A stretch of DNA of 64,000 bases from Tribonema minus. Taxonomy: Eukaryota > Sar > Xanthophyceae > Tribonematales > Tribonemataceae. The DNA is taken from assembly GCA_017506865.1 (NCBI GenBank), contig JAFCMP010000047.1:124001-188000 (forward strand), in the 5' to 3' direction. Below the pieces are notes generated by a model. The model saw only the letters and a program-made list of their open reading frames with translations. It searched no databases and had not been told where the DNA came from. Within the stretch, counting starts at the first letter, position 1, and each line of letters opens with the position of its first letter. Of the stretch, positions 1 to 64,000 are shown piece after piece. Made by a program: the position numbers and the translations under genes.

Positions 1-12
1 TCTCCATCGCAG

Positions 13-1791
13 CGCTAAGGCGCCATGGGGTGTACTTCCATATGCGGAGCAAGACTACTTCTACTACAATGGCAGCGGCGCCACCGACTACGGTGTGCTG
101 ACGCCGGAGCAGGTGGCACTCGCGGCGAAGGAGCGCCCGGCGGAGATTGCCGATGGCACGCCTCAGGTGCGGCAGCGCTCCATAGTGTGTGAACTTCAGC
201 TAAAGTTGAGGCAATGCTTGCACGAACCTTTGCAAGCGGCCTCTCATTGCGCATGCTTTGAGGTTCGTGATGACGAAGGTGGCGCTCGCGTCGACAAAGC
301 GCCCCGCGGAGATTGCCGATGGCACGCCTCAGGTGCGGCAGGGCAGGGGCTCCATGTTGTGCCGATATCCAGTGTTGACGCTTATGCTGTGGCCTTGGCA
401 GAGTTGTTGAAGTTTGTGGTGGCACGCCGGAGCAGGTCGCGCTCGCGGCGACGGAGCGCCCAGCGGAGATTGAGAATGGCACGCCTCAGGTGCGGCAGCA
501 GCACGCCTTGTGTGGTGCCTACTTCCAGTGTTGATGTTGGTGCAGTGCTTGTGGTGAAGTCCCGTGATGGCTCACGAGAGCAGGTGGTGAGCTGCGCTCC
601 TGCGTGTGTGTTCTTCAGAAGTGCTTTCTTAGCATTGATTGGGCCGGCGCTGTGCGCAGAGCTGTCCACCGATGGTGCGCAATGGCACAGGGCAGCGCAA
701 TACAGCCGCATATTACATCTTCATGTCGGAACTGCGCACGACTTGTGTCGCTGAGTGCTGGGACACAAAAGTCACTGGCACGGCCCGCACTGTGGCGGGG
801 CCATGACCCAAGATCCCCCGCAACAACCGCGTTCACCCCCCCACGCAACCACATCACTAACCCTAACCCTAACCCTAAGCGCCCCCCACCACACTTGACA
901 GGTGTAGTCGGAGCATGGCAGTCACCACAACGGACGCCCGTCAGTTGAAATGGCGTACATTAAGTGTACCAACGTACTTCGAAGAATTATCAGCCCCTGC
1001 AACCGCATTTCAATGCTCGCGCGGCAGCCACCACAACAGATGCCCATCAATTGACATATTACATGAAGTGTGCACACCAATATATCAGCCCCTGCAAACG
1101 CATTTCAACGCTCAATCGGCAGCCACCACAACAGACGATCATCAATTGAAATTTCAGACGAAGTTACCAATTTTTGTCAGCCCCCTGCAATCAAATTTCA
1201 AATTTCACCCCCCCCCCCCCCCTCCCCCCCCCCATTGCAGGTCCCCTACGCCGCCACGGGCCTGCGGCAGTACGTGCGGCCCTTCTCCTTCAGCCCCGAC
1301 TGGGCTAAGGGCAAGGCCGTGACACTGAGCGAGAGGTGCACCAGCGTATTCGGCGAACCCACGCGCGGCAAGCCGCTGGATGGTCTGAACGGGCGCGCCT
1401 CGGACCCCGTGCTCATCGCTCAGCCACGGTGCGTCACCTACTTCGTGCTGAACCTGACGCTGTAGGCAGGCCCCGATTTTTGTTTTTGTTGCAATGCAGC
1501 GGACGCACGGCAAACGCACTTGCGCACAGCACGCTAGTATTGTGGTGAGACGCTGATTAGCCTGAATGAGCGGGCCTCGGACCCCGTGCTCATGGCTCAG
1601 CCACGGTGCGTCACCTACTTCAAGGTGAAGTGTACCAGTGAGGCCGTGTTGTGCATGGCACGCCTGCGTCTCTGTGCGTGAATGGCCTGAACGGGGGCGC
1701 CTCGGACGCCGTGCTCATCGCTCAGCCACGGTGCGTCACTTACTACTTCAAGTAGAAGTGTACCGGGCACGGCTGGTCGGCCTCGATGATG

Positions 1792-1842
<51 letters not shown>

Positions 1843-2656
1843 CGCGTGGCTTGTGCACAGCGAGCTAGCATTGCAGCAAGCCGCTGACGGCCTGAACGGG
1901 CGCGCCGCGGACCCCGTGCTCATCGCTCAGCCACGGTGCGTCACCCACTTCAAGTTGAAGTGTACCATAATGGGGGGGCCATGTTGTGCATGGCACGCCT
2001 GCGTTTCTGTGTGTGGTGGATGGCCTGAATGGGCGGGCCTCGGACCCTGCGCTCATCGCTCAGCCATGGTGCGACACTCGCTTCCAATTGAAGTGTACCA
2101 GACGGCGATGATGAATGTGTGTGTGTGTGTGTGTGACGCGCGGCACAGCACGTCTGCGTCTCTGTGTGCGCATTTGTTGAATTGGTCTAGTCTAGTGTCC
2201 GGTAGGGACGGTGCCGCGACCGTGCCGATGGCAGCTCATGGTCGTTCGAGATGCAAGCTTTTATGTAAATTTTGTACTCTGTGAGTACTCATGTCACTTG
2301 GAGGTATTCCCTGATGTCGTATCGTAATTTGCGCACCATCACGGTCATTGCAGGAGGCGCGCGCCGCACTGGGGTGGCTGCCGAGGCCGCGCTGATGACA
2401 TCAATTGAGATGTGTGTCTCCATTTGATTCAGGCGCTCTGTAAGTAATCACGACGCTCTGCAGTGAGTTACACTTCAAGTCATACTTTGACTTACGGACC
2501 ACCCCTATGTTCACAGGCGAAGGGCGCCTGGCTGGGATGGCTGCCGCGACCGCGCTAACGGCTTCTCATGGTCTTCTGAGATGCAAGCTTCATGTGAATT
2601 ACGCACCCTCTGAGTACTCATGACACCTTGAGGTCAGCATTTTCTGATGTGGTATC

Positions 2657-2693
<37 letters not shown>

Positions 2694-5600
2694 ATTGCGG
2701 TCATCACAGGAGGCGAGCGCCCGGCTGGGACGGCTGCCGCGACCGCGCCGATGGCAACAGGGACCTGCCCTGGCAGCTGGAGTGGAGTCACCCGGGTCAC
2801 CGGAGCGCTGCCGCAGCCGTATACAGCGAGTCAAGGGGGCAGATAGTCATGTACGGGGGGCGCGGTTACGAGGAGGAGCGCGCGCAGTCCATCAGCTTTA
2901 CGCCACCGACGCAGGTAGAGTTTGAGTCTGAGTATTCGTTGAAGTGCATTGCGGAGATTGCCATAATCAAATAAGAGCTTCAAGGTGTCCTCATAAATAG
3001 TGCTACTTTATATGTATATGTACATATGTAGTCATGTACGGGGGGCACGGGTGCGGGAGGGAACACGTGCAGTCCATCAGCTTTACTCCACAAAAGCAGG
3101 TAGAGTCTGGGTATGAGTCTTTGTGAAAGTGCGTCGGAGCACTTGTTGTACCGCGTTAAGTTATATGCTTCAAGGTGTGCTCTCAAGTGATGCTACTTTG
3201 AATGCATACATCAGGGGCGCGTGGGTCTTGAACGTGAACGACTGCCTAGCGGACACAGCTTCTGCACCTTTGACAACAGCTACCCAGCTTGCACAAACTG
3301 CAGCAATGAATGTCACCAACTGTACTTGTAAATCGCGGTTTCCGACGCCGGCAGGTGCTCAGCGACATGTGGGTTCTGAACGTGAACGACTGCCTAACGG
3401 ACACAGCCTCTGCACCTTTGGCTCCAGCCGCCCAGCTTGTACAAACTGCAACACTGCATGGCACCACCTACACTTGTACATTGCGGTTTGCGTGACTGGC
3501 AGATGCTCGGTGACGTGTGCGTTCTGTGCGTGAATGACTGCCGGGCGGCCTGCTCAGCTGCACAAAGTTCAATCGATGAGCGTCACCACTTACACTTGTA
3601 CATTGCGGTCTGCGTCGACGCAGGTGCTCAGCGACATGTGGGTTCTGAACGTGAACGACTGCCCGGCGGACTGCTCTGGCCACGGTTCCTGCACATTTGG
3701 CAACTGCTTGTGTACTCCCGGGTACTACGGCACTGACTGCTCCAACTCGTCCTGCCCCGGGGACTACTGCTACTTTGACGAAGACTCCTCTCAGCAGGTC
3801 AGTGAAACCCTGGTAGTGTTTATTGTCAATGATTGCACAAGCTATCCGCTGCGCGAAGTCATGCGTCAGGACCGAACCGAACGCCAGAGAAGTCGACGTT
3901 CAAAATTGTGTAGAATTATGATGCTTTTTCTAGTAGGCAAGACTCGCTTGTAGTGTGTATCGTCAATGATTACATGCTCAAGTGCACTTCAAGTACTTTA
4001 ATCTATAAACTTTTGATGAGGGCTCTTTTCGGCAGGTCATTGAGGTCCTGATACTGGCCCGCAGGGGTCGGAACCGACTGTTGTGCTGACACAGCACGTG
4101 AGTGCAGCGTCAATCTAAAAAGGAATGATTCAATTGCTGCAGCTTGGGGCTTAGACTGAAGTGGTCGATTGTTCAAGGCGTACTGTGCAGGGCGCTCGTG
4201 CGACATTGTCGAGTCAAAGCCTGAGTCAGAGTCAAAGTCTGCAGCAGCAGCGACGCTAAGGTACCATGGCAAGCTGCAAGCAGTCAGTTTTCGACGTTGA
4301 GAAAAACCAACACCACATTGTGTGCTGCCCAAAAGGCGTGCAGTGTAGTCTGCCACGCAGTCACCGTGTAACTGCTTAAACTGCCGTAGCGGCGATCCGC
4401 ATGCAGCGGCTCTAATGGTGCGCAACAGTTACAAAATTTCAATTTGCAGCCTGGCACCGTCAAACTTTCAGGAGCGCAGCCGCTGCTGCCAGGCGGGCTA
4501 CGGTTGCAGCGACTTTCGAGAAGAAAAACACAATTCCTCCAAAATATTGTTATGTGTTGTGCAACCGAGTACGTCTTCAATGTTTGAGTATGAGAGAGCA
4601 TCACGCCCCGCAAGCTATTACTGTTGTAATTGGCAGGCGTGCGGGCACTGTTGCCAGGCATTGCTGCCAGGCGGGCTGGGCGCCCAACGAAGCCGCCACG
4701 TACGCCTTCGTCGCTAGCATGTAACTGCCGCAACTGCCACCATGCATGTATCCCCGTGTTCTCAGATGTGCGGGCACTGCTGGCAAGCCGGCTGAGTGCA
4801 CAGCAACACCGACACGCTGACCGTGAAGCCCACGATACTTCAAAGCATGTGAATGTTGATGTAATAAATCTGGTGCAACAACCATCGTTTCATGAGGATG
4901 ACAGAGCAAATGAGGGACCTGCATCACTATCACTCTCAGGTATGCGGGCACTGCTGCCAGGCGGGCTGGGCGCACAGCGACGCCGACTCATAACGAAACC
5001 GTCGCTAGCATCTAACTGCCGGAACTGCCCTTGTACATCCTTGCGCACTCAGGTGTGCGGGCACTGCTGCCACGCAGCCTGGGAGCACAGCAACACCGAC
5101 ATGATGACCATTTGGCCCGCAATACTACAAAGTATAATAGATGTTGTTATTAATGAATACTTCTGGTACAACTACTTCATTCAATGAGGATGACGGAGCG
5201 AACAAATAACCAAAACATGATGGACCCGCATCTCTATCACCGGCGAACCCTTAGATGTGCGGGCACTGCTGCCAGGCGGGCTGGGCGCATAGCGGCGCCG
5301 ACATAGAAACCATCTAGGTCCCGATACTTCAAAGCATTGTAAATGTTGTTGTACATATACATCTGGTGCAACTACGTCATGGACTTGCAGCTCTATCACC
5401 GGCAAAACTCTCAGGTGTCCGGGCACTGTTGCCGGGCCGGCTGGCCGTGCAGCGACGCCGTCACGTAACCTAACCGTCGCCAGCATTAAACTTCCGTAAC
5501 TGCCTTTGTACATCCTTACGCACTCAGGTGTGCGGGCACTGCTGCCAGGCGGGCTGGGCGCACAGCGACGCCGACACGTACGCCACAGTCGGCGACGTCG

Positions 5601-6894
5601 AACGCGCGCAGTGCTCGCGCGAGCGGCCCGGCGAAGCTCACGGCATCTGCGATGGCTTCGGCGCGTGCCAGTGCGAACCGCCGTTTATAGGCGCCGACTG
5701 TTCCATCCGGGACTGCCCGCAAAACTGCAGCTTCCATGGGTGGTGCAGCGTGGAGTTTCCAGTTAGTCGCTGCGCATGCTACTACGGGTACTACGGGGAG
5801 GCATGTCAGTATCAGGTGGGGTTGGAATCTGTGCGCAATGTCACCAGTGTGCGCCCAGGTGTTGTGGATACAACGCATCTCGGTACCTGTACAACACTCG
5901 ATACAACGCATCTCGGTACCTGTGCGATGCAACGTATCTCGACACCTGTACGACACTTGGTACCTATGCGACGCTCGTACAGGTACCGAGATGCGTTTTA
6001 TCGATAACACCTGGGCGCACACCAGTGAAGGGATGTGTTCGTTATGATACTGAGATGGACTCTGCATAGCGTCTGTGAGTGGAGCAGCGCAGTTGATGAC
6101 TCACTTGCTTGTGTTCCTGGGTGAAAAACAACAACAATAACGCGCACAGTGCCTCGGCCACTGCTCGTGCCGACTCAGCACTTGCAACGGTGCTGGTGCC
6201 ATCCTGATTGGTGATGTGAGCAGCTTGAACGCAATAAATCAAAAGCGCAATAAAAAAAAACGTTAGTGTAGTGTACTGTAAATATTACTTACTGCAAGTG
6301 CGCTGCAGAAATGCTTCAACAACACAGCGGTTTCGCCGCTGTGGCAAAACCGCTGTCTCTGGCGAGCATGATTGTCTAGTGCAGTAGCATTCGCAATGTC
6401 ATAGAAGCTGTTCTCACTTGATGCTGCCAACACAGCAAGTGCCACAAAGCACTATGCTCTCTGCTCATGTGCGCACTACTCTTGCAGGAGTGCCTCAACA
6501 ACTGAACGCACTAGCATCACAGGGCCATGGGCGAGAGTGCGACACTTGCTGAGGATGCCACAAAAATCGCCTCGTAATACTGAGAAATACTTCACCCTCT
6601 GCCCGCGTGCACGCACTCCCTTTGCAGGAGTGCCTCAACAACTGCTCGTACCCGCACGGCGTCTGCAACAACGCCACCGGCGAGTGCGACTGCCGCGACG
6701 TCTACAACCCCTACAACAACACGCGCCGCTGGCAGCAGTGGGGGGGCGAGGACTGCAGCTACCTGCCCGTATTTGCCGCCGCCGCCGCGCGCGCGCCGCC
6801 GCTGTGGCACTGGCTCGCCGTGGCGTGCGCCGCTGCGGCGGTGGCGGTGGGCATGTGCGCCGTGGACGCAAGGCATGTGCGGGCGGCACTGTGA
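13..6894 (+). CDS. Kelch/EGF-like type I membrane protein, 3' part (six exons)
   Basis: Exons 13-166, 1241-1428, 2710-2914, 3624-3797, 5528-5815 and 6628-6894 all have AG/GT borders and compatible phases (2/0, 0/2, 2/0, then 0/0), giving about 424 residues; the 5' part lies before the window. Exon 3 carries a kelch-like blade ([13 protein letters not shown]...IVMYGGRGY), and exon 4 opens with the DMWVLN strand. Exons 4-6 are Cys-rich EGF-like modules: [20 protein letters not shown], then CDGFGACQC...FIGADC, then [11 protein letters not shown]...[10 protein letters not shown], then [17 protein letters not shown]. The C-terminus has a hydrophobic helix (about 6800-6870) and a short basic tail, so the protein is probably anchored at the cell surface with its domains outside. 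The order kelch, EGF, TM resembles attractin-like proteins; this module order is my family recollection, and the ligand is unknown. The reading frame is intact. Introns carry many junction duplicates (listed separately). Confidence 0.8.
281..498 (+). repeat. Donor-side exon-junction duplicates in intron 1
   Basis: Two degenerate copies of the end of exon 1 plus its donor lie in intron 1 at about 281-342 and 422-498. Both retain the GGCACGCCTCAGGTGCGGCAG-like junction (original at 155-175). The copies contain changes that would alter the protein, and the exon is complete without them, so I read them as tandem duplicates and not as alternative exons. Confidence 0.75.
855..879. repeat. Interstitial telomere-like repeat
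   Basis: Three to four CCCTAA units in intron 1 of the kelch/EGF gene. This matches TTAGGG-type telomeric DNA read on the opposite strand. Confidence 0.85.
1207..1233. repeat. Poly-C tract
   Basis: A nearly pure C run directly upstream of the acceptor at 1240, probably serving as an extreme polypyrimidine tract. Such runs are also prone to sequencing length error. Confidence 0.8.
1561..2560 (+). repeat. Junction duplicates in intron 2 (donor and acceptor sides)
   Basis: At least four copies of the exon 2 end plus donor (CTCATCGCTCAGCCACGGTG core) lie at about 1561-1625, 1684-1760, 1890-1972 and 2030-2100. Copies of the next exon's start lie at about 2205-2235, 2339-2390 and 2515-2560 (GGCTGCCGCGACCGCGC core; genuine exon begins at 2710). 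A (GT)n microsatellite at about 1795-1842 and a shorter one near 2117-2133 interrupt the array. Confidence 0.75.
2657..2693. repeat. Interstitial telomere-like repeat
   Basis: About six CCCTAA units, with one extra A, ending 17 bases before the start of exon 3 of the kelch/EGF gene at 2710. Confidence 0.85.
3030..3545 (+). repeat. Junction duplicates in intron 3
   Basis: One copy of the exon 3 end with its GTAGAG donor lies at about 3030-3118. Three copies of the start of exon 4 (core GGGTTCTGAACGTGAACGAC) lie at about 3205-3290, 3345-3430 and 3490-3545. The genuine exon 4 begins at 3624 and is the only copy that continues through the complete EGF module. Confidence 0.75.
3925..5475 (+). repeat. 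Junction duplicates in intron 4 (seven acceptor-side copies)
   Basis: A degenerate donor-side copy lies at about 3925-3990. Seven copies of the start of exon 5 (core GCGGGCACTGCTGCCAGGCG) lie at about 4470-4512, 4636-4700, 4765-4815, 4934-5000, 5050-5110, 5254-5305 and 5414-5475. Several keep an upstream CAG acceptor. The true exon starts at 5528. Confidence 0.75.
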
Positions 6895-8240
6895 GACGCA
6901 CGCGCGGGTTTTCACGCTGGGGTCATGCATACGTTGCGACACACACCTGCTTTGCTGCCCCCCCGGCAGTGAGCGCTGCGGCGACGGGCGGTCACGATGG
7001 CGTGCGGTTGCCGTGGGCGTATCTACAACACATGTTGCTGCGCGGAGCTAGCATATGCGTGTCATGTACAGGCTCCGCGGTGAGACAATGTGGGCAAAAG
7101 CTGCTGAGATGTGTCACGCATGCGTGACTGCATTGGCGCGGTTGCAGGTGTTGTTGACGCTGCCCTGTGCGCCACCGCAGCTGCTCTGCGAGGGCAGGTG
7201 CTGCCGGCACAGCGGTGCTGCGAACGCTGCAGGTTTCAAGGCACGAGCCACACCTCCTGGTGCTCGGCGACTTAGGCACTCTGAGGACTGGCAAGCACAC
7301 CAGCATCAGCTGCACGGCATGTGGCCACAAAGAGGATGCCAGGACCAAAAGAGGGCAGTCAAAAAAGCTGGCAACGACGCTGCTGCGGAGCAGAGACACG
7401 CCCTGCTGCAGTGCGACCCTGCCTTGTATGGCTTGCGGGCAATGGCTGCTACAGCAGTTCTGCCAGGAAGCTTGTGGTATTTGCTTGACTCTGCCTCATG
7501 ACGAAGGCAGCAGCAACCTGGTCAACCATCAGGCGCATACAAATTGGTGACCTAATTGAGGACCACCGTTGGCAGCGATGGAGGCAAGACTAACACATTT
7601 CTATCTGTTGTATCATGGGTGAAGTAGCATGTCCGCCTGTGGACGTTACAAGCAATCAGAACTTCTTGAAGCAATGACAACGATCTGGGCTGACTTTCTC
7701 ATTCCATCTCACTCAAGCCCAAGGAGTTGTGTCCCGATGAACCTTGTTGGCTCAAGTGAAGCTTGACTTTCTTGAGGCCTTGCTGGAAACTGAGACAGCA
7801 ATGAAACTTGCTGCTTGTTTGCTTCTCGGCAGCCGCAAGAAATCTGTCTCTCTGCCATGTTTGAGATTGCATACGTGCTGCATTTACGCGTAATTACGTC
7901 AGTACCAGGCGACTGCACGCGGGCAAAACGTGCACGGGGGCCGGGGGGGGGGGGGGGGGGGGGGGGGGCATTGTGTCTGCCACATGCGTGCAGCGGTACA
8001 CTCTCAAAAATTGAAGTTTGCATGCAGCACACATACAGTACACTGATGTACTTGACCCATCCCCAACATCACGCACATCCGCCTTGTGCCCAGAGAAGCT
8101 TGTGCATCAGTTTGTCATTACAAAGCTTCGGGAATCCCAGTGCTGCTCGAAGTCCAGCAAGAAACGCGTCTGCCTATCAGGTCTCTCAAACTCTGATGCA
8201 GCGCGGCTACAGGCTGCTTCATCTGCTAGCAGCAGTGGCC
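6895..8240. other. Non-coding or unresolved stretch with Cys-rich ORF and old dispersed repeat
   Basis: No convincing gene. An open frame at 7167-7550 (+) contains Cys pairs (CTACG, CMACG) and could be an exon, but I cannot join it to anything. From about 7505 to 7800 the sequence matches the segments flanking the nested insertion at 26.6-30.7 kb, so this is a dispersed repeat; its position 7602-7603 (TA) is the empty counterpart of that insertion site. A pure poly-G run lies at about 7943-7968. Confidence 0.5.
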
Positions 8241-8262
8241 TTTGGTAGGCAACCGGAGGGAA

Positions 8263-8577
8263 CAGGTGTGCCGCCTGCTGCCCGACTGGCAGCTTTGCTG
8301 TCCAGCAGCTACTGAGGAAGACGCTATCTGCAGCGCTGCACGCTCCCTAAAACAAACAACGCAGCTGCATGCGGCGTCGGCACAAACGAACTTCGACGCT
8401 GACTGGACAGATGCTGACGCCAGGCAGCTAACAGCGTGCGCTGCCCTCTCAGGCAAGCGGCGGGCTGAAGGCCTAGCCGCGCGACTAGAGGCACGTGCAG
8501 CATGCGCTCCAGCAGACGAGGTCACAGCACAGGTGCTCGTAGCAAAGCACTTTGAAACTGGCACCCGGCCGGAGTAG
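8263..8577 (+). CDS. Possible exon of unknown gene
   Basis: After a GGAACAG acceptor-like site near 8262 the frame is open for about 104 codons to a TAG. The product is polar and Ala-rich and contains a basic stretch (SGKRRAEGLAARLEARAAC). I recognise no domain and found no partner exon with a matching phase. It may instead be a remnant. Low confidence. Confidence 0.22.
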   Translation, partial: QVCRLLPDWQLCCPAATEEDAICSAARSLKQTTQLHAASAQTNFDADWTDADARQLTACAALSGKRRAEGLAARLEARAACAPADEVTAQVLVAKHFETGTRPE

Positions 8578-11354
8578 TCGATACGCCAGTTAAGAAAGTG
8601 CGCGGCCAGGTTAGCGACCCGGCGGCACTGCCTGCACAGCGCGGGGATGGCAGCGCCCGCCGGGCCCGCTGGCAGCGTCAGTCATGCCTTCGATCTGATC
8701 AGCCAGGTGCATATGATCACAGCGACAGGTCCCGGGATGCTGCCACTGGCACTGCCAGCGCAGGCGGACGGAGCCTTGAGGCAACAGACATACTACTGTC
8801 GACCTTGTCCGCAGCAGGGCGGGATATGCAGGAGGCAGGACGGCCTACGTCATGAACACCGCCGAGTCTTGACGGCGGCCGCTGGGCATGGTGCGCCAGT
8901 GAAAGCAGCCACCCGCTCCGTGGACAGTGCTCCGCCAGCCTGAGGGCTAGCTGTGAATCAGATGATATTGTCACAGTGACGGAATCTTTCAAACTTGTGC
9001 ATAGCGTATGTGCGCTGGGTGAGAGAAAGTTGGCATATATTATCATGTGTTATTGTGCACGTCTTGCATGTATACTATAGCGTGTGATCGCACGTAGTGA
9101 AGTGCGGCTGAATACATGACACACGCTCCATTTAAATAAAAGTCCACAAGTACAGTGCTGAGTGAGAATTAATAACAAGGACAATGCTGCATCGCCCTGG
9201 CGCGCTTACGCTCGGCACTGTCGGCAGCGCTCCACATGGCTGAAGTAATTACTAGTAGTCTGGCCGTGTCATGACACACATGGCAGAATCTATGGGGGGG
9301 GGGGCACATGGAGGAGGATACACTGGGGCCCCTGGGATCTCGAGATGCCATTTGGCGGCGGCGGCGTTTGAGTGGTTGTCATTGAGACACTTTCAGACGT
9401 CACACGACATGTAGGTTCCGTAGAGCAACTTGAAGCTTCAAAGTAGAGGTATACCATTGATCTGGGCTTTTTTGCGCCCTGACCGAGAATCAATGAACAA
9501 TGCTGCGGCGCTGCTGGTGATGTTGCTGCCAATGCAACATGGCAGTTGCAATGTCCCTGCAGCCTACTAGAGTTTTGCATCACACCCTGTGAGGTGGGAA
9601 GCACTGTGTGAGAGCGAGCAGCATTTAGGTTTTGTGATTGTTTTCAGAAGCGCGTGTCATGACGACATCGAATCGATGCCAATTATGTAGCTTGCAATCA
9701 AAACATGCCTACACACTGTAGCTGCAGCATGCCTGTGGTGTGAGAATATTTGAAAATGCCAACATGCTTTGCTGAATGCACAGCACTTTGCTACCGTCAG
9801 CAACCCCCTGCAAACACATGTCACATTCAAAGTTTTCATTGCAGCTAGCCTGAAGAATACGCCAGTCTTGGTCTTGCGTGCACCATGCCCAACAGCACGT
9901 ATCAGCTGTCATGCATGGTAGAGCGACGACCGTGATCAAAATTGGTTCTTAAAGAAGCCAAGGCGATGAAGTTGTACATGCCAGGCTGCCAGTACTGTCT
10001 TAGCAAACACTCTCAGGCTGTCATCATCTGACCATCTGTCCGAATCTGGAAAAAGCGCTGCTGATTACAGTGGCGTTGTCTGAATCAGCACATAGAATGC
10101 ATGCATGTCATGTTCCAGCCTGAGGAGTTCATTCACAGATGCACAACGCCTGTTCAATTTCAAGTTGCCGCAGCCTCTGCTCTGCCATACTCTAATTGTA
10201 GATGATTCATTACTCTGCTCTGATGCCAGCTTCGAGTCACACCACGAAGTCTTGCTTCCTCTGGCAAACACAGGCGGCTGTTATACGCCGCATGCCATAA
10301 TTCAAACATTCCACAAGCACTTACACAACAATTCTTGTACGCTCTCAGGATGCACAGTGTCAAGCGCTTACCTGTACAGTATCGCAAATCTGGCACAGTG
10401 CAACATCGATTTGTTGAGCGTCGCCGCCATGATCACTTTTCAAGAAAACTAAAAAAGTTGCGCGCACTGAAAACTTATCAACTGCTCTGCATCAGTACGG
10501 TTTGCGGCACTGACTGGCGCATTAGATAGCGCGTAGTGCGTTCCATAAGACTACGTTGGGCTTGGCCTGAAGCCACCGCCATCTTGGTGCTACCTTAGGA
10601 AGAGCTGATTTTTGATTTCTGTTTTTAACCCGTTCTCGATGAGGTGAGCTCTTTAGCCTGAACGGTACGTAGCATTGAGCCAATGGTGCACATGAGTTCC
10701 TGTTAAAAAACCTATAGCTAACTCCTCAGCTGTGATGAGTTGAATCCTTTGGCGTGAACAGTGTCAATTAAAAAAAAAAAGAACGCGCGCGCTCGTGGAA
10801 CCGAATAAAATAACGCCGGAATTGGGGGGGTCAGGGTCTCATAAAATACCTCTCAAGTACATGTACGTGCATGCCATGGACCAGCAGCTGCACAAGTGAA
10901 GTGGCAGCCCAAGTGAAGTGGCAGCCCCTGGCGCTTGACGCAGAGGCGCTTCGGAACTCGTCTATCAAACAAAGTTTATCAAAAGGCAAACATAATGACT
11001 TGTGAGATTGATCAATGCACACAAACAGGTGGAATAAAAGGTGCTCATGATTGGCACAATAGCTGAATAGCTGATCGTCTCAGTTGATCAAACCTTCCGC
11101 GATGCCACATGTCAAAGCATCATCAAGCATCTGAGGTGCCTGCAAGTGCTGAAAACAACAGCAGTGCAAGCAACTTGAAAGCAACACAGATGACCGCGGC
11201 ACAGTCAAGGCAACACAAACTTAAGGCTGAGGAGAAGACGACGTGCACATCGAATCGATGTAAGATACATCACAATAATCTGCAAACGACTAAAGCTACC
11301 ATGTCACCAATGTTTTCTACATGCCTTTCAGCAAAGACTAATGCACAACCACCG
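8578..11354. other. Intergenic stretch with one dispersed repeat copy
   Basis: Short, mutually overlapping frames only. The segment 9340-9500 is an inverted copy of the ~150-bp dispersed repeat arrayed at 55.7-56.2 kb. I see no RNA gene or other gene. Confidence 0.5.
9340..9500 (-). repeat. Dispersed ~150-bp repeat, inverted copy
   Basis: Contains the family hallmarks in reverse orientation: the GCCATTTGGCGGCGGCG...GTTTGAGTGGTTGTC block, GAGACACTTTCAGAC, CTTGAAGCTTC, and the TGGGCTTTTTTGCGCCCTGA core followed by GAGAATCAAT. Confidence 0.7.
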
Positions 11355-13418
11355 TCAACCAGCCCAGACACAGGGTCCTCCCGCCGTGCCACGCACTGAT
11401 GATACACTTGCAAACTGCCCATCTGCCCAGGTATCATTCTTGGAGGCCTGAACTCCCTCAAGATCTCCAACAATCACGTGGGTGCTGGCCAACATGGTGT
11501 CCGTGAAGTGGCCAAAGCCAGAGGTCGGTGTGCTCTCAAGGCTTCTGCGCCACTCACTGATGCTGGCCCTAAGCCATGGCACACTTCGTGCATTTTCCTT
11601 TTCGATCTTGCCAATGTATTGCACCATGAGGCCTGCAATGCCTGCCGCAAACCACACAACAGCAAGCTTCCAGCCTCCCCACCACTTGACACCTATGACA
11701 GCAGCGGCTGGAATCAACACATAAAATGACAGCGTGGTGACGTAGGCTGCACCTAAGAAGCGCATGGAGCCAGTGAGGGCTGAGACCAGTAGCACTGGCC
11801 CATATGCTGCCCTTAACACCTCGTATGCTGCCCTCGCCCAGATTGGCACCTTCAAGGCATACTTGACACTTCGAGCGTGAAGAAAACGGGGAGCTCAGTG
11901 GCCACTGGCAAGTTCGTACTGGGCCTGACCGCAGCACTAAGTCTTCCCTGCACGGAGCTGTGCCAGGTTGGCGCTAGGGACCTGGCGCTGCACATAACGC
12001 ATGCGCACACCAGTGCTGCAATGGTCGCTATCGAAAGGACATAGAACACGATCCTTGTGGTGGTGTTTGATGTCACCACCCCATCACACAGGGTGAGTGA
12101 GACAAGGAGCCATGTCCCGATCCAAGTTCCGACACCCCTGTAATCCCTCCCGACCATGTTTGTTGAACCCAGTCTATGCTTGAGCAAATGGTAGTTCTCA
12201 AAGGCAGCTAATTCTTCCGGCAGAATAAAGAGGATCATGATGCCTAGCAGCGAACCCATGCCAGCTACGCCTTTCTGCGGGGAAACCAGGAGCCCTAGAA
12301 ATATTCCTAGCACCCCACAGCACACTAGCAGCTGACCAAGGCTGACTCTCGCTAAACCGTCGAGGGCCGCAACAAGGTCATTCTCAGTTGCGCATGTGAC
12401 AGTTGTATTGACCAACTTCATGGAGTCCCCGCTGTCTCCTAGTAGATGTACAACCCCCCAGGGGCGTACACCGTGCTGGTACGCACGCTCCGGCTGTGAA
12501 GCTCCGTCCTCTAGTATTACGCAGACATCTTGTAAGACGCAGCCACAGTCCGGGACAGTAGCGCATGCTGGCGTGCAACCATGATGTCCGTGTGGCAAGC
12601 ACAGGTACCAGTAGACCCCGAACATCGGGCGGCAACATGCTTGCGCACTGCGCACCTCCCTGCACTGGTGACAAGGTACTGTTGTCGTCAAAGTCAATGT
12701 CCATGATAAATCCGGACTGGGTCACCCTTCTGACATTGGCGCGTATGTCTTCTAGCGTGAACGAGCACAGTGAGCTAAGGTTTTGGCGTGCAAACCCTGG
12801 AACACCGTGACTGAGCAGGTAGGTCGAGCGCTGGAATCGGCACAGGAATGGCGGTGTTCCGCCGTCGAGTCTCCACACACGGTGGTGACCCACGCTCGAC
12901 AGATCACGCTCTACACCCCCCAGGACTGAATGAGTGCTCCCCTGGAAGCACTCTTCTCCACAGCGGTCTGCACTGCAGCTATGTCGTCCCCAGTAGGTGG
13001 ACTGTCCATCACGCATACCCACAAATCGTCCTCGTAGTGCACCGAGCCAGCTTGCCTAGGCCTTAAAAAATACCTGGAGTCATCAGCTCGACAAAGTTGG
13101 CCGGGCCGATCAAGCAGGCATGTGAAAAGCGTGCCGCTGGTGAGGGGGGCTCAAGTGGATCCACAAATGCTGCTTGCTTGGGAGGGCTGCCACCTGCCTG
13201 CACTATGAACCTCGCGGATTGCCGTGCTGTGAAGCCAATCAAGTCCAGATGCCGCACATTCCCAACTTCAGCGTCATCAAGACTTAGTCCTCCGCCTGCA
13301 GCCATGAGCGCACCGCCGGCGGCTGGAGCCAAGGCCATGCGTCCAGCAATCTTGGCTGCAAAGCCTGCAATGATCAGTGACAAGAGGGCAAATAGTGGAT
13401 CAGAGGCAATCAGAAGCT
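11269..13418 (-). pseudogene. Frameshifted multi-pass membrane protein gene
   Basis: Protein-like sequence runs on the - strand through several frames. It opens after a CTTTTTAG acceptor-like site (about 13418) with a hydrophobic helix (LLSLIIAGFAAKIAG). A soluble part at about 13022-12690 includes DLSSVGHHRVWRLDGGTPPF. A Cys-rich part follows at 12697 and leads into about four hydrophobic helices to 11852 (VCCGVLGIFLGLLV; LLGIMILFILPEEL; GTWIGTWLLVSLTLC; VLSIATIAALVCACVMC). The last frame, 11864-11355, has two more helices (VTTLSFYVLIPAAAVIG; LAVVWFAAGIAGLMV). At least three frame changes are needed and none is at a clear intron, so this is a decayed gene or one with sequence errors. I do not recognise the family. 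Confidence 0.5.
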
Positions 13419-14385
13419 AAAAAGTTGGGTGACTGGACACGGCGTGCAGATATCAGTGGGCTGAGCACCCGCCCCTCTGGCAGCTGATCCACCATGCCAA
13501 GCGCATCGACGCCTGCACGCACATGTGGAGAGCAGATGACAGTGACAGCCTGACTCACGGAGGTACGTCACTGACAGCTGTCTGAATCTTGCGGCGCAGC
13601 ACTCTTAAACCATCAGCTGTACAGCCACCATTAGTGACCACATTGTCAAGCTGAGTAAATTTTGATGATATCAGCACACTGTCAGGCGCACCACAACCGG
13701 AGCTCGACGAAGTGCCGCACGGTATACCGCAGCAAACGAAGAAAAAGACACAATGTAATGTGGTTGGTGCTGCCTAGCAATGACCAAAAAAGGAAGGCAT
13801 GCGGTCCAATAGTAAACCGTGACTAGACTCAGTCATCAGCACCAGCAGTGGTAGGTGGGCCGCAGACCACACATCTAGTACATGAGAAACAGTCCATTAT
13901 GATACGCTGTGCTCATATTCTCTCAGAGTATGACAGCAAGCACTGCATAGTGGGCTCCACACATTCAATGGTTGTTGTGGCACGCACTTGAAGTTGCGGT
14001 CCTGCGTAACCGTTGTAATATATTTGAAAAGGATCGTAGCATATCGCAATTCCAGAGGAGAGCATCGCGCGCAAAAAGTTGGGCGCAGAATCGATTTGCA
14101 GAGGCAAGAGCCCGTGTGAAACGGGCCCTCCGACGCTGAGAGCACGGCTGCCGCTGCAACGTGCTGGTGCTGCCAGTTTTGTCAGTCTTCGAAGCACAAC
14201 AGCACCATGTCATGTCTGCAACTATACAGAGTACATGGCCTGCGCAGTAAGAAGCTATGTACTAGGTGCTCGGAAGAAGGTACCCTGGCGGTGTGGCCGC
14301 CAGGAAAACAACAGGAGGTGGTCCCCCACGATGCATCATTCCAGCATTCAAGGCAAGCAGCGGCGAGTCAAACGTACAGTCACCA
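13419..14385. other. Stretch with no recognisable gene
   Basis: Only short overlapping frames. I see no repeats of note and no domain signature. Confidence 0.4.
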
Positions 14386-16400
14386 TCACATGAAGTCCGT
14401 GCCAACTGCACAAGCCTTGTAAACGGCAAAATCCTCACCAAGAGACACTTGCTGAAGTTATTGGCGCTGTCAATACTAAAGAGTTGGTAACTCAAAAGCC
14501 CAGTCACCATCCGATTCGCATGAAGTCAGTGCCAGCAGCAGTGCTCTACAAGCATAGTAGATGACGGTCGACGGATCCTCACCAGCCTGAGGAGACAGTT
14601 GCTGAAGTAACAGCAACTGTTATCAGCGGTGTCAATACCAAAGACTCTGAGGTGGTTGCGCAAAAGCCCAGTCACAATCGCTTAAAGTCCGTGCCAGCAG
14701 TGGACCAGGTGCTTTACAAGCATTGTCAACGTCAACACATTTTCACCAGGAGACACTTGCTGAAGTTAGTAGGCTGAGCGCTGTCAGTAGCAAAGAGGGG
14801 GTTAATCATAAGCCGAGTCACAATTGCGTGAAGTCCGTGCCAGTAGCAGTGCCTTGCAAGCGTTGTAAACATCAAAGCATCCTCAGCAGGATACATGTAC
14901 TTACTGAACTTATAAGCGCAGCAAATACGAAAGAGGGGGTAAGTCAAAAACCCAGGTGAAGTCGGTACCAGCAGCAGACAGTACTGAAAATGCACTGTAA
15001 ATGTCAGAGCATCCTCAGCAGGACACACCTGCCAAAGTATGAGTACTGCAAAATACCAAAGAGGGGGAGAGTGAAAAGCCCAGTTACCAGAGAGAGCGCG
15101 TTAACTTAATGCACCTGTACGAGTACAAGGTTTTTACCGGTTTTTACCCGTAACCGGTGGCCTGCTGCGCCAAGCGCATTGGCGGACGTCCACCGGTAGC
15201 AACTTAATCGCCATCTATTGCAACCCCTTGAAGGACCGAGAATTGACGCGTACCCCGAGTATCAGTAAATAGTCGGCGAGCTTCCACTGGCGGCTAACAT
15301 AAGACGCTTCCTCGCAGACCTCTGCACCTGGTCCAGCTGCATTTGCTGATGCCCAGCAATTTAGCTCGCAGGAACGCCGTCGCGACATGTTATGCCAGCT
15401 GTTACCTCCTGCCGCTGCTGGTGCAAATCTGCAGCGTTGAGAAATTGCTCTTGCGCCGTGGCGGCTGCGATAGAGCGCAACGACAGCACAGCCTGATTGG
15501 GCTGCTGATTTGCTGCTGAACTAGAGTCTGACGTAGGATTGCCGCAACCGTAAATCGTAAATTTACGGTACGGAATATACGGCGTATTTGTACGCCGTAT
15601 GTTTCCAATGGCATCGTATATTCCGTAAGTAATGGTAGAATCATACGGTCAATCTTTTCCTACCCATTTTTTCGGTACGATTTTCTTACGGTGACGTGCA
15701 GGTGTGAGATGGCGGCAGTGGTGGTGATGGCGATGGCGCCAATGCGATTATATTACCTCAGCCTGGCACAGTCAGCAAGCCGCAAGTGCTAGCAGACCCA
15801 ACACGCATGCTGCTACTGTTGACGTGTGTGCTGCACGCCATGCATATCATGCACTTTACTCTACAATGTACTGCAACATTCGCGTGCAACGTTCGTGCCC
15901 CAGTGCATCAGTACATAAGCATACTATGACCTTTGCAGGAATTTTTTTTGTGTTCCTTCCAAATAACTGGTGCAGCTGGTGGAAACTTGTTGAACCAGTA
16001 ATGACGGGATGTGCAAATATACGAGTACCGGCTGGCACGGAGCACTTGGTCCAGATAAACTAGAACGAGTACCCGCTGCTACCAGTTTTGGAATACGCGT
16101 ACCTATGCGTACTTGGTAGAATTTTCTCGCGCTACGCGCGAGCGGTGCAAAAATGGCATTATGTGCCATCTCCCAGTTTACCATTGCGTGAAATCCGTGT
16201 AAGCAGCAGTGCTCTATAAAAACAATTGCAAACGTTACATACAGCATCCTCAGCAAAATACACTTACTGAAATTATCAGCGCTGCTAATATTCATCAAGA
16301 GCATAGTCACAATTGCGTGAAGTCCATGCCAGCACAGTGCTTCACAAATGCATTATAAACGTCAAAGCATCCTCAGCAGCAGGAGGCTGAAATTATCAGC
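14386..16400. repeat. ~140-bp tandem repeat array, degenerate
   Basis: Units start with GTGAAGTCCGTGCCAGCAG-like sequence and continue with CAAGCATTGTAAACGTCAAAG, CATCCTCAGCAGGA, CACTTGCTGAAGTTAT, GCGCTGTCAATAC and AAAGAGGGGG. Copies begin near 14388, 14520, 14686, 14828 and 14957, and again near 16190 and 16318. A non-repetitive block (about 15100-16180) containing AT-rich palindromic sequence separates the two groups. I see no coding potential. Confidence 0.7.
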
Positions 16401-16479
16401 GCTGTCAATCATTTCAAACGGCACTCCTACGGCTTACTTATGATGATACCTTCGCCTTATCAAGGCAAGCATTGCGAAA

Positions 16480-17000
16480 TTATCAATACAAAGATAAAGC
16501 AAGTGTAGGCAACTTCATACATCTGCCTGCAGCGCCATAGTCCTTGGCAAGCCTATCAGCAAATGATCCGCATCACATTGACATCAAGAAACTTAGCGAG
16601 GCATGTTGATTTGCCGTTTTCAACAGAGGTAGCGATAAAACAAGTTTAGGTTACCTGAGGCATCGCCTGCAGCGCCGTCCTCGGCAAGCCTAGCGCCATC
16701 AGCTCTCCCGTTCAATCAAGCACGGCACATTGACATGAATGAAAGTCAACGAAACATGTTGATTGGATTTGTACTCAGCATTAAGGTAAGCGGAGGCGAC
16801 TTGAGAGATCGCTTGCAGTGTTGTCATCCCTGGCAAGCCATTGCCAGTAGCGCTGCCAAATTTGTCAAGATGAAAATTCTGACAAATTTCCATGAGGCGA
16901 GTTGATTGGGTATTTCAACACAGCGATGAAACAAGTGTAGGTGAACTGGAAGCTCTCTTGCAGCGCCATCGCCTCGTCAAGCAGCGCTCACGTTTGATCG
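16480..17000. repeat. Second degenerate tandem array (~135-bp units)
   Basis: Repeated blocks share GGCAA(G)CCTA, CTGCAGCGCC, CACATTGACAT(C/G)AA and GAGGCATGTTGATT. They occur near 16500-16620, 16640-16770, 16790-16910 and 16920-17030. No gene is visible here or from 17000 to 17400. Confidence 0.55.
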
Positions 17001-19659
17001 ACGTACATAAATCTTCAGGAGGCATTGATTTTGGCATTACTGACATGTAGCAATCAAAAAAAGAGGCGGCTTCAGAGTTCACCTGAAGCGAAACTGCCCC
17101 CTTAAAGCCAGCAAGCAGCGCACTCCAGCCCACGCCCATAAAAGCCAATCGATCTTTTTTGTTTCCGTTTCATGGACCCTTTACCGTTCGGTGGCGTCAA
17201 ATCAACTGAAACCGTTCCCGCAAAGAGACATCGAAGAATTGTATTTCATTCCATTGAATTTGGTTACACACGTCGCAGAACGGTCTGACGCAGGCCGAGA
17301 GGCGCTGGCGGCTGGGGCTTGGGCGAGAGCTGAGGGGGCTGGCAAACTTTCCCTGGGTCGCTGTCTGCGGCAGCTGCATGCCTCGGCACAAGGAACAAAA
17401 GCCGGATCTTAGGCGGTCAAGTGGGCCACTTGGCCTTTTTTTATCTGCGAGCTAAGCCCCCAGGTGTGCAGAGAGAGTACCAAGGCAGCAGCGCTCACAA
17501 CATGCAGCACCTGCGTGATAAGAGAACGTGCAGGGCGCAGTGGGCAGGGGGCGCTCACCATTCTTCGGGACGGTATCGCCATCATCAGCAGCTGCGGCGC
17601 CGCCGTCAGCAGCGGCGCCGCCGCCAGCAGCGGCAGCAGCTGTGGCGGCAGCTGCGGCAGCGGCAGCACTGCCTCCATCGGCGGGGGGGGGAGCACGGTC
17701 AGGAGGAGCCTGCGCCACATGATCTGTGGTGGCACAAAGTCAGCAGCGGCGGCAGCAGAAATGGTCAGCGTGGCAATCAGTGCATCGCTACAGCGGCTGC
17801 TGCTGCACAGAGGACCAAGGCAGGGGCGCCCACATGGCACAGAGGCGCACCAACGTGCAGCACGCCCTGCGCGCTGCGCACACAGGTCTGCGCGCAACAA
17901 GGGCGCACAGCGGCAGCAGCTGCTGCTTTTGCGCAGAGAAGAGTACCAAGGCAGCAGCGCTGACAACATGCAGCACCTGCGTGGTCAAGAACGTGCAGGG
18001 CGCAGTGAGCAAGGATCGCTCACCGTCCTGCGGGACGGTATCGCCATCATCAGCAGCGGCGCCGCCGCCGCCAGCAGCGGCAGCAGCTGCGGCAGCAGCA
18101 GCAACAGCAGCAGCAGCGGCAGCGGCAGCGGCAGCGCTGCCACCGACTGCGGCGGCCACCGTGACGGTGCGGGGTGAGGGAAGCGACGCCACCTGAGCTG
18201 AGGTTGCACCTGGCATGAGCAGCGGCAGCAGCGGTCAACACCGCGGGAGCGGAGGTGCGCAGCTGTACATCACACCATGATGGCGGCAACAGTGCTCAGA
18301 ATAGATAAGGAGTGGCACAGAGGCACACCGCGTGCAGCGCGTTCTGCGCGCTGCGCACACAGGTCGGCGTGGCACCAAGCGCGCACAGCGGCAGCAGCGG
18401 CTGTTGTTGCGCAGAGAAGAGTACCAAGGCAGCGGCACCCACAACATGCAGCAGCTGCATGATGAAGAACGTGCAGGGTGCAGAGGGCAGGGGCGCTCAC
18501 CATTCTTTGGGACGGCATCGCCATCATCATCAGCAGCGCCGCCGCCAAGCAGCGGCAGCAGCTGTAGCAGCAGCTGTGGCAGCGGCAGCAGTGGCTCCAT
18601 CGGCGGGGGGGGCAGCACGGGCAGGGGGAATCTGCGCCACATGATCTGTGGTGGCACACGGCATCAGCCGCGGCGGCAGCCACAGTGGTCAGCGCGGCAA
18701 TCAGTGCACTGCTCCAGCAGCTGCTGCTGCACAGAGGACCAGGGCAGGGGCGCCCACATGGCACAGAGGCGCACCAACGTGCAGCACGTCCTGCGCGCTG
18801 CGCACACAGGTCTGCGCGCAACAAGGGCGCACAGCGGCAGCAGCTGCTTCTTTTGCGCAGAGAAGAGTACCAAGGCAGCAGCGCTGACAACATGCAGCAC
18901 CTGCGTGGTCAAGAACGTGCAGGCCACAGTGGTCAGCGTGGCAATCAGTGCACTGCTCCAGCAGCTGCTGCTGCACAGAGGACCAGGGCAGGGGCGCCCA
19001 CATGGCACAGAGGCGCACCAACGTGCAGCACGTCCTGCGCGCTGCGCACACAGGTCTGCGCGCAACAAGGGCCCACAGCGGCAGCAGCTGCTTCTTTTGC
19101 GCAGAGAAGAGTACCAAGGCAGCAGCGCTGACAACATGCAGCACCTGCGTGGTCAAGAACGTGCAGGGCACAGTGAGCAAGAATCGCTCACCGTCCTGCG
19201 GGATGGTATCGCCATCATCAGCAGCGGCGCCACCGCCGCCAGCAGCGGCAGCAGCTGCGGCAGCAGCAGCAGCAGCAGCAGCGGCAGCGGCAGCGCTGCC
19301 ACCGACTGCGGTAGGCACGGTGCGGGGTGAAAGCGGCGCCACCTGAGCTGAGGTTGCCCCTGGCATGAGTAGCGGCAGCGGCGGCAGCAGCAGTACTGTC
19401 AACAACGCGGGAGCAGAGGTCACTGTGCGCAGCTGTACATCACACCATGATGGCGGCAACAGTGCTCAGGACAAATAAGGAGTGGCACAGAGGCGCACCA
19501 ATGTGCAGCGCGTCCTGCGCGTTGCGCACGCAGGTCAGTACAACAACGGGCGCGCACAGCGTCAGCAGCTGCTGGTGCGCAGAGAAGAGTACAAAGGCAG
19601 CGGCGCCCACGACATGCAGCACCTGCATGGCCAAGAACGCGCAGGGCGCACAAAATGGT

Positions 19660-19690
19660 GCGATCGGGGGGGGGGGGGGGGGGGGGGGGT
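19660..19690. repeat. Poly-G tract
   Basis: A run of about 25 G residues within the Ala-module array. The exact length is uncertain in any assembly. Confidence 0.8.
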
Positions 19691-20183
19691 GACAAGGCTT
19701 GGGTACTGCAGCAGCGCCAACGGAGCGTGCTGCTGCACAGCACCTCTGTTGGCGCTGCTGCACAGCACATATGGGCACCAGCGCTCAGAACAACGCAGCT
19801 GGCGCACTGCGGCACGCAGCAATGCAATGCGCACAGCGAATCAACATGCGCACTGCTGCTGTTGCGCGCTGCTGTTGCTGCACGCTGCTGCGCAGCGTAC
19901 ATGCTGCGCAGCGTACATTGGCAGCTTAAGTTGCTGCGCAGCACACATTGGCGACAGCAGCTTTCGATACAACGCCGCAGTAGGAGTGGCGCTGGGCGCG
20001 TAGCGGCAGCGATGGTGCTGCAGTACATGCGCACAGAGCGCACAGCGCAGTAGTCTGCACACTGCGCATGTTGCTGCAGCGCATTGCATGGACTACGCAA
20101 CATCAACACAGGAGCTGCGTGTCAACAACAAGACCTGCATGGTCAACAACGTGCAAGGCGCACACCATGATTGGTGTGCTCAC

Positions 20184-20331
20184 CGTCGTTCAGGACACAA
20201 GAGCCTTCCTGGGCGGCGCCACCAGCAATGGGAGCGGCAGCGGCGGCCGCAGCAGCAGCGTCGTCCTCGGCCCCGGGCACAGAAGAGGCGACGAGAGGCG
20301 ACGCAGCCTTGCCGTCAGTTGCACCTGACAT
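20184..20331 (-). CDS. Possible first exon, Ala-rich protein
   Basis: Starts at ATG (20331) and reads MSGATDGKAASPLVASSVPG, then an acidic and poly-Ala stretch, ending LND plus one base at a GTGAGC donor. This is the least repetitive of the five related modules and the most distal (5'-most) on the - strand, so it may be the ancestral copy. The function is unknown. If the next CATGCAG acceptor is used, translation stops soon afterwards. Confidence 0.3.
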
Positions 20332-20335
20332 CGTG

Positions 20336-22690
20336 GCGGCAGCGGTGGAGGCAGCGACAACCAGGAATGAAGGAACACGGCGCAGGTGTAGGGTTAGGGT
20401 TTGGGTTTGGGCGCAGTTGTCGGTGCTGCTAGGCAACACGGCGCAGGTGTCTGTGCAGCAAGGGTATGGATGCTGACAAGGGCGTGGGAAGTGCTGAAAC
20501 GCTGCAGATGCAAAGCGCAATGGCAGCATTGTTCATATAACAAAGACAAGATCTGGCACGGCGGGGCGGCAGCGGTGGTGTTGCAGCACATGCATATCCT
20601 GCAACAGCGCGGCGAACTGCTCCTGTTGCTGCGTAGAGTGTAGCAAAAGTTCTGAAACTGCTCAATATTACTGACAGAACTGAAACTCACTGAAGCTGTG
20701 GCGCACTGACCAGTGGCAACGCAGGAGATCATGGCTCTTCGGGGGGGCCACGGTGTCCTCATATTATGAACAAGTTTAAAACAATTTGTTGTGTAATTCC
20801 TGGGTACGTTAGTACTCAGGTCTCCCCAAGATCAAATGACGGCACGGCTTGGCACCAGCCACTTCACTTTTTTGCTACTGCACGCGCGAGCGATCTGACA
20901 GCTGTTCTCAGGTCGGTGTGCTCTAAAACTCTTGTGACAGTATCGGCGTGGAGCGCCGTGCGGTAGCCACGGCGCTGTCCAAGAGAGGCGCACAAAGAAA
21001 CCTACATGGCTTGTGAGAACAAAGGGCTACCGACATCACGCTGTCGGTCGTGACGCTTACCAGCTGCAGCCGCACTGATGATTGATTTGCGCTTCAAGAA
21101 TGTCATCCCTGACTGATGCAGCGCTGCAGCCGCTATCGTGGAGATGGCGCTGCTCATTGGTCTCAAAGAAAATTTGTGACTGCCGAAAAAAACCGCCCTC
21201 TTTCGCAAGAACAGGGAACTGCGTCGCATTGCTGCACGCGCGACCGCATCCTTCTAGCAGCCCATGCAGCAAGTAGGAAAGTCTCCTGCTGCACCATGGC
21301 GCCTCATCTAAGTGTGTGTCAGGCGCAGTCTGTGTGAGAGTGCTGCGCTACTAGCGAGACGGGGGATCGGGGGCATGTTGGCCAACTTCAGGGGGGTTCG
21401 GATTGACCGTTTTGCGGCCAACTTTTTCGCATCACGCATCACTTGCGTGTATATTTGTGGATGTCAGCAGGTGCTGCTTTCTGTGCATTTTGCCTTGGGG
21501 GTATCCTTACTTGGTTTAACGACGAACACATTGGCTGGATGTCAGGTTTTTGAAGTACAGCACGGGGTGTGTGTGAAATCGGCAGGTGCTGTTGACTACG
21601 CATTTTCCGATGTCCATGTTCATAGACGAATAAATAAAATGGCTGCTTTACAATATTTAGCATACAACACATCGGTGAATTGATTAATTCCGAAGTAATT
21701 TCACCAGTGGGCGAATAAACTTCCCTGCTGCACCATGACTGTCAGGAGTCTCCTCCGAGACATCTCAGTGCAGACCTGGTTGTCAGGCGTAGTCTGTGAG
21801 ACCATGTCTGTGTGCGATGCAAGACGCCCCCCCCCCCGGCCCGTCCCGGAGGGGGGGGAAGGGGGGGGCAAACCTAGTAGGCACTGCAGGCCTTGGCACA
21901 GCACATCTGACTTCAGGGCGGCTAACCTTTTGAGCGCTCAATCACCCATCCATTTGCAAACTGTGTTTATGGATAAGAGCAGGTGCTGCTGATGTACAGG
22001 CTGTGGCTGTGCGCAAAGCGAGACGCCCCCCCCCCGGGGGGGGGGGAAGGGGGGGGGCATTCTAGGCGGGCTCTGGCACGGCAAACCTAATCCTTGACAG
22101 CTCGTTGGTGGATTAACATATATATACGTTCAGGTAAAGCGCAGGCGAGCTACATAACCGCCCCCTCCCCCCCCCCTCCGGGATGGGGGCGGAGGGGGGG
22201 GGGTGGCATCAACGGGCAGACGCTGCAAATCACATGTTTACGGTGCATCGATTACGTGAGCGAATGAAGGTGCTGCTTCATCCAAGCGTAATGACATTGG
22301 TGTGTGAACATCATAACTGTTCTCGCACGTTCACGTACCCAGGACTCACTCGCAGTGGGTCCTCTCCCGCAATTTATACCAACAATATTAACAACGAGAT
22401 CCTCAAGGTCATTGAACCAAAAAAAATCGAATACAACATGGGCTTGCACTAGTGCTGATATGCTGAGGAGACACCCTACACACTACATCGACACTCCAGA
22501 GCCACGTGTGAGGCTCAACACAAACGAACAGTACATGCACTGCAACACACTTGGCGGCCTCGCGAAGCGAGCAACTCACCAACAACATTACTTTTTGACA
22601 CTTCTGCATGATGAGTGGCTGCAGATGTCGAGTGGTGGTGATCAAAGGACCACACGCCAACACACCTGCGTTCTTCTGCAAACCCTGCTT
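20336..22690. other. Intergenic stretch with G/C-run minisatellite
   Basis: Contains a telomere-like patch near 20391-20410. A short motif of C-run followed by GGAGGGGGGGGAAGGGGGGG occurs near 21829-21870, 22021-22060 and, in modified form, 22161-22205. No gene recognised. Confidence 0.5.
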
Positions 22691-22699
22691 CGCAGCATG

Positions 22700-25294
22700 A
22701 TGGACTTCTTTGCGTTCCTGCTGAATTTTGATCCGCGGTGGAGCAGCTGGAGCTGTGCTCGCAGATGCTTCATCGCCGCGAGCCGAGCGAATGCGCCGCA
22801 TACTGGCACGTACGTATCTGCCTGGACGCTACAACGCCTACGCCCCCGTTTAAGTGTCCCAACTTCTTCGTTGTTAGCACGAACTTCAACATTGACGAAT
22901 GCCTTCAACGCGCTGTTGCGCTCGGCAGTCCTCTGCGGTGGTGGCCGAGCATCTGCCTGGCCTGTACGGCTACGTCGAGCACATCTACGGCCCCGGCCGG
23001 GCCCCTTGGCTACAAATTGGCCTGGATGGGCACGCCGACGCCGCCATCATCCTCTCCCAACAGGGCGTGCAGCAGGGCGACCCATTGGGGCCGCTGCTGT
23101 TCGCGCTAGCACTGCGCGGCACCATGGTGGCTGCCCGCGCCAAGTTCCCGCAGCTGGCGCTTCCGGGCTACCTCGATGACCTCACCATCATGACGCCCAG
23201 CTGTGACGCGCCGGTGCTCGGCCACGTTGGCCGCGCGTTTCTGCTTCATACAACAGGCGCTGAGCGAGCTAAACATTCAGGTCAACGTCACGAAATGCGC
23301 GGCGCTGGTGCCGGCCTCAGGCGGCGCTCGCGAGCGCGCCGCCGCCGTCTTCGCCGCCGCCAATGTCCCCGTACCAGTATGTGACGACGGCATCACGCTG
23401 ATGGGGGTGCCGGTCGGCACCGAGGACTTCGTGCGCGCACACGTAGCGGCGACCCTTCGTGCCCCCGGCACCGACCGCCTGGTGGCGGAGCTGGTGCAGA
23501 TGGAGGATGTTCAGGCTGCCTTCTCGATTTTGCGACTTGCCGTCCCCGCCCGCGCAGGGCATGTCGTGCGCAACACGGCGCCATCCCTTACGCACGAGGA
23601 GCTACGGCGCTTCGACGCCATCACGCTAGCGGCCGTGGCGGCGCTGGCGCAGGAGCCATCGGCGGGCCTTACGCCGCCGGCCCACAAGGGCGCGCCGGCG
23701 GCTGGTGACGATTGCCGCGGCCCGCCGGCGGTTGCGGCGGCGGCGGCACCGCCCTCTCTGTGGGCGGCGGCAGTGGCATGGGTACGCGGCGCCGACTGGG
23801 GTGGCGAGGCCCCGGTGACGCTACTAGCACATCAGCAGGTACGCGTGCATCTGCGGCTGGGGAGTGGTGGCTTTGGCGTGCTGGGCGCGGCGCCGCGTGC
23901 ATGTGCCGCATTTGCTGCACGTACCCTCGAGTGCATGGGACCGGCACTGGCGTCGTTTCCAGTGGCGGCACGCAGCCGCGTCCTGGAGCACGCCCGCTAC
24001 GGCTTCACCTTCACTCATATAGCTACCTGCCTGCAGCAGCTGCGCAGCGGCAGCGATGATGCCGCAGCGGCCCTCGCGCTGCTCCTGCCCTCGGTCTGGT
24101 ACCAGGACTGGCGCCAGGACGACGGCGCATGGCGGGCACTGCGCGATCTGCTGCAACGGGCAGGCGGAGCTGCGGGGCTGGGCATGCGGACTCGCGCCGG
24201 CGCGCGCGCCGCGCTGCGCCAGCGGCGGCGCGCGAGCCAGGCTCTGCCCAGGCCCCGCCGGCCGCCGTGCTGCCGCGGCGTCAAGCCGCGCTATCACGGG
24301 TGCTAGACGCAGCGCTCGCCGCCACGCAGCTGCGCCGGCTTGACGCAGCAATGCTTTGGAAGCAGTCGCGGCGTGGCGCAGCGGCGCCTCTAAGGGGGCC
24401 ATGGGTTTCTTGGCGCAGTTGCCGAGCACTGACCCAGCAGAGACCATGTCGCCGCCAGAATTCCGCGAGACGCTGCGGCGCCACCTGGGCGTGGAGCGCC
24501 CCGCCCCCGCTGAGGCACGGTGCCCCAAGTGCCATAAGCCAGTGGACTCAGGTGCCCACCTGCGCCGCTGCACACAAGGGCTTAACGTCACGCGACACAA
24601 CTTGCTCGCAGACGCGCTCTTTCAGCTGCTCAAGCAGGTGGCCCACCTCCGCGGTCTCGACCAGGACACCCTTGCCCCCTTCCGCCGCTACGCGGTGCGC
24701 CACGGGTTCAACAAGTTCATGGACATCGTCTTCGGCAGCAACCAGGTTTGCCTTCCAGTCCCTAAAGTGCAGCCGAGCGCCGACGCGGTAGCGGCAGGCC
24801 GGTGCACTAAACTGCGTGGCGGCTTTGAAGTACTACTAGTAGCTTGTTGCATAGACGTCACTATACGTGACAGCTTATGTCCCTCCCGCCTCCGTCAGGC
24901 TCAACGGGGCGCGCGCGATGTGCAGCGCGTGCTTGAATCGGCTTCGCAGGAAAAGATAGACACATACGTAGTCTCAGGGGCCCTGGACCCCACTACACAC
25001 ACCCTATTTTCCGCAGCCTTTGACCACTTCGGCGCTATGTCACGCGACACCCAAGCGCAGCTACTCGCGCTCGCCAAGCAGAGCTCGCAGGGCAGCTACA
25101 ATCTCGCGCAGCGCATTGCCTTCTGGCGCCGCCGCACCTCCCTCGCGCTACAGCGCGCGCTCACACGTGTCGTGATCGACAACTGGAACGCAGTCATTGC
25201 CCCTGATGGCGACGTCAGCGCTTACCGCCGCATCGCACTGTTGCAAGTGCCGCGGCCCTCGCCGGCCAGCGCCGAACCGCCGGCCCCTCCGTAG
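22700..25294 (+). pseudogene. Non-LTR reverse transcriptase with RLE-like C-terminus, frameshifted
   Basis: Hallmarks in order: TNAFNALLR (RT motif A region, about 22892), GVQQGDPLGPLLFALAL (about 23059), YLDDLTI (catalytic D-D, about 23166), the SELNIQVN...KCA thumb-side segment and GVPVG (about 23405). A Cys/His cluster (CPKCHKP...HLRRC...TRHN, about 24521-24600) and the endonuclease-like tail (ACCIDVTI...) follow, ending at 25294. The frame moves at about 22900, 23220-23280, 24230 and 24350, so at least four indels separate it from an intact ORF. RT family: the same RT plus restriction-like endonuclease type as the element at 27.9-30.7 kb, though clearly diverged from it. Its ends and target-site duplication were not found. 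Confidence 0.75.
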
Positions 25295-25619
25295 ATTTAG
25301 TTATTGCCCGATTTATTGTGCTCAGCCCATGCGGTCCAGGACATAATATACAACTTCAACAAAACAGATCTTGTGGCCTATCGCCCGGTAAAAACAAGCA
25401 TGTGTAGCTACATGCGCTACAGCGCTACAGCGCACTATTGGCGAGCTCGCGCCAGCTAGGAAAGACTGCTCGATATTATATATTATTCGTACACATCCGC
25501 AGCGCGCCTATGCTGAGAAACTTCTGCGACATGCGATACTGCGGCTCTGCGACTATATTGTCAGTACTGCGAACCAATCTCCGCCTTGAGAGATCAAGGC
25601 TCCGCTCCCAACGCGAGGA

Positions 25620-26550
25620 GCTTGGCGAGCCTGTATGAGTGCAGCAGCCAGAAACGGGCGCCGCGCCGCAGCAGCAGCGCCTGCGGCACGCGCGCGCGCT
25701 GATCCTCCAGGCGCCGTATTGCCTCGTAGAGGACGGCGTGCGCCTCACGGTAGTTGCCCAAGGCGCGCGCATGAGCGGTTAGGGTTAGGACTAGGGTTAG
25801 AACAGGGTCGGGGTTAGGGTTTGGTTAGGGTGACAAATAGAACAAAAAAAGCGGATTAGGCAGAGTGCTAGCAGCTGCCATCCGTTGAAAGTGGTCGTCG
25901 TAGGTTCTGCATCAGGTTCTGCCGCGTGCACGGTCAGGCTTGCGGGCAAGATTACGCGGATTGTCCGTCAGAAGGAGTACACGAGAAACTATCCTGCGCC
26001 TAGCAGCGCAAAGCAGTCGCAATGACCCAGTGATGACGGCAGCCGTCTCCTGTGGCGACCGCACGCAGCACAACAGTGCGCGCAGCAACGCGCTGACCGA
26101 TACATATCTGACCCAGGACCGCTCTGGCCAGCGTCATAGCACCACAAACTTCAACTGTGTGACATGCGCAAGTCGCGGCTGCCGTTCACGGCGCCGCCAC
26201 CCCTCAGGCATACAGCAAAATTGCATGCGCGCGCACCCGCTCCTGGCATGCAATGATGATGGCCGTATTGGCTACCTGCTGGTAGTTTCCGAGCGCGAGG
26301 TACAGGCGGTAGATGTGGTGGGGGTCCTTGAGGACGCCACCCGTCTCGCCCATGAGGTAGTCTATGAGGGTGTGCGTGAGCATGTCATTGCACGCCCGAC
26401 CACGTCGATCGCCGCCGCGACCGCGCCTCGCCGCGCTGCAGCAGCAGCTTGAGCGCTCGGTGGTGCTGCCCGCGGCGCATGCCGCGTAGTGCCGCCCCGC
26501 CGCGCCCAGGTCCCCCTGCGCCTCATAGTACCGCGCCACGCGCAGCACGC
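25620..26550 (-). pseudogene. IFT144: IFT144/WDR19 pseudogene fragment
   Basis: The - strand carries two exon-like blocks. Block 1 (about 26550-26244) begins ARYYEAQGDLGAA, continues in a shifted frame as GQHHRALKLLLQRGE, and after another shift reads DMLTHTLIDYLMGETGG, KDPHHIYRLYLALGNYQQ and TAIIIACQER. Block 2 (about 25767-25622) reads ALGNYREAHAVLYEAIRRLE, RARVPQALL and LLHSYRLAK. These match the C-terminal TPR-like region of IFT144 (WDR19), an intraflagellar transport complex A subunit needed for cilia. Between the blocks lies telomere-like DNA with no proper acceptor; a stop follows soon after block 2, and two frameshifts break block 1. It is therefore a dead fragment, flanked by retroelements. 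The intact gene must lie elsewhere if the organism is ciliated. Confidence 0.78.
25776..25832. repeat. Interstitial telomere-like repeat in the IFT144 fragment
   Basis: Degenerate GGTTAGGGTTAGGA/TTAGGGTT units abut the first codons of block 2 of the IFT144 fragment, where an intron acceptor would be expected. Confidence 0.75.
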
Positions 26551-26564
26551 GAAGCAGCAGCACC

Positions 26565-26635
26565 CTGGTCAACCATCAGGAGCACACACATTGGGTACTG
26601 TTGGTAGCGGTGCAGGTACAAGATCAGCACTATTA
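26565..26635 (+). repeat. Older dispersed repeat, 5' piece interrupted by nested insertion
   Basis: CCTGGTCAACCATCAGG...GGTAGCGGTG matches 7515-7595. The rest of this repeat resumes at 30717 (TATCTAATGTATC..., AACATGTCCGC(T/C)TGTGGACGTT), matching 7604 onward. The intervening 4.08 kb is therefore inserted DNA. Confidence 0.7.
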
Positions 26636-27856
26636 TACTTCCTCCGTCCCCTAAGTATTTTATATCATTGTCAGCTCAAGGCCAACTTCTGCATATCAAT
26701 GATTTAGATGATGGGTCCATAATCATGATGATAGCTGAGTCTCAAGCTTTCTGCTGATACCTTCAAAAGTTGAAAATTCCATGATGTTGACGTTCAAACC
26801 TGGTCACATGTGCAACTTGAAGACGGCATGCGCCCTACACGATACATCAGAGGGAGCGCTTGCTTGCAGCTGCTAATGATGGCACAAGGTCCAGAATTAC
26901 TACGCACACCGTGCCGCCAGGTGGTGCGTGAGGGTGGTAATCCGGCGTTGCATTCGGAGGTCACGAATGGAGCAGGTTGATAGGCAAGTGCCCGCAACTC
27001 ACTGCCAGCCCCATGCAATGAGGAGCAGACACTCGATCAGCCTTTGACAAGCAGCAAAGATAACGCACAGCTGCTACACGACCTGCTGATGTGCTGTGCG
27101 TGTCGCATACCGATGTTGTGTTCGGGGTGTACAGCTGCCTGCGACTGCAACTCTGCACGGGGGCTGCAGGCTGCGGTTCATCCCCTACAGCCCCAGCCGA
27201 GCTGTACGTCATGCCTGGCCTTCTAATAGTATTATACAAGCTATAGCAGTGACCTAAGCACCAGCAAGTTGGTGGTAGGTGCCTTCAAGGCCTCACTGCT
27301 GACACCTAGTGGCCAAGGCGGCGGATCACCTATGCCTTGGTAGAGCACTGGGAACGAGCACATCGTTCACGTAGCTGGTCGCTGAAATGTTGTATAGTAG
27401 CTTCATTGCCAGTATACTGCAGTTCCTGCACGTTGCAGCCTATGCCATGTGCATACAACCCTGTTAAAATGAAGAATACCCAGACATGCAGTTGAAGTTG
27501 CACAACCAATTCAAGTCGCTTGTGCCTTATGCAGTGTATGCAGTGCGTGCGGGGTCCAAACACGCTGTGAGCTGGTGCTGAATCCTGCCTCATGTTTGCT
27601 CTGTGACACATCAATACCCAGCATGTGTCAGTAGTTCTTGAACATCACTAGTGGCAGTGCAGCCAGGAGGTCATGTTGCTGATCTGCGGGAACACGGGCG
27701 CAATAGGCTGCGGATAAGTTGCTGTCACAAGAATTGGCAGTTTGTAGGCCCATCGAGGAGTTGAGCGCTGAGATATTGACACAAGCTGGGCCTGAGCCCA
27801 ATATTTGTATTTGCTTAGCAGTGTCTTCTCTGATGGCATGCTTGTCAGGCAGCATT

Positions 27857-30685
27857 GTACACCTGATGTGGCAGTTTGGCGTAGGGTACCGGTCTGGCGT
27901 CGAGCATGTGGCAGCGCGCGCGCGCGTGTGGCACGAGCTGTATGGCACCACAATCCAGCTGGACTGTGAGAACGCATTTAACTGTGTGGATCGCGCCGCC
28001 ATTGTGCGGGGGCTTATGCTCTTCTGTCCGGAGCTGCTCCCGCACTTTGAGTCCGTATACTGTGGTGACACTGCCCCAGAGATGCGAGTGGAGGTGAACG
28101 GTGAAGCTCGCATTATCTGCTCCCACCTAGGGTGCCAGCAAGGGGACCCTCTAGGGCCGCTGTACTTTGGAGTGGCAGCGGCCTTCCTACTCTTCTACCC
28201 TGATGGAGTGAATGCGACGCCCGGCAGTATGCCGGCCTACGGCCACAGCACAGCGGAGCCACCAGCCCCGCACTGCGCTTTCCTGGATGACCTCAACGTG
28301 CTGCAAGCTGCCTACTTCGACGATGCAGCGGCCGCTGGGGTGGCAGAGGTGATCCGTCGGCTTGCGGCAGGGGGCCTACGCGTTCGACCAGACAAGTCGC
28401 TGGCCATCGCCATGCGCGGCACAGTGTTTGATGAAGCGGCCAGAGCACGCCTGCGCGCCCTTGACATACCGTTTGTGGACGCCACCATGCCAGAATCCAG
28501 TCAGGGCTTTACGTCGGTCGGGGTACCGGTAGGGCACCCAGCCTATGTGCATGCTGCCATGAGCAAGCATCTTGTTGACGCAGGGACATGGCGATTGTCG
28601 TGGCAGCTAGCTGGAATGGCGCGGCATCACCTACAGGCAGCACAGTTCATTCTGCGCAGGTCACTGACGAAGCGCATGGGCTTCTTAGCTCGGGTCGTTG
28701 ACACGGCTTTGAGTGAGACATGGCTGCACGCATTTGACGGGTTCTGTGCATGGACGCTTGAACGCATGCTGCACCTGCACGGCTGCGCTACCGCGGCAGT
28801 CATGAAGTCACACCTGCTGGCCGCCTGCACTGCTGGTGACAATGAGGAAGCCAGCAGTGGCAGCGTGCTGGTATTGCCGCGCTTGGGCCCGCCAGAACTC
28901 ACGGACATCGCAGTGCCACTGCGGGCGTCACGGTTGCCGGAGCGACAAGGCGGTCTGGGCATGCCGCTTTTGGGGCTACTGGCACCAGCCGCATACACGG
29001 CCCAGGCATGCACAACACTGCGGCCTGCAATAATTCATGCCACTGTGGCAGCAGGGGCCCTGAGGCTCGGCACTGACGAACACGGCGCAGTCACCTGGTT
29101 CGCGCAGCACTCATGCGCAATACGCGAGGACCAGGGACTGCCGCCAATCATCGAGGCCGTGCGACGCTCTACGCGAGCGCTGACAGCTGATGGCGGCGAA
29201 AAATCACGCACAGCTGTGGCCGAGCAGCTCCCAGCATCGTTGCTACGGTGGGCAGCAGATACGACGGCCGCAGCGTCGACGCTCCCCACTGCGGTGCAAG
29301 CGATCTACGCCGCAACTGCCGTCACGGAGACGGGGACCACTGAGCCAGCCCCACACACCCACGGCATTGTGCCTGGCGCCGAGGCGGCCGCCGCGGCGGC
29401 GACCGTACCTGGCCCTCAAGCCGCTGCCGCGGCTGCCTCTTCCACGCCCGCTAAAACACAAACTAGCGCGGAAGAAAGCAGCTGCAGCGGCGGGCAGGAG
29501 GACGACGACGACGACTGGGAGGCCTATGCTGACGAGATCTGCAGGAAGGTAGTGCCCCGCCGCCGGCGCGGTCACTTCACGCACGGACTACAAGCCGGCC
29601 TTTCAAATGTTCTTCGACGTCAATACGAGGACTGCCTGGTGGAGGACCTAGAGGCTGCCTCGGCTGGTGCCATGGGCAAGCCGACGCAGGCTACACTTAT
29701 TGGTGACTCGCGTGACACCAGCCGCCGCCGCCAACAGGCTAGCGCGCGGGTCCTGGCGCAGCTGCGCAGCCAGCGTGCGTCCGGGGCAATGGCGTGGATG
29801 AGCGTGCCGCCCGCTGCCAATGACCGCCCGGGTGCGGCGCCCATGTCCAGTATGGCAGCAGCCACGATGGTTTTGGTTGCGATCTTTATAGACGGGTGGG
29901 GCATACAGGGCGAGGTGTGCCCATGGCGGTGCAGTGACGTGAGCCCCACCTCCACGCATGCGATCAGCTGCCCCAGCCAGCACATACGGGGGCACAACGC
30001 GACACACACTGCCCAAAAGCGGTGCCTACAGCGCATCTTGAGACAGCACCATGTCTCTATTGTCCGCAATGAGGACGCTAGCGTCTTCAAGGTACCGGGG
30101 TATCGGGCGGACACAGTCATCGACCCAGGGTGTCTGCACTTTAGCAGTGCATACCGTAACAAGGGAATAGTGCTAGACACAAGTGTGCGCGCGCCCACAG
30201 CGAGCTCGTACCTGACAGGCAAAACAAATGCCTCGAACACGGACGGCTATGCTGCTGGGGTGGGGGAGGACGCGAAGGTCAAGCACCACACCGGCACCTT
30301 GACGTCATCTTGGGCTTTTGTGCCATTCGTGCAGGAGTCGTACGGACGGCTGGGCAAGCAGACAAGCCTTTTTGTTAAGGAGTTGGCGATGCACTCAGCA
30401 CTGTGCTCAGGGGGGGGGAAGGCAGATGTGTTACGCAAGGCCGGGTTAGCTAAGCGTCAGATCTACATTGAGCTGAGCATATCGCTGGCGCGGGAGTTGG
30501 CGGAGCGCGTCATGGCATACACACGTGGAGCGCGAATGCTGGGCTGTGTTGCGGCGCCGGTATCCAAACTCCTAGGGCACAGCGCAGACTAGGCTGCTGC
30601 GTTGACGCAAGCTTTTCGATTGCATAGGCAACCCGGCCTCCCTTGGGCCTTTATAAATACAAGTCCATACGTACACCTGATGCGG
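27857..30685 (+). mobile_element. 5'-truncated non-LTR retrotransposon with target-site duplication
   Basis: Flanked by direct repeats GTACACCTGATG(T/C)GG at 27857-27871 and 30671-30685, of which the first 12 bases are identical. RT homology begins exactly after the left copy, as expected for 5' truncation during target-primed reverse transcription. The 3' end is ...ACAAGTCCATAC; there is no poly(A). A second, much shorter copy of the same 3' end lies at 56311-56426 on the other strand. Confidence 0.8.
27874..30592 (+). CDS. Reverse transcriptase with C-terminal zinc knuckle and restriction-like endonuclease
   Basis: The open frame runs to a TAG at 30592 (about 905 residues from the insertion junction; the frame is open upstream too, but that part is host sequence without an ATG). 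Motifs: QFGVGYRSGVEH, QLDCENAFN (motif A Asp), GCQQGDPLGPLYFG (motif B), FLDDLNV (motif C, FLDD instead of the common F/YADD), and KSLAIA. A low-complexity Ala/Pro/acidic linker follows (about 29300-29520). A Cys/His cluster comes next (CPWRC...HAISCPSQH...GHN, about 29918-29995). The last part is a PD-(D/E)xK-like module (RADTVID, VLDTSV, EDAKVK, then FVPFVQESYG). It copies and inserts element RNA. The fingers region is missing by truncation, so this copy cannot be autonomous even though the frame is open. Confidence 0.8.
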
Positions 30686-30716
30686 ACATAAAAATACTTA
30701 TGGGACGGAGGAAGTA

Positions 30717-31455
30717 TCTAATGTATCAGAGCTAGCCTGAAGTAACATGTCCGCTTGTGGACGTTGCAAACAATCACAAAGTAATGACAATGAACTGGTG
30801 CTGACGTTGTCATTTCTTTCATGTTCAAGGCCAATGAGTCGGCATCTCATCAAACGTCTTGGCACAGGCAACTTGCATTTTCATGGACACTTGCTGACAA
30901 TGACGGAAGCATTTAAAAACAATTGTTGCTTGTTGGTGGCTGCAGCAGTAAGAAGAACGCCTTCTTGCCCTTTAAAAAGAACGCCTTCTTGCCTTCTTCT
31001 CTGTGCATATGTGTCGCATTCACATCAGATGCGACGTTGCATCATGTTGTCATCACAAAACCTCAGGGACTCGCATTGCTGGAATTCAGAACCGTGTACA
31101 CACAGTCCTGCTGCTCACCGCCATGAAGTACGCACCCACTGTGTCATCGCCGGTAGCAGTAGCTTAGATGACATCATTGCACCACATACAAGGAACACAA
31201 CACAGTCCATGACAAGTAAAAGAACTTCAATAGAGCGCACCTGCAGTCACCAAAGTATACATTTACATACACTTGATTACCGCAACCATCAAATCAGCAT
31301 TTCATGTGATCGTGAATCGCCATTACAGACCATGTCATGGCAGGACACATATCCTGCATACTTCATGTACACTTCCTTGAAAATACACACACACCAGCCA
31401 GTGCAGCACGCTGGCGCGACTTCAAGTTGTTAACTTCAAGTTGGCATTGGCGCAG
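30717..31455. other. Older dispersed repeat (3' piece) and unassigned sequence
   Basis: About 30717-30900 continues the repeat interrupted at 26636. The rest holds only short overlapping frames. Two adjacent copies of CTTTAAAAAGAACGCCTTCTTGCC-like sequence lie near 30950-30995. Confidence 0.45.
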
Positions 31456-32512
31456 TCAGACCTCTGCGACGACACGATCCGAAGGCACCACAGCAACAGC
31501 CGCGCTTGTGGACTCCTGCTCCGCAATGGCAGCGCTGCCGCCCGTGCCCCGCACCCCCGCCTGCTGCTGCTGGTGCTGCGCCTCTGCTGCCGCTGCCGCT
31601 GCTGCTGCCGCTGCTGCCGCCCCCTCTACCTGCGCCGCGCCGCCGCAGTGCTTGCAGCGCAGCCGCCGCCCGTGCCTGCACAACGCGCCGCCGCTGCAAC
31701 ACCTACAGGTTCGGCGCAGCACTTGGTGCGCGCAGTATCGGCCCGGAGAGCACGCCTTGCAGTGGCTGCGTGCGCGCGCGTGCTCGCAGATGTTGCCGCC
31801 GCGGCAGTCCCTGCACTGCATGCGCTGGCGCGCGTGCATGCACATGCTGCCACCCTTGCACGCCGTGCAGCGGTGCTTCTGCTTACCGTGCGCGCAGTAG
31901 CTGCCGCTGCCGCACTCGCGGCACGAGACCTTCTGCCTGCCGTGCCTGCGCGCACAGAGAGAGTCGGTTGCGCGCTGAGAGCATGATTGGAAAGAACCCT
32001 GAGCAGATTAACGGCAGTGGCGTCACCTCCTATTGCTGCCACCACTCGAAGTCAGCGCATGAAGCGAGCACCAAGTACATCATTATGTTTGCCGTTGTTT
32101 GCGAACGCGTGTTGAACAGGGTGGTCATGGCAGTATTTTTTTCATGAACATGATTTTAATTAGCACTTTCTTTCGCACAGGCTCGCTTGTACCTGCAAAA
32201 GGCGCTGCCTCCGCAGTCCCTGCAGGCGCTCTTTCGCTTGCCATGCGCACAAGGCGAGCACGCGCAGCACTGAGACCGGCGCTTGCCATGCTCGCACTGC
32301 GGCTTGGGCTTCTGAATGCGCCGCCGCCGCTGCTGTTCCGGTACACCTTCACCCTCAGTGCGCTCCAGGATAGGTGTGTCATGCTCATCGAGCGCGAGTG
32401 GCTCTTGTGCCGTACTTTGCAAGTCAAAATTGCAGCCCTCATGATTCAGCAGAACATGGGAGAATCCCAGTTTCACAGCCCACGGCGGCTGTTGCTGCTG
32501 CTGCTGCTGCAT
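31456..32512 (-). CDS. CxHG-repeat zinc-finger-like protein (two exons)
   Basis: Exon 1 is 32512-32193, exon 2 is 31945-31456, and the intron is 247 bp with GT-AG ends. The phase 2/1 join restores an Arg codon inside a repeat (FC-R-HGRQK), which strongly supports the model. The product is 269 residues. An N-terminal poly-Gln run is followed by about seven repeats of the form C-x-H-(G/A)-(R/K)-x-(R/K)-x3-C-x2-C (for example CEHGKRRSQCCAC, CAHGKRKSACRDCGG, CRHGRQKVSCRECG, CAHGKQKHRCTAC, CMHARQRMQCRDC, CEHARARSHCKAC, CRHGRRLRCKHCGG), then poly-Ala and a Gln-rich tail. Each repeat has one His and three Cys, a plausible zinc site. Similar CxHG tandem repeats occur in predicted proteins of marine protists. 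The function is unknown; a role in nucleic-acid or protein binding is inference. Confidence 0.75.
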
Positions 32513-34683
32513 ATTTGATCAAGCCTTGGTCAAATGCCCTCTTGCAGCTGCCTGGCTGGGTTCTATCTCCACCAGCAGGACGAAACTTCAGCGAGGGAGC
32601 GCAGTAGTGCAGATCAGCCACCTCCCTTCCTCACCCAAACCGGAGCTGCCGCCTGCTTCGCTTGCGAGCTCACAGGGCTTTCGAGCTGCGCCGCGTTGGC
32701 ACTGACGGTAACGACCGCCTCTGCAGCTTGAATGGGATGGCAGCAGCTGCAGTCGCGATGCGGGCAGCAGCAGCACACGCAAGCCCTGGTCCCAGCAGGC
32801 GTGGTCACGCAGCACCCCATTAAGTAAAAAAAAAAAAGTGCACACGAAAGCACTTCAACAGTTCAGAAGATCTAAGTTGAATTGAACTGTGAATGGTACA
32901 CGAGTCACAGGCTGCTGCTGTGCTGTGCTGCGACCGGTTGATGCTGGCGCTCTGCTGCCGCTGCCGTCTCCTGCCGATGATGCTGCAGCAGGGAGGCTGC
33001 CATCGCGACGCGATGGCACAGGTGGCGTCATGCCAACACGCCGGCGTGCGGCAGCGCATCGTCCCTGGCCACATTGTCCTCAGGCCGACCGCACTGGCCA
33101 GCTCCAATAGTCACCGCTGCTGCTGCTGTTACTCCTGCTGCTGCCGCTGCCGTCATCAGCGCCGCCACCACCGCGGCCGGCGATTTTGGCACTGCCACGC
33201 CTCGTGCTCTGCGCCTATCCCGTCTCTCTCTGCATGGCTGCCGCCGCAGCCCCCCCACCCTGGTTGGTCGGCCGCCCACCACTGCTGCCGCTACGTCACC
33301 GCTTTGTTCCGAGGGTATTTCAATTCAGGGTACTTTAAACGATGAGTGAACAGAGACATGGCAACTTCGTGCCTAGGAAAGAGCAGTGGCAGTGCCAGCG
33401 CCTCCGCTGTTCGCAAGTGCACCCAGCAGAACTTTCTCATCAGTCTCGGAAATGAGATGTTCTGATCAGCAGCTCTGAGCTACGCCTTCAAGCCCTCTCC
33501 TGGATTACTGCTGTTTCTCTGCGGTGCGAGATACAAGGTTACTCATTTTGAGGCTTGTGAAGGCGACCTCAAGGGAGTCTCGTACTGACAGCAATCTGCT
33601 ACAGGCAAGTCGTTGAACAACTCTACATGACAGGCCATCACAGCGCAATTGCAACGCAGCTGAACGTGGGATGTAGCAGATGAGCAAGGTTGCGGCAGCA
33701 GCAAAGCACCTGAGGATTTGATTGAATTTATCAACATGGACAAAACATAAGCATGAGTGACACACTCATAGTTAGACTGGCGTGTATCACATGCACTCTT
33801 CCTGCTCTTCAACGTCCGTCGCGTCGTCCAGCGGGGTATTTGGCAGCTGCTGTTACATCCTCTGCCCTTGGACGCCATGCAGCCTCATCCTCCTCTCTGC
33901 TGACCCCCCCCACCACACAATGACGTGCTGTGCGGTCATTCGCATGGAGCATGCTGAGCCAAATGTAGCTTCCCATAATCAGGCGCTCTGTGCACAGCTG
34001 CCGCTGGCGCTGCTGCTGCTGCAGGCACAGCGCCGGCTTAGAAGCTGAGCACATAGCAAGTCCATGGGCATCCACCATCTAGGCTTTTCCGCGCCCTCGT
34101 CGAGAATCGATACAAAGTACACCCGGTGGGCCAGACGACGACCGGCACTGGTGGCAACAGAACAGACAGCAGCGGGCATCAGCACACATAATGCTATGTA
34201 ATTCCAACCCATCAGAACTATTTAGCTCAACCCTACAAAGACGTGGTACCTACCGAGATGGCCTGTGCGGCCAGCATAAGAGCCCTGCCGGCGGGGAAGA
34301 ATCCCGGGGACATGGGAGTGCTCCGGTTGAGCTTGAAAGGTCATGAATGCCACTATCTCGCCAAGTGCAAACCGACGAATTCTAAAAAGTATGCCAACTG
34401 GCAGCATGTCTTTGTATATGCCATAGTCACGTGCGCTTGATTCATCTGGACAAGTGCCAAGCACGCACAACGGGGAGAGGCTCTTTGGGGGGGGGGAGAG
34501 AGGGGGGGAGGCGCACCTGCCAGTTTGTTGAGCCGGCCAAAACATTTAGCTCTTTGAGCAGTGGCTCACATCACGGTACTGCATGAAATGAATTCAAACA
34601 GATATTTATAAGACACGCTTGGTTCTCGTTACCTGGTCTGAGGCGCCTCGTCCGTTGAGCGATGCGCCATCCTTTGTACACCA
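32513..34683. other. Upstream region of the CxHG gene and unassigned sequence
   Basis: No supported gene. A CTG/CAG-rich low-complexity patch occupies about 32930-33290. An isolated inverted core of the dispersed ~150-bp repeat (CTAGGCTTTTCCGCGCCCTC...GAGAATCGAT) lies at about 34080-34115. If the coiled-coil gene model is right, everything from 34684 downward is beyond its 3' end. Confidence 0.4.
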
Positions 34684-37600
34684 TCAGCTCAAATTTGTAT
34701 ACTTCTTGTGCATTCTCAGCTGGATGTGCCGAAGATTGAGCGTTTGCTCGACACGACCGGCTTCCAGGGCAGCATCTGAGCCCTCCTGCGGCTGCTGCTG
34801 TCGAAGGTGCTGTACCTTATCCGTAAGCTCTGCGATTTCGCGCTCCACGAGCAGCTTGACCGCTAGGTCACGCGCAGCCTGCACCTGTTCGAACTGACAA
34901 AAGGTGCGCATGCAGTGCAAACAGCACCCAATCAGCCAAAACTAATTCGAGGGGTGACCCTGCACTCTTGCCTTTTTCTTCCAATTCACAGGTTCGAATG
35001 ATGGCAACGTAATAGTGGGCGCAGCGCTGACAGAGCATTGTACAGATAGCGTGCACACAATAAAAGAGACAGCAGCGCAAGCCATGTGGAGTTGCAGTAA
35101 GGCAGAACAAGAGTTGTGCGTTGCTGCGTACAATCTACTTGTAAACAACTCACATGTGGGGTATCATGACACGTAAAGTATAGTACTTCGAAGTACATAC
35201 TTCCAAGTACAATCCTCCATATACACTATAGTGCACAACAATACTCCATATACACTTATAACCGATAAACCTAAACTCTCTGTAATGCACCAAGTTCTAT
35301 TGGTCATTAACCTCATGTTGTCGCCTGTTCGGCAATATTCAGAGCTCAACGATCTTTTTGATTTGTTTTTCATTCAGCATCATCATTGTCGTCACCGTAC
35401 AGCACACTGCTTGGTGACAAAGGGACTAGAAAGGAAAGCAAGACTGCGTATCTGTGCTATGCCTCAGGTGCCCATGCACAGCGCAAAAACGGCTATGTAT
35501 GTATGATACGCCCTGTTTTATGAGAGCTCAGCGGTGTGCTACAGCATGCTAACTTACCTTGTTGTCGGTGGAGGCCTGTGGAGGTGGGGGTGTCCTCAGC
35601 TATAGCTGTCTTGTGCCAAGACCGGAGGTAGAGAATGAAGTGAGTGTGCAGCTGCCTTTTTGGCAAGTTGCAATTGGATCCTCGGCACAATCCAGGGGAT
35701 CTGACTCAGGAGTAACATGTATGAAACCCTGCATCATCACCCGACATACCAGGGGTATGCCCTAATAATGGCATCATCAGACACGGATACCACAATGTAC
35801 AATCCGTAACAGCTCCCCCTTCGTCGATTCGTCGTCGTCCTCGACGGCGGTCTCAGGGATCAGCGCTGCAAACAGAGGCACATTGGGCCCACAGGACTCG
35901 CACGCTAAGACTCTATGTTGACACATGAGCGGCTGGTGTCAAGTAAAGCTGTTCGAGTCAGAGCGGTAGGAGGGATGGCGAGCCCCACAGGGTGAATCCG
36001 GGGGCGGCTAAAGCACAGCACGGATGTAAGCCAAGGAACTCTCAATGGACACGGGTGTGTCGGCTTGGTTGACAATGAGATTCCAAGTGCTATGGGGGGG
36101 ATCCGTCAGCGGAGCGTTGGCGTCTTGCTCGTTGACTTTGTAGTACCCCTCACGCAAGCGCAGGCGCCGTGGCCGTGCTTCGCCTGTGAACAGCACATCG
36201 AAGGTGTGCCGTGAATGGCGAGGGTGGTACGCTACAAGGCGGCCGCGAGACCAACCAGTGCAGCTGCTGTAGTACCGGATCACATCACCGACGTTGTCTG
36301 CACCGAAGTTGCGAGGTAGCAGAGGGCTGGTGACAAGAGTGATCTGCGGCTTGCTGGCGGTGATGCCGCGTCTCTGGGCTTTGCTCTTCGCTGCTTCAGC
36401 CAGGGCGATGGCAGCCTTGACCTCAGTTGCGTTGAGCTCCTCCCATTCGCCATCGTCGTAGCGAGGGCGCCAGTAGGGGTGGAGGTAACCGCTGATGGCA
36501 CCCCAGATGTACTCGCGTGAGCCAGAGGGGGTGGTCACCTCGCGCACCACTGTCGTGCCGCGTGAAAACCGCTGTAGGGCCTCTTCAACCGAGAGCCGTC
36601 GCGTGGCTGGAGGCTCGGGGCGGCGCGCGTACAGGGGTATGCAGTCGCCATGACGCAGCTCATACATGGCGTGGAACGTGTCAAGTACCCACGGCTGCGT
36701 CATTTCAAGCATGGCAGCTTCGCTGGTGAAGTCGCTCTGCTGGCCCGTTCTGTCGATGTAGCGGTACTGCCACTTGCCGTTGGGGCCGACGCGTCTGTCG
36801 ACTATGCGTTCGAGCCATTCCTCATGGGGAAGGTCTTGCAGTTGCGCTGCTGTGAGTTGCACGTGTGGAGATGTGTGCTCAAAGTGGCTGGGGCGGAGCC
36901 GGAAGGGCTTCATGTGCGTGACGTGCACAGATTTCTGTTTAATGCGGCTGCCCATCATTCGACATGTGAAGGAGAGTCCTGAGTTACCTGCTTTTTCCTT
37001 TACTTGCCAGGGCCCAGTGTACTTCTCGTCCATCTTGCGTGCGCGCTCTTCGACTGGCTCTCGTCTGACGAGGACCCAATCTCCGATGGCGACGTTGACG
37101 GAGCGTTTGATAATGTCGTTTTGCTTTGCCACTTTGGCAGCACGCTTGCCGAAGGCTTCACTGATGACCTTTTCAGCCAACAGCCGTGACTCAGCGCGCT
37201 TTTCGACCTCCGTGTGTAGGTCCATGGGACGGTCTGCGTGGTGAAACGCGTCGTGCGGCAGGGTGTCTTCACGTCCGTAGACGCAGAAGAACGGTGACAG
37301 GCCCGTTTCGTCGCGAGGAGTTGCTCGCAGTTGAAACTGTAGTGTCTCGAGGCCTTCGTGCCAGTTGTCTTGGCGGTCGTTCACCCACAGGCGGAGTGAT
37401 TGCAAGACGCGAGCGTTCATGCGTTCGGCGACGCCGTTAGTCTGGGGGTGGTAGCCACTGGTTTGGATCTTCTTCACGCCCATGCTGGTGCACAAGTCAT
37501 GCACGACCCCAGCAATGAACTCTCCACCCTGATCAGTGACTATCTCTTCCACGAGGGCGCCTGCCTCTAGGATGACAGTGTAGAGGTGCGCTGACACCTC

Positions 37601-40600
37601 TTTGGAGTCTTTAGACTTGAGTGGGAAGAGCCACACAAAGCCAGACCTGGCCTCAACCACAGTAAGGATGTACTCAAACCCTCCTGCCCTCGAGCCCGGC
37701 GAGACAAGGTCTGCGTTGAGCCGTTGGAACATGCGAGTGGGGGGAAAGAGGTGTGTCCTGTACCGGGATGTGTTGGCCTTCTTGTTCAGCTGGCACGCCA
37801 TGCAGCTGGTCACATAGGTGCGGATGTCATGGGCCATGCCAGTCCAGTAGTAGCGCTCAAACACACGAATGTGGGTGGCGCTGACGCCGGAGTGGCCCGC
37901 GCTGGCGTCGTCGTGGCACAGACGAAGCACCAGGGTGCGTAGCGCGGCAGGGACGACCCATTGACACAGCACTTGTCCGCGTTTGGGATGACTGCTTGCG
38001 AAGTGTATGAGGAGACCGTCATGCTCAAAAATGTAGCACTCGCGTGCCACCATCAAGTGCACGGCAAGGTCTTTGTCCGTGGGCAGCTCCTTGTCAGCCA
38101 GCAGGCAAGTCACTGCACAGCAGAAGGGGTCGCGGCGCTGAAATTCGATCAAGGCCTCACGACTCAGCATGGCAGGTGTAGGCGGCGGTCCAGCACTGGC
38201 AGGCTCTGGCTGCGCAGCAAGAGGTGTGGGCTCAGGCCGCGGCAGAGTGCGCTTACGGGGGCGCTCACCGTCACAGTTGGTACGTGCAACGGCGGCGTCA
38301 GCGGGGTCCGCGTCGATTGTCACAGTGGTGGCAGTGGTGGTGGCCACCTGGACGGCCTTTCCTGCGTTGCTGCGACGCTTCTTGCTTTGACGCCAGGGCT
38401 CGAGAGTTGCCCAAGCCGAGGCTGTCCCTGTCCCCTTTGAAGTGTTCGTCAAGGAGAGCGTTCATGTGCATATCCATGGTGGCCGGGGTGAGCAGTGTGG
38501 CGGCTTCACCTAGTGCGACCTCACATGGGGACTCATCTGCGTGCATGTGGAGCAGCTGCTTTGCTTGCTCTGGGGTCACCTCGCTGAGGGACTGCGCGAT
38601 GCCTCCAAAGCTGGCCAGGCAGGCTGCAAGCTCGTTAAGGCGGAAAGGCGTGCCCATAGAGTGCTGCACGTAGCCTTTGTATGAGGCCACGGTGGCGATG
38701 CGCTCGTCAGAGGGGCGCTGGCCGGGCTCCGTGGTGTCGGCTCGCTCCACTGCGTGTGTGGTGGCTGGGTCGTCTGCGAACTGCACACCTGACGGCGGCG
38801 CATCAAAAGTGGCAATGGAGTCGGGCCACTCCTCATCGGCATGGTCGACACGGCGGGGCGCGTCTAGCTCTGCCTGCTGAGGCAGCCGAGAGGGTCCATC
38901 GGCGTTGGAGTTGACCTTGCCAGGTCGGTGCTGGACGGTGATGTCGTACTCTTGTAGGCGCATTGCCCAGCGGAGCAGCTTGCCGTCATTCGATTGAAGT
39001 GTGAGGAGCCAGCGGAGGGCAGCTGCGTCGGTGACGACAGTGCATGGCCTGCCCCAGACGTAAGGCCGAAAGTGGTTCATTGACAAGACTACTGCAAGAC
39101 ACTCGAGAGCTGTGGCTCCCATCTTGGCGTCCTGAACAGAGTTCATCTTTGAAAAGTAGCCCACAACGACCTCACGCTGCAAGGTCCCTTCAACCAAGCT
39201 AGTGCGCCCAGTGCAGGTTGGTGGCTTGGCTTTCATGAGCGGGCTGTCAAGCTCCGTGACCGGCCGGAACTGCGTGAGAACACCGGCAGTGGCGACCTTG
39301 GAGGCGTCCGTGTAGAGCACGAAGGGCAGTGAGAAGTCGGGGTGCATCACTATGGAAGCGCTACACATCTCCTGCTTCAGCCGCTCAAAAGCGTCTCTGC
39401 GGCGTGCGTTCCACTCCATGCACGCGCCATCCTTGGTGAGCTCGACAAGCGGGGCTGCGATGGCGCTAAAGTTGCGCACGTAGCGGCGGTAATAGTTGAA
39501 CACGCCTAGAGCGACTTGTACGAGCCGCTTGTCTGCGAGGCCCCTAGCGTTGAGGGGTGCGCTCATGTCTGCCATTGCCTTCACCTTTTCAGGGTCAGGG
39601 CGAATGCCACCTGCACCAATGATATGTCCAAGGAACTTGACCTCAGAGCGGAAGAGTTGGCACTTCTTCCAGGCCACACTCATGCCTGCAGCCTCTATGC
39701 GCGTGATAACTGCGTCAAGGTGCTGGAGGTGGGCCTCCATGTCGGTGTCATAGACGAGCACATCATCCACGTACACGGTTGCGTAGTCCTTCAGGGCTTC
39801 CTCGCCCAGCACACCGTGCATGAGTCGCGTAAATTGTGCAGGCAAGTTCACCAGGCCAAAAGGGGCCACAGTGTACTGCCAGAGTCCACCATCAGGCGTG
39901 CGGAACGCCGTTTTGGGCTTTGCGGACGTGGTGAGGGGCACCTGGTGGTAGCCAGCAGCCATGTCCAGCGTGCTGATCACCTTGGTGCCTTGCACTTTGT
40001 GCAGCATGTCATCTATGTTGCCCAGCCCGTGGCTGTCTCGCTTGGTGACAGAGTTCAGCTTGCGGAAGTCGATGCAGAAGCGAATCTTGTCACCCTGTCG
40101 TGCGAGAACGGGGTTGCAAGCCCAGGGGCTATTGGAGGGCTCAATCTGCTTGCGTGCGTGCATCTGAGCCATCTGTTGCATGATGTACTCAGCCTCTGCG
40201 CGGGCCCAACGTCTGGCTCTGTCCGCCATGGGCAATGCATCACCGGTGTCAATGTCGAACTCGGTGGTGTCTGTGACGTGCGGGTTTTTTGGGTCAGCCG
40301 GGAAGCAGGCGCGATGCCGCTTCAAGACGTCAAAGACTCGGTCTGCCCATACTTGCCCCTTCGAGTCCTTCTCCTTGAGTATGGGGTTGAGTTGACCATC
40401 GGTCATGAGCATGGTGCGCAGCTCCTCATCCCCACAAACGTCTGAGACGGAGCTGTATGCGTTCACTTGGGCGGCGGAACCAGGTGAGCGCTGCGGACTG
40501 TGTGTGCCTGGCGCAGTGCTGGGGGAGTCTGACTCCTGTATGGGCGGTTCGGAGGCTAGGGCTTTGAGTGCAGCGTCTGCGGCCTGCCTGAACGCCTTCG

Positions 40601-43600
40601 ACTGGTGGTGTCTGACTGCATATTCCAGCACGCGCTTCTGCAACTCACGTTTGAGCTGCTCTGTGTTCTGACTGGTCTGCTCATCAAGCTCAAGGATGTC
40701 CTCCTCTGTGGCAGGAATGGCTGTGCCCACAAAGGTGTTCTTGCGGATGAGGACAGGCAAGGAGCCAGTGTTGACAAGCTTGACCATGACAGGGTTGTTG
40801 GGTGCGACTGTGACCGCAGTGAAGGCTACGCGAAGGCCCTGCGCAGCTAGGCTCTCCATCACCTGGTCATGGCTCGCATGAATCAACGCAGTGTGCTCTG
40901 GCGTGTCCTTAGGAGGCGGGAACAGTGCGAGTTCGACCACTTGTTCTGAGAATGGTGACATCACAACCTCTTCTAGGAGGCGCGCACTGCGTTTGGCAGT
41001 GGGCGGGGAAGCAGGGGCTGCGACGACTCTGTCCACGAGGCCCTTGAAGTTGCACAACCTCGATGCCTTGTCGTCTAGCTTGTGCCGCATGGGGATGGCA
41101 ACGCTGGAGTCTGGCGTGGGGAAGAACTCCATGGTAGAGTACGACAGGCTACTGCCAAAGCTCCCAAAGAAGTCGCCGCCGATGATGGCAGGCATGGGTA
41201 TGTCGGTCACATAAAACCGATGACGAACGAGGGTCTTCCTGAACCGCAGAGTCATCTGCACTGCGCCGGTGATAGGGATGCGCGTTTTACTGTCTGCAAG
41301 TTCGATGGCGGTGAAGTCACCCTGTCGCAACGGTTGTACGCTACCCTCTGGGAGCCGTCTGCTCTGCTGTATGCTCAGCAGGCTCGCCGTGGCTCCGTTG
41401 TCCAGCATGCACTCCATGTTCAGCTCTTTGATGTCTCGCTGGTGGGGCATGCGTGTGATGAGGTTGATGAACCGTTGTGCGCTGGGGCTGCCTGTGGCGT
41501 AGGCCACCTTCTCGCCTGGCTGCACAGGCACATGAGAAAAGCTAAGCGCTGCGAGGTTCGCAAGGGGCTGTTGTTGAAGTTGAAGTTGGGGTTGTTGGAG
41601 TTCTCCCCCTTCTTCTGAGCAGTCCATGGGCTCAGTGTCAGAGTCAGCGTCTGCAGAGACTGGGTCAGGTGCTGCATCTCTGAGAAAGCTGGGCGCGACC
41701 GCGTCTGTGTCGCTCTCCTGCTCACCAGTGTTGTCTGGCACTAAGTCGACTGCAGACAGCTTGGCACGTGCTGTGCTTTCGCTGTCGCGGGAGATGCGTT
41801 GGACAGCGTTGATGCAGCGTTGCACGAGCGTGTGTTGCGTCTCTCGTGAGGCCGTGCCGTCTGTGTGTTCAAGCGCGGCAGTGCTGTCAGCGAGCCACTC
41901 AGGTGTGGGCGAGTTGCGATCCAATGACATTGCAAAGCCATCATCAGAGGGGCTGGACTCTTGCATGTCAAAGATGCCACTGCACCATGCAGCAAGCAAG
42001 AATGCGTGGGCGACATCAGGCATAACAAGGTTGGCCAGCCACAGCTGCAACTGCTCTTGGCTGCCAGTTGGCAAGTCAGACCTGTATGTCAGCATGAGCG
42101 CCATGTCGCGGGGGGTGACAGTCATAGCATCACGTACATCACATGCGTCATCGGGGGATGGGATGTAGTGAGCAGGGTTCACAGGAGGCAAGCCAGGCCA
42201 GCGACGCGTGGGGCTGCCAAACAGTCCATCAAGGTCATGCACGCCTTTGGAGGAACGCACGCGAGGGCGCAAGAAGCAACCGCGAACACGGCGTGGAACC
42301 TTCAGAACATGTCTCATGGAAAGTGGAATTCCATTATTGCACATGGCATTGAGGACTGCGCAAAGGCGCTGGAGCACGGCCTTGACACCAAGGCGGTTGC
42401 GCACAATGAGGACGAGCGCGCGCGTACGCCTGCAGCAGGTGTCAAGCACCGATGCCTTGATGACTGTCTCTAACACTGCGTACCCATTGGCCAACAGGTG
42501 GGCCTTCCCCCTACCCCATGCTTGCGACTTGAGCATCTGCGGGACGTTCTCTGACAACACCAACTCAAGCTCTGCCTCCGTAACCACCTTGGCCAGCTTG
42601 TATGTCAGCTCCGCCGCCTCTCCCTCCACTCCCTCCCCGTTTGCAAAATCTGTGCAAGGGGTAGAGGACGTAGTGAGGTGAGGGCGCAGCTTGCGCAGTT
42701 GGTGGATGATGCGGGGATCATCAAATGACATGCACTGGGGTGCGGCAGACGTAGGGTGTGTCTCCCTATACGCGTCACACGTCTTCGCGCAGTTGTCAAC
42801 AGCGAGCACTGTGTTGACATGCAAGCCAAGTTTACTTGCCTGCGCAAACCCTTCCTCCCAACCGCCTACCCCGCAGCACAGCGACGCGTGCGTGAGATGG
42901 CGCTCCATCGCCTGCTCCCTAGCACGCTCACTCATCTGAGACGCGGCAGGGGTCGCAGCAGCAGGGGGAGGGGGAACAGCCACGTGAGGGCGTGCATGGA
43001 AGGGTGCCGGCGGTGCAGTCATGCCAGCGTCAGTAGGCGCAGATGCAGCAGAGGCATGCGCAGCATGCGGTATCACCGGTGCCGCAGGGGCACTCGCACC
43101 AGGCGTAGATGCCGATGCAGCGCGCGCAGCGTGCAATGTCGCAGGTGCAGCAGGGGTACTTGCAACAGGCGTGGGTGCAGACACATTGGCAGGCTGAGCT
43201 ACAGCAGACGACATGACGCCCAGCGCAGCAAGCATTGCGGTCGCGCAGCGGGGTGCGTGAACGTTTAAGCGGCTGTCGAGCACTGACTCACTGTGTTTGG
43301 TGGCCATGGCGGCGGCGATGGCTGCCTGGATGTCGGCCGTCCACGGCTGCACTGCGGCAGCGGCCGCAGTGGGGGCTGGGGCTGGTGCCGGCGCCGCGGC
43401 AGCAGGTGCCTGGTACACGGTGGGCCAGGAGGGTGCGGGGCCGGCACCGTGCATGGCAGCCAGCTGCGGGACCACTTGCGGCGGCATGGCATAGATGGGC
43501 GCTCCCTGCATCGCGAAGACAGGCGCGGCAGAGGCAGGCGGCGCAAGGTCGCGGCTGCGACTGCGCGACGGGGCGCGGCGGTTGTCCGACACTCAGAGCT

Positions 43601-46600
43601 TGCGTGATGATCGGCATACCGTTCGCCAGTGGTAACCATCACACCACAGCGCTTACATGTCCAGTTGTTGAACGGCTTGTAGGTCAAGCCGGGCTTAGGG
43701 TTAGAGGCCGGCTGGCCGTCCTGCGCTGCTTTGCGCTTCCGGAATTGAGAGGCGTGGAAGGCGGCGCAGCAGCAGGGGCGCCCTTGCCATGGAGCACCGC
43801 AAGCTGCACAAACGCCAACTCCGTGTTATCCGCCTCTAGTGCAGACCGGGCTGCTTGGACACACTCTTGCCGCTTAGCCTCCTTGGACGCCTTGCGCCGG
43901 GGAAGGCTTGCAGCGTCAGGCGCCTGCGTAGGGGTGCCTTTAGGGGGGGTGACAGTGGCGACGACAGCGGGAGTGTCGTGAGCGCCAACGCTGTCTGGGA
44001 GCGGGATCCCATGCTCTTGCAAGTGAGTGCGCCAGACGGCGGCGGCGTGGTTCACGTTTACTGTGAGGGGGTCCTGCCAGAAGTTGTCACGCCTGTCCAG
44101 CTGAACCTTAACAAAGTCAGGCATGCAGCTGTAAAACTTCTCACGGCGAGTGGCCTCGTTAGGGCCCCCCTCTACACGCCGGCCATAAGTGTCAAGCCTG
44201 TTGGCAAAGTCACGCGGGGACTCAGCATGCCAGTCGTATACGAGGCGAGACCACTCATCGCGCGCAGTATGGCGTGCAGTCCAGTCATCATATTTGGTTG
44301 TGAGGGCAGCTACGCGCTGGTCATAGGTGAGGGTGTCCCAGCCCGTGGTAACCCCGTCAATGGTGGCAGAGAGCCCAGACACCTCAGCACGCTTGTCTGC
44401 AGGGATGGCAGCATCAAGAGCAACAGACCAATACTCTCTCTTCACGCCCCACTGCTGCCACATGCGTTCACGTGAGGAAAGCGCAGATGTCAGCTGCAGC
44501 GGTTCAAGGCATAATGTGGAGGGGAGTTTGGCGATGATGTTCAGCTGTGCAACGCGCTCCCTGTCAGGATCGCGGGAGGGTTCGTCGCGAGGAGCGTCGT
44601 GGGCAGGCAAGGGGTTAGCAATACCTGCGCGAGCGTTGCGCTTGGCGGCGATGGCGTTTACGACCTCTTCAGCGGTAGCGCCACCGTTGAGGAGTTTTAG
44701 GGCGTGAGTAGCTAGCTCGCGTAGGATGACCAGCTGAGCGCTGCTGGCCTCGCGGGGTGCCCTGTAAGAGATCAGCGCAGCGTCGAACTCTGACTTGTCG
44801 GCGGAGAGAGCAGTGAGCTGCTTGCGGATATCGGCGCGCTCAGCGTCAGTGGCGGCCTTGACAAGAGACTTCTGAGCGCGTTGGATGTCGGCGTCCACGC
44901 ACATCAGAGCAACCTTGAGCCGGTTAACGGCGTCAGAGGCTTGGCGCGACTCCTCTGCAAGGGAGGTGTGCTCTGCGCGCAATGACACAAATAGCTCTTT
45001 GACCGCCGCCGGAGCGTCTGTCGGGGGGTCAGGGATGAGAGCTATGGCCTTGGATGCGCGAACAGGCTCCCTGACGGTGGTGTCCTGTGCGCGACCAGGA
45101 GCGGGAGGAGTGCTAGAAAGTGCGTCTTGGCTGCGGCTCACCGGGTTTTGCGCGGCGCGCTCGCTGCGTCCATCACCCTCCAAGGCGGAGTTGTCCGCGC
45201 CAGAGCGTGCACGGGGACGGCCAGCGGCTTCCTCCGCCTGCTTGGCAGCAGCTTCAGCAGCAGCAGCGGCAGTGGACGAACGCGGAGTGGTTGCAGGGGC
45301 TGCGACTCTGGCGGAGGCGGCACGCTTGCCATTGCCCCTGCGCTCAGCTCCCTGGTTCCCAGCCGCGTTACCACTCTCATTGTTTGCCATCTGCTGAGAC
45401 GAGAAAGTAGGGAGAGGGTGAGCTCCAAGACTTTGGTGCATGTAGTCAGTGGTGGTTTTTATGCTCATGCGTGTGGTCATGAACCAACAGGAGCAGCGGG
45501 CACAGCATCACATGTGCACTTTGCTGCCAGTAAACCACTCCTCCCCCCATTGCGATATGATGCTGGGGTCGCTGCGAGAGGAATGGTGCATGTGAAGTCC
45601 ACGGCCCTACCACCAAAGCCGTGGCGGCGTCATGACATGCAACACGGGTGGCCACCTGTACGCCTCGCATCTTGAGCGTGGAGAGGGCAGTGCCAGCGTC
45701 CGACGGCAGCTGGCGCGGCAGACAGTCTCTGTCAGGGCTGCCCTACTGACTACATCACGTCAACATTCAAGGCTCGATGGTCGATCATGGCAATGTGCGA
45801 GCACCTGGGTGCTGTCGGGACACACATGTGCGCATGCCTGCTTGAGCAACACAGGAGAGCAGCCGCAGGAGACTGCACGAGCCAGTGAATGCCGTCTGCT
45901 TCGCGCAAACACACACACACATATAAACTAGTGCCACTTTGCTTCGAAGGCGGAGCGTCCCACTTGAGGTTAGCTGGCCACGGCAGGCGGCCACGATGTG
46001 TACGGGTTAATTGTCGTTGGCTGGCCACGAGAGGCGGCCACGATGTGTACATTCAAGCGGTGCTGCACTACGCTGTGCTACACTACGCTGTGCTACACTA
46101 CGCTGTGCTACCCTGGAAGCCTACGGAGGGCTGTCGAGCTTAGCGTGGCTCCGCCATTGAGGCAGACGACCGTGCACAACGCTGTGAAGCGTTGCGAGGC
46201 CTCGCAGCTAAGGCGGAGGACACGCACAAGCGCCTGCTTCGAGTGCCACTGTTTTATGAGAGCTCAGCGGTGTGCTACAGCATGCTAACTTACCTTGTTG
46301 TCGGTGGAGGCCTGTGGAGGTGGGGGTGTCCTCAGCTATAGCTGTCTTGTGCCGAGACCGGAGGTAGAGAATGAAGTGAGTGTGCAGCTGCCTTTTTGGC
46401 AAGTTGCAATTGGATCCTCGGCACAATCCAGGGGATCTGACTCAGGAGTAACATGTATGAAACCCTGCATCATCACCCGACATACCAGGGGTATGCCCTA
46501 ATAATGGCATCATCAGACACGGATACCACAATGTACAATCCGTAACAGCCCAACTCACAGTGGCTCGCTTGGGAAGCTTCCCTTCTCTTTCCCATTGATC

Positions 46601-46642
46601 CAGCATGCGCACTACATCCAAGAGGTCGTAGTAGGAAGGCAT
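34684..46642 (-). CDS. Small coiled-coil protein, two exons split by a Ty3 insertion (model)
   Basis: Exon 1 is 46642-46559: ATG then PSYYDLLDVVRMLDQWER..., 28 codons, phase 0, donor GTGAGT. Exon 2 is 34893-34684 (or starts at 34884): FEQVQAARDLAVKLLVEREI, then a heptad-like AELTDKVQHLRQQQPQ stretch, ending HKKYTNLS and a stop. Both junctions are phase 0. The joined product would be about 97 residues, mostly helical with a coiled coil. I do not recognise it. The ~11.7-kb intron consists largely of the Ty3/gypsy element at 35514-46547, which begins 11 nt after the donor. Exon 1 could also be internal, since CTCGCAG lies just upstream of the ATG. The pairing of the two exons is inferred from strand, phase and composition. 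Confidence 0.45.
35341..35378 (-). repeat. Partial copy of the ~70-bp dispersed element
   Basis: AGAGCTCAACGATCTTTTTG-like sequence matches the 5' half of the short element found at 56240, 59672 and 62985. Confidence 0.5.
35514..35811 (-). repeat. 3' LTR of the Ty3/gypsy element
   Basis: A 298-bp repeat identical to 46250-46547 except at 35618. On the element strand it starts TGTTACGGATTGTACATTGT and ends ...CATAAAACA. Confidence 0.92.
35812..35822 (-). promoter_or_regulatory. Polypurine tract
   Basis: GAAGGGGGAGC on the element strand directly abuts the 3' LTR, the usual site where plus-strand DNA synthesis is primed. Confidence 0.7.
36008..38452 (-). CDS. Integrase with chromo-like and Tudor-like C-terminal modules
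   Basis: Open frame of 814 codons, +1 relative to Pol, overlapping its end by 155 nt and beginning without ATG (TTG). Zinc-binding HHCC: H-x-GHSGVSATH then CMACQ (about residues 180-216). Catalytic core: LNADLVSPGS, IVTDQGGEF, YHPQTNGVAERMN (D, D and E, about residues 240-346). GPY-like and SH3-like segment: GPWQVKEKAGNSGLSFTCRM. Chromo-like: EEWLERIVDRRVGPNGKWQY (about 550). Two further modules, YIWGAISGYLHPYWRPRYDD (about 650) and WSRGRLVAYHPRHSRHTFDV (about 740), have the G-x-V/I...W-x-V/R-x-Y/F-D-D/G-E look of Tudor/PWWP-type folds. It inserts element DNA. The tail probably directs integration to marked chromatin (inference). Confidence 0.85.
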   Translation of the reverse strand: MTNTSKGTGTASAWATLEPWRQSKKRRSNAGKAVQVATTTATTVTIDADPADAAVARTNCDGERPRKRTLPRPEPTPLAAQPEPASAGPPPTPAMLSREALIEFQRRDPFCCAVTCLLADKELPTDKDLAVHLMVARECYIFEHDGLLIHFASSHPKRGQVLCQWVVPAALRTLVLRLCHDDASAGHSGVSATHIRVFERYYWTGMAHDIRTYVTSCMACQLNKKANTSRYRTHLFPPTRMFQRLNADLVSPGSRAGGFEYILTVVEARSGFVWLFPLKSKDSKEVSAHLYTVILEAGALVEEIVTDQGGEFIAGVVHDLCTSMGVKKIQTSGYHPQTNGVAERMNARVLQSLRLWVNDRQDNWHEGLETLQFQLRATPRDETGLSPFFCVYGREDTLPHDAFHHADRPMDLHTEVEKRAESRLLAEKVISEAFGKRAAKVAKQNDIIKRSVNVAIGDWVLVRREPVEERARKMDEKYTGPWQVKEKAGNSGLSFTCRMMGSRIKQKSVHVTHMKPFRLRPSHFEHTSPHVQLTAAQLQDLPHEEWLERIVDRRVGPNGKWQYRYIDRTGQQSDFTSEAAMLEMTQPWVLDTFHAMYELRHGDCIPLYARRPEPPATRRLSVEEALQRFSRGTTVVREVTTPSGSREYIWGAISGYLHPYWRPRYDDGEWEELNATEVKAAIALAEAAKSKAQRRGITASKPQITLVTSPLLPRNFGADNVGDVIRYYSSCTGWSRGRLVAYHPRHSRHTFDVLFTGEARPRRLRLREGYYKVNEQDANAPLTDPPHSTWNLIVNQADTPVSIESSLAYIRAVL
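38298..43592 (-). CDS. pol: Pol polyprotein: DNA methyltransferase, protease, RT, RNase H
   Basis: An open frame of 1764 codons with no ATG at its start (first codon GTG), so it needs frameshifting from gag. Residues 1-230 are a Pro/Ala-rich linker. Residues about 236-535 form a C5-cytosine methyltransferase-like domain (own entry). Residue 729 begins the protease-like DNGATASLL. RT spans about 1130-1330 with FCIDFRKLNSVTKRD, TLDMAAGYHQVPL, FGLVNLPAQFTRLM and YVDDVLVY. RNase H spans about 1425-1555 with YTDASK, ALECLAV, VVTDAAALRWLL and HRPGKVN. All catalytic acidic residues of RT and RNase H that I can place are present. The last ~50 codons overlap the integrase frame. It converts element RNA to DNA. 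Nothing looks decayed except the frame changes. Confidence 0.85.
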   Translation of the reverse strand: MSDNRRAPSRSRSRDLAPPASAAPVFAMQGAPIYAMPPQVVPQLAAMHGAGPAPSWPTVYQAPAAAAPAPAPAPTAAAAAVQPWTADIQAAIAAAMATKHSESVLDSRLNVHAPRCATAMLAALGVMSSAVAQPANVSAPTPVASTPAAPATLHAARAASASTPGASAPAAPVIPHAAHASAASAPTDAGMTAPPAPFHARPHVAVPPPPAAATPAASQMSERAREQAMERHLTHASLCCGVGGWEEGFAQASKLGLHVNTVLAVDNCAKTCDAYRETHPTSAAPQCMSFDDPRIIHQLRKLRPHLTTSSTPCTDFANGEGVEGEAAELTYKLAKVVTEAELELVLSENVPQMLKSQAWGRGKAHLLANGYAVLETVIKASVLDTCCRRTRALVLIVRNRLGVKAVLQRLCAVLNAMCNNGIPLSMRHVLKVPRRVRGCFLRPRVRSSKGVHDLDGLFGSPTRRWPGLPPVNPAHYIPSPDDACDVRDAMTVTPRDMALMLTYRSDLPTGSQEQLQLWLANLVMPDVAHAFLLAAWCSGIFDMQESSPSDDGFAMSLDRNSPTPEWLADSTAALEHTDGTASRETQHTLVQRCINAVQRISRDSESTARAKLSAVDLVPDNTGEQESDTDAVAPSFLRDAAPDPVSADADSDTEPMDCSEEGGELQQPQLQLQQQPLANLAALSFSHVPVQPGEKVAYATGSPSAQRFINLITRMPHQRDIKELNMECMLDNGATASLLSIQQSRRLPEGSVQPLRQGDFTAIELADSKTRIPITGAVQMTLRFRKTLVRHRFYVTDIPMPAIIGGDFFGSFGSSLSYSTMEFFPTPDSSVAIPMRHKLDDKASRLCNFKGLVDRVVAAPASPPTAKRSARLLEEVVMSPFSEQVVELALFPPPKDTPEHTALIHASHDQVMESLAAQGLRVAFTAVTVAPNNPVMVKLVNTGSLPVLIRKNTFVGTAIPATEEDILELDEQTSQNTEQLKRELQKRVLEYAVRHHQSKAFRQAADAALKALASEPPIQESDSPSTAPGTHSPQRSPGSAAQVNAYSSVSDVCGDEELRTMLMTDGQLNPILKEKDSKGQVWADRVFDVLKRHRACFPADPKNPHVTDTTEFDIDTGDALPMADRARRWARAEAEYIMQQMAQMHARKQIEPSNSPWACNPVLARQGDKIRFCIDFRKLNSVTKRDSHGLGNIDDMLHKVQGTKVISTLDMAAGYHQVPLTTSAKPKTAFRTPDGGLWQYTVAPFGLVNLPAQFTRLMHGVLGEEALKDYATVYVDDVLVYDTDMEAHLQHLDAVITRIEAAGMSVAWKKCQLFRSEVKFLGHIIGAGGIRPDPEKVKAMADMSAPLNARGLADKRLVQVALGVFNYYRRYVRNFSAIAAPLVELTKDGACMEWNARRRDAFERLKQEMCSASIVMHPDFSLPFVLYTDASKVATAGVLTQFRPVTELDSPLMKAKPPTCTGRTSLVEGTLQREVVVGYFSKMNSVQDAKMGATALECLAVVLSMNHFRPYVWGRPCTVVTDAAALRWLLTLQSNDGKLLRWAMRLQEYDITVQHRPGKVNSNADGPSRLPQQAELDAPRRVDHADEEWPDSIATFDAPPSGVQFADDPATTHAVERADTTEPGQRPSDERIATVASYKGYVQHSMGTPFRLNELAACLASFGGIAQSLSEVTPEQAKQLLHMHADESPCEVALGEAATLLTPATMDMHMNALLDEHFKGDRDSLGLGNSRALASKQEASQQRRKGRPGGHHHCHHCDNRRGPR
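41985..42887 (-). CDS. C5-cytosine DNA methyltransferase domain within Pol
   Basis: Methyltransferase motifs appear in the canonical order: motif I HASLCCGVGGWEEGF (SAM-binding loop, F replaced by L/C), motif II AVDN, motif III DDPR, motif IV TSSTPCTDFANGEG with the catalytic Pro-Cys (residue 313 of Pol), motif VI SENVPQM, motif VIII CCRRTRALVLIV, and IX/X-like TVTPRDMALML with NLVMPDVAHAF. About 300 residues is right for a compact DNMT core without regulatory domains. It would transfer a methyl group from SAM to cytosine in DNA. Its position between gag and protease in a Ty3 element is unusual. As I recall, captured DNMTs have been reported in retrotransposons of dinoflagellates and a charophyte alga, so the principle is known; whether this is the same capture is open. 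Activity is unproven, since motif VIII departs from QxRxR. Confidence 0.85.
43597..43690 (-). CDS. Cys/His finger in the -1 frame between gag and pol
   Basis: In the frame -1 to gag, the sequence overlapping the gag stop reads LTYKPFNNWTCKRCGVMVTT, then GERYADHHASSEC. This is a C-x2-C-xn-H-x4-C arrangement like a nucleocapsid or C2HC finger. The frame stays open to 43265. Pol lies in yet another frame (another -1), open only from 43592, so the finger links gag and pol if ribosomes shift twice; otherwise one indel is a sequencing error or lesion. Confidence 0.5.
43684..45480 (-). CDS. gag: Gag polyprotein of the Ty3/gypsy element
   Basis: ATG at 45480 (an in-frame ATG at 45390, MANNESGNAAG, is an alternative), stop TGA at 43684-43686, 598 residues. 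The N-terminal half is Ala/Arg-rich and low complexity. A helical segment (SLRAEHTSLAEESRQASDAV and following, roughly residues 165-265) is probably a coiled coil. The Gag-like core with Trp/Arg signatures (DEWSRLVYDWHAESPRDFAN, ATRREKFYSCMPDFVKVQLD, about residues 410-480) precedes a basic tail. It should form the cytoplasmic virus-like particle that packages element RNA. The Cys/His finger is not in this frame: a CKRCG...HH..SEC motif lies just downstream in the -1 frame (43597-43687), suggesting a frameshift extends Gag. Confidence 0.8.
   Translation of the reverse strand: MTTRMSIKTTTDYMHQSLGAHPLPTFSSQQMANNESGNAAGNQGAERRGNGKRAASARVAAPATTPRSSTAAAAAEAAAKQAEEAAGRPRARSGADNSALEGDGRSERAAQNPVSRSQDALSSTPPAPGRAQDTTVREPVRASKAIALIPDPPTDAPAAVKELFVSLRAEHTSLAEESRQASDAVNRLKVALMCVDADIQRAQKSLVKAATDAERADIRKQLTALSADKSEFDAALISYRAPREASSAQLVILRELATHALKLLNGGATAEEVVNAIAAKRNARAGIANPLPAHDAPRDEPSRDPDRERVAQLNIIAKLPSTLCLEPLQLTSALSSRERMWQQWGVKREYWSVALDAAIPADKRAEVSGLSATIDGVTTGWDTLTYDQRVAALTTKYDDWTARHTARDEWSRLVYDWHAESPRDFANRLDTYGRRVEGGPNEATRREKFYSCMPDFVKVQLDRRDNFWQDPLTVNVNHAAAVWRTHLQEHGIPLPDSVGAHDTPAVVATVTPPKGTPTQAPDAASLPRRKASKEAKRQECVQAARSALEADNTELAFVQLAVLHGKGAPAAAPPSTPLNSGSAKQRRTASRPLTLSPA
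45485..46249 (-). other. Ty3 element leader region
   Basis: Untranslated leader between the PBS and gag. It contains a duplicated GGCCACGATGTGTAC segment (about 45991-46050) and three copies of CACTACGCTGTGCTA (about 46067-46111). These could be packaging or regulatory elements, which is inference only. Confidence 0.5.
46235..46248 (-). promoter_or_regulatory. Putative primer-binding site
   Basis: TGGCACTCGAAGC starts one base after the 5' LTR. The leading TGG fits pairing with a tRNA CCA end. I cannot assign the tRNA. Confidence 0.5.
46250..46547 (-). repeat. 5' LTR of the Ty3/gypsy element
   Basis: The partner LTR, which presumably contains the element promoter. Its outer edge lies 11 nt from the predicted donor of the coiled-coil gene. 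Confidence 0.92.
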
Positions 46643-47169
46643 TCTGCGAGCAGCAAACGCACAGCCAGTGCATGGGACAATATCACGCGAAGTGGCACAA
46701 AGCAGCATCAGCACCAGTAGAACGAATGATACTTAGAAAAATATAATCTGTTGCACTCAGCTTTTGAGCAACAGCAGCACCAGCAGCAATAGTACACCAG
46801 AGCTCGCAGATTATTTGAGAAGGAAGGCTTAATCCACCACAATCACAGCTTATGCTCTTACTCGAAGCAGGCGGATTGAAGCATCATAAAGCGTCGTCAC
46901 CAGGGTGTGACAAGTGTGTGACGAGTGTGACAAGTGATGCGTCTCTCTTCGCCACGATTGCCTGCCCACTTCTGCTGAACGTGCTTGGGAGCACCGCTTC
47001 AGCCTGAGGCTGGCGCGGTGTAGCGTTAAACTTACCGTGATTCTATGCGTTTGCTGTTGCGCTGCATTTATTCTTCAAACCGATGAAAACTTCAACAAGC
47101 TGGATGTTGAGGGCACCATATGGTGGGCCTGACCTGCTCAGCATCGCCTTGCCTTCAAATAAACTGCAG
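46643..47169. other. Intergenic stretch
   Basis: Lies between the coiled-coil gene (-) and the GRDP-like gene (+). It is probably a divergent promoter region, although the first exon of the GRDP-like gene may be hidden here. No further feature seen. Confidence 0.4.
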
Positions 47170-49803
47170 TTTTGAGCTCCAGAGGCAAAAAGCGCAAGGC
47201 TACTGCGCCAGCGCCAGCAGCAACGTTAGTTGCTGTCAAGGCAGAGGTCAGCGAGGCAGCTGCGTGGGACGACACAGAGCTGCAAGCCAGGAGGGGCGAG
47301 CCCCTTACTCAGGGCGCCGTCGACGAGGAACTGGAAAGCCTGTGGAATACCTGGATGGACACGCCAGCCAACTCCAAAATGCGCAGGGTGCGCCTGCAGC
47401 ATGAGTTCCCTGGTGGGATTACGGCGTGGGCCAGGGCAAGGGCCCTGCGGGCAGCCATCGACAAGACCGCAGACACCATGGAGTGGGTGGCGCTGCGGCT
47501 GGAGCTGTGTACTCTGCTGTGGCTGGCAGAGCATGCCTACAGGCACGTCCACATGAAGCAAGGGCAGACGGGCTGGTTTCCCCTCCCCAAGTCTCAGCAA
47601 GAAGGAGAGGCGGGGGGAGGTGGGGCTGCAGAAGAAGTGGACCTGACACAACCAGGTGAAGAGATGCTATGATGTTATTATGATACGCATCAAACGAATG
47701 TCAAAATTTTTGAATGGTGATTTTCAGTGGGCTTTTAGTGTAGCCTCAACAGCTGCAGTGGTGTGCTGCTACGCATCGTTGACAAGCAGTTACCTCCACA
47801 TATGCTTTACTGAGCTTTGATCGGAGCGTCGACGGTGGGTGTTTTAGAGCATGGTGGCAGGTGCAGCGGTTACATGCTTGCAGTCACAGTCGTGATGGTC
47901 GGTGGTAGAGACACGACATGCAACACAAGTCCCAGCACAGCAGCACAAGACTGGCGTCGATCTTGTTGTTGATTCAGTCACCTTGACGCCTCCCATATGA
48001 GCTGCACAGTAAAAATTTGGTGTACATAGCGTGTGATTCTCTCTTAAGCTGGTCGTCTGCTGATGCAGCACAGGGCGCAACCCGCCTTTTGCACACTGGC
48101 GGTGCAACTCAGAGCATGCAGGCTTCATTTGCCTTTTCAGCGAAGAATAAGCAGCGCAGCGATTTTGTCCGACCTCACTACACTCATGCATATAGCGGTA
48201 ACATTCAATTTGCGTTGGCGCATCTCTCTCTACTGCCTGTCACAGGCGAAGGCTCGCACGAAGACGCCGTTGATCTGACAGTGGCACAAGCGCTGCCGCC
48301 ACCGGCGCTGCACCCGCAGGAGCGCAAGCTGCTGACAGACCAGCTGCGAAAGCTCCTTGGCAGACTTCAAGGGCCTCCGGTCACTGATGAGCACCTGCGT
48401 GTGCTGGTAGACGAGTACTTGAGGTAAGCTTGTTTTGTGGCGGTGCCATAGTGGTGGATCAGTACTTGACACAAGCTCTGTTCTGATGTGATGATTGACT
48501 CCAATGGCCACGTACAATGGACGCTGACAGTACTACTGAGTACATTACATGCGGTTCGTCCAGCGTCGTGCTGGTCGCTGAATGCTGTTGACACGGGGAC
48601 CGCGGTGGCTTTCCGCTCTGGAGGCTCAGCACCATCCACAATCGCCTACTGCCTGGCCTACCTACAAGCTCATGCCATAATACATTATGCAGCATCATGC
48701 TTCACGCCCCCAGCCTATACTTAACGTCGCACTGCGCTCGCACGTTCAGGTTCATGGAGCTCAAGCGCGCCGCCCCGCCGCAGACCCTGTCGCCATCCGC
48801 GGCCGTCGACGACGCGTGGCACTGCCACATGATCTGCACGCACGCGTACGCCGCCTTCTGCGAGCGCCACTTCGGCGCCTTCGTCCACCACGACCCAACG
48901 CGGAACCCCATGGGCGGCCGCTATGAGGCGTGCCTCGAAGCGTATCGCGTCCAATATGACGTGACTCCGCCGCCATCGTACTGGCCGGAGGTGCCAGAGG
49001 CGGAGGAAGGGGCAACGACTGTGGCGGCAGCAGCAGCGGCGGCTGCCGGCACCCGCGCCAAGAAGAAAGCGCGCGCCGCCACCGGGCGGAGTGGCGATGG
49101 CAGCGCAGGCGGCAGTGATGCAGAGGGCATGCGCAAGCCCCGCACGCTCACGGCTGCCGTAGCTGCTTCTGCAGCAGCGGCGGCGACGACGCACAGTGGG
49201 CGCAGACGCGCACGCTGCCATCATTGTGGGGGCAGTCGCAGCTCCCACAGCGGCAGCGAGGGCAGCGACACGTTTGATGATTGGTCTGGTGACGAGGCCG
49301 GCAGCGACAGCGGCAGCGACAGCGGCAGCGACGGCAGCTTGATGTTGAACATGGACCCCTGGCGCCCTGACCCTGCGCTCGTCACGCAGGCGGATGTGGA
49401 TGGGGACTTTGGCAGGCGCATGAAGGCGCTCGGCGGCAGACCCGCAGGCATGCTGGGGCGGGAGATGCCGAGCGGCAAGTACGTGTACACGCTAGATTAC
49501 CTTGAGCAGCATTGGGAGCGCCTGGTCACGCAGCTGGGGGAGTACAGCTTCCCAACACGTGCGCTCACCAACCGCCTGGGAAAGCGCCGCGGGAGAAACT
49601 ACTATGCGCTGGCAGACATGAGGAGCCCTCTGATGGTTGGAGTCTCGGCCATGGGCGCTGACCGCTTTCAGTATGTGGGCGAGCGGAAGGGCTCTGTTGA
49701 CAATGCGCGCACGGCACTTAAGATAGGCAGGAACGCAGTCTTTGAGCCGCGAAACCAGGGGCGCGAGCGGCGTCGCAACACAGCGGCTGACGCGCTGCAC
49801 TGA
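47170..49803 (+). CDS. GRDP-like protein (three or more exons)
   Basis: Exons 47170-47655, 48246-48423 and 48750-49803. Joins at CCAG|GTGAAG/CACAG|GC and TTGAG|GTAAGC/TTCAG|G keep phase 1 and phase 2 exactly. The 5' end is uncertain: an in-frame TAA lies at 47160-47162 and no ATG follows, so the first exon shown is probably internal. Exon 1 encodes a charged helical region (AVDEELESLWNTWMDT...). Exon 3 encodes RFMELK..., LSPSAAVDDAWHCHMICTHA, then YAAFCERHFGAFVHHDPTR. This matches the core of GRDP-like proteins (formerly DUF1399), with its V-D-x-x-W-H-x-H...Y-x-x-F-C...F-G...H-H signature. An Ala- and Ser/Gly/Asp-rich linker follows (about 49020-49340), then a basic C-terminal domain (GKYVYTLDYLEQHWERLVTQ, LGKRRGRNYYALADM). 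The molecular function of GRDP-like proteins is poorly known. Confidence 0.7.
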
Positions 49804-51126
49804 CCAGTGCTAAATGAAGCAGCGTTTGGCGCGTCCCCTGTGCTGTGTCAGCGTTTGGCAAGTCGCGTGCGGTGTCAACGGGTTGGGGTCGGGGTGAGGG
49901 TATAGGGTTAGGTTTGAGTCATTCAGCGCAACATGCCCATGTGACGGCAGGCTGAGCCTTGCAGATTTCAGTGCGCGGCTGGAACACTGGCGAGCACAAG
50001 ATGGCGGTCGGAACAGTGGCAGGCACAAGATGGTTTTCAGCATCCTTTGAACCATCGACTTCCTCGCGTGGCGTGTGTGGATACTGATGGCCACAGCATA
50101 CTAGCAGGCTAGATCATGTGCATTGATGAGTTTGCCTTCGCAGCTTCAAAGTTGGTAGAAAAGCACCCAGTTTGCTCATCGCTGCTGTCAACTGCACAAA
50201 AAATATGAGTGTTTGTCATTCACCATTGTCATCGTGTCATGGCGGAATATGTGCGCACAGCTGCATGTTGATGGGAATGTACAATACCGAGTCATCTCTG
50301 TGCATTCCAACAGTGCTTTCGAGGTGCTCCCTCTGCATTGAACACATGCAGCTTCTATGCATGCCCCTGTGATCGGTCTACACGTAACAAAGGACAATTA
50401 ACAGCCTTGACAACACCTTATTTGAATGCGACTACACAGCCAGACACTGATATGCATCAGCTTCATACTTAAAAGGCAACCGTGATTTCAAACAATATGT
50501 ACTTGAAGGGGAGGATCTCGATAGGCCATTTGGCAACGGCGTCGTTTGAGTGGTTGTCATTGAGACACTTTTAGACTGTCACACTGTGGCACGACATCTA
50601 GATTCCATGCAGCAAGCTTCAAGTTAGATATCATTCATCTGGGCTTTTTCGCGCTCGCAGCAAGAATTGATAAAAAGCACTTGAAGCAGTAGTGCACGCA
50701 GAGAGTGAATTCAATAGACAGTGTTGAAAATCAAGTCACCCATATAGGAGTGGTACATTCCATGCGCTCACTGCTGAGCCATGCAGATGCTGCTGCAACC
50801 TTGTCTCCTTCCTCGTAACTTAACTTCCCCCGCCCCCCCCCCCCCCCTCTTCACATCTTCACCCAACCAATGCTTCACAGGCCCGTGGCTCAGTTTTACT
50901 GCTGCGTACTGTATTCAACATGTCACCAAGGCCATCCCGCATGTATGTGCAAGGGCCACCACTGCAAGTTCTGCGTCTACATCCAGTTGCATAGAGCAAG
51001 CGCGCCCAAGCCCGTGCGTGACAGCAGCAGCGCTCATATAATGCATAATCATGACTTCATGCAGGTGCACCTGCCTGCGTCCTGCGTACAGCCACAAACT
51101 GTACATGCGCTGTTCGGCAGCATTGC
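49804..51126. other. Intergenic stretch with telomere patch and dispersed repeat
   Basis: Contains a short TAGGGTTAGG patch (about 49895-49912) and an inverted copy of the ~150-bp dispersed repeat (about 50505-50680). No gene seen. Confidence 0.5.
50505..50680 (-). repeat. Dispersed ~150-bp repeat, inverted copy
   Basis: Shares GGCCATTTGGCAACGGCG, GTTTGAGTGGTTGTCATTGA, GACACTTTTAGACTGTCACA and CATCTGGGCTTTTTCGCGCT with the arrays at 9.3 and 55.7-56.2 kb. Confidence 0.7.
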
Positions 51127-54100
51127 TCAGTGGTTCGGAGCGTTGCTGCCTTCCTGAACAAACACAGCAGTGTCTTCTGCAGCCTTGCGGCCCTCCTGTC
51201 CGAGCCGCATCCCCGATGCAACGGCCGCCTGGCGGCAGCAGGTGACGAGGACAAAGTCATGAGCGGCGAGCAGCAGTGATCGCAGCAAGTGAGGCGCTTG
51301 TTGCCATTCAGTCTGGAACTGAGGTGGCTCCATGCAGCTGCACTCCTGGCAGGTCTGATACTTCGAAGTACAAGAATCGCATCAGGGCTGGGCAAGAACT
51401 TCGGCAGTGTTTGACAACAATTCCCATGTGAATCATTGGGTGCAGGAATAAGTGTGAGGGATCACAGATGGTTGCAAGCCATCTGTTGGACTGACTTGCG
51501 CTTGGCGCTGGCGTCGCAGCTTTCAAACTAGATTGGCATTTAAAACTATAGTATACTGAGCATGTGCCACAGTGTCTGGTTCTGCCAAAGGTCATACTGC
51601 CACGTCGCCCCTTCACCAAGCTGACAAGTCAAACAGATGAAAGGCACTTGATTTGCGCAATTCAAGATGTGGCGCACCTGTGCGGCTCTCTCCGCCTCCC
51701 TGATAGCAGAGTTGTTGCCAGGGACATCCGAGCTGGTCGCGTGGAAATCGACAGTGGGCGCAGTGGGCGGCGCCTGCGCAACGCCTGCGCTGGCGTCCAG
51801 TGGCGTCTTCTGCTCCAGATACGCCAGGCCAGACTGCACGTATGCCGACGCGTCCTGCTCATGGCAGGTACATTAGCACAGATTCATCGCGTGAGACACA
51901 CAGTATCAGTTGCAATGCACACGAACTCTGCCCATGATAGGTACAATAGCACAGATCCTGTGCCATCGTCCAGTGGCGTCTTTTGCTCCAGGTATGCCAG
52001 GCCAGATTACACGTGTGCCGATGTGTCCTGCTCATGGCAGAGGCACAGGCACATCACGCATGATACAAGCCGTAACACTTACAGCGCTAGTGACCTCTGG
52101 AGGCGCAGCAAAAGTATGAATTGTACAGCGCCCAGTACCGACAAGAAGAAGTACACAACAAGTCATGGCGGAAAAACGTGTCAAAAAATGAGCGACCGAG
52201 GCCATTTATTTCTGTGCTTTTTTTTTTTTTCATGCTGAGCACTGGTACGGTTGAAGTATTGAAATGACTTTAGCAAGCAGGTTCAAAGTACAAATGAGCC
52301 TCATGCATGCATAGCGCTCCATTTTGCAATGCAGCTTATCTGCACGACAGACCTAGGGTGGGGGCACGAGGGGCATGAGGCAGCTAAGATTTGCCGTCCC
52401 CTTTCTGGAGGCAGCCTTGTTGTGCCGTAGCCAACTTCGTTATGCTTGCAAGTGCGTGCCAGAACACAACATGCTGTTGCGTCCGCCGCTGACAATTTGG
52501 GTTGACATGGACGGTTTTTGATGAACACTTACAGCGCTAGTGACCTCTGGAGGCGCAGCAAAAGTATGAATTGTACAGCGCCCAGTACCGACAAGAAGAA
52601 GTACACAACAAGTCATGGCGGAAAAATGTGCCAAAAAATGAGCGACCGAGGCCATTTATTTCTGTGCTTTTTTTTTTTTTCATGCTGAGCACTGGTACGG
52701 TTGAAGTATTGAAATGACTTTAGCAAGCAGGTTCAAAGTACAAATGAGCCTCATGCATGCATAGCGCTCCATTTTGCAATGCAGCTTATCTGCACGACAG
52801 ACCTAGGGTGGGGGCACGAGGGGCATGAGGCAGCTAAGATTTGCCGTCCCCTTTCTGGAGGCAGCCTTGTTGTGCCGTAGCCAACTTCGTTATGCTTGCA
52901 AGTGCGTGCCAGAACACAACATGCTGTTGCGTCCGCCGCTGACAATTTGGGTTGACATGGACGGTTTTTGATGAACACTTACAGCGCTAGTGACCTCTGG
53001 AGGCGCAGCAAAAGTATGAATTGTACAGCGCCCAGTACCGACAAGAAGAAGTACACAACAAGTCATGGCGGAAAAACGTGCCAAAAAATGAGCGACCGAG
53101 GCCATTTATTTCTGTGCTTTTTTTTTTTTTCATGCTGAGCACTGGTACGGTTGAAGTATTGAAATGACTTTAGCAAGCAGGTTCAAAGTACAAATGAGCC
53201 TCATGCATGCATAGCGCTCCATTTTGCAATGCAGCTTATCTGCACGACAGACCTAGGGTGGGGGCACGAGGGGGCATGAGGCAGCTAAGATTTGCCGTCC
53301 CCTTTCTGGAGGCAGCCTTGTTGTGCCGTAGCCAACTTCGTTATGCTTGCAAGTGCGTGCCAGAACACAACATGCTGTTGCGTCCGCCGCTGACAATTTG
53401 GGTTGACATGGACGGTTTTTGATGACGTAGAACTCAACGGCAGGCAAACCTCACGCGCGCATCCGGTTCATGGCAGTGCATGTGCAAGTTGTTCATTTAC
53501 TTTCAGCTAGTGGTTCTATAAATGTTGTAGCTGGGCGGCACAGCCGCACCATGTTGTCACGAATCAGCAGTGGCTTCAAGCATACTTCAAGTACGATCCC
53601 TACAGTAACCTAAGCTATCAGACGTAGACCGGCCGGCATGAAGGCTTGACGCACCAATCAGGGGCAGAGAAATGCTGCTTCAAACCGCACGTACATCTGT
53701 AAATATCAACAAGAAGTAATTACATACGGTGAAGGTGTGACAGCATACTGCCTGCCTACAATGACATACCTGCTTGGCACGCTCGAGCTCCTGTGCCGCC
53801 GTTTCATTGCCCCCGCTGAACAAGAAGTCCTTCACCTTCGAGCCCGCTGGACCTTCTCCAACATTCCGCTGCTCCATGTCCGCCAACCCAGACTGTACAT
53901 ATGCCGACGAGTCCTGGCAGCGAGCAAGCGTGCCAACAAATATCAGGATCATGCGAAAAGAGCAGGCAAGCGGATGCACCATCAGCGCAGGCAGCAGGCA
54001 GCTTGATGCCGATTCCAAAGTCTCATCAGGGCCGTCGTCACCAATACAAAATTCTCGCTCTTTAATCACACAAGCCTTCGAGGCGCTGCACACAGATTGA

Positions 54101-54510
54101 GCGACATCAGGATCATGCGAAAAGAGCAGGCAAGCGGATGCACCATCAGCGCAGGCAGCAGGCAGCTTGATGCCGATTCCAAAGTCTCATCAGGGCCGTC
54201 GTCACCAATACAAAATTCTCGCTCTTTAATCACACATGCCTTCGGCAGCGCAGCGCTGCACACAGATTGAGTGACATAGATTCACACGAGCTGGCGATGG
54301 GCATCGAAATGAGAATCATAAGGAAGCGGAGGTCTACGTGCGCCGCCAGCTGCGTGCGCAGAGAAGAGACTCATATACACAAGCGCCTCTAGTTCACGAC
54401 ATCAGCTGTGTGCACGCTGCTTTCTAGGCGCTCACCTGCTTTGCCCGCTCTAGCTGATCAGTTGCAGTCTCGTCGCCACCGCGGAAGAACTCCTTCACTT
54501 GAGAGGCCAT
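51127..54510 (-). CDS. Exon-duplicated small protein of unknown function (four exons)
   Basis: Exons 54510-54436 (ATG), 53913-53770, 51854-51678 and 51345-51127 (stop). All have GT-AG borders and all junctions are phase 0, giving 204 residues. Exon 1 reads MASQVKEFFRGGDETATDQL and ends ERAKQ. Exon 2 reads DSSAYVQSGLADMEQ... and repeats the exon 1 pattern (KVKDFLFSGGNETAAQELER, AKQ). Exon 3 again starts DASAYVQSGLAYLEQ and ends REAERAAQ. The protein thus contains a duplicated AYVQSGLA...(E/A)RAxQ module. Exon 4 encodes ECSCMEPPQFQTEWQQ, a hydrophobic Cys-containing stretch and an Ala-rich helix. I do not recognise the family. No signal peptide or clear TM is present. Intron 2 is inflated by the 450-bp satellite and a copy of the exon 3 start. 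Confidence 0.65.
51955..52040 (-). repeat. Duplicate of the exon 3 start in the adjacent intron
   Basis: CCAGTGGCGTCTTTTGCTCC...ATGCCAGGCCAGATTACACG...CTCATGGCAG duplicates 51799-51866, the 5' portion and acceptor of exon 3. This is the same junction-duplication behaviour as in the kelch/EGF gene. Confidence 0.75.
52074..53425. repeat. Three-copy 450-bp tandem satellite
   Basis: Near-identical units start at 52074, 52524 and 52974. Differences are single bases (for example AAAACG/AAAATG in unit 2 and one extra G in a G-run of unit 3). Each unit holds a T-run (TGTGC followed by 14 T). The high identity implies very recent duplication. It lies inside intron 2 of the four-exon gene. Confidence 0.92.
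53938..54265. repeat. Two-copy ~165-bp tandem repeat
   Basis: ATCAGGATCATGCGAAAAGA begins at about 53943 and again at about 54108. Both copies run through GCTTGATGCCGATTCCAAAG and end near ACACAGATTGAG. It lies in intron 1 of the four-exon gene. Confidence 0.85.
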
Positions 54511-55669
54511 GTTTGCTGTTGTCGTTGTTGCTTCAGCTTTGCTTGTTTGGCGATTTGCTGAGAGGGGGGGGCCCAAGTTCTATGTTCCGAGAATACACAC
54601 AACTTCACCTTAAAGTTGACGTTAGTTTAGCCTCTGGTGACGGTTTGAAAGACGAGTGCTATTACCTGCTCCAAGGGAACAGAAAAACCGGATGAGGGTA
54701 CCTATTTCCTGTCCGTCAGGCTGCTGCCCTCCTCTGTTCAGGTTGTTCCCTTGATCGGGGGACGGTCCAGCATTGTTTTCTGCGACGAAAGCTCAAGACG
54801 TCTGACTGCGCTGCTTCACAAGTCCCCAGGAGGTGCATGGCTCCATAGTTGTAGCTTTTATTGAAATTCTCGCTTGGGGCGCAAAAGCCTAGTTGGTGGA
54901 GCTTGTTGCTTGATCTACATACATCTTGTGAAAAGTTGAAGTGTCCCAATGTCTTTTCGTATCAATACCTGCTCACAGCGTGATGCAGCCCCCAAGTGAT
55001 GGATTTGATAGAATCAACATGCATCTCATCTTTTTTTGAACTTTCAAAATGAAGTTGAAAAACACATTGAGGTTCTTGTTACTTGTTACTTTTTTTTTTC
55101 TCAATGTGCTTTGACTATCAGTCTCTTGTACGCACAACAGAGCGGGCGTGTTTGGGAGCCCCTTATATGAGTGTTGCCATCGAATACAGCTGTGTCATGT
55201 GCACATACCAAGCAGTGCGCGTGATACCATCGAATGGCACATGCTGCTGCGCAACGTGTACCAAGCAGTGCACATGACGCGGAATCACTGCTTTCTGGCT
55301 GCCGACGTGCCGCAAATCCTTTGGTGCTAACGCGTCCCATGCATCACCAGCGTACGCAGGTGCAGGATTCATACCTGCATTTGTCATGGTGGCGTGCAGC
55401 GCGCAGTGTGCCACACGAGGCCCAGTGCTCATACGTCTGTCGGTGAGCCATTCCATTCGGTCACCAGATGCTCACCGGCAAGCAATGTTGCGGCAACTTT
55501 GTGGTGGCCAGCTCTTCAAGCTGTGATGCAGTAGTACCGCCCAGCACAAAGTGCTGGGAGCCTAATGGTTTATTTTTGAAACCCTTTGTGCGGGTGTCCC
55601 CTGGCACTTGTGCAAATCCGGTCGTAGGGACCAAAGTGGACAGGCACAACAGGTGTAGTTGTACTTTGT

Positions 55670-56235
55670 ATCTTAATACTCGCTCAGGGGGCGAAAAAGC
55701 CCAGATGATGGCATCTAACTGAATCTTAAAATTGCTGTACGGAATCTACATATCATGTGACAGTCTGAAGTGTCTCAACGACAACCACTCAAACGCCGCC
55801 GCAGCCAAATGGCATCTAGTTGTGCTTTTTATTTATTCTCGCTCACGGCGCGAAAAAGCCCAGATGAATGGCATCTAACTTGAAGCTTGCTGTACGGAAT
55901 CTACATGTCGTGTGACAGTCTGAAAGTGTCTCAACGACAACCACTTAAACGCCGCCGCAGCCAAATGGCATCTAGTTGTGCTTTTTATTAATTCTCGCTC
56001 AGGGCGCGAAAAAGCCCAGATGAATGGCATCTAACTTGAAGCTTGCTGTACGGAATCTACATGTCGTGTGACAGTCTGAAAGTGTCTCAACGACAACCAC
56101 TCAAACGCCGCCGCGGCCAAATGGCATCCAGTTGCGCTTTTTAGTAATTCAGTTGTGCTTTTTATTGATTTTCTCTCAGCGCGCGAAAAAGCCCAGATGA
56201 ATGGCATCTAACTTGAAGCTTGCTTACGGAATCTA
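55670..56235 (+). repeat. Tandem array of the ~150-bp dispersed repeat
   Basis: About four units of roughly 155 bp. Each contains TTCTCGCTCA(C/G)GGCGCGAA, AAAGCCCAGATGAATGGCAT, CTAACTTGAAGCTTGCT, GGAATCTACAT, GTGACAGTCTGAAAGTGTCT, CAACGACAACCACTCAAACG, CCGCCGC and AAATGGCATC. A partial unit resumes at 56440-56500 after two insertions. Confidence 0.85.
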
Positions 56236-56239
56236 CATG

Positions 56240-56307
56240 AAAACGAATCAAAAGATCGTAGAGCTCTAGGTGACAAGGGATGGTTAGCCGCAAGTGCCTT
56301 CCACCAG
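56240..56307 (+). repeat. ~70-bp dispersed element, copy with 6-bp flanking duplication
   Basis: Starts AAAACGAATCAAAAGATCG and runs to ...CTTCCACCAG. The ~150-bp repeat it interrupts is duplicated as TACATG (56234-56239 and 56437-56442), suggesting true insertion. Related copies lie at 59672-59738 (-) and 62985-63049 (+). Confidence 0.6.
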
Positions 56308-56439
56308 TACGTATGGACTTGTATTTATAAAGGCCCAAGGGAGGCCGGGTTGCCTATGCAATTGAAAAGCTTGCGTCAACGCAGCAGCCTAGTCTGCGCT
56401 GTGCCCTAGGAGGCTGGATACCGGCGCTTCCACCAGTAC
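56298..56439 (-). mobile_element. 116-bp 5'-truncated copy of the non-LTR retrotransposon
   Basis: 56311-56426 is the reverse complement of the last codons and 3' end of the element at 27874-30670 (about 30555-30670), with very few differences. It is bordered by perfect 13-bp repeats CTTCCACCAGTAC (56298-56310 and 56427-56439). This is a dead-on-arrival copy from target-primed reverse transcription. Confidence 0.9.
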
Positions 56440-57444
56440 ATGTCGTGTGACAGTCTGAAAGTGTCTCAAAGACAACCACTCAAACGCCGCCGCCGCCAAA
56501 ATTGTACAAAAGACAGTTTATTGGCCATGGACCTGGCTGCCAATGTTGGCGCGCATGTGCAAAAAGCGTCACGTGTGCTTGTTGAGCTTTTGGGCACGCA
56601 GTGCAATAGCCGCACTCGGGGCACATGCTCATACTTGAAGAGTACTTGAAGAGTACTGATACTACTTGAAAAGTATTTTTGATAATAGCGGATAGATTGT
56701 TTCAGTACAGCCTCCATGCGCATCAGCTATATTTTCTTGTTTCTCAATCTCACACCATCCGCTGTGACAGATCCACACAATCTCAAAGTCGACAGCGGCA
56801 GCAGCAAGTGGGGCAAGAAGGTATGCTCCTTGAAAAAAATTGATTTAAACGTGTTTGACCCAACTTCAACTTTGTGTTGGTCCTGCGCATCGGGGTTCCA
56901 CCGCCTGACGGTTGTTGTGCTGCACGGCAACTTCAACATTTGAAGAGCGCTTGCAGTCTACTGGCGTAGAGCAAGCGCAATGTATGGGATGATACTGGCG
57001 GGGAGCAGGCAGGCCAAAAGCTACCGAGAAATAACAACAAGGACCACAAAACAAAATGAGGATCCACGACTCAAAATGCATGCGCTAAACTTGCCTAACT
57101 AGCGATATACTGCTCCTCAAGTCCTGAAACCACGGTGTTCCAAGCAGGAAGAGCCACCCGGGTGTGCGAGACAGCCTTCAGGGGCCTCAGCAGTGCCCAC
57201 TCCTCTGTTAAACCATTCCCTGTTGCCAACGAGCACTTGCAGGCAATGCTCTGTGAGAGCCCCTCACACAATCTCCCTTGCTTCCACCAGGGCGCGCTGA
57301 TGGCATTGCTGGTGTTGAGCGCTGCTGCTGCTGCAGCGGCAGAGAGCAGTCTAGTACGCGGAACGCCACACGAGTCCATGGCACATTCTGGATGGAATTT
57401 GGGGCTTCCGCCATTGTCAGGAGCTCGTGCGCAGCAGATTTCTA

Positions 57445-60400
57445 TCACTGCCGCACACGCGATGTGGCGTACTTGAAGTTGTTGAAGCCGTCCACGAACT
57501 GCTGGACGTCGCTCTGCACGTCAACAACAACAACAGCATTGCACGCATGTCAGCAGGTGAGGGTTCAGGGTGCAGTGAACCACCACAATGAATATTGTTG
57601 CACAAACCCCGCTGTCGCCATTTTCAAAATGATATCTACACTGCTCGTTGACCGCCGGGTAGTCGAAAGCATGCTACTGTACCATTACTCTAGTAGCAGA
57701 ATAAGCAATGACGCAAAGTGAATGCATTGGATTTCAGACTGCTCAAATCATGCCCTGAACTGCTTCGGCACAAGTTGCATCGAAGAAGAAAGTCGCTGTA
57801 TATGTTGAAGCTTCATACAACAGGTGGAATGGATTTACGGCATTGGTCATCCTGAGCATTGACTGCCGCACACAAGCTGCTTGTCATCTGTGCGGTTGAA
57901 GTTTGGACATCAATGACTCTGCAGCGCCCTGTTGACAGGGGTAGGGAGGGTGGCATCACACCTGCACCGACTCTTTGCTGCATCGAAACTTCCGCTGGGC
58001 GACTTCATGCGCTGTGGCTGTTGATTCATTGCTTGGATCAATGATTAATTTGCAAAGGGCTGTCGCCAGCGCAATCTGCTGAGCGTTGAGACCACTCACT
58101 TCCACTACTTGAACTTCTGCTCGAGGGGCGGAAATCCTTGGGCGATTCCGCACCACGTTGTACACAACATGTATGCTCCTATTGAGCTCGAGCACGCCTC
58201 CCCCGCAAGAATATCTCGATCATGCGCGAACGCTCACAAAGCTACCTGCATGTGAAACTCAGACAGGGTCTCTAGCGCCGCTGCCCCCTGGACCACTTAC
58301 CGAGGTGTTGAGGTCGTAGTCCCTGTTGAGCAGGTCGATCTTGTTCTCAAAGAACCAGTTGATGGTGCGGACCTGCGTGAACTCATTGGTGATGGTGTCC
58401 CACGCGTCCGCAATCCATGCGGGCTGTCACAATGGGGACATGAGCACAGGGCATGTGAGCACAGGGGGGCGTAAGCACAGACATTCTGATGAGCACACCG
58501 GCGATTGCCTTCTGGCGCAGGTTCGTAAGAAGCGGTTCTGCACAACAGCTCGACTATGACGTATGCAGCGGCGCTTGCGTATACCCCAAACGCCACTGCT
58601 GCTTCAGTGCATTCTTATACTTTGAAGCACGGCAGCACGAGGCTTTAAATGTCCACAATGGCACAGCACCAACACAGACTTCGGCATGTTAGTGAGCACA
58701 TGGTACAATTTGATTTACAGCATCTTGCATGGAACAATTTGATTTTACAGCATCTTGCAAGTGCCCTAAGTGGCTCATTGCGAGTCTCGTGAGCAACTGT
58801 TCCAAGCCTCGTTTCACATGGTGGCATGCAGACACAAATGCTCACTTCAGCGCAACAAGCTGAAACGGCCTACACAAGCACAAGCAGCAGCTTCAACCTG
58901 TGACAGTTTGCGCTAGGTATGCCAACTTGCAAACACAGGTGCCCAAAGCAGACGTATGCCAGCTTGCAAATACAGACGTCCCAGAGCAAAACAAGACGCC
59001 GACACCTGGCCAAGGCATGACGCTTTTCACAGAACACTTGTACTTCAAGTTTGGAAGTTCCAGGTGCTCACCTTGCCCTCGCAGTGGCCGGTGGATGACA
59101 TCTCCGCGATACAGATGGGAAGATCTGTGAACCACGTCACCTGCATGCCGGAGCCAGAAATGAATGTGAGCACGAGGGGCCCAACTCTGCAAGACAAATC
59201 TGTGGACATTTGCATCACCTCACGCACGACTTGGGGGAGTTTTGTCACAACAAGTAGCTAGCGAAAACAGCAGCAAGTGCATTGCATCCACAAAGTTCAA
59301 TACCTGCAGCTATGGCCCTGTCCGAGATACATTGAGTATCAAGCAGGACACTCTGCACTCTACCGGCAGTTGACCTCACTCGGTTCACGACACCGGTTAC
59401 AAAAATTCCATCTGTTCTGGTTATCCAGGAAGGGGCCAAGATACGTTAGCCGCGTGGCCTGCTGTTCATTCACTGTGCCGTCCACACGCGGGTGTATGCA
59501 TGCGGTGTGAGCGCTGCATCAGCGCTCAGCCAGCATCCCACTCAGTGCATGGCGCGCATACACAAAAGTATTTATAGAATCTTACTTGAGGCGCGAAAGC
59601 CCAGATTGAGCACATTAACTCAGTTCGATATGGCGCGTTGCATAAACATATCAGTTAATGATATGTGTTATTGGTGGGAGGCACTTGCGGCTAACCATCC
59701 CTTGTCACCTAGAGCTCAACGATCTTTTGATTCGTTTTCATATGCATGTATACTTCGAAGTATGTTTGTCGGCTGCGCTGCCTCAGTGCTCAGTTTTCAT
59801 ATGTACTCAAAGCGCAAAAGCCCAGGTTGATCATATTAACGCTGCCACAAGGTGTCCACGTCTGGTCACAAATTCACACGATGCTCAAGCGCGTATGCTG
59901 ACACCGTCACATTACAGCACATACAGACATACATACCTGCTTGTACCACTCCCCCATGATGTCGCGCAGGGGCTTGTTCTCGCTGTACTTGTCGCCGCAC
60001 AGGTTGTATGCCGACACGCACACCTGCGCACCATCGCACCAAATGCGATCGATCACAAAGGTCATGTCAGTTGCGATAGCGCAACACACGTGTTCACAAG
60101 GCCATAACAGGGTACGTGCAGTGCGTGGTCAGACGCAGAGAGAAATGGAGAGACTGTCAGAAATCTGAGAAGGGAGCGAGGCAGGCATCAGTGAGCACAG
60201 GCGCTGTTCATGGAGATCAGTGCCGTGCAGCTGACTTGCACCGCTGCTAGCGTGTGTGTACGAGAGAGGCGCTGCGAGCGGTGCCAAGGAGGGCGCGCTC
60301 GTGCAGGCGTGCAACTGAAAGTGCTGAGCACTGCACAACTGCGCACCAGCGCAACAAGGGCCATGGCAGTCGCTGTCAGTGGTCAGACACAAGCGGCGGA

Positions 60401-63207
60401 AGGCGCGCGCGTGCAGGCGTGCAACTGAAATTGCTTAGCACTGCAGCAGCACTGACGTTGCTGAGCGCTGAGGTATTGCAGCCGCTGTTGGGGCTTGCGC
60501 CCGGCGGCATAGTTTACACATCAGTGTCACAGCAGGAGTGCTGGAGTCAGGTGGCGCATGATGCAGATGAGGTGCTGTGAAATTGATTCAAGCCATGTTT
60601 GCGGGCAGTACGAGCAGTACTACACTGAAGCACTGCTGCATGCCCGACTGCAGAGACAGCAACAATCAACTGAACTGTCAGGCAACTGGTTTCACACATC
60701 GCCTGTTGGAGTCGCATCCACAAATGCCATCCCATGATGTACAACTCTGGCGTGCTGCTCTAAAGTTCAGGCCTGCCACAACTGCTGCATGTGCCCGTCA
60801 ACGGCACGTTACATGAGATCCTTGAAGTTACACTTGAAGAAGACAATCAGCGAGGCGACGTACCTCATCGACGTAGTCCTTGATGGGTTCAAAGAAGTCG
60901 ATGAACGGGTTGTCGTAGCCCGCGGCGTTCTGCGCCGCATACGCAAGCTGCAGTCACAAGAAGGCATAGGCACACGGGGTGAGCTACCGGCCAATTCAAG
61001 ATCTATGAATACATTATCAAAATCAATGCGTCAAAAACTGATGGACAGTTTTTAGAAGCAGTACTTTCACAGCCAACATCTACATATTTTTAAATTAGTT
61101 GGTTGTCCAAGTATTTACCCAAGCGAGAAAAGTTGTGATTATATCATTTTTTTTAAAAGACTGAGATGATGATGTCTTAGCAGCACAAGTCATCAGAGCG
61201 GTGGACATATGTACTTCGAAGTAGTTAATTCATGTTGCAGTGGTGTTGCCAGACGGCAGGCCAACAAAATGACAGTGTTGAGATGTGTGCAGAGTAGCCT
61301 GCTAGTGATGGAAACCGCGAGCGGGGCGCATGTCATGCATGTACACAGGCAGCAACAGACTTGCTTGTATATGACACGATTCAATCATTGGTGATTAACT
61401 TCATTGGCAGTCACTGGCAAGCAGAAAGTGTCAACATGTCTGTTGCTAACATCAGCTTTGGTGAAGCCCCACTTATCATGAGCGAACAGTTGATCACAAT
61501 CATTGTGATCATGCTCAACTACAGGAGGTTGATGTGACATAAACAGCCTCCATTTAGTTTTGTTGTGATGTTCGCAAGGCAGCACAGTTGCAGGGCCGAT
61601 CAATGGCTTGTGTGCAACAGTCACCAAGCAACAGAAAGCAAACGTCAGCGATTCTTCAAGTGCAAATGTGTCTGTCCACTGCAACAATCACCACAATGAA
61701 CAAGCTTGACAGACTCTGACTCTGACTTACGAACCGCTCTCTCACACTCAGAAGCCAACCAAACTTCTCTCATCTTACCTGTATCTTCAGGTCGGCCCCC
61801 GAACCACGCAGGGCATTGACCACCCTGACGAATGCTTCGTAGAATTGGTCAATGGAGTTGCCTGGCGCAAATGCACACCACGGGTACCAGTCGCCTGTGG
61901 GCAGGCGAAGGCGCAGTAAAGGGTTAGCGAGAATCGCGCATACACGCAGTGGTAGGAGCATGCACGTGGCAGCTGACCAGTGAGCAGCATGCTCCTTGTT
62001 GTGCCTTGAAACATAGTATAATGCAGTGTATGAAGGACACGTGTGTCTAGGCGTACTATTGGTGCACAAGGTACAGCGTGCATGTAGGGTGGAAAGTTTA
62101 TCTGCTTACTGTGTTTAGCATAGGCACCAGTCAGGTGCGTGTGGGCAATGCGGGCACACAACCTTGGGTCAGTTTTGACTTCAGCTTGTTGTCACCTGAC
62201 GTCACTCTCATGTACAGAGGAAAACTTATCACTTGCCAAAGCCACTAGTGGCTGCAATGATCATGGATGAAATACATGCGCACACTGCACGATTACACTT
62301 GCCACGTGTATGCTCCAACCCGCAGGCCCCTAGCTATGCACTTTGCCCAATAAATCGTTACGCCTGGTAAAGCATGCGCCTGATACGCTTCCTGCACTGC
62401 AGTACTGACGCTCCGTAAATTGACATGCAGCTTCTACTGCCAAGTCCGGCGGCGCTGCACAACAGTGCGCAACACTTGCAAAAAAGCATTCGCCTCCGCA
62501 AATCTTCACAACAGTACCACTGCGCAAAAGCGCCGATGAGGCTGCGTGAGGCGCGCACGAGCAGCAACGCTCAACCAGCGCGTGCAGTGTCACCACATGA
62601 GGTTAGTGTTGCAGTTGTGCAGGCCAACATACCAACCCTGCCGCACATCATACTATGCAAATTTGTCATTCCACAATATCTACTGCTAATCTGCACATAC
62701 ATGACACAATGCAAATTGACGGCCACTTCACAACATGCACACCGCACCGCTGCGGAGGCCGTTCCACATTATGATGCGCAGCGTTCGTTGCCAGATCCGG
62801 CGCGGCGCTGCATGACAGTGCTCAGCACGCAAAAGCATTTGCCTCCGCAAATCTCTACAACAGTACCACTGCACAAAAAGGCCGACGACGCTGCACGAGG
62901 CACGTATGAGCAGCAGCACTCAACCACGCCGCGCCGCTGCGGAGGTGGGCACAGGGCAGACATAACTGCTGCATACCATTGATGAAAACGAAATCAAAAG
63001 ATTGTAGAGCTCTAGGTGACAAGGTGTGTGGTCAGCCAACCTTCCACCAATGACCGTGGTCGCCGCTGCTGCAGCTAACACAACTGCTGCATTGCATACA
63101 TACCGTTGATTTCGTGCAAAATCCGGGTGCTGATCTTGCGCCCGTACGCCGCAGCCTCCAGGCCAAAGTTGTACAGCTGGGTGTCGTACGTGCCCGAGGC
63201 AATGTTG
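57445..63207 (-). CDS. GH26-like glycoside hydrolase, 3' part (seven exons)
   Basis: Exons 63207-63104, 61894-61779, 60947-60864, 60023-59937, 59140-59072, 58423-58301 and 57513-57445 (stop) all have GT-AG borders. The first join is phase 1 and the rest phase 0. They encode about 217 residues. The product reads NIASGTYDTQLYNFGLEAAA, then RILHEINGDWYPWCAFAPGN (acid/base Glu in HEING), YEAFVRVVNAL, then VCVSAYNLCGDKY. The nucleophile segment is DLPICIAEMSSTG, followed by KPAWIADAWDTI, INWFFENKIDLLNRDY and a final helix. This order matches clan GH-A family 26 (mannanases and related beta-glycanases), in which both glutamates retain hydrolysis. Roughly the N-terminal third lies beyond the window. 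The substrate is uncertain: beta-mannan, mixed glucan or the cell's own wall. Three exons are exactly 69 or 87 nt. Intact codons suggest a working gene. Confidence 0.78.
59672..59738 (-). repeat. ~70-bp dispersed element copy
   Basis: Reverse complement matches AAAACGAATCAAAAGATCGT, GAGCTCTAGGTGACAAGGG and GGTTAGCCGCAAGTGCC at 56240. It lies in an intron of the GH26-like gene. Confidence 0.75.
62435..62945. repeat. Duplicated ~145-bp segment (spacing ~345 bp)
   Basis: 62440-62585 and 62785-62935 share CTGCACAACAGTGC-like, GCAAAAAAGCATTCGCCTCC-like, GCAAATCT(T/C)(C/T)ACAACAGTAC and GAGCAGCA(A/G)C(G/A)CTCAACCA sequence. It lies in the first visible intron of the GH26-like gene. Confidence 0.75.
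62985..63049 (+). repeat. ~70-bp dispersed element copy
   Basis: AAAACGAAATCAAAAGATTG, GAGCTCTAGGTGACAAGG and CCTTCCACCA match the other copies with moderate divergence. It lies in an intron of the GH26-like gene, 55 nt from the exon end at 63104. Confidence 0.7.
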
Positions 63208-64000
63208 CTGCGCGCACGCGGACGAATCGACAGCGGGTAGGGCAGCACTGCTCAGCAGTCATGCTCGTACACTCTATGGTGTAAATAGCGCATGTGCCAC
63301 ACGTTTGAGACAGCGCATATGTACATGAGTTGCATACTTGAACTATTGGGTTTACTTGAAGTATTGGGTTTCCGCCCCTCCAGCGGAAGTAAACAAAGTA
63401 CACTTAAGATGCATGACAAGCACTGGGGAAGGGCTCCTGGTCGATGTCGGTTTGGGTTTGACTGCGCTGAGACGGCTGCACTTGCAGTGGGAGCGCCATC
63501 TTCAACTTTTTTTGGAAATGCCTGGCAGTGCCATTCGACTTTGCTGTCTGGGTTTCATGGAGTCAGAAGGTTGGTGGACTGATCGTCAGGGCAGCATTCT
63601 TGTGTCATGTCAAAGCGCAGTCTCGTATGATGATGTCCATGCGCAAGTGTTCAGCTGCACTGTGATGTCGTCTGCGTGGCTGACCCTAACCCTAAACCTG
63701 ACCTGCCTTGCACAGCACGAAAATGCTGCAAGCGGCAGATCAGCAATTCAACAGGGGTCATGCATTACATGCAGAATGCAAGCCATGTAATGCATTACAT
63801 GCAGAATGCAAGCCATGACAACTTTTGGCACTGGCTCCAAGCTGCAGGGTGCTGCCACTGGTTATGTCACCATTAAAAAAGAATGCAGTGCAAAATGGCT
63901 TGTGAAACACATGTGGTAGATGTACATATCACACTCGTGCCTGCACTCACACTGAAGCTCCGCCCATCTACATCAGCTCAGCACGGTCGTTGGAGGTGTC
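63208..64000. other. Upstream intron of the GH26-like gene
   Basis: No exon could be joined here to the phase-2 start at 63207. It holds a short telomere-like patch (about 63681-63697, CCCTAACCCTAAAC) and a duplicated CATTACATGCAGAATGCAAG motif at about 63763-63815. Confidence 0.5.

Follow-up and report, generated by a model that had tools for sequence, protein, structure and literature searches.

The methyltransferase carried by a Ty3/gypsy retrotransposon of Tribonema minus is supported, by sequence comparison, as a lasting and selected part of gypsy Pol, present in many copies. It was analysed in a stretch of 64,000 nucleotides of contig JAFCMP010000047.1 (the window) and throughout the genome. 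Through a long evolutionary history the domain has stayed in working condition, a sign that the element may itself use the mark, beyond being silenced by it. Methyltransferase-bearing retrotransposons were already known; apparently new here are a further host with many gypsy copies, the other enzyme class and the two positions of the domain.

The element and its methyltransferase domain

A complete Ty3/gypsy retrotransposon with paired LTRs and a target-site duplication occupies positions 35510-46551 of the window on the minus strand, the strand of all element features below except the duplications, which are strandless. The 5′ LTR (46250-46547) and the 3′ LTR (35514-35811), each of 298 bp, start with TG, finish with CA and have the same sequence (298/298 bp identical), and GCCC is duplicated at 46548-46551 on the 5′ side and at 35510-35513 on the 3′ side; as far as the LTRs go, the earlier note had rightly called the element young. 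A putative primer binding site starting TGGCACTCGAAG (TGG...) was read by eye just after the 5′ LTR (46231-46248), as was a putative polypurine tract preceding the 3′ LTR (35812-35822). No tRNA gene was found in the window, and no primer tRNA for the TGG... site.

The Gag-like ORF (43684-45480) was named by position, the Pfam search giving no match. The Pol ORF (38298-43592, 1764 aa) contains methyltransferase, protease, RT and RNase H in that order. The C5 cytosine methyltransferase domain (41988-42890) was assigned from PF00145 and its motifs, with the catalytic Cys in STPCTDF, and is followed by a protease-like segment recognized by eye (DNGATASLL ... AIIGGDFF, 41166-41408), at the corresponding place of which a subfamily member gave weak matches to PF13975 and PF13650; the placement of the domain between Gag and protease in the earlier note therefore stands, with Gag taken from its position. 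Reverse transcriptase (PF00078, RVT_1, E 1.6e-28) was matched at 39618-40091 (Pol residues 1168-1325) and RNase H (PF17917, E 8.6e-23) at 38946-39338 (Pol residues 1419-1549), and the integrase ORF (36008-38452) contained H2C2 (E 2.2e-19) and rve (E 2.2e-8). The order RT, RNase H, integrase is as in Ty3/gypsy, both in the window element and in the family members fetched from the genome. Near its end the integrase shows a Tudor-like patch (36413-36502, in the tail) with a weak PF21743 match below cut-off (E 0.15); the same profile matched the tails of two subfamilies (L064 and L065) at E 4.6e-4 and 0.0062, also below cut-off, so that all three tails tried gave weak matches.

Compared with a single-frame family member, the window copy showed 90 mismatches and 33 gap positions in one aligned block of 9361 columns, and its polyprotein is spread over frames (Gag in frame 1, a short stretch in frame 3, methyltransferase to RNase H in frame 2, integrase in frame 3), with the methyltransferase frame open. 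Because several frames are used, this copy, although recent by its LTRs, is probably not autonomous as assembled, the indels being either real or from the assembly. Elsewhere in the window, a 957-aa ORF (27719-30592, plus strand) gave a weak RVT_1 match (E 2.1e-5, below cut-off) and is perhaps a non-LTR element, and three 450-bp units form a tandem array at 52074-53425 (99% matches).

The earlier note had read a C5 methyltransferase in the minus-strand Pol of a Ty3/gypsy element, and its proposed profile search confirmed both identity and location: PF00145 matched Pol residues 235-403 with E 5.5e-13 and 49.5 bits against a curated cut-off of 22, over positions 3-167 only of the 324 in the profile. 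The motifs HASLCCGVGGWEEGF (42846-42890), STPCTDF (catalytic, 42645-42665), SENVPQML (42531-42554) and CRRTRALVLIV (42402-42434) were present where that note had them. As to its 'complete set' of motifs, the C-terminal half is strongly diverged, and the Pfam match stops before the target-recognition region and two divergent stretches, which we take to be IX-like (42069-42128) and X-like (42000-42044), so that completeness rests on reading by eye and on conservation of these stretches across subfamilies. In an alignment of 20 domain rows (identity to the window's domain 30-44% in 19 rows), 22 columns were invariant, including two glycines, LAV, the catalytic Cys, EN and RxR; the glycines, EN and RxR presumably belong to motifs I, VI and VIII, respectively.

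In a search of solved structures with a profile of this first type of domain, DNMT2 scored best (2.9e-13, over the catalytic half only, profile 2-172 of 318), followed by HhaI (4.3e-10), with weak matches to DNMT1 and to one chain, Rad8 (0.0019), which we take to be DNMT5-like. Membership of DNMT3 was unsupported, as none of the 52 solved-structure matches up to E 10 was a DNMT3. The window's domain used as a single sequence matched no solved structure up to E 1, and an NCBIfam search returned the dcm superfamily alone, with a score under the cut-off. From these comparisons the domain is called an orphan C5 methyltransferase, non-DNMT3-like.

Copies, selection and methylation traces

The genome searched comprised 158,181,000 bases in 554 contigs. 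The 300-aa domain gave at least 131 scored matches (391 candidates), 126 of the listed 131 being without internal stop. At least 17 loci, the window included, were 95-100% identical (two of these gave a second fragment), and the remaining listed matches fell at about 45, 43, 40, 38 and 33% identity, the lowest subfamilies at 32%. Five members (L062-L066, on five contigs, from groups A, B, D, E and F) were fetched at 9.9 kb; each had a single open frame of 2732-3277 codons in which PF00145, RVT_1, RNase H, H2C2 and rve followed one another, the rve of L065 and L066 scoring below its cut-off. The genome-wide count suggested in the earlier note thus found the domain in other copies, with order and frame kept in 5/5 full members, and neither of the refuting outcomes named in that note (no significant PF00145 match, absence from all other copies) came about.

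An RT-RNase H query gave 99 scored matches (637 candidates). Among the matches listed, 80/99 related RTs were preceded on their own strand, at a distance of 1-4.5 kb, by a methyltransferase match, and 19/99 had no linked one. Of the latter, those in contigs C6, C450, C55 and C161 sit about 3 kb or less from the contig start; three others (two in C27, one in C507) resemble, by their positions, split or nested copies; neither circumstance accounts for the other 12. No gypsy group shown to lack the domain was found among the matches listed in this genome. One family A member (G000:C311:3922-7902) lies within a 6208-aa open frame, about twice that of other copies, and may represent two tandem elements joined through an LTR that is itself open. 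Stand-alone C5 methyltransferase ORFs of 367-390 aa (L001, L002 and L003, contigs C223 and C181), which may be of host, viral or bacterial origin, gave the genome's strongest PF00145 matches.

Selection was estimated on the domain by the NG86 method for 18 pairs. In 12 of these dN/dS was 0.085-0.22 (dS 0.07-1.6), and two near-saturated pairs gave 0.26 and 0.34. Values of 0.50-1.25 came from four close pairs in groups D and G; within family A, mean pN/pS was 0.37 (nine distinct domain haplotypes, 36 pairs). RT and methyltransferase trees of nine elements showed no supported conflict, the deep methyltransferase forks being without support, and the methyltransferase evolves faster than RT. For this first group the data fit one gain followed by co-inheritance, with selection for a working enzyme and some copies relaxed.

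Substitutions were counted in family A (15 of 17 loci yielding aligned sequence, in 12 distinct rows) and family B (12 of 13 loci, in nine distinct rows); L019, L025 and L027, which fell under the 90% identity filter, were left out. Singleton transitions affected 43/566 CpG bases against 53/1805 other C/G bases in family A (odds ratio 2.7, p 4e-6) and 7/569 against 4/1716 in family B (odds ratio 5.3, p 0.007), with no CpG excess of transversions (8/566 against 29/1805 and 1/569 against 3/1716, respectively). The CpG observed/expected ratio was 0.825 in the element and 0.866 and 0.785 in its flanks, which is no depletion in the element. The transition excess, counted in domain-bearing copies only, hints at methyl-CpG in the copies, which could stem from a host enzyme.

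A second group of elements and known systems

PF00145 also matched long frames with an only remotely similar domain (L005, L007, L008, L083, L085 and L086). In this second type, as read by eye, the usual post-protease linker lies upstream of the methyltransferase, as does a protease-like segment in L007 and L008. RNase H is found in register on the downstream side, each time in a frame reported at the same length as that of the methyltransferase (C66, 2758 aa; C340, 2936 aa; C84, 2396 aa); L090 (C66) continues, by eye, through H2C2- and integrase-like sequence. Searched against the genome, this domain scored 97 of 409 candidates and gave at least 103 listed matches, the majority with an identity of 93-100%, about 63% or about 37%. 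With its methyltransferase between protease and RT, the second type indicates that at least two gypsy groups in the genome carry the domain, at two places in Pol (Gag-protease and protease-RT). In a 23-row tree that included five remote methylases, with eight rows belonging to neither type, each of the two types came out as a single clade (100/99 and 97/93), and the two were joined (94/98); this joining, in a tree with too few references for a choice between one capture and two, counts if anything against two. In C509, PF17917 (278287-278637, minus strand) lies upstream of PF00145 (277630-278118, minus strand), in register within a reported 1015-aa open frame; this is a lead only, pointing to a third position that the domain may take, behind RNase H.

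Three proteins were retrieved from the protein database with the domain as query: P0001 (98% identity, on a 2587-bp ENA contig) and the fragments P0002 and P0003 (67-81% identity, on a 16200-bp JGI contig). Their occurrence in other public data means that the family extends beyond this assembly. The domain alignment A1 added five further remote methylases, and Pol region 225-545 found no relative among 2141 candidates in the protein database. Viral contigs scanned with the domain, alignment A1 and the second type yielded pattern matches (3, 39 and 2, respectively), as did genome contigs scanned with P0001 (55), with no relative among them.

The published methyltransferase-bearing retroelements found in the literature come from dinoflagellates and charophytes. 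The suggestion of a further lineage or an independent capture holds in so far as the enzyme is non-DNMT3-like and two light-harvesting proteins, on comparison, appear to be of the red and not of the green lineage. Among solved chains, these two proteins scored best with multi-repeat 9vfj chains and were otherwise nearest to ACPI, ACPII, CAC and 7y5e chains and one 9kc5 chain; the entries other than 9vfj are, we believe, mainly cryptophyte and red-algal. Light-harvesting matches are abundant in the genome (92 for PF00504, often split between exons). A polyubiquitin insert is a cercozoan marker; the polyubiquitin repeats are spaced 228 nt apart, so no such insert is present. Profiles for phycoerythrin (PF02972), DNMT1-RFD (PF12047) and SRA (PF02182) gave no match, and neither did their 14 controls, so that these negatives do not count as absence.

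Comparison with known systems follows the available portions of the cited papers. The nearest published case is KnitGypsy-Dnmt3 of the charophyte Klebsormidium nitens (de Mendoza et al. 2018, PMC5890265), likewise a gypsy element whose Pol includes a cytosine methyltransferase; it too has several copies and is under purifying selection. It differs in its DNMT3 domain and DIRS-like repeat structure, whereas the window element has plain LTRs and a domain set apart by the lack of DNMT3 likeness; many more copies occur here, and a second group has the domain at another position. SymbioDIRS-Dnmt3 of Symbiodinium (PMC5890265) likewise joins methyltransferase and RT in one ORF and has very many copies, but is a tyrosine-recombinase DIRS element with DNMT3, unlike the non-DNMT3-like gypsy described here with its DDE-type integrase (rve). 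Two SymbioDIRS-Dnmt3 domains produced de novo CG methylation in yeast; the KnitGypsy domain gave none, an outcome that its authors term inconclusive (PMC5890265). SymbioLINE-Dnmt, also of Symbiodinium, resembles the window element in being an orphan non-DNMT3 cytosine methyltransferase on a retroelement (PMC5890265; 'orphan' DNMTs, PMC12344493), but there the element is a LINE and the domain has an ORF of its own (ORF1), the comparison being one of published descriptions. Gypsy-10_Ec32 of Ectocarpus carries a C-terminal Tudor-like reader, with which the weak PF21743 match may be compared, although that match is below cut-off; the available text of PMC12477816 mentions no cytosine methyltransferase in Gypsy-10_Ec32. 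DNMT3 has been described in LTR Copia and DIRS elements (PMC12344493), and Ty3/Gypsy and DIRS elements that encode DAM and DCM have been reported from stramenopiles, from red and green algae and from charophytes, the enzyme per host not being specified in the part available (PMC6338049). Given these elements, there may be earlier sightings; beyond the cases named, no gypsy-borne non-DNMT3 cytosine methyltransferase was found in the literature covered, which excluded subscription papers and preprints.

Possible roles of the domain

On balance, we lean towards an ancient capture of a C5 methyltransferase by a gypsy group, kept since under purifying selection, with an enzyme that is made in cis, travels in the particle and methylates new cDNA. 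The gypsy group would long ago have gained the methyltransferase as a domain of a single Gag-Pol, between Gag and protease, and purifying selection would have retained it through many subfamilies. Translated within Gag-Pol, in cis with RT and RNase H, the enzyme would be packed into the particle together with RT and methylate the new cDNA before or at integration, and the new copy would thus already be marked on entering the genome. That the enzyme serves the element's own cycle is supported by where it sits in the polyprotein and by the purifying selection on it; activity, cDNA as substrate and benefit to the element are what we infer. The ideas in the earlier note that self-methylation could soften host damage or let copies escape excision go a step further and stay hypothetical. 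The reading as a whole is supported by PF00145 in Pol, shared order, copy number, the linked matches of 80/99 RTs, invariant catalytic motifs, dN/dS, agreement of RT and methyltransferase trees, the CpG transition excess and the precedent of SymbioDIRS-Dnmt3 domains active in yeast (PMC5890265, in part). It is weakened by a CpG observed/expected ratio no lower in the element than in its flanks, the four close pairs with dN/dS of 0.50-1.25, the 19/99 RTs without a listed linked match, best solved relatives (DNMT2) that act on RNA, and the KnitGypsy domain without methylation in yeast.

The DNMT2 tRNA methyltransferases, as the best solved relatives, together with the putative TGG... primer site, bring into view an unlikely role in methylating RNA (element RNA or the tRNA primer) and so aiding packaging, priming or stability, akin to the RNA methylation proposed for SymbioLINE (PMC5890265, in part); the DNMT2 likeness covers the catalytic half only, however, and HhaI is near, so that this likeness is no guide to the substrate, and no primer tRNA was found in the window. 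The enzyme might instead work in trans, on the chromatin of the host or on competing elements and not on the element's own cDNA, and so manipulate the host or temper transposition. The high copy number would suit this, and the element could be tethered to chromatin by the weak Tudor-like patch of its integrase; we regard this too as improbable, the domain lying within the polyprotein with RT and not in a separate ORF, an arrangement that favours delivery to the particle. With its C-terminal half strongly diverged and Pfam coverage limited to profile 3-167 of 324, the domain might now be a non-catalytic module binding nucleic acid or SAM, but this seems quite unlikely against a catalytic Cys, EN and RxR that are invariant over 20 rows and purifying selection on the domain. 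The broken frame of the window copy is what a one-off chimera, a host gene fragment or an assembly error might leave; such an origin has a negligible probability, with at least 17 loci at 95% or more identity, the order kept in 5/5 full members from five contigs, and purifying selection. Chance or a one-off chimera is ruled out by the other copies, the shared domain order and the selection.

Beyond capture and self-methylation in the first group, a wider reading can be offered tentatively, though it is rather unlikely: two gypsy groups may separately have gained orphan non-DNMT3 methyltransferases at Gag-protease and protease-RT, and possibly there is a third position behind RNase H, perhaps coupled to a Tudor-like integrase reader. 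Cytosine methylation is usually a host weapon against transposons, and elements that carry and keep a methyltransferase reverse that role. The different domain places provide natural replicates for comparing elements, substrate and effect on transposition, and the reason for transposon self-methylation becomes directly testable. If recurrent gain is true, self-methylation would be a general, selectable strategy of LTR elements and, with a Tudor-like reader on the integrase, a single element would both write and read chromatin marks.
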